A stretch of 64,000 nucleotides of DNA from Leptothermofonsia sichuanensis E412 (GTDB lineage Bacteria > Cyanobacteriota > Cyanobacteriia > Leptolyngbyales > Leptolyngbyaceae): positions 5,642,001 through 5,706,000 of the forward strand of contig NZ_CP072600.1 in NCBI RefSeq assembly GCF_019891175.1, written 5' to 3'. Made by a program: the position numbers and the translations under genes. The notes beneath the pieces were generated by a model. The model did no database searches and was not told where the DNA came from. It worked only from the letters and a program-made list of their open reading frames with translations. Shown here in pieces: positions 1 to 64,000 of the stretch; positions within the stretch are counted from its first letter, which is position 1; each line of letters opens with the position of its first letter.

Positions 1-38
1 TTCTTACTGCTCACTCCTCACCTCTCTCTCACTTCTCC

Positions 39-128
39 TATCGCAATAACCATTTAGTCCAGGACAAATTAAAAAGCTCAAAGCCTGATTTCGTCATCCT
101 TCTTTCTCTGTACCCCGTTCCCTGCCTG
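39..128 (-). repeat. dispersed spacer repeat, family B
   Basis: Read on the minus strand this spacer contains a run resembling GGGAACGGGGTACAG, then GGATGACG, TTGAGCTTT and TTTGTCCTGG in order. The same words occur in the same order at 45829-45925 and in looser form at 32202-32345 and 40184-40270. It looks like a non-coding dispersed element about 90 bp long. Otherwise the first 400 bases hold no gene I recognise. Confidence 0.55.
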
Positions 129-200
129 TGCCAGATAGCCCTTTCTTCCGTGCTATCCAGGCGCTTTTGGGTATGATGGGGATAATCAGAAACTTGCTGC

Positions 201-395
201 CTAGCGATCGCTAGTGTTAAGAATGAAGTCGGCGGATCGGTCTATTTGAATGAAAATGACTGTTACTTCCGGTGTTTCAGAATCTGGTGGAATTGTCTGC
301 AAATAAATTCGTTTGTAAAAATTCCGCAAACTTTTCTGATCAAAGTGTCGTTCGCTTGCATTCAGTACAATAAGCTGACTGATGCAATTGCGCAT
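201..395 (-). CDS. possible small ORF, unknown
   Basis: A 64-codon ATG frame lies divergently to the next gene with a 19-bp gap. The peptide is mixed in composition (charged N-terminal half, then an IPPDSETPEVTVIF stretch) and shows no signal peptide or recognisable motif. It ends on a HIP1-like GCGATCGCTAG. It could be a real small gene, the remnant of a longer one, or chance; I do not recognise a family. Confidence 0.25.
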   Translation of the reverse strand: MRNCISQLIVLNASERHFDQKSLRNFYKRIYLQTIPPDSETPEVTVIFIQIDRSADFILNTSDR

Positions 396-414
396 TTAGC
401 CTGAGCTAAAGCCT

Positions 415-1581
415 ATGAGTCCCTTGCCTGATCGTTTTCTCCAGCCCCCCCAGTCCCCCTTGCCCAAGCCCATTCCTTCGGATGAGCAACTTTCTGCTGC
501 ATCTGATTCTGTTGCATCTGATTCCACAAAAGGTGTGCCATTGAGTAACTCGTCTAATGGTGAATCTCCCGATGCCGCCCCAGAGCATGAGTCGGCATCG
601 ACTCCCCTTGTCCCCAAGCGTCCCTTAATGCGTCCTGTCAGTCGTCCGCAACCGCCCGCCCCACCTGCCAGCCCACCGAAGCCTGCGGCTTCCCCTGTAA
701 CCAGTGTGAAAGCTGAATCGTCTAAGCCAGTAGAGCCAGTGACAATGCCAGCGGCGACCCAACTTTCAGATGAGCAGGCGGCTCTGCGGCAGCAACCGAT
801 TCCACCCCCCAGTGAACCGAAGCAGTATCGGGCGATCGGGTTACTTCGAGGACGGTATTCACCGTCAGAGGAACAGTTTACTCGCGGAGAAATGACAACG
901 GCTGACGGTACCGTAATTGAAGCTGTCCTTTTGGGGCGAGTCATGAGCCTGGTGCGCAACCATTTAGACTTGGCGGAAAATCACCTCTGGGTGGTGTATC
1001 CGCGTACCCGTGAAACGCAGGACAACCTGCATGTGCAAATCGTTGGGGTATGGGAACCCGAAAAACTGAGCAAGGGTAAAGAGCAGCAGGATGTTGAATC
1101 TGCGGATGATGCTGAGGACGGAACTCAGTCTGAGGCTGAAACCGTTGATCAGGATCTTTCTCCTGGCTATGACGATGATTACTTCTCAATTCGCGGAGAG
1201 GTTGTGTTTTTCTCTCCTGAAGAGAAGCAGGTGGTGGTCAAGATTCAGCAGGCAGCTCGAAAGAGTTCCAGTAAGGCAAAAGCATTTAAACTGAAGCTGG
1301 AAGGAACCCTACCCAGTCCCAAAACCCTGGGATATTTCTGGGATTTGCATGTCAAGCGGGTTGGTGCCGCTCTGGTCATTACGGAGGGAACAGCGGTTGG
1401 TCTGGTTCCGCCCCGGAAGAAACCCAAGTCTGAACTCAAAAAAGGACGGCGACCGTTTAAGCCAAGAGATCAGCGTCCAGGAGGTCACCCCAAGGGAGTG
1501 GGTGCTTCTTCTGCGCCACCCACCCGGCGTGAACCACCACCAAAACCTGTGAAGCGGAGTGAGCAGGGGAGCGAGGGTTAA
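415..1581 (+). CDS. conserved hypothetical protein with Pro-rich N-terminus
   Basis: This 388-residue protein has three parts. Residues 1-140 are low-complexity and rich in Pro, Ser and Ala. A folded core from about residue 140 to 330 (RGRYSPSEEQFTRG, LGRVMSLVRNHLDL, LWVVYPRTR, FSIRGEVVFFSPEEK) is interrupted by an acidic loop near 225-255. The last 50 residues are basic and Pro/Arg-rich. The core resembles a cyanobacterial family without assigned function, and its beta-rich look with basic tail would suit nucleic-acid binding, which is inference only. No signal peptide or membrane segment is visible. It stands alone, convergent with the DUF39 gene 18 bp downstream. The ATG at 415 is the obvious start. 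Confidence 0.75.
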   Translation: MSPLPDRFLQPPQSPLPKPIPSDEQLSAASDSVASDSTKGVPLSNSSNGESPDAAPEHESASTPLVPKRPLMRPVSRPQPPAPPASPPKPAASPVTSVKAESSKPVEPVTMPAATQLSDEQAALRQQPIPPPSEPKQYRAIGLLRGRYSPSEEQFTRGEMTTADGTVIEAVLLGRVMSLVRNHLDLAENHLWVVYPRTRETQDNLHVQIVGVWEPEKLSKGKEQQDVESADDAEDGTQSEAETVDQDLSPGYDDDYFSIRGEVVFFSPEEKQVVVKIQQAARKSSSKAKAFKLKLEGTLPSPKTLGYFWDLHVKRVGAALVITEGTAVGLVPPRKKPKSELKKGRRPFKPRDQRPGGHPKGVGASSAPPTRREPPPKPVKRSEQGSEG

Positions 1582-1599
1582 TTTCAGGAACGGATTCTA

Positions 1600-2781
1600 T
1601 TAATCGATCGCAATTTGAGATCCCCAGGCATCCTGGGAGAGAAACACCTGATCGGTTGGGATTGGAGCAACTGGCTCACTCAATAAAAACTTGCCCGCTT
1701 CAATCCACTGTTTGAGTATCTGGGCAACCTGGCGGGACAGATAAATACTGGCGAGGGGCGCAACTCGAACGGTTTTGCCGTCAATTACAATTCGCCCCGA
1801 TTTCAGTTGAGCATAGCTGACCAGCCCAAAGGTTGGACGAACCCGACGGGGAATCGAAAAATCTACGACAGGTGCTGCCAATTCCTGATCCTGAACCGCA
1901 CACTTGGCCACAACTTCCTCATTTAGGACTGGTAGGGGAATGCCAACACCCAGCATCAGTGAGGGACCATAGTTTTTGAAGTAACACCCTCTCACCCATC
2001 GGGCATCCATTTGTTTGGCATCACCGATCAGGGCAAGGGTTGCTGCGGGACCGATGGGAGTGCGGTTAGGCAGGCGTTTTTGGAGGGGAAAGTGTTGAGT
2101 CCCTTCCCAGGCAACATACCCGATTCCCCCCCCCAGAAAAATGCGGGTGCCAATGCCAACCAGTTGCAGATCTGGGTCATTGAACAGGGGAGCGATCGCC
2201 CCTGGATTAGAGTAAACGGCATTTCCCAGGCGGGGTTGTAGGGGACCCAGATAGGTGAAAAGGGGGCGATCGCCTCCGTTAACTCCAACGATGAAGTTCT
2301 GGTAGAGATTGCGCGGGTTGAACAGATAAAACTGGTTAATGGTATCCCGTGTAATCGTCGTTTCAAAGGAGGTCCGGGGGTAGCAATCGGTTGCCTGCCC
2401 CAACGCCCTCAGAGGAACGGCTTTGCCTGCAATGAGATCCTCAATGACATAGCCGCCACCCCGTTCTCGCACTTCTTCACCATCGCTACTTTCGGCAACC
2501 TGGGTTGCTCCCAGGTACAGATCTACCGCTCCAAAACCAGAATATGCCGGAACTCCATCTATCCAGCAGTGACGAATTTTAATTGGAGGATCGGTGTGCC
2601 CCAGATTAATAATGGCTCCCGATGACTCCATGGGTTCAAAGGTGCCAGTCGTGATCACATCGACCTCTTTTGCTGCCTGAGTCACGCCTACTTCCCGAAC
2701 CCGCGCCTTCAGTTGCTCCACTGTCCAGACTGCAACCGATTGACGGCGAATTTTGTCGTTGATGTCAGCAATGGTTTGCAT
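1600..2781 (-). CDS. homocysteine biosynthesis protein, DUF39 family
   Basis: The product belongs to the DUF39/HcyBio family. In other prokaryotes this family has been linked to making homocysteine from aspartate semialdehyde with sulfide. Visible family traits are the N-terminal QTIADINDKI, the ITTGTFEPMESSGAIIN block, an HCWIDGVPAYSG segment, the glycine-rich IFLGGGIGYVAWEGTQH run and a conserved Cys in GCYFKNYGPS. Members often carry a C-terminal ferredoxin or CBS module; this one stops after the core at 393 residues. I chose the ATG at 2781; a longer in-frame TTG at 2844 would add 21 residues that do not look conserved. A perfect 10-bp inverted repeat lies at 2849-2871, just upstream. Confidence 0.8.
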   Translation of the reverse strand: MQTIADINDKIRRQSVAVWTVEQLKARVREVGVTQAAKEVDVITTGTFEPMESSGAIINLGHTDPPIKIRHCWIDGVPAYSGFGAVDLYLGATQVAESSDGEEVRERGGGYVIEDLIAGKAVPLRALGQATDCYPRTSFETTITRDTINQFYLFNPRNLYQNFIVGVNGGDRPLFTYLGPLQPRLGNAVYSNPGAIAPLFNDPDLQLVGIGTRIFLGGGIGYVAWEGTQHFPLQKRLPNRTPIGPAATLALIGDAKQMDARWVRGCYFKNYGPSLMLGVGIPLPVLNEEVVAKCAVQDQELAAPVVDFSIPRRVRPTFGLVSYAQLKSGRIVIDGKTVRVAPLASIYLSRQVAQILKQWIEAGKFLLSEPVAPIPTDQVFLSQDAWGSQIAID

Positions 2782-2848
2782 GGAAGTTTGGGTGAAGGAC
2801 GAGGGCGGAGAAAAGCCAATCTTTATTCTTTCTAATTTTTTCAATACT

Positions 2849-2871
2849 GTCCTGAGGAAAGTCCTCAGGAC
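2849..2871. promoter_or_regulatory. perfect 10-bp inverted repeat, operator candidate
   Basis: GTCCTGAGGA, a 3-base spacer, then TCCTCAGGAC. The half-site recurs as GTCCTCAGGA at 3659-3668, 19 bp upstream of the ATG of the neighbouring HTH protein, and as degenerate direct copies at about 3376 and 3388 inside that gene. The position upstream of the DUF39 gene is consistent with an operator. Binding by the HTH protein is inference. Confidence 0.4.
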
Positions 2872-2977
2872 ATGATACGATTTTAATCAGAAGGTTGGAG
2901 GGTCCAGGGAGAAAACGCCCCCACTGGTGGGTCAAGCTCCCGCTGGCGAACAAGGGCCAGAGTGGCTAACAGCCCAT

Positions 2978-3081
2978 CACCTTAAAAAATGAGGTGATGC
3001 CAGTGCTAACACCAACATCACCAAAAGACACACTATCGAACACTTGTTTTTTCCTGCCAGCCAACGATCGCTGGCTTTTTC
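2978..3081 (+). terminator. hairpins with T-run and no plus-strand gene; sRNA candidate
   Basis: An 8-bp stem CATCACCT/AGGTGATG lies at about 2979-3002. A second stem-loop, built on CCAGC/GCTGG around a HIP1-like core, lies at about 3057-3075 and is followed by TTTTT, as in a Rho-independent terminator reading rightward. No protein gene is transcribed rightward here, so a small RNA from the 2880-3080 spacer is possible. No known cyanobacterial sRNA family was recognised. Confidence 0.35.
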
Positions 3082-3640
3082 ATTTTACAGGTTTAGACAC
3101 TTTCCACGCTACCTCCCCCCCTGCCCGGTAACCTGCTCTGGTGAAAACAAAACCGGCTTCTGAAAAGCTGTCGTAGCTATCGACTTCTGAGGGAGGCAGA
3201 TCTAAAAGTTCCGCTAACTCAGAGGTGCGCAGAAGCCATCCATTGCGGCAGGCCTGCTCCAATAGCTCAAAATAAGCTAGGGGGTTAGGTTGAGGAGCTG
3301 GCGTTTGGAACCTGGAAGCCATTTCTGCTGCGATCGCAGCTATAAACTGCATCATTTCCGGCTGTACAGTAGACAGTCCTGAAGACTGTCCTGAGGGTGA
3401 CGCTTCTGCCCTTTGAATTCCTTTCATTTCCAGGAATTCTGCCGTACTCCTTCCAGTCTGGATAAAGGCATGGAGTTCATCTAACAGCAACAACTGCTCA
3501 GCGCTAACATAGGCCTTGTTGCCAATTTTTTCTGGCTTAATGCCAAGGGCATCCAGCCTGGTGTAAACAGCACTCCTTGCCAGGTTGTATCGGTCTGAAA
3601 GCTGGTTTACCTGGAGTCTGTCAATCTCACCCTCGTTCAT
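3080..3640 (-). CDS. small HTH DNA-binding protein
   Basis: A 186-residue protein. Near the N-terminus (about residues 5-50) it has a helix-turn-helix of MerR/excisionase-like appearance: LQVNQLSDRYNLARSAVYTR, then a wing-like ALGIKPEKIGNKAYVS and LLLLDELHAFIQTG. The C-terminal half repeats the theme (LLRTSELAELLDLPPSEVDS), which suggests a second HTH. Between them is a Gln/Pro-containing linker. It is probably a transcriptional or partition-type regulator, with unknown target. I chose ATG 3640 over an in-frame TTG at 3721. The upstream GTCCTCAGGA half-site and the full dyad before the adjacent DUF39 gene hint at autoregulation and shared control; this is inference. Confidence 0.65.
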   Translation of the reverse strand: MNEGEIDRLQVNQLSDRYNLARSAVYTRLDALGIKPEKIGNKAYVSAEQLLLLDELHAFIQTGRSTAEFLEMKGIQRAEASPSGQSSGLSTVQPEMMQFIAAIAAEMASRFQTPAPQPNPLAYFELLEQACRNGWLLRTSELAELLDLPPSEVDSYDSFSEAGFVFTRAGYRAGGEVAWKVSKPVK

Positions 3641-3846
3641 CCTGTCATCCTCTGGACTGTCCTCAGGAAATTCTAGGAAAATGCTGCTCCGGAGGATAGA
3701 GGAAGCGACATGGGAACACAACCCTATGTGATGGTTCTTATGGCTGGATGACTGAGACTGTGCATTTCATTTGAGCAAAACCTCCTATACTGGGTATCTG
3801 GCGTTATTTTGACTCTTTGATGTCCTTACGCGCCTCAGTTTGAACA

Positions 3847-3957
3847 GGTATAGCAGGATCCAGAGAATAAGGGGAGAGAGACAGGGTCGAAAGGGCAGCA
3901 TGACACGGGTTTGGGATCCCTGACCTGTTCTAACCTGCACGGCTATCGCCATAGCCC
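3847..3957. repeat. dispersed spacer repeat, family B
   Basis: Contains TATAGCAGG, GAGACAGGGTCGAAAGGGCA, GCATGACACGGGTTTGGGAT, CCTGACCTG and GGCTATCGCCATAGCC in that order. The same words appear upstream of sfsA (8878-8937) and in the other family B copies. Non-coding spacer between the HTH gene and leuD. Confidence 0.5.
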
Positions 3958-4016
3958 TCAGAACTGGCAGGGTCAGAGATTAGCAATGTCAACGTTTGAA
4001 GCATGGATTTGGGTTT

Positions 4017-4622
4017 ATGGTGAGTGAAGTCAAGGTAGTTTCGGGAAGAGGCATTCCCCTCACGGGCAATGACATTGATACGGATCGCATCATTCCTGCC
4101 CGTTTTTTGCGCTGTGTTACGTTTGATGGTCTGGGTGCGCAGGTGTTTGCGGATGATCGTGCCCAGGCAAACGGGCAACATCCCTTTGACCTGCCCCAAT
4201 ACCAGGGAGCTGAGATCCTGGTGGTCAACGCTAACTTTGGTTGTGGCTCCTCACGGGAACATGCTCCCCAGGCGATCGCAAAGTGGGGCATCCGGGCGAT
4301 CGTGGGCGAAAGCTTTGCTGAAATCTTCTTTGGCAACTGTGTCTCAATGGGAATTCCCTGCGTCACGGCTGATTCCGCCACAGTCAGACAACTCCAGGAA
4401 ATTCTCAGCACGAATCCCCAGGCACAGGTAGAGGTTGGCCTGGAGGCAATGGTGGTTCGCTGTGGTGATTTTACCGCTGCCATTACCCTCAATGAAGGGT
4501 CCCGTCAAATGATGACTACGGGAACCTGGGATGCCTGCGGACAACTGGTTGCTCAGACAGATCAAATCCGGAAAACCGCCGCAACCCTGCCTTACATCGG
4601 GTGGTCGAAGGTAGCAGGATAA
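4017..4622 (+). CDS. leuD: 3-isopropylmalate dehydratase small subunit
   Basis: LeuD is the swivel-domain subunit of isopropylmalate isomerase. With the Fe-S large subunit LeuC it converts 2- to 3-isopropylmalate in leucine synthesis in the cytoplasm. The diagnostic pieces are [15 protein letters not shown] near residue 17 and [14 protein letters not shown] near residue 75, followed by [18 protein letters not shown]. The 201 residues match the family size. I chose the ATG at 4017; an in-frame TTG at 3996 adds 7 residues without support. leuC is not in the window, so the subunits are encoded apart. The C-terminal tail after ITLNEGSRQ is short. Confidence 0.93.
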
Positions 4623-4755
4623 ATCAATCTCATCTACAGGGGGTTTTAGACGAGTAGCCACTTTACACGTTCGCCAGTATTGGGAAGGTTGCGATAGACT
4701 TTTGAAAAGACCTCCAGTACTATCTGGCTGAGTGAGCATTCCAAGCAGAGATGTA

Positions 4756-4882
4756 GTGTTCCATCAGGGAAATTTTGACAGGTTGCAAACCCTCAAAACT
4801 TAATCCTGATTAGCTTTCCGGCATTCAGTTGCCTGTCAAATTTAATCTGATTTAATTTGACAGATTTAATTTGGCAAACCAG
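4756..4882 (+). mobile_element. MITE, TA-flanked, subtype with GTGTTCC end
   Basis: Begins after a TA as GTGTTCCATCAGGGAAATTT and continues with TTTTGACAGG, CTCAAAACTTAA, TTCAGTTGCCTGTCAAATTT and AATTTGACAG. This matches the cleaner copy at 46523-46625 word for word in order. The right end is degenerate and contains a partial duplication of the AATTTGACAG end. Fills most of the spacer before ftsH. Confidence 0.65.
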
Positions 4883-4918
4883 TCGTCCAGTGATTGTTAG
4901 CAGTAAAGGGCATTCTGT

Positions 4919-6835
4919 ATGAAATCTTCCCAGACAACCGCGATGCAAAGGCGTCAGCCCCAAAATCGACTCTCCGCCAGAGGTTTCATTGCGGCTTTTT
5001 GGGTGATTGCCCAGGGTTTAATGATTGGAGTCCCCGGCTTACCTGCCTCCGCCGAAAACAGTCGTAACACCATGACCTATAGCGAACTGTTACAGAAGAT
5101 TGACAGTGGACAGGTGACAAAAGTCAGAATTGACCCGACCCGGCGAGTGGCTGAAGTCACCCTGGACAGCAAGGGAAAAGAAACACCAAAGGAGGTCCCC
5201 ATTTTTGAGGGGGGAAATTCTGAACTGGTTGAACGGCTGCGGGCAAACAAGGTTGAGTTTGACATCCAACCTTCGCCAGACAATGGGGCCGTGATGGGAG
5301 TCCTGGCAAATTTGCTCCTGTTTTTCCTGCTAATTGGTGGATTGTTACTGATTATTCGCCGTTCCAGCAATGCACCCGGTGGTCCCGGGCAGGCAATGAA
5401 TTTTGGCAAATCTCGTGCCCGCTTCCAGATGGAGGCCAAGACCGGCATCATGTTTGATGACGTAGCCGGAATTGAAGAGGCCAAAGAAGAACTCCAGGAA
5501 GTGGTGACCTTCCTTAAGAAGCCGGAACGCTTCACAGCCGTCGGTGCCCGGATTCCCAAAGGGGTGCTACTGATTGGTCCTCCAGGAACCGGGAAAACGC
5601 TGCTGGCAAAGGCGATCGCTGGGGAAGCTGGAGTGCCCTTCTTTAGCATCTCTGGTTCCGAGTTTGTTGAGATGTTTGTTGGAGTTGGGGCTTCACGGGT
5701 GCGTGACCTGTTCAAGAAAGCCAAAGAAAATGCCCCCTGTCTGGTTTTTATTGATGAAATTGATGCGGTGGGTCGGCAGCGGGGTGCTGGCATTGGCGGC
5801 GGGAATGACGAGCGGGAACAGACCCTCAACCAGTTGTTGACGGAGATGGACGGGTTTGAAGGCAATACGGGTATCATCATCATTGCAGCGACGAACCGCC
5901 CGGATGTGCTGGATTCTGCCCTGCTGCGCCCCGGTCGGTTTGACCGCCAGGTAACGGTTGACCTGCCCAGCTTTAAAGGTCGGTTGGGAATTCTGGAAGT
6001 TCATGCCCGCAACAAGAAGCTGGATCCAGACGTGTCCCTGGAGGCGATCGCCCGCCGCACTCCAGGCTTCTCCGGTGCAGATCTGGCAAACCTGCTGAAT
6101 GAAGCAGCGATTCTGACGGCCCGTCGTCGGAAAGAAGCCATCACCATGCTGGAAATCGATGATGCGGTGGATCGGGTCACAATTGGGCTTTCCCTTACCC
6201 CGCTGCTTGACAGCAAAAAGAAGCGCCTGATCGCTTACCATGAGGTTGGACATGCCCTCTTGATGACCCTGTTGAAACATTCGGATCCCCTGAATAAGGT
6301 GACAATTATTCCGCGATCGGGCGGCGTGGGTGGCTTTGCCCAGCAGTCCTTTAATGAGGAAATGATTGATAGTGGTTTGTATACAAAAGCCTGGCTGACT
6401 GACCGCATTACAATGGCGTTGGGTGGTCGGGCAGCCGAGCAGGAAGTTTTTGGTGATTCTGAAATTACGGCTGGAGCCAGCAGCGACATCAAGGCCGTGG
6501 CTGACCTGGCACGGGAAATGGTGACCCGCTATGGGATGTCTGACCTGGGTCTGGTTGCCCTGGAGGGGTCAGGCGGTAATGAAGTATTTCTGGGGCGTAA
6601 CTGGATTCCCCGTGCCGAGTACTCAGAAGAAGTTGCAACCCAAATTGATCGCCAGATTCGGGAAATTGCTCTTCGTTGCTACCAGGAAGCTCGCCATATC
6701 ATACGGGAAAACCGTGCACTGGTGGATAAGCTGGTGGATATTTTGCTAGATCAGGAAACTATTGAAGGGGATGACTTCCGCCAGATTGTGGCGGAATATA
6801 CAGGGAAAGACCAGACCGTCACCGCTCAGCCTTAA
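4919..6835 (+). CDS. ftsH: ATP-dependent zinc metalloprotease FtsH
   Basis: A membrane-anchored AAA+ protease that extracts and degrades damaged or unassembled membrane proteins; in cyanobacteria FtsH complexes turn over photosystem II D1. The 638 residues contain an N-terminal hydrophobic segment (about 22-44), a lumenal region with [16 protein letters not shown], a second TM (about 123-145), Walker A GPPGTGKT near 220, Walker [10 protein letters not shown] near 278, the second region of homology [19 protein letters not shown], and the zinc motif HEVGH near 440 with a distal acidic ligand. All catalytic residues are intact. Cyanobacteria have about four paralogues, and I cannot say which this is. 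It is monocistronic, with a MITE in its upstream spacer and a convergent peptidase gene downstream. Confidence 0.95.
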
Positions 6836-6964
6836 AGCCTATCGGGAAATTCATAAACTGATAAACCTGTTACCAGGCATCGCTGCAAAAACTTTTTCAC
6901 CACAAAAGCACAAAGGGACACAAAGTTTCTTCTGTCTGTACCAGCGTTCTAGACCCAGGAAGTT

Positions 6965-7621
6965 TTACTGAGAACTTGCTGGCACAGAGCCATATTTTGT
7001 CTGTTCTGCATACATCGCTCGCAACACCAGGGCTGGATCGACATATTGTCCGGAGTATTTCAATCCCCAGTGGAGGTGGGGACCTGTCGTGCGCCCGGTC
7101 ATTCCAATCCGACCAATCCGGGTTCCTGCCGGGATGGTCTGTCCTTCCATAATTTGAATGCCCCCTGGGCGATCGCGCATGGACTTTTTGCCATCTGCTG
7201 TTTCTACATGCCCTTCCATGTGACAGTAGATATGTTCCCATTCGCCTGACTTAATCACCACAGAGGTGCCACAGGCTGTATGATCTGATACTTCGACCAC
7301 TTTGCCGGACCACCAGTTGCGAATATAGCTCCCCTGAGGAGCTGCCATGTCTAATCCTCGATGAAACTCTTGTTCAGAAGAACCGTCAGGAGAACGACGA
7401 TAGCCAAAGGGAGACGTGTAACCTTGAAAGTTTTCAACCGGGAAGGACGCCCCCCGCCAATTGCCTCTGGTCGCAACGCTAGAGCCAGCTTCCAGCGCAC
7501 TGACCGTTACCTGTTCTGTGCCAACAGGTAAGAGGCTGCACAAACTGACTGCAACAACCAGGGAAAGACGCACTGCAAACATCCGAAGGCGCTTTGACTG
7601 GAAGATTGACCGTCGTATCAT
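6965..7621 (-). CDS. M23 family peptidase, exported
   Basis: A LytM-type zinc metallopeptidase expected to cleave peptidoglycan cross-links in the periplasm. Residues about 10-40 form a hydrophobic signal segment (FAVRLSLVVAVSLCSLLPVG). The metal ligands are visible in FHRGLDMAAPQG and in GPHLHWGLKYSG. The core beta-sheet runs GKVVEVSDHTACGTSVVIKS and then GRIGMTGRTTG. The 218-residue form starts at ATG 7621, which has GAGGAG seven bases upstream; the in-frame TTG at 7636 lacks that support. There is a Cys in the ACGTS loop. It is convergent with ftsH. Confidence 0.85.
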   Translation of the reverse strand: MIRRSIFQSKRLRMFAVRLSLVVAVSLCSLLPVGTEQVTVSALEAGSSVATRGNWRGASFPVENFQGYTSPFGYRRSPDGSSEQEFHRGLDMAAPQGSYIRNWWSGKVVEVSDHTACGTSVVIKSGEWEHIYCHMEGHVETADGKKSMRDRPGGIQIMEGQTIPAGTRIGRIGMTGRTTGPHLHWGLKYSGQYVDPALVLRAMYAEQTKYGSVPASSQ

Positions 7622-7987
7622 TCCATCACTCCTCAACTGTCCATCAAGTCCAAATAAGAGTTAGAAGAGAATCAGGGCAATATCCACAACATCAATTGCT
7701 CTGGCAAGCGTTTGTAACACCAGCCTCCCAATACCATCCAAACCAGTGCCATCAGCCGCGGCAGAAACTTTACAGAGATTTGCTTTACGGAGATTTGCAA
7801 GCGAGCTGCTACCGCGTTTCGGCATGGTTGTAAATTACCGGATACCAGGAGTAGCTGCATCAAATGAAAACAGGCGCAAAACTCCCTGTGGAAGTTCAAT
7901 TAGATTTTTAAAGGGGTGATTGAGGTCACTCGGTGTATGTTAACCCAAGTAGCGCCAGATGAATCTCTTTTTTTTTGGATAGGGTTC

Positions 7988-8047
7988 TACCACAGAGACA
8001 CGGAGGACACAGAGGAATCCCTCCATGTTCTCTGTGCCTCTGTGGTG
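7988..8047. repeat. palindromic repeat, family A (CACAGAG element)
   Basis: An imperfect hairpin of about 60 bp: ACCACAGAGACACGGAGGA on the left pairs with TCTGTGCCTCTGTGGTGA on the right around a short loop. Related copies are at 21347, 23839, 41525, 45685, 46638 and 61893. Confidence 0.75.
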
Positions 8048-8085
8048 AAACTTCAGATTACAAAATTCTCATTTCTGAGCACATA

Positions 8086-8133
8086 TAAAGATTGAGTCTC
8101 CTGAATACTTAAAGATTGAGTCTCCTGAATACT
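8086..8133. repeat. exact 24-bp tandem duplication
   Basis: Two adjacent identical 24-bp units, each starting TAAAGATTGAGTCTC and ending TGAATACT, lie immediately downstream of the sfsA stop codon. The perfect identity suggests a recent slippage or duplication event. Confidence 0.9.
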
Positions 8134-8137
8134 GGCT

Positions 8138-8863
8138 TTATTCCAATTTCAGGCTGGCTAATCCCAAATAGCGAATACCAAGGGGCGAGATTTCAAACCG
8201 ACAGGGGAGAACGTTGACGCCAGCGGCGATCGCAGCTCGAAACAACTGCCCATAGACAGCGTCAGCACGTTCCCCCGGTGCAAAATAGGGGCAGTCTCCC
8301 CGATTGATGAAGTAAAGCATGACCGCCGTTGCATCCGGCAGCAGGGCCATCAATTCCCGCAGGTGTTTTTGCCCGCGAGTGGTCACGGTATCGGGGAATA
8401 ATGCCAGATCTCCCTGGACCCAGGTGGTATTTTTCACTTCAATGTAGGTTGGTTTGACCGACTCCCCTGTGAGCAAGAAATCAATCCGGCTTTTGCGGTC
8501 TGTGCCATAGGGGACTTCGTAGCGAACCGTTGTATAGTCGTCGAGTTTTGGAATCACCTTCTGGGTGAGGGCTAAATTGATGACCCGATTGGGCAGGCTG
8601 GTGTTAACACCGACCCAGGTTGGTCCATTGTCGTGGACTTCAATCATTTCCAGAGTGTAGGGCAGTTTCCGGGTAGGGCTGTCGCTATGGGACACATAAA
8701 CCGCACTACCAGGAGCGCAAACGCCAGTCATTGGTCCCGTATTGGGGCAGTGGGCAGTAATGAATTCTCCTGTGGCAAGTTCTATGTCCGCAAAGAAACG
8801 CTTATAGCGTTTCAGCAATATGCCGGGATAAAGAGGGGGATATTGATAGAGAAAGTCGGTCAT
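8138..8863 (-). CDS. sfsA: SfsA family DNA-binding protein/nuclease
   Basis: SfsA homologues bind DNA, and structural work places them near restriction-like nucleases. The E. coli name refers to maltose metabolism, but the cellular role is uncertain. This protein has the N-terminal OB-like part (LLKRYKRFFADIEL, AHCPNTGPMTG), the central GVNTSLPNRVI, and the nuclease-like core with SRIDFLL and YIEVKNTTW, then FPDTVTTRGQKHLREL. The D, E and K spacing (IDFLL, EVK) is that of the PD-(D/E)xK fold. Length is 241 residues from ATG 8863. The longer frame from 8905 reads into a dispersed repeat and is unlikely. It lies close behind the histidine kinase gene on the same strand. Confidence 0.9.
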   Translation of the reverse strand: MTDFLYQYPPLYPGILLKRYKRFFADIELATGEFITAHCPNTGPMTGVCAPGSAVYVSHSDSPTRKLPYTLEMIEVHDNGPTWVGVNTSLPNRVINLALTQKVIPKLDDYTTVRYEVPYGTDRKSRIDFLLTGESVKPTYIEVKNTTWVQGDLALFPDTVTTRGQKHLRELMALLPDATAVMLYFINRGDCPYFAPGERADAVYGQLFRAAIAAGVNVLPCRFEISPLGIRYLGLASLKLE

Positions 8864-8877
8864 CAGCAGGTATGGCA

Positions 8878-8937
8878 GGGGATCGGAGACAGGGGACAGG
8901 GTCAAAAGGGCAGCATGACAGGGGTTCGCGATCGCTA
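8878..8937. repeat. dispersed spacer repeat, family B
   Basis: GACAGGGGACAGGGTCAAAA, then GGGCAGCATGACA and a HIP1 site. It shares the GGGCAGCATGACA block with 3847-3957 and the GGGGACAGGG block with 32202, 40184 and 45829. It fills the gap between the histidine kinase stop and the sfsA start. Confidence 0.5.
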
Positions 8938-11900
8938 TTAGTTCCAGGCTACAGGTAAAGTAAACCAGAATTTTGACCCACTGCCGGGCTGGCTGGTCAC
9001 CCCAATCTGGCCGCTGTGAGCAATCATAATCTGGCGGCAGCGGTATAGACCCAGGCCAATACCCGTCCGACGAGGATTATCCAGACTGCGGACGTAGGGT
9101 TTAAACAGGCGATCGCATTGATCCTGGGTCATGCCAACGCCTGTATCCTCCACAGTGATCTGAATCAGCTTAAAAGAGTCTGAAGGGTTGTCTGAGGCAT
9201 GATCCAGATCGATATTGATCACGTCAGTATGGAGAGCAATTGTCACTCCAGGCAGGTTATGCTTTACGGCATTCGTCAGCAACGCTTCCAGAACTTGCTG
9301 AATTTGCGCTGGATCAGCAAAAACCCTGGGCAGGTCAGCCGAAATCTGGTTTGTAAGCTGAACCTGGCTCTGAAGGAACAGCGGCTCCACTGTTTGCAAA
9401 GCAGCCTGCAAAACTTTATGGAGGCTGAAGGACCTGCACGCCAAAGCCAGTTTGCAGTCGTCAGTTGCCGGTTCTTCCCGCAGGGCATTCAAAAGTTGGA
9501 GCTGGTCATCACTGCTCTGGATCATCCGGTCCAGGATAGAGCGCGGGACTGAAACCGTTTCACTCTCACAACATCGACTGCGCAACTGGTTCATCACCAT
9601 CAACATTCCCTGAACGGGTGTGCGCAAATCATGGGAAACGGCATGGAGCAGGAGGTCTTTCACCTGGTTTAGATGTTGCAAATCCTCCATTCGCTGTTGC
9701 AGTTCAGCCGTGCGCTGTTCAACCTGACGCTCCAAATCGGCGGCCAGGATCTGCTTCTGGCGATAAAGCCGTCCCTGTTTGATCGCAATTTCAACTCCGG
9801 TTGCCAGTTGTTCCAGCAGTTCAATCTCAAAGGGCTGCCATTCCCGTGGACCGGAGCACTGGTTGGCAATTAACACCCCAAACATCTGCCCATCCAGATA
9901 CAGAGAGATTCCCATCCCTGCCCGCACCTGGCAGCGCTGGTAGTATTCTGCCAGGAAGGGAGTTTTTTGAATCTGGCTGGTGTCATTAATCACCCGCAAC
10001 CGACTGGATTGGAACAGCGCTTTAATGGCATCTACATGATGGTCGCTGATCTGCCAGCCCAAAACAGGTGCCCATTCGGGGGCAACAGATTCTGCCACAG
10101 CCCGACAACTGCCGCAGTCTCCAAAGCAACCAATAAACACCCGGTCTGCCTTCAGGAACTGCCGCACTTCTTCAACTGTGGTCTGTAAGATCGTTTCTAT
10201 ATTCAGGGAACTGCGAATGCGGGATGCCATTTCTGACAGCAATCGCTCGCGGTTAGCCGTGAACACCAGTTTTGCTTCTGCCAGTTTGCGATCCGTGATA
10301 TCGTAGGCAGTGGCGATCCCAGCCGGTTGCCCTTCAAAGGAGCCTACGCCAGCCGCAAAATCCACCCACCGTTCCAGCCCCGATTTCGTCAGGATTTTGA
10401 TTTCGTAGCGGAAAGGAACAGCTTCGCCGCGCTGTCGCGCCAGTCCCCGCCCTCTCACCAGTTCCCGGTACTCCGGGTGTGCCAGGTTCCAGAAATCAAT
10501 TGCCAGTAGCTCATCACGGGAGTATTCCGTAATCTGCTCTGCCGCCGGATTGGCATAGCGCAATCGGCTTCCCTGGTAAACCAGAACGGCACAGGCGGCA
10601 GTCTCGGCAATTACCCGAAAGCGGGCTTCACTTTGTTGCAGGGCGGCTTCTGCCTGTTTGCGATCGCTGATGTTTTCCACCACGCCAATGGTGAATTTGG
10701 GATTGCCCGCTTCATCGCGTACCAGAGAATTGGTCAGACGCACCCAGATGACTTCTCCATCTTTACGAATATGGCGCTTTTCAAGCTGGTAAGTGTTGCG
10801 CTGACCGGCAATCATTTCCTGGAACAGTTCTGTGTCCTTTGCCAGGTCCTCTGGATGGGTAAAATCTGCAAATGTCAACTGCTCTAGTTCTTCCCGGCTG
10901 TAGCCCAACATGGTTTGAAGCACTGGATTACTTTCAAAAATTCGTCCATTCAAATCATCCAGTCCAATCCCAATGCCTGCTCCCTCAAAAATGCCCCGCA
11001 AATATTTTTCCTTCTGGCGTAGTTTCTCTTCTACCTGCTGGCGCTCGGTTACAGCCGCTGCCAGCACCAATGCTGTTGCAGTGATGATGCCAACAAAAAT
11101 TTGCAACAGGATGATCGCTTCTCTCAGATTTCCCTCCGCTGACAGAAAAGGTCCCCTGCCCTGAACTACCCCTAAAATTGCACTGCCCGATACAATCAGG
11201 CCACCCAGGACAGTGCTCCTTTGCCCAAATCGAAGGGCTGCCCAGATCAGGAAGGGAAAAGGCAGGTACTCCAGGGGATAGTGAGCAACTTTTTGGGTGG
11301 AAGATTGAAACACAAACCAGCTCACTCCCAGCAGTGAAATTGCCCAGATCAGCATTTCACCATCGATGGAGTACTTTCTTAAACGGCTCCTCCATTGATG
11401 CCGGGGTGGTTGCCCCATTGTCTGCTGGCCGGGGCGATCGCCCAGCCAGGTAAACAGCACCGGGGCAATTGTTAAAATGCCCATTCCATCCCCCAGCCAG
11501 ATTGTGCTCCAGTGGGTACCAGGCTGTTGCCAGTCAACGATTCCGGTTAATCCTGCATTAATCGTGCTGATGGTTGCATTGACAATTGGGGAAAGGACGA
11601 CTCCCTGGAAGATAAACCCCAGCGCATCTTGCAGCCGGGTGAGGGAAGGCTGAAATTGCATCCGGCGGAGTAACCAGGCTCCGGTGATTGCCCCCAACGT
11701 CTGCCCGGATGCCATGATCCCGGCCACAAACCAGGGCACATCCAGGGCCAGATCAAACGACAGCATTCCTGCCGCAACCCCTACCCACTGGCGGTAACCA
11801 AACAGTACAAGCGAAGCCAGAGCAATCCCTGCGGGGGGCCAGACTGGAGACGCCATCACTCCAAACCCCATTAAGCCGTCGGCAAATCGAGCAGATAAAA

Positions 11901-11967
11901 AACATGCAAGGGCGATCGCGCTTACAGTCAGAAAGTCGTGAGGATTTTTTCCAAAATTCAACGGCAT
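8938..11967 (-). CDS. MASE1-PAS-PAS-GAF sensor histidine kinase
   Basis: A 1009-residue membrane sensor kinase. The N-terminal 300 residues form a MASE1 multi-pass domain (ASPVWPPAGIALASLVLFGY is typical; about eight hydrophobic segments). Two PAS domains follow (about 320-435 and 440-560; PAC-like sections WVRLTNSLVRDEAGNP and TAYDITDRK). Next come a GAF domain (about 575-735; FLKADRVFIGCFGDCGSCRA) and a coiled linker to HisKA with the phospho-acceptor His in HAVSHDLRTP. The HATPase has an N-box with LLTNAVKHN, VEDTGVGM and GIGLGLYRC. The GAF Cys pairs could bind bilin or metal, but no firm chromophore motif is seen. No response regulator is adjacent, so the partner is unknown. Confidence 0.92.
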   Translation of the reverse strand: MPLNFGKNPHDFLTVSAIALACFLSARFADGLMGFGVMASPVWPPAGIALASLVLFGYRQWVGVAAGMLSFDLALDVPWFVAGIMASGQTLGAITGAWLLRRMQFQPSLTRLQDALGFIFQGVVLSPIVNATISTINAGLTGIVDWQQPGTHWSTIWLGDGMGILTIAPVLFTWLGDRPGQQTMGQPPRHQWRSRLRKYSIDGEMLIWAISLLGVSWFVFQSSTQKVAHYPLEYLPFPFLIWAALRFGQRSTVLGGLIVSGSAILGVVQGRGPFLSAEGNLREAIILLQIFVGIITATALVLAAAVTERQQVEEKLRQKEKYLRGIFEGAGIGIGLDDLNGRIFESNPVLQTMLGYSREELEQLTFADFTHPEDLAKDTELFQEMIAGQRNTYQLEKRHIRKDGEVIWVRLTNSLVRDEAGNPKFTIGVVENISDRKQAEAALQQSEARFRVIAETAACAVLVYQGSRLRYANPAAEQITEYSRDELLAIDFWNLAHPEYRELVRGRGLARQRGEAVPFRYEIKILTKSGLERWVDFAAGVGSFEGQPAGIATAYDITDRKLAEAKLVFTANRERLLSEMASRIRSSLNIETILQTTVEEVRQFLKADRVFIGCFGDCGSCRAVAESVAPEWAPVLGWQISDHHVDAIKALFQSSRLRVINDTSQIQKTPFLAEYYQRCQVRAGMGISLYLDGQMFGVLIANQCSGPREWQPFEIELLEQLATGVEIAIKQGRLYRQKQILAADLERQVEQRTAELQQRMEDLQHLNQVKDLLLHAVSHDLRTPVQGMLMVMNQLRSRCCESETVSVPRSILDRMIQSSDDQLQLLNALREEPATDDCKLALACRSFSLHKVLQAALQTVEPLFLQSQVQLTNQISADLPRVFADPAQIQQVLEALLTNAVKHNLPGVTIALHTDVINIDLDHASDNPSDSFKLIQITVEDTGVGMTQDQCDRLFKPYVRSLDNPRRTGIGLGLYRCRQIMIAHSGQIGVTSQPGSGSKFWFTLPVAWN

Positions 11968-12215
11968 AAATCACCGATCAAACGCTGCCAACAGCGTGCT
12001 CCCAGGCTTGCAAACCCAACTCTGTCCGCCCGATACCGGATTCAGTATGCTCAGCGAACAGCGTTGAGTGCTCCTTCTCCAGATTGGCTGCTCCAGCGGA
12101 TTGTTGCTTCCCCCAACTGGATGAGCAGATAACCAGCGAGAAGGTGTAGAGGAAATATCCTACCAACTGAATAAATATGGGATTTGTCAACGTTCGTATA
12201 GGGGTATTGCTGAAA

Positions 12216-12288
12216 AGCGGGATGAATTGAAACGTCGCTTCAATTCATCCCGCCCCTTTTGAATCTCCAGATTCAGCAACGCATGCAT
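12216..12288. repeat. spacer hairpin repeat, family C (CAATTCATCC)
   Basis: GGGATGAATTGAA and TTCAATTCATCCC form a 13-bp inverted repeat around a short loop with ACGTCGC. It is followed by CAGATTCAGCAACGC. The TTCAATTCATCC word and a downstream ATCAGCAAC/TTCAGCA word recur at 15953, 51026 and 63108. It lies between the divergent histidine kinase start and the dxs 3' end. Confidence 0.65.
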
Positions 12289-12300
12289 TGTGTCAGTCGC

Positions 12301-14208
12301 TTATACCCCAACCGCAGAAACCTGCTTACTAAACAGTTTCAAAATTCGCTCTGCCATTTGGGGAGGGGTCAATTCGAGTTCTGCTTTTGATTGATCAGGG
12401 GTTGCATGGTCTACCAGCCGATCAGGAACGCCAAGCCGGGTAAGCGGTACAGTAATGTCAGCATCCAGCATTGCCTCAGCGATCGCCGATCCAAACCCAC
12501 CCGGAAGACACCCTTCCTCCATCGTCACAACTCGACCAATTCGCTCTGCCAGAGGCAGAATTAACTCAGTATCCAGGGGTTTGGCAAAGCGAGCATTGAT
12601 CACGGTAGCTTCAATACCATGCTCATGCAGAATTTCTGCCGTTTGCATGGCTGGGTAAACCATTGAACCGTAGGCAACCATGAGCAGATCATCCCCGTGC
12701 CGCAGAATCTCTCCTTTCCCAATGGGCAAGGGTTCCCAACCTTCTTCCATCAACGGGGCACCGTAGCCATTACCCCTGGGATAGCGAAGGGCGATCGGTC
12801 CATCGGTGTGCTGAATTCCAGTCACAATCATACGCTGAAGTTCAGCCTCATCCTTGGGAGCCATCAGCACCATATTGGGGATACAGCGCAGGTAGGCAAT
12901 GTCATACATCCCCTGGTGAGTTGGACCATCCGCTCCCACAATTCCCGCTCTATCCATACAGAAAAACACGGGCAGATTCTGGATGCAGACATCATGGATG
13001 ATCTGGTCAAATGCCCGCTGCAAAAACGTGGAATAAATGGTGGCAACCGGACGCATTCCCTCACAGGCAAGACCAGCCGCCAGCGTGACCGCATGTTGTT
13101 CAGCGATGCCGACATCAATGTATTGCTGGGGCACTCGCTTTTGCAAAATGTCCAGCCCGGTTCCAGTCGCCATTGCGGCGGTAATACCGATGATGCGGGG
13201 GTTATTTTCTGCCAGCTTGGTCAGCGTTTCACCAAACACCTTTGAATAGCTGGGGGGCTTGGGCTTGGTTGAAGGAATTGCTTTTCCAGTCGCCAGATTA
13301 AAAGGATTCTGGGCATGGTAGCCAACCTGATCTTGCTCAGCGACCTCGTAACCTTTCCCTTTGACAGTTGCCACATGAACCAGTACAGGACCGGGCGTTT
13401 TGTGCGCCTGCTGGAATGTGGCAATCAATTCTTCTAAGTTGTGCCCGTCGATGGGTCCAATGTAAGTAAAGCCCAGTTCTTCAAACACAGCTCCAACTTT
13501 AGGGACCGCCAGGCGCTTCATCCCCTCCTTCACCCGATCCAGTTCTGGTGCCAGGGATTCTCCTACAAAGGGAAGATGTTTGAACTGTTCCTCCAGGTTG
13601 TCACTCAGGAACTGCACGGGCGGGCTGAGGCGCATTTTATTGAGGTAACGGGGGATGGCCCCCACGTTCGGTGAAATGGACATTTCATTATCATTCAGAA
13701 CCACCAGCAGATTGGTCTTGGGCAGGTGCCCCGCGTGGTTAATTGCTTCCAGTGCCATCCCGCCAGTTAACGCACCATCCCCAATGACAGCCACCACCTT
13801 GTATTTTTCGCCCTGCATATCCCGGGCCAGCGCCATCCCTAACGCCGCAGAAATGCTGGTAGAAGCGTGACCCGCACCAAAGTGGTCAAACTTGCTCTCG
13901 CACCGCTTCAGATAACCCGCAACCCCATCCTTTTGGCGCAGGGTGTGGAAGCGAGAGTATCGACCTGTAATCAGCTTGTGAGGGTATGCCTGGTGTCCCA
14001 CGTCCCACACAACCTTATCGCGGTCCAGATCCAGGGTCTGATAGAGGGCAAGGGTCAATTCCACTACCCCTAAACCGGGGCCGAGGTGCCCGCCGGTAGC
14101 TGCAACGGTTTGCAGGTGTTTTTCGCGAATCTGACGGGCAACTTGCTGAAGCTGATAAATAGACAGACCATGCAACTGGTTAGGGTGAGTAATCTCGCTC
14201 AGATGCAT
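12301..14208 (-). CDS. dxs: 1-deoxy-D-xylulose-5-phosphate synthase
   Basis: Dxs condenses pyruvate and glyceraldehyde 3-phosphate using thiamine diphosphate. It is the entry step of the MEP isoprenoid pathway that feeds carotenoid, chlorophyll phytol and quinone synthesis. The 635-residue length is typical. Motifs in order are [31 protein letters not shown], the ThDP/Mg site [15 protein letters not shown] with [21 protein letters not shown], the transketolase-like [16 protein letters not shown] with FLQRAFDQI, and [15 protein letters not shown]. All catalytic blocks are complete. It is transcribed alone, with ATG at 14208. Confidence 0.96.
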
Positions 14209-14427
14209 ACCGGGGTATCCTCTGGTTTTTTATGAACAGATTCGTAAACGCGTGATCTCTTAGGAAAATCCTAGAGGCTTTTAGCAGCATAACAGGATGT
14301 AATACCCCTCTGCGCACTTTCAACGGGGCGATCGCCCTTCCTGAACAGATATTGATTGCGTCTTGCTTTTACCGTCTGAAGAAAGCGTGTATCATGCAAG
14401 TCAGCCTGTTTCAATCTGCATAGACCC

Positions 14428-15123
14428 GTGAGCATTCAACCCTCTCAATCTTCGTCTTTCTCATCTATGGTTCAGGGAAACCGTGGGTGGCTGCGTTGCC
14501 TCTCCGGGCTGGGGATGGTAGCTGGATTGGTTGCCGTGGTTTTCCCGGTGCCCGCGGCGATCGCCCTGCCGTTTCCCCTCCCCAGAGTCAATGACTATCG
14601 CCCCAGTCGCAGAGATTTTGACCAATGTACATCCCGATTGGTCAACCTTAAGCTTTCTGTGGAAGAAGCGACTTCTGCCTGTGCGCGGGCGTTAGTACCC
14701 AGCGATTTGTCCAGATGTGTTATCAGGGTCGCCAGTGTAGACGCTCTGACAGCGACCGATGCACTTGCCGCCTGTCGCCAGGTTCGGCGTCCCCAGGAAA
14801 TGGCCTCCTGTGTCCTAGAGATTCATGGTAGGGTTCAGGGAGCCAGTGCTGCTGAAGTGCTGGATAGCTGTCGACGCAGTCTGTTTCCAGACCGGCTTGC
14901 CAATTGTGTCGTTGGCACCAGTCGGGCCGCTAACTATTCTCCTACCCAGGCAATCAATACGTGTATTGATGGTGGCTACTTCCCACGGGAGTTGGATCCA
15001 ACGTTTATCAGCTATCCCCTGGTCGAACCTCCAGAAGCAACCCAACCCCCTCTGTTTGAGTCCCCATCCCCGACTCCTGCTCCAGTGACTCCAGCAGAAG
15101 AGGTATTACCACAGCGGTTTTGA
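14428..15123 (+). CDS. exported protein with four Cys-pair repeats
   Basis: A 231-residue protein starting at GTG 14428 (or ATG 14467). It has a hydrophobic signal segment (LSGLGMVAGLVAVVFPVPAA) and probable cleavage after AIA. The mature part has four repeats of about 35 residues. Each carries one Cys in an (S/A)xC context at the end of a helix and one in a (R/N)C(V/I) context (FDQCTSRLVNLK, ATSACARALVPSDLSRCVIRV, AACRQVRRPQEMASCVLEI, SCRRSLFPDRLANCVVG, then INTCIDGGYFPREL). A Pro/Thr/Glu tail follows. The pattern suggests disulfide-linked helical hairpins in the periplasm. I do not know the family function. Confidence 0.7.
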   Translation: MSIQPSQSSSFSSMVQGNRGWLRCLSGLGMVAGLVAVVFPVPAAIALPFPLPRVNDYRPSRRDFDQCTSRLVNLKLSVEEATSACARALVPSDLSRCVIRVASVDALTATDALAACRQVRRPQEMASCVLEIHGRVQGASAAEVLDSCRRSLFPDRLANCVVGTSRAANYSPTQAINTCIDGGYFPRELDPTFISYPLVEPPEATQPPLFESPSPTPAPVTPAEEVLPQRF

Positions 15124-15239
15124 GCACCAATGCAAAATCGAGTACAGCTTGCCTTCCTCCCACAACGCTAACAAACGCCTTGGGAAGAACGCTGCCTATC
15201 TATATAATCCTTGATCCAAAGAATATTTTCGCGATTGCC

Positions 15240-15914
15240 TCATGGTCTGATACTCCATCCTCCCGCTTCCACCTGACTGAAGAGTTGCCTGACCTTTTCC
15301 AGGTTTTTATCGCCAGGAAAATTTTCCAGTCCGCTGGAGAGGTCAATCCCATCTGGGCTGACTTGCCTGAGGGCATCTAACACGTTGTCGGGGGTCAGCC
15401 CGCCTGCCAGAAGCCAGGGAACGGGTGGGCAAAACTCCTGAAGTATCTGCCAATCCAGGGGTTTTCCAGTTCCCCCATACAAATGGGGATGATAGGCATC
15501 CAGCAGGAGGGTATCGATCCAGTCCTGATACTGGAAGACTTGCTCCAGGGCTTCAACCGTCTGGACTCTGACGGCCTTAATGATTTCAATGCCAGGAAGT
15601 CTGGTACGAAGTTGACGGCACAATTCAGGCGATTCGTTGCCATGCAATTGAACTCCATTCAGGTTGCCAGCAGTTACCACCTGACTGATTTCCTCCACAC
15701 CGGCATTCACAAAAACCCCAATCCGATCGCACCGCACCTCTTCTGTCTCTGGTTTCAGGGGTAACCCTGCCACAACGGTTCTGATCTGCTCTGGCAGGAC
15801 ATAACGGGGGGACTGCCGGGCACAAATGAATCCCAGGGCAGAGACACCCATCTCAGCGATCGCCCGCCCCTGCTCAGGTTTTGTAATCCCACAAATTTTA
15901 ATCCGCAGTTCCAT
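15240..15914 (-). CDS. trpF: phosphoribosylanthranilate isomerase
   Basis: TrpF catalyses the Amadori rearrangement of N-(5-phosphoribosyl)anthranilate in tryptophan synthesis. It is a single TIM barrel. Signature pieces are RIKICGITKPEQG at the N-terminus with the catalytic Cys, ALGFICARQSPRYV, GVFVNAG, VQLHGNE, the catalytic Asp in LLLDAYHP with YGGTGKPLDW, LLAGGLTPDNV and PDGIDLSSGLE. Length is 224 residues from ATG 15914; a longer frame from 15983 reads into a family C repeat. It is not clustered with other trp genes. It is convergent with the Cys-repeat protein gene. Confidence 0.95.
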   Translation of the reverse strand: MELRIKICGITKPEQGRAIAEMGVSALGFICARQSPRYVLPEQIRTVVAGLPLKPETEEVRCDRIGVFVNAGVEEISQVVTAGNLNGVQLHGNESPELCRQLRTRLPGIEIIKAVRVQTVEALEQVFQYQDWIDTLLLDAYHPHLYGGTGKPLDWQILQEFCPPVPWLLAGGLTPDNVLDALRQVSPDGIDLSSGLENFPGDKNLEKVRQLFSQVEAGGWSIRP

Positions 15915-16308
15915 TGATTTATCCAGGCTGGTGGTTGGTGGTACTGAATCGTAGGATGCATTGAAGACGTTCAATGCATCCAACCCTCAATTCATCCTCA
16001 GAATCAGCAACGCCAGGCTGGTGCTCTGTCAAACGGGAGCCTGGGGTTTGCTGTATCGCAGGATGCATTGGAAACCCTTAATTCTCCTCTCTAAATTCAT
16101 ACCCTGAATCCGCCACATCGGATTTTGTGACTGGATGGGGGTCGAAACGCCATGGGTAACCTGGAAGCCAGAATTCCCTGGGGTTTCGTTGATGCCAGTC
16201 AACGGATCACATTATCCTCTCAGACACCGGGAATCTGAGGACTGTCACTCATTCCGATACCAGTTCATGTATCAAAAAATAAAGCAACCTTAACTCTTAA
16301 AACAAAAT
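15915..16308. other. spacer between trpF and psaK
   Basis: No coding frame is supported here. It contains the family C repeat at its left end, a second GGATGCATTG echo near 16061, and otherwise unstructured sequence up to the psaK promoter region. Confidence 0.5.
15953..16012. repeat. spacer hairpin repeat, family C
   Basis: GATGCATTGAAGACGTTCAA, then TGCATCCAACCCTCAATTCA, TCCTCAGAATCAGCAACGCC. The order (hairpin arms, CTCAATTCATCC, ATCAGCAAC) matches 51026-51090. A further GGATGCATTGG echo lies at 16061. Confidence 0.55.
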
Positions 16309-16349
16309 GAACCCCTCCCTGGGGTTCTATGTTGAGAAATCTCTATAAT
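16309..16349 (+). promoter_or_regulatory. psaK promoter region
   Basis: TATAAT at 16344-16349 lies 45 bp upstream of the chosen psaK start. Immediately upstream a perfect 7-bp inverted repeat GAACCCC/GGGGTTC (16309-16327) covers the expected -35 area, where no TTGACA match exists. This suggests activator-dependent or otherwise atypical expression; it is inference from spacing only. Confidence 0.4.
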
Positions 16350-16393
16350 CCTTCTTGTTTAGATACCTTTATCAAACGTCAGGAGGTGGCAGT

Positions 16394-16657
16394 TTGTTTT
16401 CCTCATCTCTGTTAGCGGTTGCTCGCACGGCTGAGTGGTCACCTGGTGTGGCAGCGTTGATGATCACTGCCTGCTTATTTGCGGTTGCGATCGGTCGTCC
16501 AGCCATTAAGAATCGTGGAGTAGGACCCAAATTACCCGTGGAAGGACCCGCTTCATTTGAAGGGTTCGGTGTCCCTGAACTGCTGGCAACGTTTTCATTT
16601 GGACACATCCTTGGAGCCGGACTCATTCTGGGACTCAGTAACGCTGGTCTTCTATAA
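16394..16657 (+). CDS. psaK: photosystem I reaction centre subunit PsaK
   Basis: PsaK is a small two-helix thylakoid protein at the PSI periphery that binds chlorophyll and helps antenna coupling. The first hydrophobic helix (WSPGVAALMITACLFAVAIG), a short basic loop (RPAIKNRGVGPKLP) and the second helix with the family signature FGVPELLATFSFGHILGAG are all present. The likely start is TTG at 16394, with AGGAGG seven bases upstream, giving 87 residues as in other PsaK proteins. An in-frame TTG at 16355 would add 13 residues and has no ribosome-binding site. A strong hairpin and a palindrome follow the gene. Confidence 0.92.
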   Translation: MFSSSLLAVARTAEWSPGVAALMITACLFAVAIGRPAIKNRGVGPKLPVEGPASFEGFGVPELLATFSFGHILGAGLILGLSNAGLL

Positions 16658-16661
16658 AAAT

Positions 16662-16748
16662 TTTAAGCAATACTCGTTCAAGGCTTCTGGTCTGGAACCA
16701 GTATTGCTTAAATCAACCCTTGCAAGGGGCACAGGATCCTGTGCCCCT
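16662..16748 (+). terminator. two hairpins after psaK
   Basis: A perfect 13-bp inverted repeat TTTAAGCAATACT/AGTATTGCTTAAA (16662-16674 and 16700-16712) encloses a smaller hairpin. Then comes a 22-base perfect palindrome centred on GGATCC (16726-16747, arms GGGGCACAGGA), followed by TGTTCTATTTT. The second has a terminator layout. Confidence 0.6.
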
Positions 16749-17153
16749 GTTCTATTTTGGATTTTGGATTTGCGATTTTAGATTCTAGAAGTCCCACGGT
16801 GCAAAGCGTTCAATCGGTATCTGCCTCATCTTCTGTTTAAATCGCTATAACAACCAACTACTAACCCTCCATCCCGCTTCTCCCCACTCTCTTCTCACCC
16901 CACTCTCTTCTAACAACCAGCAACTAACCACTTCTCCTACCTCCTGTTTCCTATTCCCCGTCCCCTGTCCCCCGCTATAAATGTCTTCATCGAGGACTGA
17001 CAATACTGACAATACAGTTTATGGCGATGGAACCTGTTTTAATGGCTCCATAAAGCGATCCGATCGCCTGCTGGTCCGGTCGCGACCTGTCCTCTATTCC
17101 CAGAAAGTACTCCATCTTTTAAGCAGCAAAGGTAAGCAAAGGATTGAGAAAGC
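16749..17153. other. spacer between psaK and the BMP lipoprotein gene
   Basis: No gene is evident. The spacer has a TTTTGGATTTTGGATTTGCG low-complexity run (similar at 35132), pyrimidine-rich sequence, and a minus-strand fragment of family B (TCCCCTGTCCCCCGCTATA near 16962). I looked for a purine-type riboswitch ahead of the BMP gene and saw none. Confidence 0.45.
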
Positions 17154-18224
17154 ATGACTTCCAGATTTAATCGGCGCTATTTCCTGTATGGTTCAGCGGC
17201 TTTAGGCGGAAGTTGCCTCCTGAAGGCGTGCGGCAGCCCACCAGCCACGACCCCCTCCTCACCAGTGGCATCCCCGAATGGAGCAGCAGAGGCTGGCAAA
17301 CTCAAGGTGGCGATCGTGTTACCAGGAATTATTACTGACAAAGCCTGGAACCAGGCTGGTTACTCAGGGCTGGATGAAATCAAATCCCGTCTGGGAGCTG
17401 AAACTGCTTACGTTGAAAAGGTTGGGCAGGCTGACCAGGTTGAAGCCTTGTCTGACTTTGCCCGCCGGGGATTCAATCTGGTTTATGCTCACGGCGGACA
17501 GTTCGATGCCTCCATCAAGCAGGTCGCTCCCCAGTTCCCCAATACTTTTTTTGTGGGGGTCAATGGGGCTGCCACAGGAACCAACCATGCCTCTTTGCTA
17601 ATTGACAATCTGCAGGCAAGTTACCTGTGTGGCATTATTGGCGCTGCAATGAGCAAATCAGACAGGATGGCCTATATTGCAGGGCAGGAGTTTCAGGCAA
17701 CCCAGGAAGAACTGCGTGGCTTTATCCTGGGTGCGCGGTCAGTCAAGCCAGCGATACAGGTCAGTTCAACGTTTACTGGAGATTGGAACGATGCTGCCAG
17801 AGCGAAGGAAGCGGCTGAAGCCCTGATCTCGACAGGAGCAGATGTCATTTACCAGTGGTTAGACAACGCCTCACCAACGGTGCTGCAAAGCTGTGCTGAT
17901 AAAGGGATCTATGCTTTTGGCAACACAGCCGATCAGTTAGAGGTTGCCCCCAAAGCTGTATTGACCAGTGCGGTTAAGCGCATTGACCTGGCGATCGCCA
18001 AACTGGCCGAGTTTGCATCCAAAGGGGAACTCAAGGGACAGGTCTATGCCTTAGGGTTGGAAGAGTCTGATATTCTCTACCTGGGGAAGTTCAATGATGT
18101 AGTGCCCAGGGATGTCCGGGAACGGGTCAACACGACTGAAGCGGCCATCCTGGCTAAGAAAATTACCTTCGAACGCTGTACAGAAGAAGGTAAGGAGACT
18201 CGCTGTGTCAAGGGCACGGCTTAA
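17154..18224 (+). CDS. BMP family (PnrA/Med-like) substrate-binding lipoprotein
   Basis: A solute-binding protein of the basic membrane protein family. Studied members bind purine nucleosides for an ABC importer or act as surface sensors. The N-terminus has RRYFLYGSAALGG followed by lipobox LLKAC, so it is anchored through Cys after export; the twin Arg could direct it to the Tat route. Core features are VAIVLPGIITDKAWNQAGY, VYAHGGQFDASIKQVAPQFP, the hinge segment AGQEFQATQEELRGFILGA and DVIYQWLDNASPTVLQ. The 356 residues match the family. No permease or ATPase gene is adjacent, so ligand and partner are unknown. Confidence 0.88.
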   Translation: MTSRFNRRYFLYGSAALGGSCLLKACGSPPATTPSSPVASPNGAAEAGKLKVAIVLPGIITDKAWNQAGYSGLDEIKSRLGAETAYVEKVGQADQVEALSDFARRGFNLVYAHGGQFDASIKQVAPQFPNTFFVGVNGAATGTNHASLLIDNLQASYLCGIIGAAMSKSDRMAYIAGQEFQATQEELRGFILGARSVKPAIQVSSTFTGDWNDAARAKEAAEALISTGADVIYQWLDNASPTVLQSCADKGIYAFGNTADQLEVAPKAVLTSAVKRIDLAIAKLAEFASKGELKGQVYALGLEESDILYLGKFNDVVPRDVRERVNTTEAAILAKKITFERCTEEGKETRCVKGTA

Positions 18225-18240
18225 TGGTTGTCCTGAATGC

Positions 18241-18966
18241 CTAAAATCGCCTGCCCAGCAACCGTTGTTTTACCCCTTCGGCAATTTTCTGTCCCAAATA
18301 TTCTGGGATCAGGCTTTCGTTAGGTCCCAGGAGATACAGGATAAGACGGGTGCGCCCGCGCCAGACCAGCAGATTGGCGTTGACCACCAACAAATCTTCC
18401 TGCCAGATGGCATACATGACCTTATAGAACAACCCTGGCTGGTTGTCGGCTTCAATCAACAGGGCTGGCAGGTGAAACACCGGGTCAACATAAAACTCGG
18501 TCTCAACCTGCTCTAGCCCGGCGTCCAGGTTAAACTCGACTGCCAGCATTTCCTCAACTTCAAACCGTCCTGCCAGGGCTTCTCGAATTGCCCGACAGAC
18601 ATTTTCTGCTGTCTTCTCAGTCAGAGCCTTGCCGCTGCGAGACACAATCAGTTTAATAAACACCAGCATTGGTGGATAAATCTGCCCATACAGGCTCAGG
18701 CTGTGGATCGTCAGCCCATAGGCAGCGAGAACACCGAAAATATCGCTGAGAAGGAACGATTGGTTGCGGTAGGCAAAATGGAGGGCGCTCTTGCTACCTT
18801 CCTGCTTCAGCTCAATAACGGCCTGTTTGGTCCGATACAGGTGGTATGCCAGCCTCAGATTTTGCAGTTGGATCTCGCTGCTGACAAACTGCTCATAAAA
18901 CTGGGGAAACGCCCGATTGAAGCGTTTTAATAACTCCAGTGTCGATGACTTCAAGCCTAGAGCCAT
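18241..18966 (-). CDS. conserved protein with ACT-like halves
   Basis: A soluble 241-residue protein. Two segments resemble ACT ligand-binding folds: ALHFAYRNQSFLLSDIFGVL with AAYGLTIHSLSLYG (about residues 62-100), and LLIEADNQPGLFYKVMYAIW with VNANLLVWRGRTRLILYLLG (about 168-215). This is the arrangement seen in ACT-repeat proteins and in the regulatory end of GlnD. No catalytic domain is attached. It is probably a small-molecule or nitrogen-status sensor conserved in cyanobacteria; this is inference. It is convergent with the BMP gene at 16 bp. Confidence 0.7.
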   Translation of the reverse strand: MALGLKSSTLELLKRFNRAFPQFYEQFVSSEIQLQNLRLAYHLYRTKQAVIELKQEGSKSALHFAYRNQSFLLSDIFGVLAAYGLTIHSLSLYGQIYPPMLVFIKLIVSRSGKALTEKTAENVCRAIREALAGRFEVEEMLAVEFNLDAGLEQVETEFYVDPVFHLPALLIEADNQPGLFYKVMYAIWQEDLLVVNANLLVWRGRTRLILYLLGPNESLIPEYLGQKIAEGVKQRLLGRRF

Positions 18967-19009
18967 AATCAGGAACTCATGTCGTCAAATTTGAGGGGGT
19001 AGTGTACTA

Positions 19010-19078
19010 AAAGCCTATTCAAAACCTTTTTCGGTCTGGGTTTGGGCGTTGACAGTTGGGGCTTTTCGGATAGGCTTT
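19010..19078. repeat. short element with inverted ends, family D
   Basis: AAAGCCTATTC on the left and TTTTCGGATAGGCTTT on the right form imperfect terminal inverted repeats about 69 bp apart. The right end recurs at about 21304-21321 (TTTTCGGATAGGCTTTAA), and AAAGCCTATCGGG lies just after the ftsH stop at 6834. Confidence 0.5.
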
Positions 19079-19264
19079 AAACTGATAGTGTGTGCTACAA
19101 GTTTATCCAGTAGACCTCTTTTATACCGTCTGATGACTCAAATGCCGCGTTTAAATTCAGACTGCCAGAGGATAGATTGGTATTTCAGAGCAGCGAAGAA
19201 GAGGTAGAGCAGAATATACTATCTAGTACTGTGATCTAACTTCTACTACCTTAACCACGCTTGC

Positions 19265-19786
19265 ATGGGTTTTTGGAAAAGCCTGTTCAGTAGTTCTGAT
19301 GTTCCTGCGGTGTCTAAGACATTGCAGATTGAGTCTTACGTTAGCGATTCGACTGGCGATCGCACCAGTTCGCGGATATTTTTTAGTATTGATCGGGATA
19401 TTGACCTCTATGAACTTGAAGAATTGTGTGATGCGGTAGGATGGTCCCGCCGCCCTCTGCGGAAAGTTAGAAAAGCGATTCAGCACAGCTTCTTAGTCGT
19501 TTCAATGTGGGAACAACGGGGAACTCAACGTCGCCTGATTGGCTTTTCACGGGCAACCTCCGATCATGCGTTCAATGCCACCATCTGGGACGTGGTCGTC
19601 CACCCAGACTTCCAGGGGAAAGGCTTGGGCAAGGCATTGATGAGACAAATCATAAAAAAGTTGCGGAGTGAAGATATTAGCAACATTACTCTATTTGCAG
19701 ACCCCCAGGTTGTTGATTTTTACCGAAATCTAGGGTTCATGTCTGACCCTGAAGGGATTAAAGGAATGTTCTGGTATCCAGACTGA
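19265..19786 (+). CDS. GNAT acetyltransferase, Ycf52/NSI-like
   Basis: A 173-residue GNAT enzyme of the type found in cyanobacteria and plastid genomes (Ycf52, related to plant NSI). N-terminal residues 1-40 are variable. Then come [21 protein letters not shown], the beta-strand with [22 protein letters not shown], and the acetyl-CoA loop [14 protein letters not shown] (Q/RxxGxG/A type) near residue 115. [20 protein letters not shown] closes the fold. Acetyl-CoA is the expected donor. Plant relatives acetylate plastid proteins, so a protein target is plausible but not shown. Preceded and followed by spacers; monocistronic. Confidence 0.85.
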
Positions 19787-20264
19787 TACATTTTTTAATA
19801 TGGAGGCAGCTACCAGGCTCAGGACGGGGTTCAAGGGTGGAATCCTTAGCTAAGGATTGCGCTCTCCACCCCCTTTCGCGTTGATATTTTAAGAGTTCTT
19901 ACAAATTCTTTAATTGCACTCCCAAAAGTTAGAAAGCCTTGTAAACAAGCAACATAGAGGCTGCTCAAGTTTTTGTGAGAATTCCAAGCAACCTGGCAAC
20001 ATCTATAAATATTGTCAGATTGTTCAGGATATTCCGTTTCAGTAGAGGTGAAGGTTGCGCTCTTTAAGCAGAAGGGCTGTCTCTGCTGCAATCCGTCTCA
20101 GACCCAATGGTCATTGCCATACAGCAGTCCTCTATTCAGGAGAGGAGTTGTGAAAGTTGTCCCTTCTATGCTTCTGGAAAGTCTTCCAGATATAGAGTCC
20201 AGCAGGAAAATTGTTAAAATGGCACGTTAAGAATTGACGCATTAAGAATAATGGTTATTGCGTG
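19787..20264. other. spacer with an 18-bp palindrome
   Basis: A perfect palindrome AATCCTTAGCTAAGGATT (19841-19858), flanked by GGGTGG and CCACCC, lies about 55 bp after the acetyltransferase stop and may terminate its transcript. The rest shows no supported coding frame. Confidence 0.5.
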
Positions 20265-20894
20265 ATGGTTGATATACAGCGTCTCATCTGGCTAGTGCTG
20301 GTAGGTTGTGCAGGTTGTAGCTCTCCTATTCTTTCCCAAAATTCTGCTCCGGTTTCCACATCAAGTCCCTCAAGCCACCCATCTCAAGCGACGGCAAGGG
20401 CAAATTCTAGCCCACTCGATTCAAGTTCAGCGCAAACTTCAGCTTCGGTCCCCAAAGCAGCAGAGTCCGCTGACATTCGAAGAGACTACGAATTTGAAAC
20501 CCCACTTCCTGCAACAGGTCGAGTGACAATCCGAAGCCACATCCGAAGTCTGGATGCTAGCCGCCTGATTGCAGATTGTCCAAAAAATTCGCTTCCCTAT
20601 GCCTTTGCTGAAAGCAGCAACTATCAAGTCCAGATCTGCTCGGCTGAAAATGATCGAGAGCAACCCAAATATTTTATACTCCGGGCGAAGGACGGTGGTG
20701 ATGTTCAGCAAATTACCAGTGCAGATGCTGAAGCAGCCAGACAACTTATCTTCCGGCATCAAGATCATACCTATGTCATCTATCGGGATGGTGCAGTTCC
20801 AGAGAAGCTAAATGCTTATTTAGAGATATTTAGTCCCGATGGTCGTGGTTTTGCCGAAGCGTTGCTTTATCTCTATGAGGCAGACTCTCGCTAG
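20265..20894 (+). CDS. hypothetical lipoprotein
   Basis: A 209-residue protein from ATG 20265 (GTG three bases earlier is also in frame). The start RLIWLVLVGCAGCSS looks like a lipoprotein signal. It is followed by a Ser/Thr/Pro/Ala-rich linker (to about residue 75) and a globular domain with VTIRSHIRSLDASRLIADC, YQVQICSAEND, PKYFILRAKDGGD and LYEADSR. Cys residues in ADCPKN and QICSAE could pair. I do not recognise a family; it is probably outer- or plasma-membrane attached and periplasmic. Confidence 0.6.
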   Translation: MVDIQRLIWLVLVGCAGCSSPILSQNSAPVSTSSPSSHPSQATARANSSPLDSSSAQTSASVPKAAESADIRRDYEFETPLPATGRVTIRSHIRSLDASRLIADCPKNSLPYAFAESSNYQVQICSAENDREQPKYFILRAKDGGDVQQITSADAEAARQLIFRHQDHTYVIYRDGAVPEKLNAYLEIFSPDGRGFAEALLYLYEADSR

Positions 20895-21008
20895 GAGACC
20901 CAATCATCTAGAGGAAAGAGGTAATTCAGACATCACCCCTGTTGGTGAGGACTCAAATTCGGAAAAAAGAAAGCTATACTATTTTAGTCAGCATCTATTA
21001 AGAGTAAC

Positions 21009-21082
21009 CGGGATGTAGCGCAGCTTGGTAGCGCGCCTGCTTTGGGAGCAGGATGCCGCAGGTTCAAATCCTGTCATCCCGA
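21009..21082 (+). tRNA. tRNA-Pro (anticodon UGG)
   Basis: The cloverleaf can be drawn directly: acceptor CGGGATG/CATCCCG with discriminator A, D arm GCGCAGCTTGGTAGCGC, anticodon arm CCTGC-TTTGGGA-GCAGG with anticodon TGG, and T arm CAGGTTCAAATCCTG. The 3' CCA is not encoded. This is the tRNA reading CCN proline codons. Confidence 0.97.
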
Positions 21083-21346
21083 TCCGTTTTAAAAATTGAG
21101 GTTTGAACTGTCCCTGACAGGCCACCCTTCCTGGGTTAGGGCTTGAGTTGACTAATGGGAGGTTGTGGACAGAGCGGACTGACCTCGCAAACATAGGGAA
21201 AATCAGTGCGATCGCGTCAGCAGCACCTGCTATGAAAGCAGCTACCATCCCCCATACATCAATGGGTGCTGTCAAAACTAATAGCCAAACCCAGACTGAG
21301 AAAGTTTTCGGATAGGCTTTAAGACCCATTGGCGCAGCCTGCCCAG

Positions 21347-21404
21347 AGAACATAGAGCACCAAAGACTTAACTTTGTGTCCTTTGTGTCTTTGTGGTGAG
21401 TTCT
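21347..21404. repeat. palindromic repeat, family A
   Basis: AGAGAACATAGAGCACCAAA pairs imperfectly with TTTGTGTCTTTGTGGTGAG. The preceding GCGCAGCCTGCCC word is shared with the copy at 23839. It ends about 100 bp before the mutL start. Confidence 0.6.
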
Positions 21405-21503
21405 ACAGGTCATTGCATGCTTGACCCTAAGGAGAGGTATAGGGACAACCACAGGTTTGAAACACCATCCCCAAATTCCAGGAGAACCCCTACACTAGGA
21501 GTC

Positions 21504-23303
21504 ATGCCATCTGGGATTGAAACCTTACCTTTAGAAGTCGTGCATTTGATTGCAGCGGGTGAAGTGATTGACTCGCTGGCAGCCGTTGTGCGAGAGCTGG
21601 CAGAAAATGCCCTGGATGCAGGAGCAACCCGGATTTCGGTTTCCCTCTATCCTGAGCAGTGGCGAATTCGGATTGCCGACAATGGTGCCGGGATGTGTCT
21701 GGAAGACCTGAAGCAGGCGGCTTTACCCCACACCACCAGTAAAATCCACAATTTTCAAGACTTGAGGAAAATTACCAGTCTGGGGTTCCGGGGAGAAGCT
21801 CTCCACAGTCTGTCCCAATTAGCAGATCTGGAAATTTTGAGCCGTGCCTGCGATGCCCCTGAAGGCTGGTGGATTGCTTATGATGCCAGGGGGTGTCCTG
21901 CTCAGGTGGAGCCAGCCGCGATCGCCCCTGGCACAGTGGTTATTGCCGACAACCTCTTTGGTAACTGGTCTGCCCGTCGTCAGAGTTTACCACCGCTGGC
22001 ACAACAACTGAAAGCTGTACAAACCGTTATTTACCAGATGGCGCTCTGCCATCCCCACGTGACCTGGCAAGTTGAGCAAAGCGATCGCCCCTGGTTTAAT
22101 CTGTGGCGGGGTAAAACAGCCCGTCAAATTCTGCCCCAAATTCTGCGGGAAGTGCCCGTCAGTCACTTGCAGGAGTTGACCCTTGAAATTCCTCCGCCTG
22201 AAAGCCTGGATGCAGAAGGGACTTCTACCTCATCCCCGTGCCTGCCTGTGTCTTCTTCTCTTCACCTGTTGCTTGGGCTGCCTGATCGCTACCATCGCCA
22301 CCGACCAGATTGGGTGCGAATCGCCATTAACAGACGGTTTGTGCACATGCCAGCGCTGGAGCAAGCTATCCTGGCTGCCTTTCACCGCACTCTGCCCCGC
22401 GATCGCTTTCCCGTCTGCCTTGCCCACTTTCACATTCCGCCCCATCAAATTGACTGGAACCGCCACCCTGCCAAATCAGAAGTCTATCTGCATTCCCTGG
22501 ACTACTGGAAAGCGCAACTGACGGCAGCCATTGACCAGGCGCTGCGTCTCAGTTCTGCCAACCTTGCGAATACGCTTTACTCCGATCGTGCCGGTCAGGT
22601 ATTGAAAGCGGCTGAGTCAGGCGGACGTTATTACCCCAATCGAATGCAACCTTTAGAAGCCAGCAACCAGGCGGAGAAGCCGGAGAACCGGGGGGCAGAG
22701 GAGTACAGACGTGAGGGAGGAGAAGTGGGGACAACTCCTCTTCCCTCTCTCCTCTCTCCTCTCCCTCACTTAAAAGCGATCGCCCAGGTCCACAACATGT
22801 ACATCCTGGCGGAACACGCCACCGGGGTATGGTTGATTGAGCAACATATTGCCCATGAACGGGTCTTGTACGAGCAGTTGTGCGATCGCTGGCAGGTGGT
22901 GCCCTTGGAATCACCGATTGTGTTGAATCAACTTGCAAGCGGTCAGGTGGAGCAATTGCAACGCCTGGGACTGGAGGTGGAACCCTTTGGAGACCAGGTA
23001 TGGGTGGTGCGATCGGCTCCAGCGTTGTTATCCCAACGGGAAGATTGCGCCGATGCCCTGATAGAACTCAGCCTGGGAGGTGATTTACAGGCCGCACAGG
23101 TGGCAACTGCCTGTCGCAGTGCCATTCGCAATGGAACACCCCTCACCCTGGAAGAAATGCAAACGCTCCTGAATCAGTGGCAGCAAACCCGTCATCCCCA
23201 CACCTGCCCCCACGGTCGTCCAATCTGCCTGATGCTGGAGGAATCCTCCCTTTCCCGGTTTTTCCGCCGCCATTGGGTCATTGGAAAAAGTCATGGCATT
23301 TAA
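21504..23303 (+). CDS. mutL: DNA mismatch repair protein MutL
   Basis: MutL links MutS mismatch recognition to strand processing. The N-terminal GHKL ATPase is visible: IAAGEVIDSLAAVVRELAEN with catalytic Glu and Asn, DAGATRI, the DNGAG lid motif, PHTTSKI and GFRGEALHS. The C-terminal dimerisation domain starts near residue 420 (AIAQVHNMYILAEH). It includes EQHIAHERVLYE and CPHGRPICLM, positions used by MutL proteins with latent endonuclease; here the first Asp is Glu. Residues about 375-425 are a Glu/Gly/Arg then Pro/Leu/Ser low-complexity linker. I chose ATG 21504 (599 aa); the longer frame from 21393 starts in spacer repeat. Confidence 0.93.
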   Translation: MPSGIETLPLEVVHLIAAGEVIDSLAAVVRELAENALDAGATRISVSLYPEQWRIRIADNGAGMCLEDLKQAALPHTTSKIHNFQDLRKITSLGFRGEALHSLSQLADLEILSRACDAPEGWWIAYDARGCPAQVEPAAIAPGTVVIADNLFGNWSARRQSLPPLAQQLKAVQTVIYQMALCHPHVTWQVEQSDRPWFNLWRGKTARQILPQILREVPVSHLQELTLEIPPPESLDAEGTSTSSPCLPVSSSLHLLLGLPDRYHRHRPDWVRIAINRRFVHMPALEQAILAAFHRTLPRDRFPVCLAHFHIPPHQIDWNRHPAKSEVYLHSLDYWKAQLTAAIDQALRLSSANLANTLYSDRAGQVLKAAESGGRYYPNRMQPLEASNQAEKPENRGAEEYRREGGEVGTTPLPSLLSPLPHLKAIAQVHNMYILAEHATGVWLIEQHIAHERVLYEQLCDRWQVVPLESPIVLNQLASGQVEQLQRLGLEVEPFGDQVWVVRSAPALLSQREDCADALIELSLGGDLQAAQVATACRSAIRNGTPLTLEEMQTLLNQWQQTRHPHTCPHGRPICLMLEESSLSRFFRRHWVIGKSHGI

Positions 23304-23342
23304 GATAGTTGGAATAGAGTAATTCGATTGAAATGCTTACCT

Positions 23343-23825
23343 ATGAACCCCTCTCTACCAACAGCTAATCTCCTCTCTGACTTGTATAAACGAGATTATT
23401 TTCTGTGGCTAGAAGCCACTGCCAGACTGCTGCAAGAGGGGCAGCTTTCTCAACTGGATGTGGATAATTTGCTAGAAGAAATCGAGGACATGGGCAGAAA
23501 TGAAAAGCGAGCACTTTATAGCAATCTCAAAGTTCTGCTGCTGCATCTCCTCCTGCATCTCCTCAAGTACAAATATCAACCCGAAAATTGCTCTAATAGC
23601 TGGATAGCTAGTATTGTAGAGCACCGCCAGAGAATCAATCGGACACTTCAAGAAAGCCCCAGCCTGAAGCTCTATCTGGCTGAAATATTTAGTGAGTGCT
23701 ATCAGGATGCAAGGGAACTGACAGCCGCAGAAACAGGATTGCAGATTGACCAGTTTCCAATGGAGCCTCCTTTTACAGCCTCAATCATTCTGAACGCTGA
23801 TTACGACTCAGGATCGAGAGCGTAA
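23343..23825 (+). CDS. DUF29 family protein
   Basis: A 160-residue helical protein of the DUF29 family, common and multi-copy in cyanobacteria, function unknown. Family traits are LYKRDYFLWLEATARLLQEG, the LDVDNLLEEIEDMGRNEKRAL helix, a Leu-rich segment LLLHLLLHLLKYKYQPE, SWIASIVEHRQRINRTLQESPSL, and YQDARELTAAETGL. ATG 23343 fits the usual N-terminus. It follows mutL by 39 bp on the same strand and might be co-transcribed. Confidence 0.88.
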   Translation: MNPSLPTANLLSDLYKRDYFLWLEATARLLQEGQLSQLDVDNLLEEIEDMGRNEKRALYSNLKVLLLHLLLHLLKYKYQPENCSNSWIASIVEHRQRINRTLQESPSLKLYLAEIFSECYQDARELTAAETGLQIDQFPMEPPFTASIILNADYDSGSRA

Positions 23826-23838
23826 TTACCTGTGAACT

Positions 23839-23930
23839 TCACCGCAAAGACACATTAGCGCAGCCTGCCCGGCAGACATAGGGGCACAAAGAAATGGCTC
23901 TGTGTTCTTCGTGCCTCTGTGGTAGAGTTC
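23839..23930. repeat. palindromic repeat, family A, with inserted module
   Basis: CACCGCAAAGACACA, then a GCGCAGCCTGCCCGGCAGAC module, then GGGGCACAAAG and CTCTGTGTTCTTCGTGCCTC with TGTGGTAGA. The outer arms pair. The inner module is also present beside the 21347 copy. Confidence 0.65.
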
Positions 23931-24108
23931 TAGATTTTCAGTTTATTTAATCCACAATTGGCACCGGACACTTGAGATTGAGAATAGTGACTATCGCACA
24001 ATTTTTTGTGCCGCGATTGATGTTCGCGGCTATCATGGGGCGTGGTTACTGTCGGCTTCTGCAATTTGTGTTGACTTTCAGTACAAAGGTACCATAAAAT
24101 TCCCTTTA

Positions 24109-24158
24109 TCAGAATTTCCTGTATTGGAATTACCTGCATCAGAGTTTCCTGTATTGCC
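24109..24158. repeat. short imperfect direct repeats upstream of an exported protein gene
   Basis: ATCAGAATTTCCTGTATTGG and ATCAGAGTTTCCTGTATTGC are separated by AATTACCTGC. They lie about 50-95 bp upstream of the next start codon, a position where tandem regulator sites could act. Confidence 0.5.
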
Positions 24159-24203
24159 GGTGTACCTTTATTCCCCGAAAACCATTTCCCAACGAGCAAA
24201 GCT

Positions 24204-24635
24204 ATGAACCTTACCAATCCTCCCCTGCTCAAGATATGTCTGGCTACGGCTGTCAGTACCGTGTTAATGCCATTTTCTGATATGTCCAATGCCCAGCAGG
24301 TGGCACCCTGTCGCCAGTTGGGCAGAGATAATACGGTTGTCATTATTGAAGCCAGCAACAATGAGCGGATGCAACTGGTTAACCAGGTTGTGAGTGAGCG
24401 CAACCTGAAGGGGCAATTCTGTGCTTCCAGGCGCACTGGCAGAATGGTGTGGATGTCCGATCAAATCAGTAGTGTGGAGTTGGCTGTCAAGGTGTTTGAC
24501 TACTTCAGGGCGGTTGGTCTGGTCAGTCCAGTCAATCTGAATGGCAACGGCAACGAAGTTCCCAGCCCGTACCCTGCTTTCCCAGACAATCAAACTCCCA
24601 ATCCTGCTCCCAATGGTCGCGGTGTCAGAATCTGA
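24204..24635 (+). CDS. small exported hypothetical protein
   Basis: 143 residues with an N-terminal signal (LLKICLATAVSTVLMPFSDM, cleavage probably after SNA). The mature domain of about 85 residues contains PCRQLGRDNTVVIIEASNNE, VVSERNLKGQFCASRRTGRM and a final amphipathic helix VELAVKVFDYFRAVG. It ends with a Asn/Pro-rich tail. The two Cys may form a disulfide. No family recognised. It is convergent with the RNase II gene, nine bases apart. Confidence 0.65.
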   Translation: MNLTNPPLLKICLATAVSTVLMPFSDMSNAQQVAPCRQLGRDNTVVIIEASNNERMQLVNQVVSERNLKGQFCASRRTGRMVWMSDQISSVELAVKVFDYFRAVGLVSPVNLNGNGNEVPSPYPAFPDNQTPNPAPNGRGVRI

Positions 24636-24644
24636 TGGTTAATT

Positions 24645-26669
24645 TTAATTATTGACGGTCTGAGGAGTCTGGTGGATCATTTCCTGGAAGTGAATGAAGT
24701 CCTGGCGCGGGTTGGCGTGTAAAACTTTAATTTCCAGGCGATCGCCCGGGTTAATCGCCCGGTTGAAGCGCATCGGCAGTTCAATTCCCAGATCTTCCAG
24801 CAGAATCAACCCTAGATTTTCATGTTCCCTCAGCCAGCGCAGCATCAGGGCGTGCCAGACTTCATCGGCATTGCGCCGGAGGAACTCCAGTCCCCAGTAT
24901 TTATTGGTCTGGCGCTCGACCAGGGTGGCTTCATAGGCGGCGGTGCTGACACTCATGGTTAGCTCTTTCATCTCTTCTGTCGAGAAGGGAAGGGGGTCGC
25001 CGCGCAGGTGTGCTTTGAGCTGAAAGTGTGCCAGTAAATCAGTGTAGCGACGAATGGGGGAAGTAACCTGTGCATAGGTATCTAACCCCAGGCTGGCATG
25101 GCGGGCGGGGGTAATGCCCATTTCGCTGCGGGGCATACAGCGTCGAATCGCACAGTCACGCACGGGTCCCGGTGGCAGCAACAGCAATTCTTCTTCTGGA
25201 GGCAATTCGGGCTGGGACTGGTAGCGGAAGGGGAGAGGCAAACTGTGAGCCTGGCCATAACGGGCAGCCACTTCCCCCGCCAGAATCATCATCTCTGCAA
25301 CCAGATGCCGTGCGAGGGAATCATTCAGCACCTGAATAATGATTTCGTCATCGTCGGATACTTTGATAGACGATTCAGGCATGTTGATACTAATGGCACC
25401 CTGGATCTGCCGCCATTGCCGTCGGCGTGTTGCCCACTGGGCGATCGCCTCCAGTTCTGACTCTGCTTCTACACCCAGTTCCAGCATTTCATCCACATCC
25501 TCATAGGTGAGGCGATAGGTCGCTTTAATCAGGCTGGTGTGGATACAGTAGTCCTGAATGGCTCCCGTGTCATCCAGCACAACCCCAAAACTCAGGGCAC
25601 AGCAAACCTTTCCCTGCACCAGACTCATGGGTCCGGTTGCCAGTTCTACCGGAAACATGGGAATCATGCCTGTCGGCAAATAGAGAGTCGTGCTGCGCCG
25701 CCGGGCTTCCAGATCCAGTTCATCGCCGGGTTCTAACCAGCGGCTGGGATCAGCAATATGAATCCACAGACGTTGGGTTCCATCTGGCAAAAATTCCAGA
25801 CTTAGACCATCGTCAATCTCACAGGTACTCTCATCGTCAATGGTGTAGACCTTCAAATGGGTCAGATCCAGACGATTGGTATCTAAATCAGGAGGTGGGG
25901 AGATTAAACGGTGATGTGCCACTTCCAATACCTTTGCGGGAAACTGAACTGGGATCTGGCTGCGCCGCAAAGGTAGGTTCTCGTGAAGGCTCCACAGCCC
26001 TAAATCCACCAGCAGTTGAAAAGCAGCTTCAGGTGTCTCAGGTCGTTTCAAGTGTAGCAGGGTTTCCAGGGCAGGTGCCCGATGGGTGGCGTCTTCCCCA
26101 AAGGTTGCAAATCGTTCCAGTGCTTCCAGCCGGGGGCGATCGCTCACCTGCCACTCCACTGGCTGCCCGGAGAGCGCCTGCTCTATCCGTGAAATAAACT
26201 CTGTCCATTCCCGCTGGCGTTGTTCCGCCATCTCTAACTGGTGCTTCAGCTCTGCCACCTGGTTTTTGGGGCGAGGCTCATACCGATCGCCCTTTTGCTT
26301 GAAATAGAGGCGATCGTCGGACAGAAGCCAGTGGGCAGCGTAGCACAGGGCGGGTTCCTGCTCTGAAAAGAGCAACAGTGCCATTTCTGCCGGGTTGGTG
26401 GTTTCTCCTTCGTCTACCAGAAGCTCCCAGGCAACTTCCAGGCTGGAGGGGTCGAGGTTTGCCTGAGTCTCTTTCAGGAATTGAGGGATATCGGAAGGTT
26501 TGTAGCCTCCCCCAACTTCGTAGGTTATCTGCCGAGGATGAAGTGTATGGGACTGCCCCCGCTCATCCGTTGCAATCCAGTGCTTCTTACCTTCTGGACG
26601 TTCAATGACAGCCAGGCGGCGATCGCCATTCAGACGAAATTCAACGAGAGTTCCCTTCTCCATTGGCAT
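24645..26669 (-). CDS. rnb: RNase II/R family 3'-5' exoribonuclease
   Basis: A processive hydrolytic exoribonuclease of the cyanobacterial/plastid type. After an N-terminal beta-barrel (GTLVEFRLNGDRRLAVIE) and a linker, the RNB catalytic domain starts near residue 265. The Mg-binding cluster reads TIDDESTCEIDDGLSLEF, with HIADPSRWLEPGDELD after it, and the RNA-clamping TSPIRRYTDLLAHFQLKAHL lies near 555. A C-terminal S1-like strand set (RFNRAINPGDRLEIKVLHAN) ends the protein. ATG codons at 26669 and 26663 are both possible. It is downstream of rpmG and rpsR on the same strand, now separated from rpsR by a MITE. Confidence 0.92.
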   Translation of the reverse strand: MPMEKGTLVEFRLNGDRRLAVIERPEGKKHWIATDERGQSHTLHPRQITYEVGGGYKPSDIPQFLKETQANLDPSSLEVAWELLVDEGETTNPAEMALLLFSEQEPALCYAAHWLLSDDRLYFKQKGDRYEPRPKNQVAELKHQLEMAEQRQREWTEFISRIEQALSGQPVEWQVSDRPRLEALERFATFGEDATHRAPALETLLHLKRPETPEAAFQLLVDLGLWSLHENLPLRRSQIPVQFPAKVLEVAHHRLISPPPDLDTNRLDLTHLKVYTIDDESTCEIDDGLSLEFLPDGTQRLWIHIADPSRWLEPGDELDLEARRRSTTLYLPTGMIPMFPVELATGPMSLVQGKVCCALSFGVVLDDTGAIQDYCIHTSLIKATYRLTYEDVDEMLELGVEAESELEAIAQWATRRRQWRQIQGAISINMPESSIKVSDDDEIIIQVLNDSLARHLVAEMMILAGEVAARYGQAHSLPLPFRYQSQPELPPEEELLLLPPGPVRDCAIRRCMPRSEMGITPARHASLGLDTYAQVTSPIRRYTDLLAHFQLKAHLRGDPLPFSTEEMKELTMSVSTAAYEATLVERQTNKYWGLEFLRRNADEVWHALMLRWLREHENLGLILLEDLGIELPMRFNRAINPGDRLEIKVLHANPRQDFIHFQEMIHQTPQTVNN

Positions 26670-26805
26670 CGGTGGGGGTAAGGAGATGGTTTCGGCTGGA
26701 CGCAGGGCGTGGATAAAAACAGGAGGCTCATCTAACCCAAGAGCCAGAAACTTCCAAACGCTAACCCCTGTCTCCCATACCCAGGACCCTGCACCCTCAC
26801 AACTA

Positions 26806-26912
26806 GTGGTTTGTCAACTTTGTATTGTCAACTTTGTATTTGTGAGTCTGGGGTCAGGAAAAGGTTATTATTTTGGGGTTTTCAACCCACAAAATAATTC
26901 TTGACAGACCAC
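26806..26912. mobile_element. MITE, TA-flanked, abutting rpsR stop codon
   Basis: Ends GTGGTTTGTCAA and TTGACAGACCAC are inverted repeats differing at one base, each flanked by TA (26804-26805, 26913-26914). A 107-bp element with a TTGTATT duplication and an internal TTTTGGGGTTTTCAACCCAC segment; no coding capacity. The TA target plus the first element base form the TAG stop of rpsR. A sister copy with the same interior lies at 60476-60567. Confidence 0.85.
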
Positions 26913-27127
26913 TAGCCTTCCTGATTAATAAAGGGCAACAGGGCCAGAATGCGGGCACGCTTGATTGCCTGGGTCAGGTCGCGCTGTTGTTTGGCAGTCA
27001 GCCCTGTGATCCGACGAGGCAGAATTTTGCCCCGCTCGGTGATGAATTTTCGCAGCAGGTCTACATCTTTATAATCGATGGGATCTTCTGGTTTGATGGG
27101 GGATACCCGGCGACGAAAGTAGGTCAT
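26912..27127 (-). CDS. rpsR: 30S ribosomal protein S18
   Basis: A small ribosomal subunit protein that with S6 stabilises the platform. The 71-residue sequence has the full family pattern: [39 protein letters not shown] and [24 protein letters not shown]. Initiation is at ATG 27127. Its TAG stop coincides with the terminal base of a MITE and its TA target, so the C-terminal FINQEG end may have been set, or merely left untouched, by that insertion. rpmG lies 141 bp upstream on the same strand. Confidence 0.97.
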
Positions 27128-27268
27128 GGTCTATCTAGCTTAGTAATCAGTGGTCAGTCGTCAATGGTTGATGCGGAACAGGGGATGCAGTCCAGAAATC
27201 AAGCAAGATGTGATTTTCCTGGTGTCCGAGGTCTGCCGTGCAACTTCATTTCCCTTATTTGATGCCCC

Positions 27269-27463
27269 TTACTTAATTTCCTTATGCACTGTGTGCTTAT
27301 TGCAGTGCGGGCAAAACTTCTTCAGTTCGAGCCGTGCAGTGGTATTGCGTCGATTTTTCATCGTTGTATAGCGGGAGACACCGGGCGATCGCTTGTCGGG
27401 ATTGGTGCGACACTCGGTACATTCCAGCGTAATGATGATACGAACGCCCTTATTCTTAGCCAT
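27269..27463 (-). CDS. rpmG: 50S ribosomal protein L33
   Basis: A 64-residue zinc-ribbon L33. Cys pairs CTEC and CPHC (the C+ form that binds zinc) are present, with [34 protein letters not shown] and the C-terminal HTVHKEIK. It is the first gene of the rpmG-rpsR-rnb order, which recurs in cyanobacteria. Confidence 0.97.
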
Positions 27464-27535
27464 AATCCTACAAATTCACAACCTACAAAGTCAAAAACTG
27501 GAAATCTTAGACGCAAACATCCATTATTTCACAAG

Positions 27536-28051
27536 CTATCGGCGTTGTGCAAATAATTTCTTCAGTTTAATATCCAGAGAGTAGCCCCGTCGGGTTTGCA
27601 CCAGCATGGTGTGGGCAACGCGATCGTGAAGTGCCTGTCGTCCCACTTCATCCAGAAACGCAAATCCACAGTCCACCAGCAGCGGCACCAGCCCAATCAG
27701 GATAAACCCGTTGGTAGGACTCAAATTGACCAGTCCAACAAAGACAAGCAGGGCACCCAGCCCCGCGATCGCTTCCCGTTTCAGCATCGCCTGAAGGGTT
27801 GGAGTTGAACCATATCTGAGTTCAGCCACTCGAATATCAAACGCCCACTGTCCCAGGCTTTGCCCCCTGTTTTTCTCCACCACCACTACCCGTAACCCCA
27901 GCCAGAGCAGCATAAAAAACCAGATATACAGATGGCTACCGCCAAACAGACTGAACAGCGAAACCAACCCAAAGTCTACTGCAAATGCAGCAACCCTGCG
28001 ATCCATTGGTACCCTGGGATAGCGGCGAGGCGGCTCCAGCTCATCAAACAT
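27536..28051 (-). CDS. RDD family membrane protein
   Basis: 171 residues with three hydrophobic segments (about 25-55, 95-115 and 118-135) and the RDD pattern: PRVPMDRRVAAFAVDFGLVS at the first helix (Arg then Asp) and the loop GQSLGQWAFDIRV before the second. RDD proteins are small integral membrane proteins, some associated with transport. Its role here is unknown. It lies 30 bp downstream of the low-complexity-tail membrane protein gene on the same strand, so the two are probably co-transcribed. Confidence 0.82.
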   Translation of the reverse strand: MFDELEPPRRYPRVPMDRRVAAFAVDFGLVSLFSLFGGSHLYIWFFMLLWLGLRVVVVEKNRGQSLGQWAFDIRVAELRYGSTPTLQAMLKREAIAGLGALLVFVGLVNLSPTNGFILIGLVPLLVDCGFAFLDEVGRQALHDRVAHTMLVQTRRGYSLDIKLKKLFAQRR

Positions 28052-28081
28052 GATTTCAGCCCCCGATTTACAGCCCCCGAT

Positions 28082-28966
28082 TTACAGTCCCCAAACGTCC
28101 TCCTCAGTCGTGGTTTCGGTAGATGCAGAATCGCCATTTGAGGAAGGCTCTGACTCCAGGGTAGACGAATCTTGCTCAGACGAAAACGGCTCCAGAGTAG
28201 AGTCCGAAACCTCTGGTTCATGAGGCTCTGGTTCATCAGATTTGGATAGGGGATGAGTTGGTTCAGCCGCTGGTTCAGATTCTGTTTCGGATTCAGGATC
28301 CAATTCTGGGTTTCCTGTGGCGGCTTGTTCAGCAATCCCTACGGATGGGGCAACGGCTGGTTCGGTCGGGGCTGCGACAATCATCGGCGGCAGGATTTGC
28401 TTGACCTGTAGTCCAACCAGGGAAAAGTTGCGCCGGATTTGCTCCAGGGGATAGGGAGGGGTTGCCGCAAATTCTGGATCTCTGTGCAGCATCACACTCA
28501 GGACACTGAAGGGCACCTGGGTAAAAAGGTTGATGGCAAGGAAGGCGATCGCTGCCACCAGCAAACCCAACACCCGCCAGCCTGAGGGAAAAAGCGCCAC
28601 CGGGGCTGCGATTGGGGCTAACTTATAGACTTGATAGAGCAGAAAAAACAGCAGCACAGGAACCCCAACTGCCAGGATCCGGTTACGCTGAGATTTAAAT
28701 AAGGTCAGCAATCTACGCTGGTCTTCCGTCAGTTGCTCTGGTTTGATAGCAACGGCTACCAGGCTAAAGATGTAGAACGGGCGTTGCCACTGCATCCATA
28801 ACACCGGTGCAATTCCAATGCCCCCCACCAAACATAGTTCAAACCATACCGGCAGTGTGGGATCCCCCACAGCAAAGCCCAACAGACAGACCTCTAACAG
28901 GATGGGAACGACTGCCAGACCAGCCAGATGGACCCATAGATACGGATCAGACCAGAAAGAACGCAT
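28082..28966 (-). CDS. low-complexity-tail membrane protein
   Basis: A 294-residue protein from ATG 28966. The first 190 residues contain about four to five membrane segments (LAGLAVVPILLEVCLLGFAV, LCLVGGIGIAPVLWMQ, ILAVGVPVLLFFLLYQVYKL, VLGLLVAAIAFLAINLFTQV). The WSDPYLWVHLAGLA start and VPFSVLSVMLHRD segment are typical of a cyanobacterial family. The last 95 residues are a Glu/Pro/Ser/Thr-rich acidic tail, probably cytoplasmic. Function unknown. It is in a pair with the RDD gene. Confidence 0.78.
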   Translation of the reverse strand: MRSFWSDPYLWVHLAGLAVVPILLEVCLLGFAVGDPTLPVWFELCLVGGIGIAPVLWMQWQRPFYIFSLVAVAIKPEQLTEDQRRLLTLFKSQRNRILAVGVPVLLFFLLYQVYKLAPIAAPVALFPSGWRVLGLLVAAIAFLAINLFTQVPFSVLSVMLHRDPEFAATPPYPLEQIRRNFSLVGLQVKQILPPMIVAAPTEPAVAPSVGIAEQAATGNPELDPESETESEPAAEPTHPLSKSDEPEPHEPEVSDSTLEPFSSEQDSSTLESEPSSNGDSASTETTTEEDVWGL

Positions 28967-29131
28967 AGCCAAACACCAATGGATGAAGCCCATGCCAAGT
29001 ATAAAACTTAGGGCTACGACGCGAGTTGTATTTTCATGGGATTCCCCTCCCTAATGAGCATTTACCGGAGACCATCTACTGGAGAATATCACTACCAGAG
29101 AACCTAAAATGGATCCAATATTCAAGCAGGA

Positions 29132-30364
29132 GTGGGCAGAACGATTGTGAAGGGTCTAAGCGAACAGTTCGGTGTAGATGAGAGAGACTTTTCCTGGAAA
29201 CTATGGATGCTCTTGCCCATCTATCCGTTTGGCAGGCGCCGCACAATCCGGCGAGAAGTGGTCAAAGACACGATCTGGACCTTTGAGCAGGTGCAGGGGA
29301 TTTTTTATGTTGTGGTCCCCATCCGCATGACCGTGGTTAAATTGCAGGCTGGAGGACTGCTGGTCTATGCGCCCGTTGCCCCTACGCCGGAGTGCATCCG
29401 ACTGCTGAAAGAACTGGTGCAGAAGCACGGGGATGTCCGGTACATCATCCTGCCAACGATTTCCGGGCTGGAACATAAGGTGTTTGTAGGACCCTTTGCC
29501 AGAAAATTTCCCCAGGCGGAGGTGTTTGTGGCACCGAACCAGTGGAGCTTTCCCCTCAATCTGCCATTGAGCTGGCTGGGGTTCCCTTCAGGACGGACCC
29601 ATATTCTGCCGGAAGACAGCAGCCAAACCCCATTTGCCGATGAGCTGGATTATGCCATTTTGGGGCCAATTCCGCTGGGTCCAGGGACGTTTGAGGAGGT
29701 TGCCTTTTTTCATCGGCGATCGCACACATTGCTGGTCACAGACTCGGTTGTTTCGATTCCTGAAACCCCTCCCGAAATTGTGCAACTGGATCCCTATCCG
29801 CTTCTATTCCATGCCAGGGATACCCTGTCTGATCAGGTTGAAGATAGCAAAGCGAACCGTCGCAAAGGCTGGCAACGCATTTCGCTATTTGCTTTCTACT
29901 TTCGTCCCAGTGCGGTCGAGACAATCCCCCTGGGGCAGGCTGCTCGCGATGCTCGCCATGCCCCGGATCGCTCCAGAAAAGCTTACTTTGGTTTGTTCCC
30001 ATTTAAGTGGAAAAAGGACTGGCTGCGATCGTTTGAGGCGCTCCGGGGCGATGGGCGGCTGCTGGTGGCACCAATCCTACAGACTCTTATTCTTAACCGG
30101 GCACCCCAGGAAACCCTGGATTGGGCTTATCATGTAGCCACATGGGATTTTCAACGGATTGTTCCCTGCCACTTTGATGCGCCGATTCAAGCCTCTCCCC
30201 AACAGTTTCGGCAGGCGTTTACCTTCCTTGAGCAGCAGCCTGCCATCCCGGAAGGTGCTTCCGGCAGTTTTTCCCTGCCTGAAGAAGACTTTGCCCTCTT
30301 AAAGGAAATCGATGAGAGCCTTAGCAAACGGCGAATTGTACCACCCCCTAAAGGGAAAGTCTAA
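29132..30364 (+). CDS. DUF4336 domain protein
   Basis: 410 residues starting at GTG 29132 (another in-frame GTG follows at 29147). It begins with DFSWKLWMLLPIYPFGRRRT and has the DUF4336 core with a metallo-beta-lactamase-like outline: WTFEQVQGIFYVVVPIRMTV, YAPVAPTPECIRLLKEL, VRYIILPTISGLEHKVFVGP and LLVTDSVVSIP. Classic HxHxDH ligands are not obvious, so catalysis is doubtful. The C-terminal part has VATWDFQRIVPCHFDAPI. Its role is unknown; family members are widespread in cyanobacteria and plants. It is divergent from the membrane protein gene at 28966. Confidence 0.8.
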   Translation: MGRTIVKGLSEQFGVDERDFSWKLWMLLPIYPFGRRRTIRREVVKDTIWTFEQVQGIFYVVVPIRMTVVKLQAGGLLVYAPVAPTPECIRLLKELVQKHGDVRYIILPTISGLEHKVFVGPFARKFPQAEVFVAPNQWSFPLNLPLSWLGFPSGRTHILPEDSSQTPFADELDYAILGPIPLGPGTFEEVAFFHRRSHTLLVTDSVVSIPETPPEIVQLDPYPLLFHARDTLSDQVEDSKANRRKGWQRISLFAFYFRPSAVETIPLGQAARDARHAPDRSRKAYFGLFPFKWKKDWLRSFEALRGDGRLLVAPILQTLILNRAPQETLDWAYHVATWDFQRIVPCHFDAPIQASPQQFRQAFTFLEQQPAIPEGASGSFSLPEEDFALLKEIDESLSKRRIVPPPKGKV

Positions 30365-30378
30365 GGGCTGACTCTGGC

Positions 30379-30636
30379 TCATTGATCTGTAGGGGGATTG
30401 GCGCTGAAGCGTTTGCTGATCCAGTTGATCGCGCCGCTCAAAATGGCACCTGCCATGAAAATACCGATAGCCGGAGTAAATACAGGTTCCCAAAGTTTGT
30501 ACCACAGATCCAACCCAAGGGGTACCCCTGCACTATGCCCAACCAGGGCGATCGCCAGCCAGACAAAACTGAGCAGGACTAAAAATAAATCTGCCATTAA
30601 TGCCAGATTCACCCACTGAAGAAGTTTATCTTTCAT
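30379..30636 (-). CDS. small two-TM membrane protein
   Basis: 85 residues from ATG 30636 (ATG 30642 also possible). Two hydrophobic helices (LALMADLFLVLLSFVWLAIA and PAIGIFMAGAILSGAINWI) are joined by a loop with GVPLGLDLWYKLWEPVF. The tail is SKRFSANPPTDQ. No family recognised. It lies between the DUF4336 gene (convergent, 14 bp) and the sugar kinase on the same strand. Confidence 0.6.
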   Translation of the reverse strand: MKDKLLQWVNLALMADLFLVLLSFVWLAIALVGHSAGVPLGLDLWYKLWEPVFTPAIGIFMAGAILSGAINWISKRFSANPPTDQ

Positions 30637-30708
30637 TGCCAACGCTCAAAACAGTACCTCAGAAAGTCTACCAGAGCAGAAATTCGATCCACCCAAACAG
30701 GGCAAATC

Positions 30709-31758
30709 TCAAAGTTCATTGAGTAGATCCTGGAGGGCGGCTTTCATTTCAACGGGGGTTGTGGTCGTGGTCCCAAACTGACGCACCACAATGCTGGCGG
30801 CCAGATTGCCCAAAACGGCGGCTTCCCAGGGGGAGGCACCTGCGGTGAGTCCTAAGGTTAAGGCCGCCACTACCGTATCTCCAGCTCCCGTGACATCAAA
30901 GACATCCGTGCGATTGAATGGCGGAATATGATACTCACTGCCATCGTGGCCAAACAAGCTCATGCCATCACTGCCGCGTGTGATCAGAATTTGTTGTGCC
31001 TGAGTGATCTTCAGGAGATCGCTTCCAGCCTGGCGAATGATTGCCTCATTGTCTGCTGCTTCCGACAGGTTGCCTAGAGGATAGCCAACGGCCAGTTCTG
31101 CTTCGGGCAGGTTAGGTGTAAAGATGGTTGCTCCAGGATAGTTTTTGAGGTGTTTCTGGCTATCCACAATCGTCAACGGATGGGCAAGAGCAGCCGCAAT
31201 CACAGGCTGGGTGAGCGTGCCATCACCATAATCAGAACAGACGATCGCATCTACAGATTTCACCTGCTGTCGGATGTAGTCAGCCAGTTGCCCCTGAAGC
31301 ACCGGGCTGGGAAGCTGGTCAGATTTGCGGTCGATGCGAACGATTTGCTGGGTCACGGACTGGCGAGAATGCCCAGAAATACGGGTTTTGGTAACCGTGG
31401 GGCGATCGCTATCCTCCAGTATCCCCTCTACATCAATTCCTTCTGCCTGAAAAATATTCCGTAGTGCCCGTCCCTGTTCATCCTTACCAACCAGACCCGC
31501 TACCTTAATCTGTGCCCCCAACCGGGCAAAGTTAAAAACGGCATTAGCGCCGCCCCCCGGTACCTGCTGGGTCCTGTCATGGCGGATGATCAGGACGGGA
31601 GCTTCCCGCGAAATGCGCTCAACCTGCCCAGTCAGAAACTCATCTAACTCCAGATCGCCTACGACCAGGACGTGCCCCTGATGGAAGCGATCGAGTAGCT
31701 CAAACAGGCGATCGGCGGAAGCCTGTAACTTTTCAGCAAAGGTAGTAGCAGATACCAT
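30709..31758 (-). CDS. PfkB-family sugar kinase, heptose-7-phosphate kinase type
   Basis: 349 residues resembling the kinase half of HldE/RfaE, which phosphorylates D-glycero-D-manno-heptose 7-phosphate for LPS heptose. Signs are VLVVGDLELDEFLTG at the N-terminus, QQVPGGGANAVFNFARLG, VAGLVGKDEQGRALRNIF, KTRISGHSRQSVTQQIVRID, and the PfkB ATP/anion-hole motif DVTGAGDTVVAALTLG with catalytic Asp. The usual DxYxxG of HldE reads DLELDEF here, so the true substrate may differ. The adenylyltransferase half is absent. No LPS genes are adjacent. Confidence 0.82.
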   Translation of the reverse strand: MVSATTFAEKLQASADRLFELLDRFHQGHVLVVGDLELDEFLTGQVERISREAPVLIIRHDRTQQVPGGGANAVFNFARLGAQIKVAGLVGKDEQGRALRNIFQAEGIDVEGILEDSDRPTVTKTRISGHSRQSVTQQIVRIDRKSDQLPSPVLQGQLADYIRQQVKSVDAIVCSDYGDGTLTQPVIAAALAHPLTIVDSQKHLKNYPGATIFTPNLPEAELAVGYPLGNLSEAADNEAIIRQAGSDLLKITQAQQILITRGSDGMSLFGHDGSEYHIPPFNRTDVFDVTGAGDTVVAALTLGLTAGASPWEAAVLGNLAASIVVRQFGTTTTTPVEMKAALQDLLNEL

Positions 31759-31909
31759 AGCCCTGTATTAAAAGCTCTGTACTACAAGAAAAAAACTTTC
31801 AGATGTTTTTATAAGTACAGACGATAACAGCGTTTGGCTGGTTTGCGTTGCCAACAGCCCCTCAACTTCGTTAGGCTTTTGCTGGGAGATTCATCGAGTG
31901 GAGATACCT

Positions 31910-32194
31910 ATGCCAAAAGCTGTTTGGAATGGTGCTGTTCTTGCCGAAAGTGACCAGTGCGAAGTTGTTGAAGGGAATTACTACTTTCCCCCCGATGCGA
32001 TTAAGCAAGAATACTTCAAAGATAGTGACACCCATACTACCTGTGGCTGGAAGGGAGTTGCCAGCTATTACACCATTGAAGTGGATGGGCAGGTCAATCA
32101 AGATGCTGCCTGGTATTATCCGGAACCCAAGGAAGCTGCCAGGAAGATTGCGGGCTATGTTGCCTTCTGGAAAGGGGTGAAGGTAGAGAGGTAG
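31910..32194 (+). CDS. DUF427 domain protein
   Basis: A 94-residue single-domain protein of the DUF427 family: KAVWNGAVLAESDQCEVVEG, NYYFPPDAIKQEYF, TTCGWKGVASYYTIEVDG, DAAWYYPEPKEAARKIAGYV and FWKGVKVER. The family is a small beta-tent fold with conserved Trp, Tyr and Cys but no established activity. I chose ATG 31910; GTG 31898 is in frame four codons earlier. It is divergent from the sugar kinase. Confidence 0.9.
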   Translation: MPKAVWNGAVLAESDQCEVVEGNYYFPPDAIKQEYFKDSDTHTTCGWKGVASYYTIEVDGQVNQDAAWYYPEPKEAARKIAGYVAFWKGVKVER

Positions 32195-32201
32195 GAAAGG
32201 G

Positions 32202-32345
32202 TGGTACAGCAGGGGACAGGGAACAGGGGACAGGGAACAGGGGATAGGGAACAGGGGATAGGGAAGAAAGGATGGCAGGATAAGGCTCTGAGCTTTCTAA
32301 GCTGTCCTGATCTGGATGGCTACCGCTATGCTATCCAGCACCCGT
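32202..32345. repeat. dispersed spacer repeat, family B, expanded
   Basis: Opens with an iterated 14-16 bp unit, GGGGACAGGGAACA (then GGGGATAGGGAACA), about four times. It continues with AAGGATGGCAGGATAAGG, GAGCTTTC, TGTCCTGATCTGGATGGCTA and CCGCTATGCTATCC. It overlaps the presumed end of the kinase pseudogene. Confidence 0.65.
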
Positions 32346-33465
32346 GCTACGACTGAGCGATCGCAGTAGCCAACTCAGCCCAGCCATTAACAGGGTTGGA
32401 ATTAACCAGACGGAAATCAGACGGTTTCTGGCAATCTGCTCTAAATCCCAATGCTGACCTGTATCATGACGAACCCGGAGAGTTTCTCCCTGAACGATCG
32501 CTCTGGGCATCAGCAGGTGCTGGGAGGGCGATAATCTGCATACTCAATTTCAAGCCCTGTCCATTCATTTAACTCGTCACACAACCACTGAATTTCCGCG
32601 CGATTCCCAGCAATATAAAAGGAGTCTGTCTCTAGAGAGGCTGTGAGGCAGCTAAAGTTCAAACGGTAATTGGGTAGGGCTTCAGGTCCTGCATGAAGGG
32701 CTTTGAGTTTTCTTGGAGCAACCTTAACAGACCCCTTTGAGCCATCTGTAGTAACATCAGTCAAAATTGAGCTGGCCTGCCGTTTCAGGCTAATTTTGTA
32801 GGTTGGAGAATGCACCTCACGTTGTTTGGAAAATAGCTGATATCCGATGGGAATTGCGATCAAAATGCACACAAACCAGACGAAAAACCCTATCCATCCT
32901 AAATAAGCGATAAATAAAAAGAAGCTAAACAAACTACTGCCGCATCCCAAACAGCCCGAAGGCGAAAGGCTGTTTTTTTGCATGTCAATTTTTTGATTAC
33001 CAAATTTATTGGTGGGTACAGATATTTCAAGTGCTGTCGGGGTTTTCCAAAGCTGGATTCTGGAGCTTGGACGCTCCATCTCCAGTGAAAACGGCTGAAC
33101 AGCAGGATAAATTAGCCTTCTCTGAAAGTTTTGCTGTAAAGGGTGAATGGCTTCATGGGCTGAAGCGGGTCTTTTAGAAGCATCAGGATGGGTCAACTAC
33201 CGAAGCCATTGAATAAAAGGGTGGCTCAGCGTCACAAATGGCTCAAACTCAATTTGCAAATTTTTTTGCGGCAGGTTGGCTGGATCTTGACCAGTTGCCA
33301 GATAAATCAGCGTTGCGCCCACACTGAACAAATCAGAGGCAGGCAGCGATCGCCCGCCAAATTGTTCTGGCGGCATGTAGCCATAGGTACCAACAACAGT
33401 CATAGTGCCCCCATGCTGGGCAGTTTGAACCGAACCAAAATCGACCAGATAAACCTGTCCAGGAC

Positions 33466-34530
33466 CTAAGTACAGGACAAAAGTTTGAGATTGTCCAAGA
33501 ACTCATCTAATTTATGGTCAAGATTAACGAGTAGGTTGTGCAAGTAATCTAAGCCATATCGGAATAGACTCTGGGCTTTGCGCCCATGGGACTTGAGTTG
33601 AATCGTTTTGTGCGCCTGCCGCCACACCCCCGTTCGCATCACCCAACATAACGCCAATGTGAGGAGCGCAAAGAGCTTGCGGACTCGGTAGTCATCAATA
33701 AAATGGGTCGCTTCGAGGCAGAAGCCCCGAGTTTTGAACGCACCGAACAGGGTTTCTAAATTCCACCGCAGGGCGTAATCTTTGAGGGCTGAATGGGGTG
33801 AATGGTTGGTGACCAAAATCAGTAATTCCTGGGTGTCAAGCCGCAGACCAACGACATACACCCAATGTCCCCACACTTGACGGCGTTTGCGTAAAATCTT
33901 GGTTTCACCCGCTTTGAGATCGGCAAAGAGGACGCGGCCATTCAGGGCTTTGCTGCCATCACTGAGCGTTTCAGTTTCGCGAATCCGCCCCCGAAACGGG
34001 ATTGGCTCATCTTCGAGCAAATAGCCAATCCACTCCCGCCCAACAAATTCGCGGTCGCTCGTCAGGCACCGCAGGCGGACATCCTCGCCAAAAATCGTGA
34101 AGAATTCGTTGAGCAAATCGATGCGCTCTTGGGTGTTGGAATTGCCGCGGTTGTCCAGCATCAGAAACACCACCGGAAAGGAAATACCCTGATGGCAAAT
34201 GCCCAGGGTGAGAATGTTGAAAACGCTACCGCCAAAGCTCCATTCGGTGCGGTCTATGGCGAGCACCCAAGGCTGCGGGATCCCCATCAGGCAGACCACG
34301 GCACGGGCAATCGCCGCATAATCGAGATCAAAGTCGCTAAAGAAGCGCTGGAGACGCTTGTAGTTCGACGGAATTTGGGCGGAACCACAAAAGCTAGCAG
34401 CCAATTCGCTCAGATTCACCGTACGGGTTCGTAGCAGGGCGATCAGAAATTGAGCCACAAATGCCAGCCGCGCACCATGCCAACCGAGGAGGGGCTGCAA
34501 AACTTGGCGAAATTCGGTAATCTGTTGCAT
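33466..34530 (-). CDS. IS4-family DDE transposase
   Basis: 354 residues. The N-terminal part is DNA-binding (LLRTRTVNLSELAASFCGS, YKRLQRFFSDFDLD). The first catalytic Asp lies in WVLAIDRTEWSFGG, the second in LTSDREFVGREWI, and the Glu in the YREK-like region ALRWNLETLFGAFKTRGFCLE, the hallmark of IS4 transposases. It appears intact. The last residues (KLLSCT) are encoded inside the left terminal repeat. The start is ATG 34530, with about 100 bp to the right end of the element. Confidence 0.93.
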   Translation of the reverse strand: MQQITEFRQVLQPLLGWHGARLAFVAQFLIALLRTRTVNLSELAASFCGSAQIPSNYKRLQRFFSDFDLDYAAIARAVVCLMGIPQPWVLAIDRTEWSFGGSVFNILTLGICHQGISFPVVFLMLDNRGNSNTQERIDLLNEFFTIFGEDVRLRCLTSDREFVGREWIGYLLEDEPIPFRGRIRETETLSDGSKALNGRVLFADLKAGETKILRKRRQVWGHWVYVVGLRLDTQELLILVTNHSPHSALKDYALRWNLETLFGAFKTRGFCLEATHFIDDYRVRKLFALLTLALCWVMRTGVWRQAHKTIQLKSHGRKAQSLFRYGLDYLHNLLVNLDHKLDEFLDNLKLLSCT

Positions 34531-34630
34531 GGGGGTCTCGTTGGTTTGTTGTTATTCCTAGGAAACCCCTTCCCGCCTAAGTTTTCAACCCTCTGTGTGC
34601 CTCAATTGACAAGTTTTGTCCTGTACTGAG
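33466..34630 (-). mobile_element. IS4-like insertion sequence, complete
   Basis: 1,165 bp. Outer ends CTAAGTACAGGACAAAA and, on the other strand, CTCAGTACAGGACAAAA are inverted repeats. It is flanked by the 9-bp direct repeat GTCCAGGAC (33457-33465 and 34631-34639). Nine-base duplications fit IS4-type elements. It carries one full-length transposase gene, whose TAG stop is formed by the terminal CTA of the left end. The intact ends, duplication and gene suggest a fairly recent insertion. Confidence 0.93.
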
Positions 34631-35230
34631 GTCCAGGACTATTACCACTGCGGTTTCTGAGCAGGATATTGCTGGGTTTGATGTCCCGATGAATGACCGA
34701 TGGTTGACGGTTGTGTAAGTATTCCAGTACTTCCAACAATTGCGTGGCGATTTCCTTCAACTCTGTTTCGCTGAAGGTGCAGCCACACTCCACCCACTCC
34801 CGCAGCGATCGCGCTTCAATGTAACTTTGCACCAGAGCAAACCCTTGGCCCAGTTCCGTCGCTACCTCAAAAGAATCGAAATAGCGAGGAATAGCTGGAT
34901 GGTCCAGGGATCGCAGCGTTTCTGCTTCTCGCTCAAACAGCTTCAAATCATCCCAGGTAAAGTCGGGACCAAACAACAGTAATTTGATCACAACTGGTGA
35001 CTCAGTTTGTAAATCTCTTGCCAGAAAGGTTCTCCGACCTGTCTGGCGACCGAGTAAAGACTCAATTTGATAGCGATCGTGCAATTTTTGTCTGATCAGT
35101 TGTTCCATTGATCCAATACCTGGGTTGGATTTTAGATTTTAGATTTTGGATTTGCGTTCGTGCTGCTTTCTATTAACGATTAACAACTAACAACAACTAA
35201 CAACTTTTCTCCCCCCTTACTCCTCACCCT

Positions 35231-36463
35231 TCACTTTCCACTCTCTACCTGTCCTACAATTCGTTTTAGATCAACCCCAGTAGCCTGATTGAACTGCTCC
35301 AGAAAAGCAGCCAGTTTAGTCGCCTGCGTCCCATTTTTAGCGTCAATTACAGTCACATCTGATACGGCAATTTTGGGAACACCCGCCGCCATCATCTGCA
35401 TTAGCACACCGATTTTTTGATAGAGAAACACCTCACGGGCATCCGTACCCGCCGATCGCCAAACTTCCCCTAAGCGCTGCAATCCAAGGGCCTGGGCTTC
35501 TCCGTTTTCAATGATTTTGGCAGCGTTGCCTTTTGCCTCAGCCATTGCTCGGTGACACTTTGCCTCAGCCGGTGCCAGCACATCGGCTTGCAATCGTTGT
35601 TCGGTTTCAACAATGCGGGCAGTTTCAACTTTGATTTCTGCTTCTACTTCAGCAATCTGGGCTGCTGCGATCGATTCAACTTCTGTGACGAGAGCCGCCC
35701 GTTTGGTCAGGGCATCTCTGACTCCTTTAGTCGCTTCGATTTTGGCAATTTCTTCATCACGCAATAGCTCACGCAGAGCCGTTTCACATTCATTCGCCGA
35801 TGCTTTGACAATTGACTCTGCTTTTGCTTGAGCCTCTGCGATGCGGGCATCCCGAATCAGTTCAGCCTGTTGTTTGCGCCCAATACTGTCCAGATAGCCC
35901 ACATCATCCGAAATAGTTTGGATTTGCAGGCTGTCCAGCATCAGACCTAACTGTTGTAAATCCTCTTCTGCCTCTTCCAGCAAACTCCGTGCAAATGCAA
36001 TTTGGTCCCCGTTCGCTTCTTCAGGCGTGAGACTCGCCAGTACTCCCCGTAGGTTTCCTTCCAGGGTTTCTTTGGCTAACTTTTCAATTTGAGCGCGGCT
36101 TTTTCCCAATAGACGCTCAATAGCATTATGGATTGTCGGCTCGGTACCAGCAATCTTAATATTGGCGACTCCTGTCACCGTCAGCGGAATCCCCCCTTTG
36201 CTGTAAGCTCCCACCACCTTAAGATCAATAATCATGTTGGTGAGATCCATACGGAAGGTCCTTTCCAGGAGGGGTATCTGAAGACTGCTTCCTCCCTTTA
36301 CCAGCCGATAACCAACCGTGTTGCCATCGGGTAAACGAGTTGAGGTGCCTGCAAAAATCAACACCTCTGAGGGTTGACAAATGTAGTAGAGATTACGAAT
36401 CACAAACCAGGCACTACCAGTTCCCAACCCTAATGCACCTAATAAGGCAATCAATACTTCCAT
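35231..36463 (-). CDS. SPFH/flotillin-like membrane protein (A)
   Basis: 410 residues. An N-terminal hydrophobic segment (EVLIALLGALGLGTGSAWFV), then NLYYICQPSEVLIFAGT, lead into an SPFH/band-7 domain (about 30-200: YRLVKGGSSLQIPLLERTFRM, AYSKGGIPLTVTGVANIKIA, KETLEGNLRGVLASLTPEEAN). A long Ala/Glu-rich coiled coil follows (about 205-345: AEAQAKAESIVKASANECE, AAQIAEVEAEIKVETARIVE) and a C-terminal assembly helix. Flotillins oligomerise on the inner membrane and organise membrane domains. ATG 36463 is preferred to the longer frame at 36493. A paralogue lies 283 bp upstream on the same strand. Confidence 0.88.
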   Translation of the reverse strand: MEVLIALLGALGLGTGSAWFVIRNLYYICQPSEVLIFAGTSTRLPDGNTVGYRLVKGGSSLQIPLLERTFRMDLTNMIIDLKVVGAYSKGGIPLTVTGVANIKIAGTEPTIHNAIERLLGKSRAQIEKLAKETLEGNLRGVLASLTPEEANGDQIAFARSLLEEAEEDLQQLGLMLDSLQIQTISDDVGYLDSIGRKQQAELIRDARIAEAQAKAESIVKASANECETALRELLRDEEIAKIEATKGVRDALTKRAALVTEVESIAAAQIAEVEAEIKVETARIVETEQRLQADVLAPAEAKCHRAMAEAKGNAAKIIENGEAQALGLQRLGEVWRSAGTDAREVFLYQKIGVLMQMMAAGVPKIAVSDVTVIDAKNGTQATKLAAFLEQFNQATGVDLKRIVGQVESGK

Positions 36464-36665
36464 AAAATTGATGCTCCTTCTATCATTTTGCAATGCTCTA
36501 TAGCAGTCCTAAATCAGTTGTGAGAGTAAGAGGCTTTGTGAGAAAGGATTCCTGGGGAATCCTTTCTCACAATCCAGATAGGATCGCTATGTCACCCCAT
36601 TACTCTCCCACTTCCCCATTCTTTTCTCCTGACTTCTGACTTCTGACTCCTGTCACTCACCCCTG

Positions 36666-36768
36666 GTGGTCCGTCAAATTACATTTGATGGGTACCTGAA
36701 TGGCGGAAAGCTGATGAGGGTTAAATTTTTGGGGCCTGTAATCCGTCAAAATTTTTCTGCTGAAACAC
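36666..36768 (-). mobile_element. degenerate MITE overlapping the SPFH(B) 3' end
   Basis: On the minus strand it reads GTGTTTCAGCAGAAAAATTT, TTGACGG, AATTTAACC, ATCAGCTTTCCG, ATTCAGGTACC and AATTTGACGGACCAC. This is colinear with the 46523-46625 copy (GTGTTCCGTCAGGAAAATTT ... AATTTGACAGACCAC). Flanking TA has decayed to TG/CA. The left part overlaps the last seven codons and stop of the SPFH gene at 36746. Confidence 0.7.
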
Positions 36769-38137
36769 CAGCCACAGGTTTGAGCGCCTTCGATACATCA
36801 ATTCCTAGCGTGTCTTCGGCGGCTTCTAAAAACTGTTTAATCACGCGCAAATAGACACTCACAACGCTGGAAACCGCATCTCCATTTCCGTTGTCGATAA
36901 TGCTGATGTGTTGAAGATCTAGTTGTTCTGGCACTTTAATCGCTTCCTGCAACACAGTTTCAAACTGTTGGATGATAAACATCGCGGCAGCATCCGCCCC
37001 CATTTCTTGCCACACTCTTGTCAGTAATTCGTTGACATAGGCTTCAGCCTGAACATTTTCGGCAAGGCTGGCAGCCTGACCCTTGGCATGGAAGATTTGG
37101 GCCTGGCGATGGAATTCGGCAGGTAATATCTCGTCAGCTTTCAGGCGCAACCGCTCCCGTTCAGTTCGCAGCGTTTGCAGGGTTTGCTCGACCACTGCCT
37201 TACGTTCTTTGGCAGCCGCCTGGGTAATTGCCATCTCAGTTCGAACCTGCTTGTCGAGTTTAGCTTTGATTTTGCGCAGATCGTTTTCTCGCTCCACGAT
37301 CGTGGTGCGATCGCGGGTCTGAGCCACTCGTCCTCGTTCCTCACACTCAGCTTCAACGTGCATCGCGGCAGCCAGGGCATCACTTTCGGCAATTTCAGCA
37401 TCCCGCAGAATCATGGCAATGCGCTGGCGACCCAGCGATTTGAGATAATCAACCCCATCGGAGACATTTTGAATCTTGAGGGTATCGAGCTGTAGCCCCA
37501 ACTTAGCCAGATCACTGCTGACATCGGAAGCAATGCGTTCGGCAAACTTAAGCCGGTCTTCATTCACCTGCTCGGGCGTCATGGTGGCAACCACACCCCG
37601 CAGATTCCCTTCCAGGGTTTCGCGAGCAACCCGCACAATTTCATCGGGTTTGTGATCCAGAAACCGTTCAATCGCATTACCCACCAGATAAGGATTACTG
37701 GAGATTTTGATGTTCGCGATCGCTTGCAGATGCAATGGAATGCCCCCTTTTGAGTAAGCATTGCGAACTTCTACTGGCACAGGCATCGTAGTTACATCCA
37801 TGCGCTTTACAGTCTCTACAATCGGAATTCGGAGGGCACGCCCACCTGTTAATATCCGAAAGCCCACCTCTTGACCTTCCTTATTTCGCCACTTGCGCCC
37901 TGACAGAATAACCACTTCATTGGGATTGGCAATGACTAAAAACGATCGCAAAAACCAGACTCCCAGCACAGTAGCCATCAATCCCAGGGCGAGCAGACTA
38001 CCTCCATTGATCCATTCATTGCCAACCCGCAAATAATCAGTTGGATGCTCCGGCGATGGCGAGATCATTTCAACGGGCGATGCCTGGGCATAAACCTGAG
38101 ATTGGGAAGTTAGATTTGAGTACCCGTTAGCTTGCAT
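36746..38137 (-). CDS. SPFH/flotillin-like membrane protein (B)
   Basis: 463 residues. A TM segment (about 47-68, GSLLALGLMATVLGVWFLRS) is followed by NPNEVVILSGRKWRN and an SPFH domain (VGFRILTGGRALRIPIVETV, AYSKGGIPLHLQAIANIKIS, RETLEGNLRGVVATMTPEQVN). A coiled coil follows with an Arg/Glu/Lys-rich section (REDLRK-like, LRTERERLRLKADEI) and a hydrophobic C-terminal oligomer region (EMGADAAAMFIIQQFETVLQ). It is clearly paralogous to protein A, so hetero-oligomers are likely. The final GVSAEKF and stop fall inside a MITE copy, so the original C-terminus was probably different. A half MITE copy lies just upstream of the start. Confidence 0.88.
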   Translation of the reverse strand: MQANGYSNLTSQSQVYAQASPVEMISPSPEHPTDYLRVGNEWINGGSLLALGLMATVLGVWFLRSFLVIANPNEVVILSGRKWRNKEGQEVGFRILTGGRALRIPIVETVKRMDVTTMPVPVEVRNAYSKGGIPLHLQAIANIKISSNPYLVGNAIERFLDHKPDEIVRVARETLEGNLRGVVATMTPEQVNEDRLKFAERIASDVSSDLAKLGLQLDTLKIQNVSDGVDYLKSLGRQRIAMILRDAEIAESDALAAAMHVEAECEERGRVAQTRDRTTIVERENDLRKIKAKLDKQVRTEMAITQAAAKERKAVVEQTLQTLRTERERLRLKADEILPAEFHRQAQIFHAKGQAASLAENVQAEAYVNELLTRVWQEMGADAAAMFIIQQFETVLQEAIKVPEQLDLQHISIIDNGNGDAVSSVVSVYLRVIKQFLEAAEDTLGIDVSKALKPVAGVSAEKF

Positions 38138-38160
38138 AAGTGGATTCCTTTATATGGCTG

Positions 38161-38178
38161 GTGTTCCGTCAGGAAAAG
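38161..38178 (+). mobile_element. MITE end fragment
   Basis: GTGTTCCGTCAGGAAAA matches the outer end of the 46523 MITE. The rest of the element is not recognisable. It lies between the NfeD-like gene and SPFH(B), within 25 bp of the SPFH(B) start. Confidence 0.45.
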
Positions 38179-38197
38179 GGATTGCTACACAATTGAC

Positions 38198-38539
38198 TCA
38201 GATTGATCCATGCAGAATATCTGCTGGAATAACGTAAACAAAACTGTTTTTGATCTGTATAATCAACACCTGATCACCCGGTTGAAAAGAGTGAGGATAA
38301 TCAGTCAGCGCAATAAACTCTCTGGTGGAATGATCGATATGGACTCTGATTTTGCCCTTTGAACGGTGGTCAAAGGGAATGTAAACTGTGCCGATGCGTC
38401 CAATCAAAGAATGGTTATGGGACAGGCTATTTGCCAGGATCTTTCGGCGAATGGTAAATATCAGAAAAACAATCACTCCACCGCAGAACACGCCAACTAA
38501 CACTGAGGCAAGGGCAATCCGGAGTAGTGTGCTATTCAT
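38198..38539 (-). CDS. NfeD-like membrane-anchored OB-fold protein
   Basis: 113 residues from ATG 38539. One TM segment (IALASVLVGVFCGGVIVFLI) is followed by a short cytoplasmic beta-barrel: HSLIGRIGTVYIPFDHRSKG, KIRVHIDHSTREFIALTDYP and FQPGDQVLIIQIKNSFVYVI. The Gly-Thr-Val, the GKIRV strand and the GDQVLI turn match the C-terminal OB domain of NfeD proteins, usual operon partners of SPFH proteins. Its ATG overlaps the TGA of the upstream gene (ATGA), so translation is probably coupled. Confidence 0.72.
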   Translation of the reverse strand: MNSTLLRIALASVLVGVFCGGVIVFLIFTIRRKILANSLSHNHSLIGRIGTVYIPFDHRSKGKIRVHIDHSTREFIALTDYPHSFQPGDQVLIIQIKNSFVYVIPADILHGSI

Positions 38540-39294
38540 AAGCCTGGGGATTCTTTTTTGATGCGTTTTTTCCCCAAATTGCCCCCGAAACAATAGGTGC
38601 CAATGTCGCTTCCAGGTTTTTCCAGGGAAAACTCAAATTTGGCAGATCTGGAAGAAGATGCTTCGGTCATTTCATACATCTCTTCTGAACCAAACATTTC
38701 GGTTTCGCCATACCATGCAGTTCCTGCGGCATATCTCAATTTAAAAGTCCCAAATGGAACCACCATCTCAACCATCTCACCTGCCTGAATCAATGCAGTG
38801 GTGATTACCTGGTTTGATTTCCAGTCAAGCAATTGCACGTAATAATGGTTCCTGGCGGCAGTCACCCCTGGATTCTTCCCACTGGAACAGGTTTGCGGTA
38901 GAGCAGACTTTTCTTCTGGAAAGGGTGTCCTCAGAAAAAATCGGAGTCGTCCTGAGTATTCATTGGTTGCAGGTATGTATGGTTTTAACACGCCTGTCTG
39001 GGGCAAAGCCAGGGGTGTACGTTGTGGTTTGGGGCTGACTGGTTTGGGGCTGACTGGTTTGGGGCTGACTGGTTTGGGACTGGCTGGCTGGGGACTGGCT
39101 GGCTGGGGACTGGCAATTTTACTGGAGGGGGGATCGACGGGGATTGAATTGCATTGATGCATTAGCCCGATAAACGCGATCGCCCCTCCTACCAGCAACC
39201 AGAGCGTTTTATTGTTCCGCCCTGCATCCTTGCTGTTCGTCTGCGATCGCCGACGAACTTCCTCCTGAAAGCGAGTCTCAAGTTTTTTAGACAT
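38536..39294 (-). CDS. membrane-anchored protein with SPKPV repeats
   Basis: 252 residues. A basic cytoplasmic start (KKLETRFQEEVRRRSQTNS) is followed by a TM segment (TLWLLVGGAIAFIGLMHQ). Then comes a Pro linker made of repeated SPQPA/SPKPV pentapeptides, encoded by a 15-bp tandem repeat near 39030-39115. The folded C-terminal domain (about 115-250) contains GRLRFFLRTPFPEE, YYVQLLDWKSNQVITTALIQ, VPFGTFKLRYAAGTAWYGE and CFGG. It looks like a periplasmic or inter-membrane reader domain held away from the membrane. No family recognised. First gene of the coupled NfeD/SPFH set. Confidence 0.7.
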   Translation of the reverse strand: MSKKLETRFQEEVRRRSQTNSKDAGRNNKTLWLLVGGAIAFIGLMHQCNSIPVDPPSSKIASPQPASPQPASPKPVSPKPVSPKPVSPKPQRTPLALPQTGVLKPYIPATNEYSGRLRFFLRTPFPEEKSALPQTCSSGKNPGVTAARNHYYVQLLDWKSNQVITTALIQAGEMVEMVVPFGTFKLRYAAGTAWYGETEMFGSEEMYEMTEASSSRSAKFEFSLEKPGSDIGTYCFGGNLGKKRIKKESPGL

Positions 39295-39430
39295 AGATTA
39301 AAAGGGGGCGTTAGTGGTTTATTGAAATATTCAAACTGATCTTCGTAACTTCTCCAGATTGAAAGCAGAACCATAATTCAATTTGGTTTTAGATGAATGT
39401 CACTGAATTAAGTCAGATACGCTTGCTCAG

Positions 39431-39459
39431 ATCTCCAACTTCTTCAAGAAGTTGGAGAT
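39431..39459. terminator. 14-bp perfect hairpin after the sigma-like gene
   Basis: ATCTCCAACTTCTT and AAGAAGTTGGAGAT flank a single base, three bases beyond the stop codon of the sigma-like gene. No long T-run follows on the minus strand, so it may be an RNA stabiliser or partial terminator separating the sigma-like gene from the SPFH cluster. Confidence 0.55.
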
Positions 39460-39461
39460 AT

Positions 39462-40124
39462 TTAACCTCTTATGTCAGTGCCATTCGGTTTTAGATAACC
39501 ATGCAACTCTCGAAACTGAATTAGAAAGGGGAGGCATTTACGATGATAGAAGCTGCTGAGTGTAGAAATTTGAACTGCAAACTCCTCAGACAACTGTTTC
39601 CATGTTTTTTGGAGAAGTATGCGGCAAGAAATCAAGACGTAGCCATTAATATCTGGGCGATCGCGGAGACAGATCAGTTGTAAAACATCCTTCTCTCCTT
39701 CAAGCCATGCTGAAACTTCTTCAAGAATAGGAGGAGGTTCTGGTCTGGCAGGCAGATGCTCAATCCATTTGTCTGCCAGTTCAGATTCAGAATCGGGAAG
39801 CACAATCTGCAACTTGGCTTCCCTGGCTTTCTGGTGGGCAATATCCTGAATTCTGTATTGCAGATATTGATTAATCCAGGTCAGCACCTCGGCCTGGTCA
39901 GGATTGTAAGTTTCGATCCGGCAGCATAGATAGAACCATGTTTGTTGCAGGGCATCATTGTAATCATCGGTTGAAATCCGAGGCTCTTTCCAGAGTCTGT
40001 TTGATGTTTGAATCCTTGCAATCAGATGATTCATGCGTTTCCGGCGCTCCAGGCTGTCTTTGGGATAAAGACAGGCGTCTGCAACCAGCCATCGTAGTTC
40101 CTGATGTAAGTTTCTGATATTCAT
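39462..40124 (-). CDS. sigma-70-like protein
   Basis: 220 residues. Region 2-like helices lie around 50-105: ISTDDYNDALQQTWFYLCCR, then YNPDQAEVLTWINQYLQYRI and IAHQKAREAKLQ. This is the layout of cyanobacterial sigma-70-family proteins related to ECF factors. A final HTH resembling region 4 (LLQKTWKQLSEEFAVQISTL SSFYHRKC in two pieces) lies near residue 175. It could direct RNA polymerase to a small regulon, but no cognate promoter is visible. ATG 40124 was preferred to 40142. It sits upstream of the SPFH/NfeD cluster and downstream of the secreted protease, all on the minus strand. Confidence 0.65.
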   Translation of the reverse strand: MNIRNLHQELRWLVADACLYPKDSLERRKRMNHLIARIQTSNRLWKEPRISTDDYNDALQQTWFYLCCRIETYNPDQAEVLTWINQYLQYRIQDIAHQKAREAKLQIVLPDSESELADKWIEHLPARPEPPPILEEVSAWLEGEKDVLQLICLRDRPDINGYVLISCRILLQKTWKQLSEEFAVQISTLSSFYHRKCLPFLIQFRELHGYLKPNGTDIRG

Positions 40125-40183
40125 TCGATTGACTGGATCCATAATCTTGCCAGGTAGGTGCTAACAGGGATTGAGCAGAGATA

Positions 40184-40270
40184 TATAGCAGGGGACAGGG
40201 TAAAAAAGACTGGATGATTAAAGTTTGCGTTTGCTAATTTGTCCTGACCTGGATAGCTATAGCTATTCCA
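40184..40270. repeat. dispersed spacer repeat, family B
   Basis: TATAGCAGGGGACAGGGTAA, GGATGATTAAAG, TTTGTCCTGACCTGGATAGC, TATAGCTATTCC: the canonical word order of the family. Fills the gap between the protease and sigma-like genes. Confidence 0.65.
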
Positions 40271-40274
40271 GAAT

Positions 40275-41309
40275 TTAGCGATCGCGCTTCTGCACTTTTC
40301 GACGCCTAAGCATCCAGCCGCCAAAGATTGCCATGCCAAGAATGGTTGAGGGTTCAGGGATAGCAGCCGTATTTTGAGCAGAAGCCGCAATATTGCCAAG
40401 CAGCACACCATCTACAAAGCTGGCATAGGTTGAAACTCGCGTTTCTCCTGAAAGCTCACCAAATGTAGAATTGGTTAGCTCATCAATATCTGTTGCCAGT
40501 AGCAGACCAAACCCTCCGACCCCATAGGAAGTGATTCCAGCGATCCGGTTATCAATGAAGGCTGGTCCCCCAGAATCGCCAGAGGCAGTATTCACCTCGT
40601 TAATTCCGAGTCCTAAACTGCCAAGCAAATTGTTGGATCGAAAACCACTGTCAAAATCAAAAAGCAACTGGCTAAATGGTGCTGGATTCGTCGGAGGCGA
40701 AATCAGTAGATTGACGAGATCAGCTTCTGTTCCCTCAAATTGGTTTTGCCCAAAGTAAGCAACCAGCCCATTCGTCGTTGTCTCTCCGTCTATACCGTTG
40801 CCAGTCCTGCCATAACCAACCTTTGTGAAGATTTGACCTAACTCATTGGTCTCTCGATAAATGTCGTACTGCTCTGCTTCACTCGGGGCTGGCTCTAGCA
40901 GCGACAAAATAGCAATGTCATTGCCATTTGTCAGCGTTCCATCCCATCCCTGGAAAATAAACAAATCGAGAATGGGCACCTGTGTCACACCACTGGCAAG
41001 ATTGAACGTGGCGAAAAAGGGTTGATTGATCAGTCCAGGGGATATCTGGTTAGTATCTTCTGTCAAACAATGGGCAGCCGTGAGAATGTGCAGTCCCCCC
41101 TTCAACAGAGAGCCGGTACAAAATGGAATGGATGTCCCATCTGAGAAAACATCTCCTTCTAAAGAGACAACCCCACTGAACTGACCAGGAAGGGCTTGCT
41201 GGCGGAATAGCGATGCATCATCCACCACCACGATCGCCTCTGCCTGCCTGCTCCCTGACGTTATTACTGCGGTACCAGCCAGAATACCCAGCCATCTGTG
41301 CATGTTCAT
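40275..41309 (-). CDS. secreted trypsin-like serine protease with PEP-CTERM anchor
   Basis: 344 residues. Signal peptide (LGILAGTAVITSGSRQAEA). Trypsin-fold catalytic triad: His in ILTAAHCLTED, Asp in TNGNDIAILSLLEP, Ser in TASGDSGGPAFIDN. The first Cys pair (FCTGSLL with AAHC) is conserved. The C-terminus is IPEPSTILGMAIFGGWMLRRRK, a PEP-CTERM sorting signal (PEP motif, TM helix, Arg cluster), so the enzyme is expected to be handled by an exosortase and linked to the cell surface. Substrate unknown. It has its own spacer upstream (41310-41875). Confidence 0.9.
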   Translation of the reverse strand: MNMHRWLGILAGTAVITSGSRQAEAIVVVDDASLFRQQALPGQFSGVVSLEGDVFSDGTSIPFCTGSLLKGGLHILTAAHCLTEDTNQISPGLINQPFFATFNLASGVTQVPILDLFIFQGWDGTLTNGNDIAILSLLEPAPSEAEQYDIYRETNELGQIFTKVGYGRTGNGIDGETTTNGLVAYFGQNQFEGTEADLVNLLISPPTNPAPFSQLLFDFDSGFRSNNLLGSLGLGINEVNTASGDSGGPAFIDNRIAGITSYGVGGFGLLLATDIDELTNSTFGELSGETRVSTYASFVDGVLLGNIAASAQNTAAIPEPSTILGMAIFGGWMLRRRKVQKRDR

Positions 41310-41875
41310 TGTGAAATCCTTTAGTAGATGAAATTTCCCCTTCCCTGGGTATATACGTCGGGAGATTCCCAGTTATGCAACCAGCAGGGATAATCATTCG
41401 ACCGACTAAACCCTATGTAAATCCTATTTATAGCCTTTGAGAATGTCAAGTAAAAAGTAGAGTGATTGAGATGCGCAAAGGGGGATGAAGGGGTAAACGT
41501 CTCTATGAAATGAGGATTTTATAGCAATTCCTCTATGCCCTCTGTGTCTCTGTGTCTCTGTGGTAGAAAAGTTAAGGTTTCGGCTTGTTTAATCCACAAT
41601 CCTGACAATCCATGCTCTGTGTTCTGGGTTCACTTGTTTTCCAGCAAATCCTATATAAGTTCTGCAATAATTCTATATAAAGTCTGTAAAAGCTCCCTGG
41701 GACTGCCTATCTCATGCCAATGCCAGTAGAATAAAATGCCAGTAGAATAAAAGGACGATACCTGTTCAGCGGTTTCCAGGTAAGCAAACGTCTGGAGGTC
41801 GCGTTTCAGGCTGTTCTGCTTGAAGTGGGTAGCTAGAAAAGTTGTGACAACGGTTGTTTAGAAAAACCTTCGTTC
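41310..41875. other. 566-bp divergent spacer
   Basis: Separates the protease gene from the STAND ATPase gene, so it should carry promoters for both. It contains a family A repeat half (41525-41567) followed by TTTAATCCACAATCC, which also follows the 23839 copy. It has short repeats near 41645-41745 (CTATATAAGTTCTGCAATAA and CTATATAAAGTCTGTAAAA; ATGCCAGTAGAATAAAA twice). No coding frame is supported. Confidence 0.55.
41525..41567. repeat. palindromic repeat, family A (half copy)
   Basis: TGCCCTCTGTGTCTCTGTGT then CTCTGTGGTAGAAAAG: only the right arm of the hairpin, with the CTCTGTGT word duplicated. Confidence 0.6.
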
Positions 41876-43258
41876 ATGGCAAAGCCATCGCTCAAAGCAA
41901 CCCCAAAGGGGGTCCAGTTAGTAAAACAGGCGCTGATCCGGGCAGGCTGGACTCAGAAGGACTTACAAGCTGCAATTGGTTGCAGTCGTCAGCCGATTAC
42001 TAATTTTTTTAAGGGGGAGGCGATCGCTCAACCTCTGTTCATGCGTTTATGCGATCGCCTGGGCTTGAACTGGCAGGCAATCGTTGGTCTGCTGGACTGC
42101 CCTGAGGAGCCTGGAGCAGCCAGTCTTCCTGAGCTACTTCCCGAACCTTTCCAACCAACCCATGCTGAGCTGGAGAAGGAAAACCCCCTGCTCCAGGGAC
42201 AAAAACGAACGCCAGTGGAGTCACAGATCGATTTGCAAGAAGTGCCCAACCTTCCAGTTTTCTATGGGCGAGTCAAAGAACTGACTGAACTCAAGCAAAG
42301 GATTTTAGAGGATGCCTGTCAACTGGTGGTGTTGCTGGGAATGCGGGGAATTGGTAAGACGACCCTGGCTGTCAGACTGCTGGAGGAAATCAAATATGAA
42401 TTTGATTATGTGATCTGGCGATCGCTGGCTCATACCCCACCCCCCCTGATGAGCGACCTGCTGGCAGACCTGATTCAGGTTTTATCCAATCAGCACAGCC
42501 GTCCCCTGCCTGCAACCAGCGATGGGCGAATCTCGTGCCTGATTGAGCATTTACGCCAGCACCGTTGCCTGTTGGTTCTGGATAATGCCGAGTCCCTGAT
42601 GCAAGATCAGGCTCTGGCGGGACACTATCGTCCAGGCTATGAGGACTATGAAGCGCTATTTCGGCGGTTGGGAACAGGACGCCATCAGAGTTGCCTGATC
42701 CTGACCAGTCGAGCCAATCTAAAGGAAATCGCTGAACTGGAGGCAAGAGATTTTCCAGTCTATCCCCTGCACCTGGCTGGACTGCCAGAGAGCTATGCCT
42801 GCAAATTGCTGGCTGCCAAAGGTTTGTCGGATCAGGAGCACTGGGGCACACTGATTGAAATTTTCCAGGGGAATCCGCTGGCATTGCAAATTGTTTCTGC
42901 CATGATTCAGCGATCGTTTGGGGGCAGAGTATCCCATTTCCTGAAGCAAAAAACCATCACTACCCGGCAAATTGTTGATCTGCTGGAGCAACAGTTTCAT
43001 AGCCTCTCTGCCTTAGAAAAAGAACTCATGTACTGTCTAGCAATTCAGCCCCAACCCATGTCTTTTGCTGATTTGAAAGAGCAGATTGAGGTATCTGGGG
43101 CAGTTCTTCTCGATGCGGTAGAGTCCCTGCTGCGGCGATCGCTGATTCGGGGAGAAGCCAGGTTTACGCTGGAACCAGTGGTTCGTCAGTATGTTATCAA
43201 TGAGTTGGAACAACAGAAATTGTCGCTTCCTAATGGCTTTACTCCCTATCCCGGATGA
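41876..43258 (+). CDS. HTH-NB-ARC STAND ATPase without repeat sensor
   Basis: 460 residues. The N-terminus (about 8-72) is an HTH-like module: VKQALIRAGWTQKDLQAAIG, CSRQPITNFFKGEAIAQPLF. It precedes an NB-ARC ATPase: VVLLGMRGIGKTTLAVRLLE (P-loop near 155), CLLVLDNAESLM (Walker B), SCLILTSRANLKEI (sensor 1/RNBS-B), LAGLPESYACKLLAAKGL and GNPLALQIVSAMI (GLPL). A winged-helix (SALEKELMYCLAIQPQPMS) ends the protein. STAND proteins usually carry WD40, TPR or LRR sensors; none follows here. Its last four bases overlap the next start (ATGA), so it is translated together with a kinase-receptor gene that may supply sensing. Confidence 0.88.
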   Translation: MAKPSLKATPKGVQLVKQALIRAGWTQKDLQAAIGCSRQPITNFFKGEAIAQPLFMRLCDRLGLNWQAIVGLLDCPEEPGAASLPELLPEPFQPTHAELEKENPLLQGQKRTPVESQIDLQEVPNLPVFYGRVKELTELKQRILEDACQLVVLLGMRGIGKTTLAVRLLEEIKYEFDYVIWRSLAHTPPPLMSDLLADLIQVLSNQHSRPLPATSDGRISCLIEHLRQHRCLLVLDNAESLMQDQALAGHYRPGYEDYEALFRRLGTGRHQSCLILTSRANLKEIAELEARDFPVYPLHLAGLPESYACKLLAAKGLSDQEHWGTLIEIFQGNPLALQIVSAMIQRSFGGRVSHFLKQKTITTRQIVDLLEQQFHSLSALEKELMYCLAIQPQPMSFADLKEQIEVSGAVLLDAVESLLRRSLIRGEARFTLEPVVRQYVINELEQQKLSLPNGFTPYPG

Positions 43259-45690
43259 GTTATTGCATCAACCCAGATTGTCCACATCCCCAAAATCCTG
43301 ACCACTTAGAGCACTGTCAGGCATGTGGCTCCAGCCTGGTTTATGATGAATTTCTTTATCGCGCAATCAAACCTCTGGAAACTCAGCATCGAACAGTCCA
43401 TCAGGAAACCCATGATACTCAACTCTATGAAGTCATAGACGAAGAAGGGAATAGGGCTGTTTTGAAGGTCTTAACCAACCACAGTGCCAGAGTGGTTACC
43501 TTATTTGAGCAAGAAACAAAAATCCTGCGCCAACTGACGCATTTGGGCATTCCCAGGTTTGAGCGCACCTTTACGTTTACAACCTCCAGGGGTAGCAGGC
43601 TGCGCTGTCTTGTCATGGAAAAAATTGAGGGACAAACCTTAGACCAGTGGTTAGAGAAACAGATGCCTCTATCGGAGGAAACAGCCCTGAAATGGCTCAA
43701 GCAACTGGTTGAGATTTTATATGTTGTGCATCAAAAAGGTTTTTTACATCAGGATATCAAACCATCTAACATCATGCAGAGAGTGGATGGTCAACTGGTT
43801 TTGCTTGACTTTGGCAATGCTTCTGATACTGTTTCCGCAGGCTATACCCCACCAGAGCAGGCGGATGGAAAAGCGACGCCCCAGTCAGATTTCTTTGCCT
43901 TAGGGCGAACCTTTGTGCATTTGTTGACTGGCCATCATCCGATTGATTTGCCAAAACATCCACAAACCGGAAGACTGCTCTGGCATCCCTATGCGCCGCA
44001 GATTTCCCAGGCTTTAGCCGATCTGGTGGACGACCTGATGGCACTTTTGCCGCCCGCCCGCCCCCAAACCGTGCAGGCTATTCTGGCACGGATTAACGCC
44101 ATCGCTGAGGAAACAGTTCCAGCCATCCCTGTCAGTTCTGCCCCCAAAAAGACGCCACAACAATTACCGTCAGCCACTACATCGCCCCGCAGACGGCTGG
44201 GTATGATGATTCTATATTCGGGATTGGTGCTGGCGCTGGGCTATGCTGGTGTGCGATCGCTTCAACCAGTTCTCCAGACAGTTCTATTTCCCAGTCACCA
44301 AATGGCTTGTGATCAGGTCCTGGAAGACGCCCTGAGTTGTGGAGAAGAAAGCCTGTTCCCGTTCATTCCAATTCCCGAAAAACAACAGGGTATCGATAAA
44401 TTTAAGGCGGGTGACTACCAGGGGGCGGTTGCCTGGCTGGAAGACGCCAGAAAGCAACAGCAGGATGATCCAGAAACGCTGATTTACCTGAATAATGCCC
44501 GGTTAGCAACTCAACCAACTCAACCCTATACGATCGCGATCGTCGCTCCAATCAAAAACAGCCCCGAACTCAGTACGGAAATTCTGCGCGGGGTGGCTCA
44601 GGCACAGACTGAAATCAATCGCCAGGGCATTCACGGCAGAGGATTGCGGGTCATCATTGCGGATGATGCCAACGACCCCACCAGGGCGCAACAGGTAGCA
44701 GAAGCCCTGGTCAAACGTAGAGAAATTTTAGGGGTGGTCGGGCACTATACCAGCGAGATGTCACTGCGAACCCTAGACATTTATCAAGCTCATCAGCTCG
44801 TTTTAATTTCCTATGGCAGCACCTCCACCGATCTCTCGCCCTATGGCTTAAAACCAGGTCATGTTTTCTTCCGCACTGTGCCAACGACTCAGATCACGGC
44901 CTTAGCACTGACCAGTTATCTGATGAGTCAATCTCCACAACCCCAGAACGTTATGGTCTTCTACAATCCGCAAAGCCCCTATAGTCGATCGCTGCGGGAT
45001 CAATTTGATGTCAGTATCCGTGCAACGGGGGGAAGGATTGGGAAATCGATTGATCTGTGTCAGGTTGCCTTCAATGCAGGGGACATTTTAGAAAAAGCGC
45101 GTCAGCAAGGAACAACCGCGATCGCCCTGTTCCCGGATGGACGATTTTGTGCTGCCTCCTACCCGAATGTTTTAACGACCATCCGGGCGAACAATCGACG
45201 GCATCCAATGGTTGCTTCCTGGGTTCTGAGTCGAGCCGATACGCTGGAAAGCGTGGGAGAACATATCGTTGGGAAATTGGTGTTTGCTACCCCATGGCAT
45301 CGATTAAGTAGCACCAATTCCAACTTCTTGAAGGAAGCTGAGGTGCAGTGGGGCCAGGCAACCTTGCACGGAGAGGGAATCAATACAGGCACAGCAACGA
45401 CCTACGATGCCACCAGAGCGCTGATCCATGCCTTAGCCCACCCATCCCAACCCAATAGTCGAGCTGGCGTGCAGCAGGTTTTAGCATCTCCCGACTTTGA
45501 AGCGCAGGGAGCAACTGGACCCATCCGGTTTTTAGGGGGCGATCGCCAGGAACCTATTCAAGTCCTGTTGAAAGTTGTACCCTCTCAGGGCTGCAACCAC
45601 TACCAGTATTCCTTTGTCCCAGTTGACTACCCCCTGGCAAAAGAGGAAATTTTGAATTGCCACACCCACTCCGGCGGGAGCGTGGATTAA
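43255..45690 (+). CDS. zinc-ribbon, protein kinase, TM, periplasmic-binding fusion
   Basis: 811 residues. Residues 1-25 are a CxxxxC...CxxC ribbon (YCINPDCPHPQN, CQACGSS). Residues 35-285 are a Ser/Thr kinase: no Gly-rich loop is evident, the Lys is in AVLKVL, HRD is replaced by HQD in FLHQDIKPSNIM, DFG is in LLDFGNAS, and GYTPPEQADGK marks the activation segment end. A TM helix (about 317-335) places the rest outside. A short TPR-like hairpin (FKAGDYQGAVAWLEDARKQQ) precedes a Peripla_BP_6 ligand-binding domain (424-800: YTIAIVAPIKNSPELSTEIL, VVGHYTSEMSL, LISYGSTSTDLS). It is thus built like a one-piece receptor kinase that may sense an amino-acid-like ligand. It overlaps the STAND gene by four bases. 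Confidence 0.9.
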   Translation: MSYCINPDCPHPQNPDHLEHCQACGSSLVYDEFLYRAIKPLETQHRTVHQETHDTQLYEVIDEEGNRAVLKVLTNHSARVVTLFEQETKILRQLTHLGIPRFERTFTFTTSRGSRLRCLVMEKIEGQTLDQWLEKQMPLSEETALKWLKQLVEILYVVHQKGFLHQDIKPSNIMQRVDGQLVLLDFGNASDTVSAGYTPPEQADGKATPQSDFFALGRTFVHLLTGHHPIDLPKHPQTGRLLWHPYAPQISQALADLVDDLMALLPPARPQTVQAILARINAIAEETVPAIPVSSAPKKTPQQLPSATTSPRRRLGMMILYSGLVLALGYAGVRSLQPVLQTVLFPSHQMACDQVLEDALSCGEESLFPFIPIPEKQQGIDKFKAGDYQGAVAWLEDARKQQQDDPETLIYLNNARLATQPTQPYTIAIVAPIKNSPELSTEILRGVAQAQTEINRQGIHGRGLRVIIADDANDPTRAQQVAEALVKRREILGVVGHYTSEMSLRTLDIYQAHQLVLISYGSTSTDLSPYGLKPGHVFFRTVPTTQITALALTSYLMSQSPQPQNVMVFYNPQSPYSRSLRDQFDVSIRATGGRIGKSIDLCQVAFNAGDILEKARQQGTTAIALFPDGRFCAASYPNVLTTIRANNRRHPMVASWVLSRADTLESVGEHIVGKLVFATPWHRLSSTNSNFLKEAEVQWGQATLHGEGINTGTATTYDATRALIHALAHPSQPNSRAGVQQVLASPDFEAQGATGPIRFLGGDRQEPIQVLLKVVPSQGCNHYQYSFVPVDYPLAKEEILNCHTHSGGSVD

Positions 45691-45753
45691 ATTAACTGAA
45701 AACCTTAGCGTTTCACCACAGAGACACGGAGGGCACAGAGGAATAGTTCTGTG
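45685..45753. repeat. palindromic repeat, family A, long form
   Basis: ATTAAATTAACTGAAAACCT, TAGCG, then TTTCACCACAGAGACACGGA and GGGCACAGAGGAATAG. The leading AACYGAAAACCTTAG block is shared with the 46638 copy. It begins at the stop codon of the kinase fusion gene. Confidence 0.65.
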
Positions 45754-45828
45754 TTTCCGGGACTCCGTTTTGAAGATATTCCGCGGGGAACGGGCTGCCA
45801 GGTTGCCCCCCGCTGCCTTATGGCAGAA

Positions 45829-45925
45829 GACAGGGGACGGGGTACAGGGAAGGACGGATGACGGAATCCGGTGTTGAGCTTTCATTGGTCCTGACCTGGA
45901 TGGCTACTGCTATACCATCAGCGGC
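45829..45925. repeat. dispersed spacer repeat, family B
   Basis: GACAGGGGACGGGGTACAGG, GAAGGACGGATGACGGAATC, GTTGAGCTTTC, TGGTCCTGACCTGGATGGCT, ACTGCTATACC. This is the best full-length copy and the reference used for comparing 39-128. It reaches the 3' end of the next minus-strand gene. Confidence 0.65.
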
Positions 45926-46400
45926 TTAAAGCTCGCCAGGTAGAAGTTCCTACCACCCCATCTACGACCAGCCCTTTACGCCGTTGAAAGGCACGCACCG
46001 CCTGATCGGTCTGCGAACCAAACATGCCGTCAAGCAAACCCAGATAAATGCCCGCAACCTTGAGCGATCGCTGAAGTTGCACGACCTCAGCACCAGAACT
46101 GCCCATGCTCAAGACAGGCATATTGATAGGACATCCTGTATACAGCGCGTGCCAGGTTAAAGGACCAACCACCCCATCTTCCTTCAGAAAAACTCGACGC
46201 TGGAAACGTCTAACTTCGTTTTCCAACTGGGCATCAAAAATATTAGAGTCTGTATGAGTATAAATATTCCAGTGAGCCAGCAATTTCCTCAGTTCCACTA
46301 CTTCAGCTTTTCTAACACCACTTTTCAGTACTGGCTTATTTGTCTTCAGATCAACAACCACATTCGTATCCCGAAAGTCCGTATCAACTAGAGGAACCAT
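45918..46400 (-). CDS. double peptidoglycan-binding domain protein
   Basis: 160 residues with two PG_binding_1-type three-helix modules. The first is about 25-80 (VVELRKLLAHWNIYTHTDSN, NEVRRFQRRVFLKEDGVVGP, TWHAL). The second is about 95-158 (SGAEVVQLQRSLKVAGIYLG, DGMFGSQTDQAVRAFQRRKG, VVDGVVGTSTWRAL). No catalytic domain, TM or clear signal peptide is attached, so export is uncertain; the start at ATG 46400 begins directly with MVPLVDTDF. It probably binds cell wall or serves as a small adaptor. Confidence 0.82.
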   Translation of the reverse strand: MVPLVDTDFRDTNVVVDLKTNKPVLKSGVRKAEVVELRKLLAHWNIYTHTDSNIFDAQLENEVRRFQRRVFLKEDGVVGPLTWHALYTGCPINMPVLSMGSSGAEVVQLQRSLKVAGIYLGLLDGMFGSQTDQAVRAFQRRKGLVVDGVVGTSTWRALSR

Positions 46401-46522
46401 TTCAATCCCCCCTGGGAAGTCATCAGTGTTTCTGATACCTCTAAACTACTTCACTGGTTCGGGAATCCACCTCCCCAGGCAGGCTCATCCATATGGGTGA
46501 TCAGGGAAGGGGTCAGGTGCTA

Positions 46523-46625
46523 GTGTTCCGTCAGGAAAATTTTGACGGGTCGCAGACCCTCAAAATTTAACTTCAATCAGCCTTTCAGGATTCAGTTACC
46601 TGTCAAATTTAATTTGACAGACCAC
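46523..46625 (+). mobile_element. MITE, TA-flanked, reference copy
   Basis: 103 bp between TA dinucleotides (46521-46522 and 46626-46627). Ends are GTGTTCCGTCA and, on the other strand, GTGGTCTGTCAAA. The interior has AAATTTTGACGGGTCGCAGA and TTACCTGTCAAATTTAATTT. It has no coding capacity. Colinear copies are at 4756 and 36666. Confidence 0.8.
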
Positions 46626-46637
46626 TAGTTAAGAATC

Positions 46638-46736
46638 ATGGATTAAATCAACCGAAAACCTTAGAGTCTTACCACAGAGACACAGAGGGTACGGAGGAAT
46701 TACTCTGGGTTCTCTGTGCCTCTGTGGTGAAATTTC
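46638..46736. repeat. palindromic repeat, family A, full-length
   Basis: ATTAAATCAACCGAAAACCT, TAGAGTC, TTACCACAGAGACACAGAGG, then loop, then TTCTCTGTGCCTCTGTGGTG. The arms TACCACAGAG/CTCTGTGGT pair nearly perfectly. Confidence 0.75.
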
Positions 46737-46872
46737 AGGTTATAAATCCTTCTTCCTGAGAAGAATCAGAAGTAAGGAGAGTTGCTGGCTGTTGGGAAGG
46801 AGGTGGGAATCAAGTGTCAGACGTTGATGGGTAATTCGGTGAGGTTTTCCTTCCTATCTTCCCCTCTCACCC

Positions 46873-49401
46873 TCAACGCCCGGTTCTGGATGGTTCCGGT
46901 ACCCCGACCGGGTTCAGCTCATTCCCATCCAGGGTCTTGTGCAGTTTCTTAAGGGTGCGAACCGTCTGCTCATAGTTTGCAGTGTCGCCCTGGGCAGAAA
47001 ATAGCTGGGCAGCCTGACGCAGGTCGTTGATGGCTTCCAGCCGATGCCCAATTTTCATGCAGGCAAGTCCTCGATAAAAGTAAGCAGTGGCATCCTGGGG
47101 ATTAAGCCGAATCACTTCGGTATAGTCTTGAATTGCCCCCAGTTTGTTTTGCATACGGGTACGGGCAAGCCCCCGGTAGAAGTAAGCCGTGGCGTAGTCG
47201 GGATTGATTTGAATGGCATCGGTGTAGTCTGCGATCGCCCCCAATTTGTCTCCCATTTCTGAGCGAATGAAGCCCCGGTTACAGTAGGCAATATAGTTCT
47301 GGGGATTGTAATGAATAGCCAGGGCAAAATCTTCCAGGGCACCCTGGCGATCGCCACTATCATAGCGAGCCAGCCCCCGATTATTGCAGGCAATATCATG
47401 ATTGGGGCAAATGCCCAGAACCTCTGTATAGTCGGCAATTGCTCCCTGGCGATCGCCCAGGTCATAGCGAGTGGCTGCCCGATTGAAGTAGGCTTCAACA
47501 TCCTTCTCATCCAGGACTGGATTGTCAAACCGATCCACCAAACCCTGAATTACTTCGTGGTCCGTTGTCCGCAGACCAACCGCCGCCTGGGGAAACACAG
47601 CACTGGCAATTGGGAGGGACTGGGCACCCAAAATGGCAAAACTGCGATCGCAGACCAGAAAATTTTCATTGGTTCCCAGCACCTTAAACCGGAACTGGTC
47701 AGGGTACTGCCGTTTGAGCTGCGTTAACTGGTTGAGGGTGTCATAGAGAAACCCTCTGTCAGCCGGATTGATACTCCGCCGGCGATCAATGGAGAGGGGA
47801 AAATGCTGGCTGGCCATATCCCCCAGATGTCCCCAGCCAATATCCAGACAGCCCTTGCGATCAAGAAATGTCTTGAACTTCTGAATCACTGTGCCATTCA
47901 GGGTTTCTGGTGTTGGGAAAGGATAAACGACAACCAGTCTTGCCTGAGCGCTTTCCAGGGTTTCTTCCAGCACCCTGCCACTGAATCCCTGGGCCGCATT
48001 CCCTCCTTTGACATCAAACACCAGCTCGTACTGGCGGGCGGGCTGATGCGCCTGCAACTGCTGGGTGATCTCTGCCAACTGGCTCTGAATCGCAGCTTCC
48101 ACCTGAGTCTGCACATCCATTGCGCTGTTTTCTGCCCATTCAACCCGTGCCGCCAGATATTTCACTTCATTCTGTAAGGCAGTGGTATCGAGCACCTGAG
48201 GGAGGTGATTGACCCATTCGCGCAGAGATTTCTGCTGGCGATCGATGCTTTGAGTCAATTGCTGCACCGCTGTTAGCTGCTGCTGGAGTGGTCCTAACTG
48301 CGTAGAAACAATTTCCTGGACTTCGGTGTGCAGCGTTGCGGGGTCAGTAGTGGCTGGTAACTGGTTCAGCCGCTGTTCCAGTTTGCTCACAGTTGTTCTC
48401 AGGTCTTCCAGCAGGGATGTCTGGGACCGGGCAACCGACTGATCCAGGAGCGAATCGGCGGTTTGATTGCCGGTTTGAACCCTGGTCGTCAGGGTATCGA
48501 GCTGCTTTTTCAGGATGGCAGTTGCAATCTTGAGTGGAGCAACGACCTGCTCAATGGATGCACTCTGCTGGGCAAGTTTTTCAACCTGGGCATTGAGCCG
48601 GGCCAGTTCCCGTCGGGACACCATGTCGCCCATCATTTTGACCAGGGAATCCACATCTTGCTTGAGGGAACTGGCGTCAAATGGAGTCGGCAGCTTGTTC
48701 AGGCGGCGATTGAGATGGTCAATCTGTTCCTGCATTGCCCGGTTACTGTTCAGCTTTTGCTCATTGCTCAGGTTTTGCAGGTTAACCCGTAATTGGGATA
48801 GTTCAGATTTCATCTGGGCGATCGCATCCTCCATCCCCTCCACTCGATTGGTAGCGTTGATTCGGTGGAGCTGGTTGGTAATGCCACTCAGGGTATCTGC
48901 TACCCCTGTGTATTGTTCCTGAAGCTGGCGCATTTCCTGACGCATCGAGCGCCATTCGGGTTTGGCAATTTCGCGTTTAATCTGATTAATTTCCTGGGTC
49001 AGCTTTTCCAGGTTTTCCTCACTCTTACTCAGCACTGATTTTCTCAAGCTGGCAAGGTCAAGAAAGTTGGGTAACACCTGAACCTGCTGTTGCAGAGCTG
49101 CTATATCGGTGGATAATTTTTGATCAACGTGCGCTGCGGCGACGGCGGCATCATCCCGCACCGCCGCATCTTCTCGCCGTCGATTAATTAAATTCAACAG
49201 GAGCAGGGCTGACATGGGTGCGGCTGTCAAAAGCAGGGGTTGCAGAGCTATCGCTGCTGCGACTGAGCCAACGCCTGTTCCAACTAGTAGTAGATACTCC
49301 GTGATGTTTAGCCAGTTACGTTTCACAGATGCCTCGGACCGCTGATGGTTACGTTTAAGGACTGGACACAATCTGGGCGGGGGTCTTTTTCCTTTCTTCA
49401 T
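46873..49401 (-). CDS. membrane-anchored coiled-coil, PLD-like, TPR protein
   Basis: 842 residues. Near the N-terminus is a hydrophobic hairpin (about 33-75: TEYLLLVGTGVGSVAAAIAL, LLTAAPMSALLLLNLI). A long coiled coil of Gln/Leu/Glu heptads follows (about 85-445). A globular region (about 455-630) resembles a phospholipase-D-like half: ARLVVVYPFPTPETLN, IQKFKTFLDRKGCLDIGWGH and FKVLGTNENFLVCDRSFAIL, where the usual HxK is NEN, so it is probably inactive. Five TPRs complete it (about 635-810: YFNRAATRYDLGDRQGAIAD and similar). It is likely a scaffold at the membrane. The cyanobacterial family has no assigned role. Confidence 0.8.
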   Translation of the reverse strand: MKKGKRPPPRLCPVLKRNHQRSEASVKRNWLNITEYLLLVGTGVGSVAAAIALQPLLLTAAPMSALLLLNLINRRREDAAVRDDAAVAAAHVDQKLSTDIAALQQQVQVLPNFLDLASLRKSVLSKSEENLEKLTQEINQIKREIAKPEWRSMRQEMRQLQEQYTGVADTLSGITNQLHRINATNRVEGMEDAIAQMKSELSQLRVNLQNLSNEQKLNSNRAMQEQIDHLNRRLNKLPTPFDASSLKQDVDSLVKMMGDMVSRRELARLNAQVEKLAQQSASIEQVVAPLKIATAILKKQLDTLTTRVQTGNQTADSLLDQSVARSQTSLLEDLRTTVSKLEQRLNQLPATTDPATLHTEVQEIVSTQLGPLQQQLTAVQQLTQSIDRQQKSLREWVNHLPQVLDTTALQNEVKYLAARVEWAENSAMDVQTQVEAAIQSQLAEITQQLQAHQPARQYELVFDVKGGNAAQGFSGRVLEETLESAQARLVVVYPFPTPETLNGTVIQKFKTFLDRKGCLDIGWGHLGDMASQHFPLSIDRRRSINPADRGFLYDTLNQLTQLKRQYPDQFRFKVLGTNENFLVCDRSFAILGAQSLPIASAVFPQAAVGLRTTDHEVIQGLVDRFDNPVLDEKDVEAYFNRAATRYDLGDRQGAIADYTEVLGICPNHDIACNNRGLARYDSGDRQGALEDFALAIHYNPQNYIAYCNRGFIRSEMGDKLGAIADYTDAIQINPDYATAYFYRGLARTRMQNKLGAIQDYTEVIRLNPQDATAYFYRGLACMKIGHRLEAINDLRQAAQLFSAQGDTANYEQTVRTLKKLHKTLDGNELNPVGVPEPSRTGR

Positions 49402-49638
49402 CCCCTTACAGAGGGAATCAGGAAATCTATCATCGGGGGATTGGAGTTCTGATAAGAACTTTATATAGTTACAGCAGCAGGAATGCGAATGGGAAATGTT
49501 AAGTTAACCGGGGGCGATTCCGTCCATCATAAGCAAGGTGATCTACGCCATCACGTTATAATCTTCGAGAGTTTAAGCTACGTAAACCGGGTAAGCGGGC
49601 GGTAGTTTCCTGAATGCAGTTGAGAGGTATCTGAGGCA

Positions 49639-51021
49639 GTGACACAAATTGAGAGCCGCACCAAAGCCCACCAATCCAATGTTCCCGATCACCCCCACCG
49701 CCCTCCCCATGCCGCAACGTCTGCACCATCGATAACTCCCCCTGGGAAGTCGCGATCGCTGGCAGATTGGGTATTTCGTGGACTGATGATCACTGTGGCA
49801 GCGACTGCATCGGCAACCCTGGGTCTGGCCGTTGCCATGCTCACACCCCTGCCCACCGGGCTTGCCTCCAGTGACAAGGATGGGTACAGTCTGGATGATC
49901 TCTGGCAGAATGGGTTCCAGTATAAAGTTGCCCGTCCTGTGAATATCCTGGTCATGGGAATTGACCGGGTACTGGACACTCCCAAAGGAGCTGAAACCAT
50001 TTTTGATGGACGCAGTGACACGATGCTGCTGGTTCGAGTGGACCCGGCAGAAGATGCAGTGATGCTGCTTTCTATTCCCAGGGATACCCAGGTTGAAATT
50101 CCTGGGGTAGGACTCACCAAAGTGAACGACGCCAATGTCCGGGGTGGTCCTGAACTGGCGGCAAAGACGGTCAGCAGTACGCTGAATGGGGTGCAGATTG
50201 ACCGCTACGTGCGGGTCAGTACGGATGCCTTCCGGGAACTCGTAGATCTCCTGGGTGGAGTTGAAGTCTATGTCCCCAGAGATATGTCCTATGAAGACCG
50301 GACCCAGAAGCTAAAAATTGACCTGAAGCAGGGGCAACAAACCCTGAACGGGGACCAGGCTGAACAGTTTGCCCGGTTTCGTTACGATGACCTGGGCGAT
50401 ATTGGACGGGTACAACGGCAGCAGGTTCTGCTGAAGGCACTGCTGAAGCGACTGACCAACCCAATGGTTATTCCCCGCCTGCCGTCCCTGGTTACTTCGA
50501 TGCAGAAGTATATTGACACCAACTTGACGATGGAAGAAATGCTGGCGCTGGTGGGTGCAGGGCGCAAGCTAAGCCAGGGGAATTTCAAGATGGTGATGCT
50601 CCCCGGACGGTTTAGTACTCCCAATGAGTTTATTGCCAGCTACTGGATTATGGATCCGGCAGGGCGCGATCGCGTCATGCAGCAGTACTTTAAGCTCGAC
50701 CCGATAGACACAACCCGCGAACACCGCCCAGCCACCGCCCTCCGGATTGCTATCCAGAATGCCTCTACCAACCCAGAGGCGGCACACCAGATGCGACGAC
50801 ACCTGACCCGGCTTGGTTTCTATAATGTGTATATTGCCCCCGATTGGGCAAATCACCAGCGCCAGACCCAAATTGTGGTGCAACAGGGGGATTTAAGTGC
50901 GGCTGAGGAGTTGAAAAATCTTTTGGGTATGGGTACGGTTGAAGCCAACTCCACTGGCGATCTGGAATCGGATTTGACCGTCCGGGTGGGAGATGATTGG
51001 AAAGCTGGCAGTGCTGAATAG
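49639..51021 (+). CDS. LytR-CpsA-Psr (LCP) family protein
   Basis: 460 residues from GTG 49639. LCP enzymes transfer lipid-linked glycopolymers to peptidoglycan. A Pro/His-rich cytoplasmic start is followed by a TM helix (about 46-70) and the LCP domain: NILVMGIDRVLDTP, SDTMLLVRVDPAEDAVMLLS, IPRDTQVEIPG, VRGGPELAAKTVSSTLNGVQ, FARFRYDDLGDIGRVQRQQV with the catalytic Arg/Asp set. A C-terminal LytR_C domain (TALRIAIQNASTNPEAAHQM, RHLTRLGFYNVYIAPDW) completes it. In cyanobacteria it is expected to attach surface polysaccharide or act in wall assembly. It is alone, with family C repeat downstream. Confidence 0.93.
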   Translation: MTQIESRTKAHQSNVPDHPHRPPHAATSAPSITPPGKSRSLADWVFRGLMITVAATASATLGLAVAMLTPLPTGLASSDKDGYSLDDLWQNGFQYKVARPVNILVMGIDRVLDTPKGAETIFDGRSDTMLLVRVDPAEDAVMLLSIPRDTQVEIPGVGLTKVNDANVRGGPELAAKTVSSTLNGVQIDRYVRVSTDAFRELVDLLGGVEVYVPRDMSYEDRTQKLKIDLKQGQQTLNGDQAEQFARFRYDDLGDIGRVQRQQVLLKALLKRLTNPMVIPRLPSLVTSMQKYIDTNLTMEEMLALVGAGRKLSQGNFKMVMLPGRFSTPNEFIASYWIMDPAGRDRVMQQYFKLDPIDTTREHRPATALRIAIQNASTNPEAAHQMRRHLTRLGFYNVYIAPDWANHQRQTQIVVQQGDLSAAEELKNLLGMGTVEANSTGDLESDLTVRVGDDWKAGSAE

Positions 51022-51025
51022 CCCT

Positions 51026-51090
51026 ATGAACTGGACGAAATTTCAATTCATCCAATCCTCAGTTCATACCCAAAATCAGCAACATCGGAA
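51026..51090. repeat. spacer hairpin repeat, family C
   Basis: TGAACTGGACGAAATTTCAA, TTCATCCAATCCTCAGTTCA, TACCCAAAATCAGCAACATC: the same word order as 15953-16012. Lies just after the LCP gene. Confidence 0.5.
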
Positions 51091-51128
51091 CGTTACTGAG
51101 CAGCCAGCGTAAGCAGGGCAGTTTATCT

Positions 51129-51368
51129 ATGCCTCCACCCGACCACCTGAAAGCGATTGGTCTGAGATTATTGATCCTGGCGCTGGCGATCGCCCTTGCC
51201 TGTTTCTGGGTCTTGCTCAGCGCTAAGCCAGCATTTGCTCAGGGAAAAACCATCAATTACACCACCACCGCCTCTCAGCAGGTTACCGGGTTGCCTGATT
51301 CGGTCGTGGTATATTCTGCAATAGATAGGTTTCGGGATTTTCGGCAACCCAACCCAGGGACGATCTAG
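51129..51368 (+). CDS. possible small exported protein
   Basis: 79 codons. The first 38 residues are a convincing signal peptide (LRLLILALAIALACFWVLLS, AKPAFAQ). The rest (GKTINYTTTASQQVTGLPDS, then a tail) overlaps the 3' end of the convergent M23 gene by 86 bp. The AFAQGKTINYT junction resembles the start of lumenal pentapeptide-repeat proteins, but no repeats follow, so it may be a truncated remnant. A real small secreted peptide is also possible. Confidence 0.35.
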   Translation: MPPPDHLKAIGLRLLILALAIALACFWVLLSAKPAFAQGKTINYTTTASQQVTGLPDSVVVYSAIDRFRDFRQPNPGTI

Positions 51369-52197
51369 ATCGAACCTCAAAATGTAGATGGGGTTGAGTC
51401 AGACTGGGGCGACCGCTGGTACCCGTTGTGCCAATTACCTGTCCCTGCTTCACAACCTGTCCCACTTTGACCTGGATACTACCAAGCTGGGCATATCGGG
51501 TCTGCAAACCCTCCCGATGGTTAATCACAATCAATTGACCATACGCTCCCTGGTTTCCAGCGAAGGCAACAGTCCCATCGCCAACCGCCAGAACCTGAGT
51601 GCCAACCGGGGCGGCTAAATCAACACCACTGTGAAACCCAACTTCTCCAGTCGTTGGCTGCACCCCCCAGCCATAACTGAGCAGAATAGCAGACTGGGAG
51701 GGTTGCATCGGCAGGGGATAGCCAGCCAGGATGCGAGTGAATTGAGTCGAAGGGCTTTGACCAGGAGAGGCAACGGGCGACCAGTTTACCCCTGGGATGA
51801 AAACAACCTTAGGAGCAGACTGACAGCCATTCACCTCATACAACGCATCAGGCCGCACTCCGTATTGTTTAGCAACTTCTCGCCAGCTCTGGTTCGACCC
51901 GAGTTCGACCCGAATGCCATTAAAGGGAGGCACCAGGATTTCAGTACCAACCGGAGCTTTCCCACTTCGCAGAACCGGGTTCAGGCCCATTAAGGTGGCT
52001 GGAATCAGGTTGTATGCCCGGGCAATACTCTCCAGGGTTTCACCAGCACTCACGCGATGGCGCACCAGGCGAGAAAGGACGGGTGGAGGACAGACGGAGG
52101 GCGTTCGCTCCTGAGCGCGAGCCAGGGAAAAACCACCCCCCAGGCCGATGCCGAGGAGAGTTGTAATCAGTAAGGTAGAGTACTTTGCCAGTATCAC
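51283..52197 (-). CDS. LysM and M23 peptidase, exported
   Basis: 304 residues with a signal peptide (LITTLLGIGLGGGFSLARAQ). A LysM repeat (about 47-95, HRVSAGETLESIARAYNLIP) and a second LysM-like module (WREVAKQYGVRPDALYEVNG) bind peptidoglycan. The M23 endopeptidase domain has ligands in FHSGVDLAAPVGTQV and QPHLHFEV, with AVGDGTVAFAGNQGAYGQLI and GQVIGTTGTSGRP between. All zinc ligands are present. It probably trims cross-links during growth or separation. It is convergent with a small ORF; clpX follows on the same strand only 30 bp upstream. Confidence 0.9.
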   Translation of the reverse strand: MILAKYSTLLITTLLGIGLGGGFSLARAQERTPSVCPPPVLSRLVRHRVSAGETLESIARAYNLIPATLMGLNPVLRSGKAPVGTEILVPPFNGIRVELGSNQSWREVAKQYGVRPDALYEVNGCQSAPKVVFIPGVNWSPVASPGQSPSTQFTRILAGYPLPMQPSQSAILLSYGWGVQPTTGEVGFHSGVDLAAPVGTQVLAVGDGTVAFAGNQGAYGQLIVINHREGLQTRYAQLGSIQVKVGQVVKQGQVIGTTGTSGRPSLTQPHLHFEVRSRSSLGWVAENPETYLLQNIPRPNQATR

Positions 52198-52227
52198 TGA
52201 AAGAGAATAAAAATTTAACCCCCAGGC

Positions 52228-53571
52228 TTAAGCTGACTCAGGCTTGGGAATGGAGGATGGATGCATCAGTAATTCGGCGGTAGAACGCTTCTCCACCATT
52301 TCACGGGTAATCATGCAGCGGGTCACATCTTTGCGGGAAGGCAACTCGTACATTACATCCAGCATCAGTTCTTCCACAATGCTCCGCAGTGCCCGGGCCC
52401 CAGTCTTGCGCCGGTATGCCTCCTGAGCGATCGCTCGGACAGCATCATGCCTGAATTCAAGCAACACATTGTCCATCTTGAGCAGCTTTTGATACTGCTT
52501 CACCAGAGCATTCTTTGGTTCCGTCAGAATTGCAGTCAGGGCATCCTCATCCAGCGGATCTACCACAGCCATCACCGGCACCCGTCCGATGAACTCTGGA
52601 ATCATACCAAACTTGACCAGGTCATCCGGCTCTAAATGTTTCAGGACATCGGCTGCCCGCTTCTCTTTTGGCTGGTTTTCACCGGGCTGAATAAAGCCAA
52701 TCGACTTTTTCCCGATCCGCTGCTCAATCGCCTTATCCAATCCAACAAAGGCACCGCCGCAGATGAACAGAATGTTACTGGTGTCAATTTGAATGCAATC
52801 CTGATAGGGATGCTTGCGCCCACCCTGGGGAGGAACATTGGCAACCGTCCCCTCCAGCATCTTCAATAAAGCCTGCTGTACCCCTTCTCCAGAAACATCT
52901 CGCGTAATCGAGGGGTTCTCACTCTTACGGGCAATTTTATCAATCTCATCAATGTAAATAATCCCGCGCTGAGCCTCTTCCACGTCCAGATCAGCCACCT
53001 GGAGCAGACGCAGCAAGATATTTTCCACATCCTCGCCGACATAACCCGCTTCAGTCAGGGTGGTGGCATCAGCGACTGCAAAGGGCACATCCAGAATCTC
53101 TGCCAGGGTTTGGGCAAGTAAAGTCTTACCACAGCCAGTTGGGCCGATTAAGAGAATATTAGACTTTTGCAGTTCGACACTGTCATCGGGAGCCACCTTT
53201 CCGTTCCCTTTCGCATGGGCAAAACTGAGACGCTTGTAGTGGTTATAAACCGCAACTGAAAGAATTTTCTTGGCTTCATCCTGACCAATGACATGCTCAT
53301 CCAGGTATTTCTTAATTTCCCGTGGCTTGGGAATTTGGTTGAGGGACAGGCTGGAAGCCCTGGTTTTACGCTTTTCAGGGGATTGCTCCCGGCGGGGAAC
53401 GGGCTGGGGAGCGGCAGCACTGGAGTCAAACAGTTCCTCGTCCAGAATCTCGTTACAGAGGTCAACACATTCATCACAAATGTAGACTCCCGGTCCAGCA
53501 ATCAACTTACGGACTTGCTCCTGGGATTTGCCACAGAAGGAACATTTGAGATGGGAGTCATACTTGGACAT
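52228..53571 (-). CDS. clpX: ATP-dependent Clp protease ATP-binding subunit ClpX
   Basis: The AAA+ unfoldase that delivers substrates to ClpP. 447 residues. An N-terminal C4 zinc domain (CSFCGKSQ and CDECVDLC) recognises adaptors. The linker is charged and Arg/Ser-rich. The AAA+ module has Walker A GPTGCGKT, Walker [12 protein letters not shown], the pore loop GYVGEDV, the ClpP-docking IGF loop KKSIGFIQ, and sensor 2 region KTGARALRS. All functional elements are intact. It is third in tig-clpP-clpX, nine bases after clpP. Confidence 0.97.
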
Positions 53572-53580
53572 ATCTGCCTC

Positions 53581-54288
53581 TCACTTAACTGCAACGATGG
53601 TTTCTCCCGCTTTCGGGAGGTTTTGCCGGGAAATGACCTGGTCAATCAAACCGTAGTCTCTGGCTTCGTTGGCGGACATGAAAAAGTCGCGATCCGTGTC
53701 AATTTCTACCTTCTCCAGGGGTTGCCCCGTATGGAGAGACAGCAGTTCATTCAACTTGCGCTTATGATAAAGGATTTCTCTGGCTTGAATCTCAATATCA
53801 ACCGCCTGACCCTGGGCACCCCCTAAAGGTTGATGAATCATAATCCGGGAATTGGGCAGTGACATCCGTTTTCCAGCGGTACCAGCCGCCAGTAAAAAAG
53901 CACCCATGCTGGCGGCCAATCCGTAGCAAATCGTAACGACGTTAGGGCGCACCTGCTGCATTGTGTCGTAAATTGCCATACCTGCTGTGACCGAGCCGCC
54001 AGGAGAATTGATATATAACTGAATATCTTTTTCCGGATCCTCAGCGTCCAGAAACAGGAGTTGAGCCACAAGAGAATCGGCAACATTGTCATCGATGGGG
54101 GTACCCAGGAAGATGATGCGCTCACGCAGGAGACGGGAATAGATGTCAAAGGCACGCTCACCCCGACCTGATTGCTCAACTACCATCGGTACGACATTGC
54201 TGGGATCAAACGAGAGGACATCCAGCGAGAGGACATCCAGAGAGTTGAGGCTGTGGATTGAATGATTGGCAGATCGGGAAATAACCAT
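53581..54288 (-). CDS. clpP: ATP-dependent Clp protease proteolytic subunit ClpP
   Basis: A Ser protease forming the heptameric chamber. 235 residues. Catalytic Ser in [15 protein letters not shown], His in [13 protein letters not shown], Asp in the [15 protein letters not shown] stretch. [20 protein letters not shown] and [20 protein letters not shown] are typical. The N-terminal 35 residues before VVPMVVEQ are unusual: [12 protein letters not shown] arises from a 15-bp tandem repeat (about 54213-54243). An alternative start at the Met in VVPMVVEQ (54186) would remove this. This is the paralogue co-transcribed with tig and clpX. Confidence 0.96.
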
Positions 54289-54525
54289 AATTCAAACGTT
54301 CTTTGTGGTCTTCAAATCGCTGATGACGGATGCATTGATCGTAGCAACGATTTTCCAAGGGAAGGGATGTACTGGAAATTTCACAATGTCTGGAAGTTTC
54401 AGGTAGTCTTATCCAAGATTATGCCTTAACAACTCTGGGTCTTGGGAGAATCCCAGCAAAATGCTCTGGTTATTCTAGCCTGGGTGTTTCTGGGTGTAAC
54501 ACTTCTTACGGAAAGATTTTAAGGA

Positions 54526-56298
54526 TTACTCGCCCCCGGACGCCTTGGATTTGGCTCTGGTAGATTTGCGCCTGGGTGCAGGCTCCTCCCCTGAAGGAGA
54601 TTCTGCCGCAGGATTGGTTTCGTCCCCGGTTCCACTGGCTTTTTTAGTGGTTTTCTTAGGTTTGGGGGGTGGGGCTTCAGCCAGTTCCTTCGTTGGTTCC
54701 GGTTCTAGTGACTTGACCGGAGCATCTGTAACCGTTGCTTTTGGGGAAACGCCAGCAGTAGTTTCAGTTTCATCCGCAGGTTTTGCAGCCTCAGATTCCA
54801 GGGTTTCAGGGGTCTCTGTCGCCGCCACGTCGATAACGGCGGTTTCTGGGGAAACGGCGATGGTCGTTTCCGTTTTGTCGGTGGCATCTGAAGCTCCAGT
54901 GGATTCCAGGGCTTCAGATGCCAGCGTTTCAGATGCCAGCCCGCCGGTTTCAGTGTCTTCTGCCGGAGTCAGCGTTCCCTCTGGAACCAGTTCAACAGTG
55001 GAGTGTTGGAGCAACCAGTCCACAATTTTTTCTCGTAACAAATCCTCAGAAACGACGTTCCTCAGGCGATCGCGATCAACATTCCGTCTGTCGTCTCCCA
55101 ACTCTGCCAAAATTTCTTCTACTTTGCGGGTCACTTCTTCAGGCTCAACCGTAATCTCTTCCCGTTTGGCAATTTCCCCTAATGCCAGGGTGCGCTTGAG
55201 GCGGTTGATCGCATCCGGGCGCGATCGCTCCTTCAGCAGGGGAATGGTTTCCTCTGTAAAGAGCTGGCGGATGTCCAGACCCTGATTCTGGAGCTGAATC
55301 GCCGTCTGATTGATCATGTAATTCAGTTCCCGATCAATCAGGGTTTCTGGTAGATCGACTTCTACCTGTTTGAGCAACTCATTCAGAATCGCCTGCTCTT
55401 TATTGGCTGCCGTTTTTTCATCGGCCTCTTCCTGGTAGCGCTTTTCCAGGGATGCCCGCAGTTCTGCCAGGGTTTCGTATTCGCTCACTTCCTGGGCAAA
55501 ATCGTCATCCAGATCGGGCAGTTCCTTTTCCTTCAGCTCCTTCAGGGTAATGGTAAACTTCACCTTCCGCCCGGCTAAGGTTTCCTGGGGGTAGTCCGCT
55601 GGAAAGTCCAGAGTAATATCCTTCGTTTCACCCAGAGCCATGCCCACGATCCCCTCGACAAAGCCCGGAATAAATTTACTTTCGTCCAGTTCAACCTTAA
55701 AATCCTCTGCCTCACCACCCGGAAACTCCTCCGGTGCAGCCGCCGGATCATCGCTGATCAAAACCCCTTTGTAATCCACAACGCCCACATCTTTCAGTTG
55801 GGCAGGGCGACCTTCTACCGGAATCAGGGTTGCCACCTGCTCCCGATATTGCTCCAGTACCCGGTCAACTCGTTCAGGATCAGGCTTAATTTCCTCTGCC
55901 TGAATCTGCAAACCCTGATATTGACCAATTGTCACCTCCGGCTCAACATCGACGGATGCTGAAAACGTCAGGGGGGAACCGGGTTCGTACTGGGTGACCA
56001 GTTCCTCAAAGGAGGAGCGGAGCTGGAAATTACCCAGAGCATCAATTTTTTCCTGATTCAGCGCACTTTTCAGGCTGTCATCAATCAGATCTTCCAGGGC
56101 TGCGGCTTTAAGCTGCAAGGCACCAAAGCGTTGAATCAACACCTGCCGGGGCACCTTGCCTTTGCGAAACCCAGGAATGTTGGCTGTACGGGTATATTTC
56201 TGAATGACCTTCTCATACGCCTGCCTGGTCATTTCAGACGTGATTTCTATTTCTAAGCCAATCTGGCTGGCGGGAAGTCTTTCCTGGGTTACTTTCAT
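54526..56298 (-). CDS. tig: trigger factor with extended C-terminal tail
   Basis: A ribosome-associated chaperone and peptidyl-prolyl isomerase meeting nascent chains. The ribosome-docking segment PGFRKGKVPRQV is near residue 44. The PPIase (FKBP-like) domain is about 160-260 (VVDYKGVLISDDP, GFVEGIVGMALGETKDITLD). The C-terminal chaperone arms reach about residue 440. The remaining 145 residues are low-complexity: Ala/Thr/Glu-rich with repeated TETPETLESEA-like units, then a Lys/Pro/Arg-rich basic end (PPPKPKKTTKKASG, RRKSTRAKSKASGGE). Common trigger factors end near 430-470, so this tail is unusual. First gene of tig-clpP-clpX, with a 237-bp gap before clpP. Confidence 0.95.
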   Translation of the reverse strand: MKVTQERLPASQIGLEIEITSEMTRQAYEKVIQKYTRTANIPGFRKGKVPRQVLIQRFGALQLKAAALEDLIDDSLKSALNQEKIDALGNFQLRSSFEELVTQYEPGSPLTFSASVDVEPEVTIGQYQGLQIQAEEIKPDPERVDRVLEQYREQVATLIPVEGRPAQLKDVGVVDYKGVLISDDPAAAPEEFPGGEAEDFKVELDESKFIPGFVEGIVGMALGETKDITLDFPADYPQETLAGRKVKFTITLKELKEKELPDLDDDFAQEVSEYETLAELRASLEKRYQEEADEKTAANKEQAILNELLKQVEVDLPETLIDRELNYMINQTAIQLQNQGLDIRQLFTEETIPLLKERSRPDAINRLKRTLALGEIAKREEITVEPEEVTRKVEEILAELGDDRRNVDRDRLRNVVSEDLLREKIVDWLLQHSTVELVPEGTLTPAEDTETGGLASETLASEALESTGASDATDKTETTIAVSPETAVIDVAATETPETLESEAAKPADETETTAGVSPKATVTDAPVKSLEPEPTKELAEAPPPKPKKTTKKASGTGDETNPAAESPSGEEPAPRRKSTRAKSKASGGE

Positions 56299-56461
56299 CG
56301 TGATAGTTGCTTCAGACTGAATAGGCGCATCGCTGCAATTAGTAATGGTAACTGATTCTGAAGAAGGGTTACCGGGTTGGAGGGGGGAATCTTAAAGATT
56401 GGCTGTCTCCAAAATCCGCTAGAATTTGGGAATTCGTTTATTTTCCAAGGATCACTTCGGT

Positions 56462-57508
56462 TTGGCTGAATCCTATCGAGTCGCCATTTTGGGGGCGACG
56501 GGTGCTGTTGGTACAGAGTTGTTGGAACTGCTAGAGCAGCGGAAATTTCCCCTGGCAAGCTTGAAGCTGCTGGCATCAGCGCGATCGGCAGGGCGCACCC
56601 TGTCCTTTCAGGGAGAGTCACTTCCGGTTGAAGCCCTGGATGAAAAAGCTTTTGATGATATTGATATTGTGCTGGCATCTGCCGGAGGCTCAACTTCCAG
56701 GGAATGGGCACCTAAAGCCGTCGCGGCTGGAGCGGTGGTGATTGACAATTCCAGCGCTTTTCGGATGGAGCCAGCGGTTCCCCTGGTGGTACCAGAGGTA
56801 AATCCTCAGGCTGCCAGTTCCCACCAGGGCATCATTGCCAACCCCAATTGCACCACTATCCTGATGGCGGTAGCCATTTATCCCCTGCATCAGGTACAGC
56901 CGATCCGGCGGGTCGTGGCAGCGACCTATCAATCCGCCAGTGGAGCCGGGGCACGGGCAATGGAAGAAGTCAAAGTGCAGGCGCAGGCAATTTTGAATGG
57001 TCAGGAGCCTGTGACAGAATTATTTCCTTACCCGCTGGCGTTCAATCTGTTCCCCCATAACACGAAGCTGAACCCGCAGGGTTATTGCGAGGAAGAGATG
57101 AAAATGGTGAACGAAACTCGCAAGATTTTTAGTGCACCAAATTTAAGAGTTACGGCCACGTGTGTTCGGGTTCCCGTACTGAGGGCACACTCGGAAGCGA
57201 TTAATCTGGAATTCGACCAGCCTTTTGGGGCGGCCAGGGCAAAGGAAATTCTGAGTCAGGCTCCGGGGGTTAAGGTGGTGGAAGACTGGCAGGCCAATTA
57301 TTTTCCGATGCCGATTGATGCCAGTGGCCAGGATGATGTCCTGGTTGGTCGTATCCGCCAGGATATTTCCCATCCCTATGGACTGGAACTCTGGCTCTGT
57401 GGCGATCAGATCCGTAAAGGTGCTGCCCTGAACGCTATTCAAATTGCGGAATTACTGGTAAGTAACAATTGGGTCAAGCCTCTGGTGCCAGCGGAGACAC
57501 AGGTATAG
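56462..57508 (+). CDS. asd: aspartate-semialdehyde dehydrogenase
   Basis: Asd reduces aspartyl phosphate with NADPH to aspartate semialdehyde, the branch point to lysine/diaminopimelate, threonine and methionine. The Rossmann motif VAILGATGAVGTELL is at the N-terminus. The active Cys is in ANPNCTTILMAV near residue 131, and the catalytic His in CVRVPVLRAHSEA. DNSSAFRMEPAVPLVVPEVN is typical. TTG 56462 (AAGGA upstream) gives the common start AESYRVAIL; TTG 56426 would add 12 residues. First gene of asd-dapA-rnj. It is divergent from tig. Confidence 0.95.
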   Translation: MAESYRVAILGATGAVGTELLELLEQRKFPLASLKLLASARSAGRTLSFQGESLPVEALDEKAFDDIDIVLASAGGSTSREWAPKAVAAGAVVIDNSSAFRMEPAVPLVVPEVNPQAASSHQGIIANPNCTTILMAVAIYPLHQVQPIRRVVAATYQSASGAGARAMEEVKVQAQAILNGQEPVTELFPYPLAFNLFPHNTKLNPQGYCEEEMKMVNETRKIFSAPNLRVTATCVRVPVLRAHSEAINLEFDQPFGAARAKEILSQAPGVKVVEDWQANYFPMPIDASGQDDVLVGRIRQDISHPYGLELWLCGDQIRKGAALNAIQIAELLVSNNWVKPLVPAETQV

Positions 57509-57678
57509 GGTATCGGGAATGGGTAACGGAGGCGGAGAGGGGGGAAAGGATGGACAGTTGGCCGATTCCGGAGGGCAGGCTTCAATGCATCACAACTCCC
57601 TATAATCCATACTCGGTACCCGATCCCAACAAACATCAATCTAAATCTTAAGTATCTCAGAGACAAAAATTCTGAACG

Positions 57679-58581
57679 ATGGAGCCTGAAATTGGTGTGG
57701 TGAATTTTGGAAGAGTGATAACGGCAATGATCACGCCATTCAGTGAAGATGGCCGTGTGGATTATGGGATTGCCGAGAAACTGGCAGCCCATCTGGTCGA
57801 TCACGGTTCAGATGGGCTGGTTGTCTGTGGTACTACGGGTGAATCGCCAACGCTGACCTGGGAAGAGGAGTATGAACTGTTTCGGGTGGTGCAGCAGGCG
57901 GTTTCAGGTAAAGCAAAGGTCATCGCTGGAACCGGATCAAACTCGACTCGAGAGGCGATCGCAGCTACCCAAAAAGCCGCTAAACTGGGGGTAGATGGTT
58001 CTTTACAAGTGGTTCCTTACTACAACAAGCCGCCCCAGGAAGGGCTTTATCAGCACTTTAAGGCGATCGCAGAGTCTACTCCTGAATTGCCTATCATGCT
58101 GTATAACATTCCAGGGCGCACTGGTCAGGGTCTACAACTGGAGACAATTATCCGTCTGGCTGAACTTCCGAACATTGTGTCGATTAAGGAAGCTAGTGGT
58201 AGCCTTGATCAGGCCAGCGAGATTCGCCGAGCCACACCGCCCAATTTTTCGATCTACTCTGGAGATGACTCCCTGACTATGCCTCTGTTAGCCGTAGGTG
58301 GAGCAGGGGTTGTGAGTGTCGCCAGCCACTTGGTTGGTTCTCAACTTCAGCAGATGATTCAGGCATTTGAAGCAGGGCAGGTTCAGGCGGCTATTCAAAC
58401 CCATCTTCGGCTATTTCCCTTGTTCAAAGCATTGTTTCTGACCACAAACCCAATTCCCATAAAGGCTGCACTCAGGCTCCAAGGTTGGCGGGTCGGTAAT
58501 CCCCGTCTCCCCCTGGTTGACATTCCGACTGATTTAAGCGCAAAGTTAAAGTCTGTGATGGTTGATCTGTCGCTACTCTAG
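57679..58581 (+). CDS. dapA: 4-hydroxy-tetrahydrodipicolinate synthase
   Basis: DapA condenses pyruvate with aspartate semialdehyde, the product of the preceding gene, opening lysine/DAP synthesis. The TIM-barrel signature [20 protein letters not shown], the proton-relay Tyr in [14 protein letters not shown], and the Schiff-base Lys in [12 protein letters not shown] are present. [14 protein letters not shown] is also conserved. 300 residues from ATG 57679 is the family norm. It lies 170 bp after asd and 131 bp before rnj, all on the plus strand. Confidence 0.97.
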
Positions 58582-58712
58582 AGCCATCCTTTATCAAGCT
58601 TTCTTGACAACTGAATAAACGACGTATTTGTTTTTCTATACCCGTCTCTGGGGATGGGATAGAGAGCATCTCAGCGCATTTAACTCTTTCTACACGTTCG
58701 CGAAGGATCCCA

Positions 58713-60476
58713 ATGACCCAAACCAAATCTTCTCCTGTGCTCAAAATTATTCCCCTGGGTGGATTACATGAAATTGGCAAAAATACTTGTGTCTTTGAAA
58801 TAAATGGCGAAATTCTATTGCTGGACGCTGGTTTAGCCTTTCCCACCGATGGGATGCATGGAGTCAATATTGTTTTGCCCGACACGACATACCTGCGGGA
58901 GAACCGCCACAAAATTAAGGGCATGATTGTGACGCATGGCCATGAAGATCACATTGGCGGGATTCCCTTTCACCTAAAGCAATTTGAAATTCCGGTCATC
59001 TATGGACCCCGGTTAGCCATGGCCTTGTTAACCGAAAAGTTGAAGGAAGCAGGTGTGTTCAACCGCACTGAACTGCGGACAGTCGGTCCTCGTGAAATTG
59101 TGCGGGTTGGCAATTCCTTCTTTGTAGAGTTCATCCGCAATACCCACTCGATCGCGGATAGTTTTACCGTTGCCATTCGTACCCCTGTAGGCGTGATAAT
59201 CCATACTGGAGACTTTAAGATTGACCACACTCCAGTGGATGGCGAGTTCTTCGATTTTCAACGGCTGGCAGAGTATGGTGAAAAGGGGGTCCACTGCCTG
59301 ATCAGTGACTCAACCAATTCTGAGGTCCCCGGATCGACCCCTTCCGAGCGATCGGTTTATCCCAACCTTGATCGCGTTTTTGGTCAGGCAAACGGACGAC
59401 TCCTGGTCACGACCTTTGCATCCTCTGTCCACCGGATTAATATAATCCTTGAGCTGGCAAAGAAGCATGGTCGGGTGGTCACGGTTGTGGGGCGCTCCAT
59501 GCTCAATGTAATTGCCCATGCCCGCACGCTGGGCTACATCAAATGCGAAGACGACCTGCTGCAACCGCTGCATGTGATCCAGAAGCTACCTGATGAGAAT
59601 ATCCTGATCCTGACCACGGGGTCTCAGGGGGAGCCAATGTCAGCCCTGACCCGGATCGCCAATGGTTCCCATCCCAAAATCAAAATTCAGCCAGGGGATA
59701 CGGTGGTATTCTCGGCAAACCCCATTCCTGGTAACACCATTGCGGTGGTCAATACAATTGACAAGTTAATGATGAAGGGGGCAAAGGTCATCTACGGGCG
59801 GGATCAGGGGATCCATGTCTCCGGTCATGGCTGCCAGGAGGATCAGAAGCTAATGATTGGGCTGACCCGTCCCAAATTCTTTTTGCCGGTTCATGGAGAA
59901 CACCGGATGCTGGTAAAACACAGCCAGACCGCTCAGAGTATGGGCATTCCAGCCGAAAATATGGTGATTATTGACAATGGCAATGTGGTTGAATTGAGTG
60001 AAACGTCCATCCGGATTGCGGGCAAGGTGCCCGCGGGGCTGGAACTGGTGGATGCTTCCCGATCTGGTGTAGTGAATGATAGTGTGCTGCGAGAGCGTCA
60101 GAAGCTGGCAGAGGATGGCATTGTCACCGTAGCGGCAACCCTGGATTGGGAAGGGCAGTTGGTGGCAGCACCGGAAGTTCACCTGCGTGGAGTCGTGACT
60201 TCTATTTCACGAACTGAATTGCAACAACGGGTGCGAGAAACGATTGAACTGGCGATTCGCGATCGCTGGACAGAATTTGCCCGTCCCCTGGGTGACAACG
60301 GTAAGCTGGAGATTGACCGGGTTGGGTTGCAAACCCAGATTGAGCGGGAACTGGTCAGAATGTTGCGGCGAGAACTGCAAAGCAATTCTCTTCTGGTCTT
60401 CCTGTTGCAGTTATCGGAGGAACCTATGGTCAAAGTGTCTGTCCGGGAACGGAGGGTGGAGGCGATCGCATCCTAG
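58713..60476 (+). CDS. rnj: ribonuclease J
   Basis: A metallo-beta-lactamase/beta-CASP nuclease with 5'-3' exonuclease and endonuclease activity, central to mRNA turnover in cyanobacteria beside RNase E. Zn ligands are in VTHGHEDHIGGIP near residue 73, then RNTHSIADS and HTGDFKIDHTP. Beta-CASP motifs are VVGRSMLNVI, LILTTGSQGEP, and the final VHGEHRML. The C-terminal domain (REMIELAIRD-like, ERELVRMLRRELQSNSLLVF) supports dimers. 587 residues. Its TAG stop is formed by a TA target plus the first base of a MITE (60476-60567). Confidence 0.96.
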   Translation: MTQTKSSPVLKIIPLGGLHEIGKNTCVFEINGEILLLDAGLAFPTDGMHGVNIVLPDTTYLRENRHKIKGMIVTHGHEDHIGGIPFHLKQFEIPVIYGPRLAMALLTEKLKEAGVFNRTELRTVGPREIVRVGNSFFVEFIRNTHSIADSFTVAIRTPVGVIIHTGDFKIDHTPVDGEFFDFQRLAEYGEKGVHCLISDSTNSEVPGSTPSERSVYPNLDRVFGQANGRLLVTTFASSVHRINIILELAKKHGRVVTVVGRSMLNVIAHARTLGYIKCEDDLLQPLHVIQKLPDENILILTTGSQGEPMSALTRIANGSHPKIKIQPGDTVVFSANPIPGNTIAVVNTIDKLMMKGAKVIYGRDQGIHVSGHGCQEDQKLMIGLTRPKFFLPVHGEHRMLVKHSQTAQSMGIPAENMVIIDNGNVVELSETSIRIAGKVPAGLELVDASRSGVVNDSVLRERQKLAEDGIVTVAATLDWEGQLVAAPEVHLRGVVTSISRTELQQRVRETIELAIRDRWTEFARPLGDNGKLEIDRVGLQTQIERELVRMLRRELQSNSLLVFLLQLSEEPMVKVSVRERRVEAIAS

Positions 60477-60567
60477 GGGTTTGTCAGACTTGAATGTGTG
60501 AGTCTGGGATAGAGAAGGGGTAATTATTTTGAGGTTTTCAGCCCACAAAATAATTTCGACAGACCAC
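60476..60567. mobile_element. MITE, TA-flanked, abutting rnj stop codon
   Basis: 92 bp between TA dinucleotides (60474-60475 and 60568-60569). The ends are GGGGTTTGTCA and TCGACAGACCAC. The interior (GTGTGAGTCTGGGATAG, TAATTATTTTGAGGTTTTCA, GCCCACAAAATAAT) matches the 26806 copy closely. Its first base completes the TAG stop of rnj. Confidence 0.8.
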
Positions 60568-60643
60568 TACTACCCACTCCTTCCATATTTCTTCCAAGTT
60601 CCTTCACACCAGACTTTGAGGAAGTGGTGTTATTGTGGTTCCA

Positions 60644-61663
60644 ATGAGTAACTTGCAATGGTGCTATCAAGTTCTGGAATTAAAGCCTGGTGCGTCTCTT
60701 GAGGAGGTGAACCAGGCTTACAAGGATTTGGTGTTTATCTGGCATCCCGATCGCATTCCCAAAGATAATCCTCGTTTGCTGGAAAAAGCGCAGGAAAAGC
60801 TGAAGGATTTGAATTACGCCCGCGATCATCTACGTGCTCATTGCGCCAATAACCCTTCACAGAACGGGCACCCTTCCCGCCGCAGCCACCCCTACAAGCC
60901 CTATCCCCGCCCCCACGACTTCTATCAATCTTCCAATTATCAATCCTCCAATCATAATCGTCAGGCGGCGAATTATCAGTCATCAAACCATCAGTCTTCC
61001 AACTCCCAATCTCCCAACTATCAGTCATCAAACCATCAGCCATCAAACCGTCAGTCTTCGAACTCTCAGCCTTCCAATCACCAATCCTCCAGTTCCCAAT
61101 CCTCTAATCGTCAGTCATCAACCTATCAACCCTCCAGCCAATCCCATCGGTCATCCTATTCCAGCCATCAAACTGAGCCAATTCGTAACCCTTATCACCA
61201 GACCTATGCTCAGGCTCAAACCCAGACCCATTACGAAAAAACACCAGATTTCCAGGCAAAATCTGTCCATGCTTCACCGTCTCAGCGTGCCAGCCAGCAT
61301 CCTGATTTAAGTGGGGCTGATTTGAGTAGCGCCAATCTGGCTGAAAAAGATCTTTCGGGCAGAAATCTGAGTGGTGCCAACTTAAGTAATGCCAATCTCA
61401 GTGATGCCTTTCTGCATCACGTCAACCTGAGCGGGGCGAATTTACAGCGGGCAAATCTGTTCCGGGCAAATTTGCTGCAAGCAAACCTGCGTCAGGCAAA
61501 TTTGCGGGATTGTAATTTGATTGGAGCCGACCTCAGCGGTGCTGACCTCAGTGGAGCCGACCTCAGCGGTGCTCAAATTGGCTATCCAAACCGGGTCATG
61601 GTCAAGCTGACCGGAGCCATCCTGTCCGGTACGATTATGCCGGATGGTACGGTGCACGAATAA
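60644..61663 (+). CDS. J-domain, QSSN-repeat linker, pentapeptide-repeat fusion
   Basis: 339 residues from ATG 60644 (GTG 60635 in frame). Residues 1-65 are a DnaJ domain with the HPD motif in FIWHPDRIPKDNP, so it should stimulate a DnaK ATPase. Residues about 90-175 are a disordered linker of repeated QSSN/QPSN/HQSS units (TCAAACCATCAG-like DNA repeats). Residues about 220-330 are a pentapeptide-repeat right-handed helix: LSGADLSSANLAEKDLSGRN and LQRANLFRANLLQANLRQAN. The combination suggests a chaperone adaptor that presents a beta-helix; the linker is probably flexible. Function unknown. Confidence 0.85.
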   Translation: MSNLQWCYQVLELKPGASLEEVNQAYKDLVFIWHPDRIPKDNPRLLEKAQEKLKDLNYARDHLRAHCANNPSQNGHPSRRSHPYKPYPRPHDFYQSSNYQSSNHNRQAANYQSSNHQSSNSQSPNYQSSNHQPSNRQSSNSQPSNHQSSSSQSSNRQSSTYQPSSQSHRSSYSSHQTEPIRNPYHQTYAQAQTQTHYEKTPDFQAKSVHASPSQRASQHPDLSGADLSSANLAEKDLSGRNLSGANLSNANLSDAFLHHVNLSGANLQRANLFRANLLQANLRQANLRDCNLIGADLSGADLSGADLSGAQIGYPNRVMVKLTGAILSGTIMPDGTVHE

Positions 61664-61750
61664 GGTGAAGGAGTAGAGCGGCAGAGAATTTAATTCAACC
61701 TGACTCAAGATATAGTACAATTGCACTAATCTTTTGTGAGAGGTGCTCCT

Positions 61751-61879
61751 ATGAAATCTGCTAGCATTCAGCGAAGCCTTGTAGAACAGGTATCAGCCTT
61801 TCTCCTGGCACTTCCCCACAAACAGCAAGGTTCATTTTCCAAGACTGACAGTGATAATACGCAGGCTTCCAGGCAATGA
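61751..61879 (+). CDS. possible 42-residue small protein
   Basis: An ATG frame preceded by GAGAGG (spacing 7) and an AT-rich TATAGTACAATTG stretch. The peptide begins MKSASIQRSLVEQVSAF, contains an amphipathic N-terminal helix, and ends in a polar Ser/Asn/Gln tail. No family is recognised; a truncated start of a larger gene is also possible. Confidence 0.35.
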   Translation: MKSASIQRSLVEQVSAFLLALPHKQQGSFSKTDSDNTQASRQ

Positions 61880-61892
61880 GGATGCCACACCC

Positions 61893-62005
61893 TGAGATTT
61901 CACCACAGAGGCACAGAGAACACTGAGCAATTCCTCAGTACCATCCGTGTCTCTGTTATCAGGCTCTGTAGTAAAGTTTTGGGGTTTTCGGTTCTGTCTG
62001 GGAAA
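61893..62005. repeat. palindromic repeat, family A, diverged
   Basis: TTTCACCACAGAGGCACAGA, GAACACTGAGCAATTCCTCA, CCGTGTCTCTGTTAT, then AAAGTTTTGGGGTTTTCGGT. This is the long form in its usual order, including the inverse of the AACCGAAAACC end block. The region to 62125 has no supported gene. Confidence 0.6.
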
Positions 62006-62125
62006 GATTGTCTAATGGCGTAATATTTGTCGTGATTCGGCTTGAGCTTGTGTAGAATCAATCCTTGTCAGGTAAGGAGCCTCGTACTGACGGCTTCGAC
62101 GTGTCCCAAAAAGAGGAACTGATTG

Positions 62126-62536
62126 ATGGTACAGACAAACGGCACCATAACCAAACGGCCTATCAAAGAAATATCAGCGGCTGAAGATTTTGTGGATGAT
62201 GAAGAACTGGATGATGAAGAACTGGATGATGAAATAACGGCAGAAAGCTCATCTGAATTGGTGGTGAACACCGAGGACATTGATCATTGTCTGAATGCAC
62301 TCAAAACATTGTTGAGCACAGTAGAGAAACTTCAGAAAGTCCGTCAGGATGTGGGTGACATTAAACCGTTGCTGGTCAGAATGCTGGATGGTGAAGTGAT
62401 CACTGGTGAGGAACTGGAACAACTCAAGACGGGAGTGGGGGGGCTGTTTCGTCTCGTCCGTGCCTATAGTGATCACCAATCAGCTCTGGTGAATGCCCAA
62501 TCTGCCAGACATCTCTTAGATCAGGTATTGAAATAG
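62126..62536 (+). CDS. acidic hypothetical protein
   Basis: 136 residues from ATG 62126. Residues 15-50 are strongly acidic (FVDDEELDDEELDDEITAES, with the EELDD unit duplicated by a 15-bp DNA repeat). The rest is helical: DIDHCLNALKTLLSTVEKLQ, LLVRMLDGEVITGEELEQL and HQSALVNAQSARHLLDQVL. No signal, TM or known motif. It could be a small scaffold or inhibitor; unknown. Confidence 0.65.
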   Translation: MVQTNGTITKRPIKEISAAEDFVDDEELDDEELDDEITAESSSELVVNTEDIDHCLNALKTLLSTVEKLQKVRQDVGDIKPLLVRMLDGEVITGEELEQLKTGVGGLFRLVRAYSDHQSALVNAQSARHLLDQVLK

Positions 62537-62584
62537 GACTGGACTTCGCTCAGCAAAACCAGCCCGCATCAAACCCGATCCTTA

Positions 62585-63061
62585 TCAAACTCTGAACGGA
62601 ACAGGTAATACATCCCTTCTAAGATAGAGGGGATGTCTGGGTTGTCCGGTTTGGGTCACCCCCAGACAGTAGATGGGTTGATCTCTCAGGAGGGTGATGG
62701 CAGCGCGATCGCGTCCTCCCAGGCTGCCCCAGTTTCCCCATGCCAGAACAATTTGTTCAACGTGTTCCTGCAAGGAAATTAGATAGAAGTCGTTCTCGGC
62801 CCCAATTGGGTCCGCAACTTGCCCCAGTTCAGATGGCTGGGTAGAGCGATAGGCAAACAGGTTCACCACCTCCAACCCGCCAAATCCCCAGGTACGGGCA
62901 AATCCGATGCACCGTCGAATGGTGGGGTCATCCACAGAATCATCTGCGCGGCTGGGATTCAGCATCACAAAACCAACTTTAGGCGCTTGCAAATCCCACT
63001 CGCGCCAGAGGGTATAACGATAACGTCCCGTTTTATCAAAGGTGGCACTCCGATTCAGCAT
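62585..63061 (-). CDS. DUF1643 family protein
   Basis: 158 residues. Family traits are all present: TGRYRYTLWREWD, VGFVMLNPSRADDSVDDPTI, RRCIGFARTWGFGGLEVVNL, FAYRSTQPSEL and CLGVTQTGQPRHPLYL. The family is found in many bacteria, often next to mobile or restriction genes, but has no known activity. It is convergent with the acidic protein gene. Confidence 0.9.
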   Translation of the reverse strand: MLNRSATFDKTGRYRYTLWREWDLQAPKVGFVMLNPSRADDSVDDPTIRRCIGFARTWGFGGLEVVNLFAYRSTQPSELGQVADPIGAENDFYLISLQEHVEQIVLAWGNWGSLGGRDRAAITLLRDQPIYCLGVTQTGQPRHPLYLRRDVLPVPFRV

Positions 63062-63107
63062 GAGTTTGGGTATGAATTGGAATTTGTACGAATTGGGAGT
63101 GGTATGA

Positions 63108-63162
63108 ATTGAGAGTGGTATGAACTGAAGACTTTCAATTCATCCGGCGATTCAGCACCATC
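63108..63162. repeat. spacer hairpin repeat, family C
   Basis: GTATGAACTGAAGACTTTCA, ATTCATCCGGCGATTCAGCA. It follows a local tandem AGTGGTATGAATTGAG/AGTGGTATGAACTGAAG. Lies in the divergent spacer between DUF1643 and Uma2 genes. Confidence 0.45.
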
Positions 63163-63214
63163 CTTATTAAACAGCTTGAGGGACTCGTGTCAGAATAGAG
63201 AGGCACTGCGCTGC

Positions 63215-64000
63215 ATGGGGACGGGAATGATGAATGACACCAGGCTGGCGCTGGACTCAGTGTTTTACCCGGAGTCTGACGGTCAACCAATGACTGAAAG
63301 TGATGCCACTCGTGATTATTTGCTGTACTGTGTTGAAGTGCTTCAGCTCTACTTTCAGAGTCGGCAAAATGTCTATGTTTCCGGCAATTTGTTCATTTAC
63401 TACCAGGAAGGTAATCCCCAGGCCGTGATTGCGCCTGATGTGTTCGTGATCTTTGGGGTCAGTCACCGCAAGCGGCGCAGCTACAAAGTCTGGCAGGAAA
63501 ACGGTAAGTTACCTTCTTTCATTCTGGAGATCACCTCTTACAGCACGCGACGGCAAGATGAAGTGGAAAAACCTCAACGATATGCCAGTCTGGGGGTGCA
63601 GGAATACTTTCAATACGACCCAACCGCAGATTATTTAAATCCCCAACTGAAGGGCTTTCATCTGGTGGAGGGGCGCTATGAACCCCTACCGCTGGAATCG
63701 ACGAGTGAGGGCATCTTATACATTCATAGCCCGGTGCTGAGGCTAGATCTGCAATTACAAATGCCTGTGCAGCAGAAATTAGGAATTGTTCCTCTGCCCC
63801 GGGAACTGCGGTTTTATGACCCCCAGACCGGCTTAAAGTTGCTGACCCGGCAGGAGGTGGAGCAGGTACGTGAGCAAATCGAGCGAGAGCGTGACTTGGC
63901 CCAACAGGAACGTGACCTGGCCCAACAGGAACGTGACCTGGCCCAACAGGAACGTGACCTGGCACAGCAACGAGCAGAGCGATTGGCAACCCGGTTAAAA
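63215..64000 (+). CDS. Uma2 family nuclease-like protein, runs off window end
   Basis: At least 262 residues with no stop before the window edge (ATG 63215 or 63227, same frame). The Uma2/DUF820 fold is a PD-(D/E)xK-like nuclease. VYVSGNLFIYYQEG, AVIAPDVFVIFGVSHRKRRS and LPSFILEITSYSTRRQDEVE hold the expected Asp and Glu. QEYFQYDPTADYLNPQLKGF follows. The C-terminal part is a coiled coil of repeated heptads (ERDLAQQ at least three times, encoded by 21-bp repeats near 63888-63970). Such tails are common in cyanobacterial copies. Biological role unknown. Confidence 0.88.
   Translation, partial: MGTGMMNDTRLALDSVFYPESDGQPMTESDATRDYLLYCVEVLQLYFQSRQNVYVSGNLFIYYQEGNPQAVIAPDVFVIFGVSHRKRRSYKVWQENGKLPSFILEITSYSTRRQDEVEKPQRYASLGVQEYFQYDPTADYLNPQLKGFHLVEGRYEPLPLESTSEGILYIHSPVLRLDLQLQMPVQQKLGIVPLPRELRFYDPQTGLKLLTRQEVEQVREQIERERDLAQQERDLAQQERDLAQQERDLAQQRAERLATRLK

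Follow-up and report, generated by a model that had tools for sequence, protein, structure and literature searches.

The question raised by this locus of Leptothermofonsia sichuanensis E412 is whether a pair of flotillin-like SPFH genes and their NfeD partner belong to a larger signalling unit with the genes around them, as a sequence-only reading had proposed for a row of sigma-like gene, anchored reader protein, NfeD, two SPFH genes and a Ser/Thr kinase. From the window (the whole 64,000-nucleotide stretch of DNA analysed) and related loci, we read it as an accessory short-NfeD flotillin operon within a modular, exchangeable STAND/sigma/peptidase/kinase signalling locus, with a probability of about 0.55. 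To our knowledge, it is largely open which clients bacterial flotillins serve and in which pathways they act.

The proposed row was borne out by ORFs and sequence, all on the minus strand. A 226-aa ECF-sigma-like protein (39462-40142), identified by weak Pfam and NCBIfam matches and predicted fold, is followed by the reader (38536-39294), whose ORF and sequence contain the expected single TM segment and SPKPV-type linker together with a rare outer domain. The ATG of the short, 113-aa NfeD (38198-38539; ORF and alignment with operon NfeD proteins) overlaps the reader's TGA at 38539, giving the predicted ATGA coupling. The two SPFH paralogues, both above the Pfam Band_7 cut-off, are SPFH_A (36746-38137, 463 aa, 9.2e-23) and SPFH_B (35231-36463, 410 aa, 4.2e-23 when scored from a TTG start), with a perfect 17-bp hairpin (36536-36572, no strand) between them. 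The SPFH_B start is taken as the ATG, in agreement with its relatives L102 and L103; the TTG at 36493 disagrees. Since the 167-nt gap between the sigma-like gene and the reader holds a palindromic repeat (39431-39459, no strand) with about 75 copies genome-wide, a single transcript is not to be assumed.

Both SPFH proteins are flotillin-like, with flotillins as best matches in PDB searches (human flotillin-1 at 3.4e-33 for SPFH_A, flotillin-1 at 3.1e-33 for SPFH_B) and flotillins exclusively among PDB matches with E < 1e-10. FloT is the sole SPFH model that NCBIfam reports for them, at 144 bits for SPFH_A and 144-145 bits for the SPFH proteins, below the 700-bit cut-off of the equivalog NF058507. 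The window NfeD is weak by Pfam (NfeD E=0.023, below cut-off), and its profile has YuaF (2k14) as top PDB match, weakly, at E=0.033; it aligns with 17 operon NfeD proteins, the genome's own second copy included, and with 19 short forms. The pairing of NfeD with SPFH proteins, as the earlier reading recognised, is a known one, and the available part of PMC2636767 describes a cyanobacterial NfeD2-SPFH2-SPFH2 (p-flotillin) operon, Syc1604_d/1607_d/1608_d, which like the window joins an NfeD gene to two paralogous flotillin-like genes. The window copy differs in being an accessory second one with a short one-TM NfeD and signalling genes around it; the Syc NfeD may be short or long. The same source, in part, lists YuaF-FloT (YuaG) of B. 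subtilis and YqiJ-YqiK of E. coli, and NfeD-flotillin binding is experimental for NfeD-FloA of S. aureus (PMC11222466, in the portion available). These share with the window an NfeD partner plus a flotillin, FloT being its best NCBIfam model, but the window has two SPFH genes that stay below the FloT cut-off.

Counting the window's own genome, 19 of the 58 carry an SPFH pair, always as one A-type and one B-type gene. The genome has two SPFH copies, the one in the window belonging to a short-NfeD group and the other to the common long-NfeD group. In an unrooted tree from which loci lacking both SPFH ORFs (17 names) are omitted, and in which L168, L178 and L180 are duplicate contigs of L049, L052 and L053 (identical rows), a split with support 100 separates 51 rows, which include the own second copy and as a rule have a long NfeD, from 34 short-NfeD rows that include the window. 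The window set is a second, accessory copy of the flotillin operon, probably acquired.

The company kept by these two groups was surveyed at the best 80 of 165 related SPFH loci, 30 short-NfeD (L115 and L133 being classed so by their relatives) and 50 long-NfeD. A sigma-like gene adjoins 11/30 short-NfeD against 0/50 long-NfeD loci of these 80, and DUF1822 10/30 against 0/50. Among same-strand neighbour proteins of the 30 short-NfeD loci (n=70), CHAT was found in 9 and Peripla_BP_6 in 8; neither is among the 25 commonest of 116 families at 40 long-NfeD loci (90 neighbour proteins), the other 10 of the 50 having been omitted as near-duplicates by organism name. These family counts omit ORFs below 120 aa and opposite-strand genes, and the tblastn CHAT query missed a divergent CHAT gene at L121 and may miss others. 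An NB-ARC gene lies near one long-NfeD locus (L137). In all, a gene for a sigma-like protein, a CHAT protein or a window-type kinase is present at 14 of the 30 short-NfeD loci among the best 80, rising to 18/30 with the inclusion of L108 (a fragment at a contig edge), L131 (an NB-ARC gene on the opposite strand) and L110 and L112 (vWA genes). The remaining 12 of these 30, some on short contigs, have a core without recognised partners, which, with the flotillin-type sequence of the SPFH proteins, would suit a plain second flotillin operon whose role is confined to organising membrane domains or stabilising proteins of the membrane, as reported for FloA-NfeD, and whose neighbours are irrelevant. 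As the short-NfeD group is distinct by both tree and neighbours, we regard this explanation as quite improbable.

The sigma-like protein falls below the cut-offs of Pfam (Sigma70_r2, E=0.12, 12.7 vs 24 bits required) and NCBIfam (TIGR02937, E=0.0035, 17 vs 42.9 bits required). In a Foldseek search with its predicted fold, the first 41 matches are sigma factors, ECF first (best E 3.4e-3, none <=0.001), and the model (pLDDT 78, pTM 0.47) reaches a TM score of 0.78 by target against sigmaE region 2 (4lup). Contrary to this fold result, sigma factors are absent among the 12 PDB matches up to E 1 of a profile search with the family. The family has 67 places in 58 genomes, and away from SPFH genes it is accompanied by DUF1822 in 18/20 and CHAT in 16/20 loci examined. 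This resembles the ECF sigma, DUF1822 and caspase-like combination (EACC2) among the predicted conflict systems in the available sections of PMC8195603, whose sigma and caspase families may differ from ours; SPFH, Band-7 and flotillin find no mention in its text. Unlike EACC2 and the Nostocales loci, the window locus yielded no DUF1822 or CHAT/caspase genes. Band-7 domains also occur in conflict systems (PMC7159879) and PSP systems (PMC11237479), which, as far as the available parts of these sources go, likewise tie Band-7 or flotillin proteins to signalling or stress, but there by fusion with cyclase or HAD domains or by PspA linkage rather than beside sigma, STAND and kinase genes. No PADLOC match was obtained for the sigma-like, reader, NfeD or SPFH proteins. 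The flotillin operon is of a known kind; its repeated company with sigma, STAND, protease and kinase genes looks new.

The reader, which had been proposed as part of the larger unit, did not hold up in that role, as it adjoins none of the best 80 of 165 SPFH loci. One convincing homologue exists among 58 relatives (G017), and it is unlinked; matches at E <= 0.01 occur in 20/58 genomes, but leaving aside the own protein and that of G017, all are weak or short, and many fall in the linker. The reader has nothing better than E 0.12 in Pfam and no match in NCBIfam or the PDB, and a single-sequence structure model is too poor (pLDDT 52.5). The G017 homologue matches 17 plasmid records and one phage record, with no confirmed match in viral contigs. 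Searches of the 58 genomes, of SPFH-locus neighbours and of the phylum (292 genomes drawn, evidently without G017) rule out the reader as a conserved component; it is a local addition to the locus.

Three conserved genes that the sequence-only reading did not include lie beyond 35231-40124, at 40275-45690. These are a trypsin-like protease with a PEP-CTERM-like end (40275-41309, minus; Pfam Trypsin 9.3e-14, PEP-CTERM 0.002), a 460-aa HTH-NB-ARC (STAND) protein (41876-43258, plus; NB-ARC 2.8e-12, HTH_3 2.4e-5) and, on the same divergent side, an 811-aa kinase-Peripla_BP_6 fusion (43255-45690, plus; Pkinase 4.4e-26, Peripla_BP_6 2.4e-28). Residues 1-311 of the fusion match the PADLOC model of the anti-phage kinase PD-T4-6 at E=2.8e-91, many PD-T4-6 models matching kinases broadly. 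The nearest relative of the HTH-NB-ARC protein (64%) is in G026, in an identical locus layout, the protease has a 45% homologue at the same position in L203, and homologues of the fusion adjoin NB-ARC in L203, L192 and L107. Because both families are abundant (STAND in 47/58 genomes, kinase in 50/58), part of the STAND/kinase adjacency is expected by chance.

At the end of the row, the Ser/Thr kinase gene that had been predicted is present, though not intact. The catalytic domain of this Hanks-type kinase is interrupted before the DFG motif by an IS element of 1165 bp (34630-33466, minus; transposase ORF 33466-34530) with 9-bp target duplications (34631-34639 and 33457-33465). The 5' part (34602-35108, minus; Pkinase 1e-21), its last codons inside the IS end, is 80% similar to an intact kinase in L207; the distal part (32510-33456, minus) carries a stop codon (33197-33199) ahead of its TM region and C-terminal domain, the C-terminal piece being 48% similar to L207 and 36% to L203. 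With its own kinase inactivated in this genome, the unit is either served by a different kinase or in decay. Loss of the unit in this strain, leaving it without present function, would fit the disrupted kinase, the sigma-like gene without an adjoining DUF1822, and L203, the homologous locus of G026, where the SPFH pair has probably been deleted (an SPFH_A stub is recognised there by a ATGCAAGCT start match and its position; blastn E 0.036). However, the reading frames for NfeD, both SPFH proteins, the sigma-like protein, trypsin, NB-ARC and the kinase-receptor remain open, and these proteins have conserved relatives; we hold decay to be very improbable.

Among relatives, the core order is kept and the added genes vary. 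The sigma-like gene and the kinase do recur beside SPFH genes (11/80 and 2/80 of the best 80 of 165 loci), which supports them as parts of a larger unit in the sense of a recurring linkage, but not one fixed order. Both kinase cases are short-NfeD (2/30), namely L103 and the Cylindrospermum plasmid L107, which holds an SPFH pair, a kinase ORF (of the window's family, 212 aa and apparently truncated), a kinase-receptor and NB-ARC. In L203, genes for kinase-receptor, NB-ARC, trypsin, NfeD and kinase follow the order of the window, NfeD and the window-family kinase surviving there. Neither of the two nearest SPFH relatives among the best 80 of 165 (L102 and L103) has a sigma-like, STAND or reader gene; L103 consists of NfeD-SPFH-SPFH-kinase flanked by genes of other function, and L102 has no kinase within 1.25 kb of downstream contig. 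The same-genus G001 has sigma-DUF1822-kinase, its kinase 80% like the N part of the window's, and L206 has a kinase fragment (82%) with no SPFH or NfeD neighbour found on its 3.7-kb contig. On Acaryochloris plasmid pMB01, an HTH-NACHT gene diverges from NfeD-SPFH-SPFH, followed by sigma-like and trypsin-TPR genes; its protease has only Pfam families in common with the window trypsin, without BLAST similarity, and a search for a DUF1822 remnant gave an unproven best E of 0.004.

Such variety could also arise if the flotillin operon, the sigma-like gene, the STAND/kinase-receptor genes and the kinase were separate mobile or accessory genes that gather in variable regions and plasmids and do no joint work. 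The two plasmid copies (L107 and pMB01), the IS insertion and dispersed repeat between genes, the lower G+C over 34.6-42 kb (0.474 vs 0.515; sd 0.022, lowest flanking 1.2-kb window 0.453), the occurrence of every module without the others and the varying arrangement all speak for this. Yet the same few families return, and the sigma-like, DUF1822 and Peripla_BP_6 queries had no match at the 50 long-NfeD loci among the best 80 of 165. A sigma-like neighbour is expected by chance at just ~0.2% of loci (rough arithmetic from the 67 places in 58 genomes), the window and L203 show block synteny, and genes of the Nostocales loci are closely spaced and co-directional. Weighing the other way, Nostocales supply 10/11 of the sigma-linked loci among the best 80, largely one lineage. 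Independent gathering is possible, if somewhat unlikely.

For the accessory operon within an exchangeable signalling locus, we infer a physical interaction, a signal and an output, of which envelope sensing may be one form. Flotillin-1 and -2 assemble together into a membrane-bound ring or dome. SPFH_A and SPFH_B would probably build a similar mixed one, steadied by NfeD, and this platform would gather or gate the receptor/STAND proteins as well as the membrane kinase. Briefly, the modules would be an ATPase of the HTH-STAND type together with a ligand-binding receptor linked to a kinase, a trypsin-like protease, a regulator resembling ECF sigma factors and a Hanks kinase anchored in the membrane; a ligand or membrane stress would be relayed to the sigma-like factor by proteolysis or phosphorylation, with a change in transcription as the result. 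A broader proposal, offered tentatively and rather unlikely, is that conflict or cell-fate signalling in cyanobacteria regularly employs the short-NfeD SPFH pair as an exchangeable membrane platform, where receptor-kinase, STAND ATPase, CHAT/trypsin protease and ECF-sigma-like modules assemble; if true, this would be a bacterial counterpart of immune signalling organised by rafts.

Taken together, a flotillin group repeatedly met next to genes for sigma-like, STAND, receptor-kinase and peptidase proteins provides named, directly testable candidate partners, and a link between flotillins and signalling would connect membrane microdomains with transcriptional or conflict responses in cyanobacteria.

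In the 6.43-Mb, single-contig genome of Leptothermofonsia sichuanensis E412, of which the window covers 5,642,001-5,706,000, the claimed gene row is present on the minus strand from 40142 to 35231 and comprises, in order, a sigma-like gene, a one-TM "reader" protein with an SPKPV-type linker (38536-39294), a short NfeD-like gene that begins with an ATG overlapping the reader stop codon (ATGA), and the paired flotillin-like genes SPFH_A (36746-38137) and SPFH_B (35231-36463). Both SPFH proteins passed the Band_7 cut-off and had flotillins as best PDB matches, while their best NCBIfam resemblance was to FloT at a score far below its cut-off. This core of NfeD plus SPFH pair is known, as the sequence-only reading had proposed: a cyanobacterial operon of NfeD2 with two SPFH2 genes is already described (PMC2636767). 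The earlier observation on the gene row holds, although one point needs an important correction.

The gene at the row's end, claimed as a Ser/Thr kinase, is actually broken by an IS element and a stop codon. Its 5′ part (from 35108) is interrupted by the 1165-bp IS (33466-34630), the inverted ends of which are alike at 20 of 26 positions and which is flanked on either side by the 9-bp duplication GTCCTGGAC; the stop codon (33197-33199) lies in the distal part. The homologue in the same-genus genome G001 is an open frame of 468 aa. The IS has 28 matches in its own genome; in 22 of them (window copy counted) the match covers 1109 or more of 1131 bases, and identity rounds to 100%. Because these near-full-length copies are practically identical, the insertion into the kinase is probably recent, and the element is apparently active.

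SPFH pairs occurred in 19 of the 58 genomes searched, including the organism's own, the only one with two pairs; the two SPFH genes lie far apart in one relative (G049) and on two contigs in another (G030). In a FastTree phylogeny of 85 rows, midpoint-rooted for drawing only, a branch with a support of 100 divides the rows into two sets. One has 51 rows and contains the genome's second copy together with a same-genus genome; the other has 34, of which 28 group with the window copy (support 97) and six come from Pleurocapsales. The nearest rows to the window copy are the loci L102 (83%) and L103. NfeD, where called, measures about 106-128 aa in the 34 rows, apart from a single ORF of 145 aa; among the 51 it usually reaches about 200 aa or more. 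We labelled the groups short-NfeD and long-NfeD after this size; some loci yielded no NfeD. Two tandem NfeD genes, long plus short where gene calls are shown, precede the SPFH pair in Okeania, Trichodesmium, and Hydrocoleum (loci L124, L127, L135, L138, L140, L143, L144, L146, L150, L166, and L170).

Scanning one genome per species, we took the best 80 of 165 related loci and sorted them into 30 short-NfeD and 50 long-NfeD; tblastn found NfeD at 68. The proposal that sigma-like gene, kinase, and reader extend the core into a larger unit is partly supported and partly not, with the sigma-like gene at 11 of the 80 loci, the window-family kinase at two (intact with 704 aa in L103; an apparently truncated 212-aa ORF in L107), and the reader at none by tblastn. 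Every sigma-linked locus is short-NfeD. Ten belong to Nostocales and have the order SPFH_B, sigma-like, DUF1822, followed by CHAT fused to Peripla_BP_6 in the eight whose contig shows it, and seven carry a further Peripla_BP_6 match. In the eleventh (L120, Acaryochloris), the sigma-like gene is less closely related (28% in alignment) and lies co-directionally 0.3 kb downstream. At the 50 long-NfeD loci, these queries gave no match for sigma-like genes, DUF1822, L118-type CHAT, or Peripla_BP_6. Among same-strand neighbours within 2.5 kb, Pfam assigned CHAT to 9, DUF1822 to 10, and Peripla_BP_6 to 8 of 70 proteins from the 30 short-NfeD loci; for 90 proteins from 40 long-NfeD loci, none of these was within the 25 commonest of 116 families, which could hide single members. 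NB-ARC matches appeared in L107, L123, and L131 (short-NfeD) and in L137 (long-NfeD). Other short-NfeD neighbours include a TPR-CHAT gene upstream of NfeD in Desmonostoc (L121:1722-5534), missed by the tblastn CHAT query, and, in Xenococcaceae, a vWA (TerF-like) gene downstream of the SPFH pair (L110:3604-4224) with a homologue adjoining the pair in L112 (5267-5887). In total, 14 of the 30 short-NfeD loci adjoin a sigma-like gene, a CHAT gene, or a kinase gene of the window type; the number rises to 18 once the weaker cases L108, L110, L112, and L131 are counted, and at 12 no such partner was recognised.

Mapped onto the tree, linkage to sigma-like genes requires a minimum of five changes. Given 67 sigma-like places in the 58 genomes, about 0.2% of SPFH clusters would have one within 3 kb by chance (our own arithmetic); this expectation, together with the distinct arrangements in the window, Nostocales, and Acaryochloris, argues against chance, not against sigma-like and SPFH genes having come together through shared islands. 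The G+C content of 34.6-42 kb, 0.474, lies below the 0.515 of the flanks (sd 0.022, lowest 1.2-kb segment there 0.453), which fits such islands.

The sigma identity itself rests on a predicted fold, whose first 41 matches are sigma factors, none at E ≤0.001; the protein stays below the cut-offs of sequence models for sigma factors, and a profile of its family, run against PDB sequences, returned no sigma factor. In 20 stretches away from SPFH genes, taken from the top of the list of sigma-like matches (two from the own genome, one each from 18 relatives), family members had DUF1822 in 18 and CHAT in 16. ECF sigma factors and DUF1822 with caspase-like EACC2 genes are described in PMC8195603; as neither DUF1822 nor CHAT is present in the window locus, we did not file it with these systems.

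Upstream of the window sigma-like gene lie a trypsin-like gene (40275-41309, minus) and, divergently, HTH-NB-ARC (41876-43258) and kinase-Peripla_BP_6 (43255-45690) genes. The latter two overlap, and the kinase part strongly matches PADLOC PD-T4-6 models, many of which pick up kinases broadly. The NB-ARC protein has its nearest relative (64%) in G026, at a locus that repeats this order: one strand carries kinase-receptor and NB-ARC, and the opposite strand trypsin-like, NfeD (54%), a kinase, and another kinase that is probably frameshifted. This locus has no SPFH pair, and neither sigma-like gene nor reader was found; an ORF start resembling that of SPFH_A persists, which hints that the pair may have been deleted. 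Without SPFH, the G010 locus pairs a sigma-like gene with divergently oriented, fragmented ORFs for NB-ARC and kinase-receptor. Further orders are sigma, DUF1822, NB-ARC, kinase (G044), sigma-DUF1822-kinase (G001), and sigma-DUF1822-CHAT-receptor with a kinase of the window's kind about 3 kb further (G004, G032). On the annotated Acaryochloris plasmid pMB01, HTH-NACHT is divergent from NfeD-SPFH-SPFH, which is followed by a 143-aa ORF, a gene of the sigma-70 family (25% to that of the window), and a protease of trypsin-TPR type. Judged from these gene orders, a small set of modules thus recombines around the short-NfeD SPFH pair.

The reader, by comparison of sequences, looks like a local addition. 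Its outer domain is rare and unnamed, and its convincing match among the 58 relatives (L100:5520-6155, in G017; 37% over 67 residues) is not beside SPFH genes, in a genome without an SPFH pair; this, with its absence from all 80 SPFH loci, speaks against its membership of a conserved unit. With the G017 homologue as query, the own genome was the sole match among 292 genomes sampled in the phylum. Distant relatives, matched through this homologue, occur in 17 plasmid records, mostly from Sphingobium and other proteobacteria, and two of them carry a J-domain protein annotation. The reader-NfeD overlap suggests coupled translation. A perfect palindrome (39431-39459, core CTCCAACTTCTTGAAGAAGTTGGAG) is repeated genome-wide, with 74 forward and 78 reverse matches at up to two mismatches (each palindromic site scores once per strand) and none for the reversed control.

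NfeD binds the flotillin FloA via its OB-like domain, according to PMC11222466. SPFH_A and SPFH_B may form a mixed assembly like flotillin-1/2, which would hold membrane kinases and receptors, with the sigma-like protein providing the output; with the kinase broken, such a scheme cannot operate completely at the locus of this strain. Among the open-licence papers listed, no title or abstract opening was found pointing to a link of flotillin/SPFH with sigma, STAND, CHAT, or kinase genes. The recurring link of one flotillin group with sigma, STAND, peptidase, and kinase genes is worth following.
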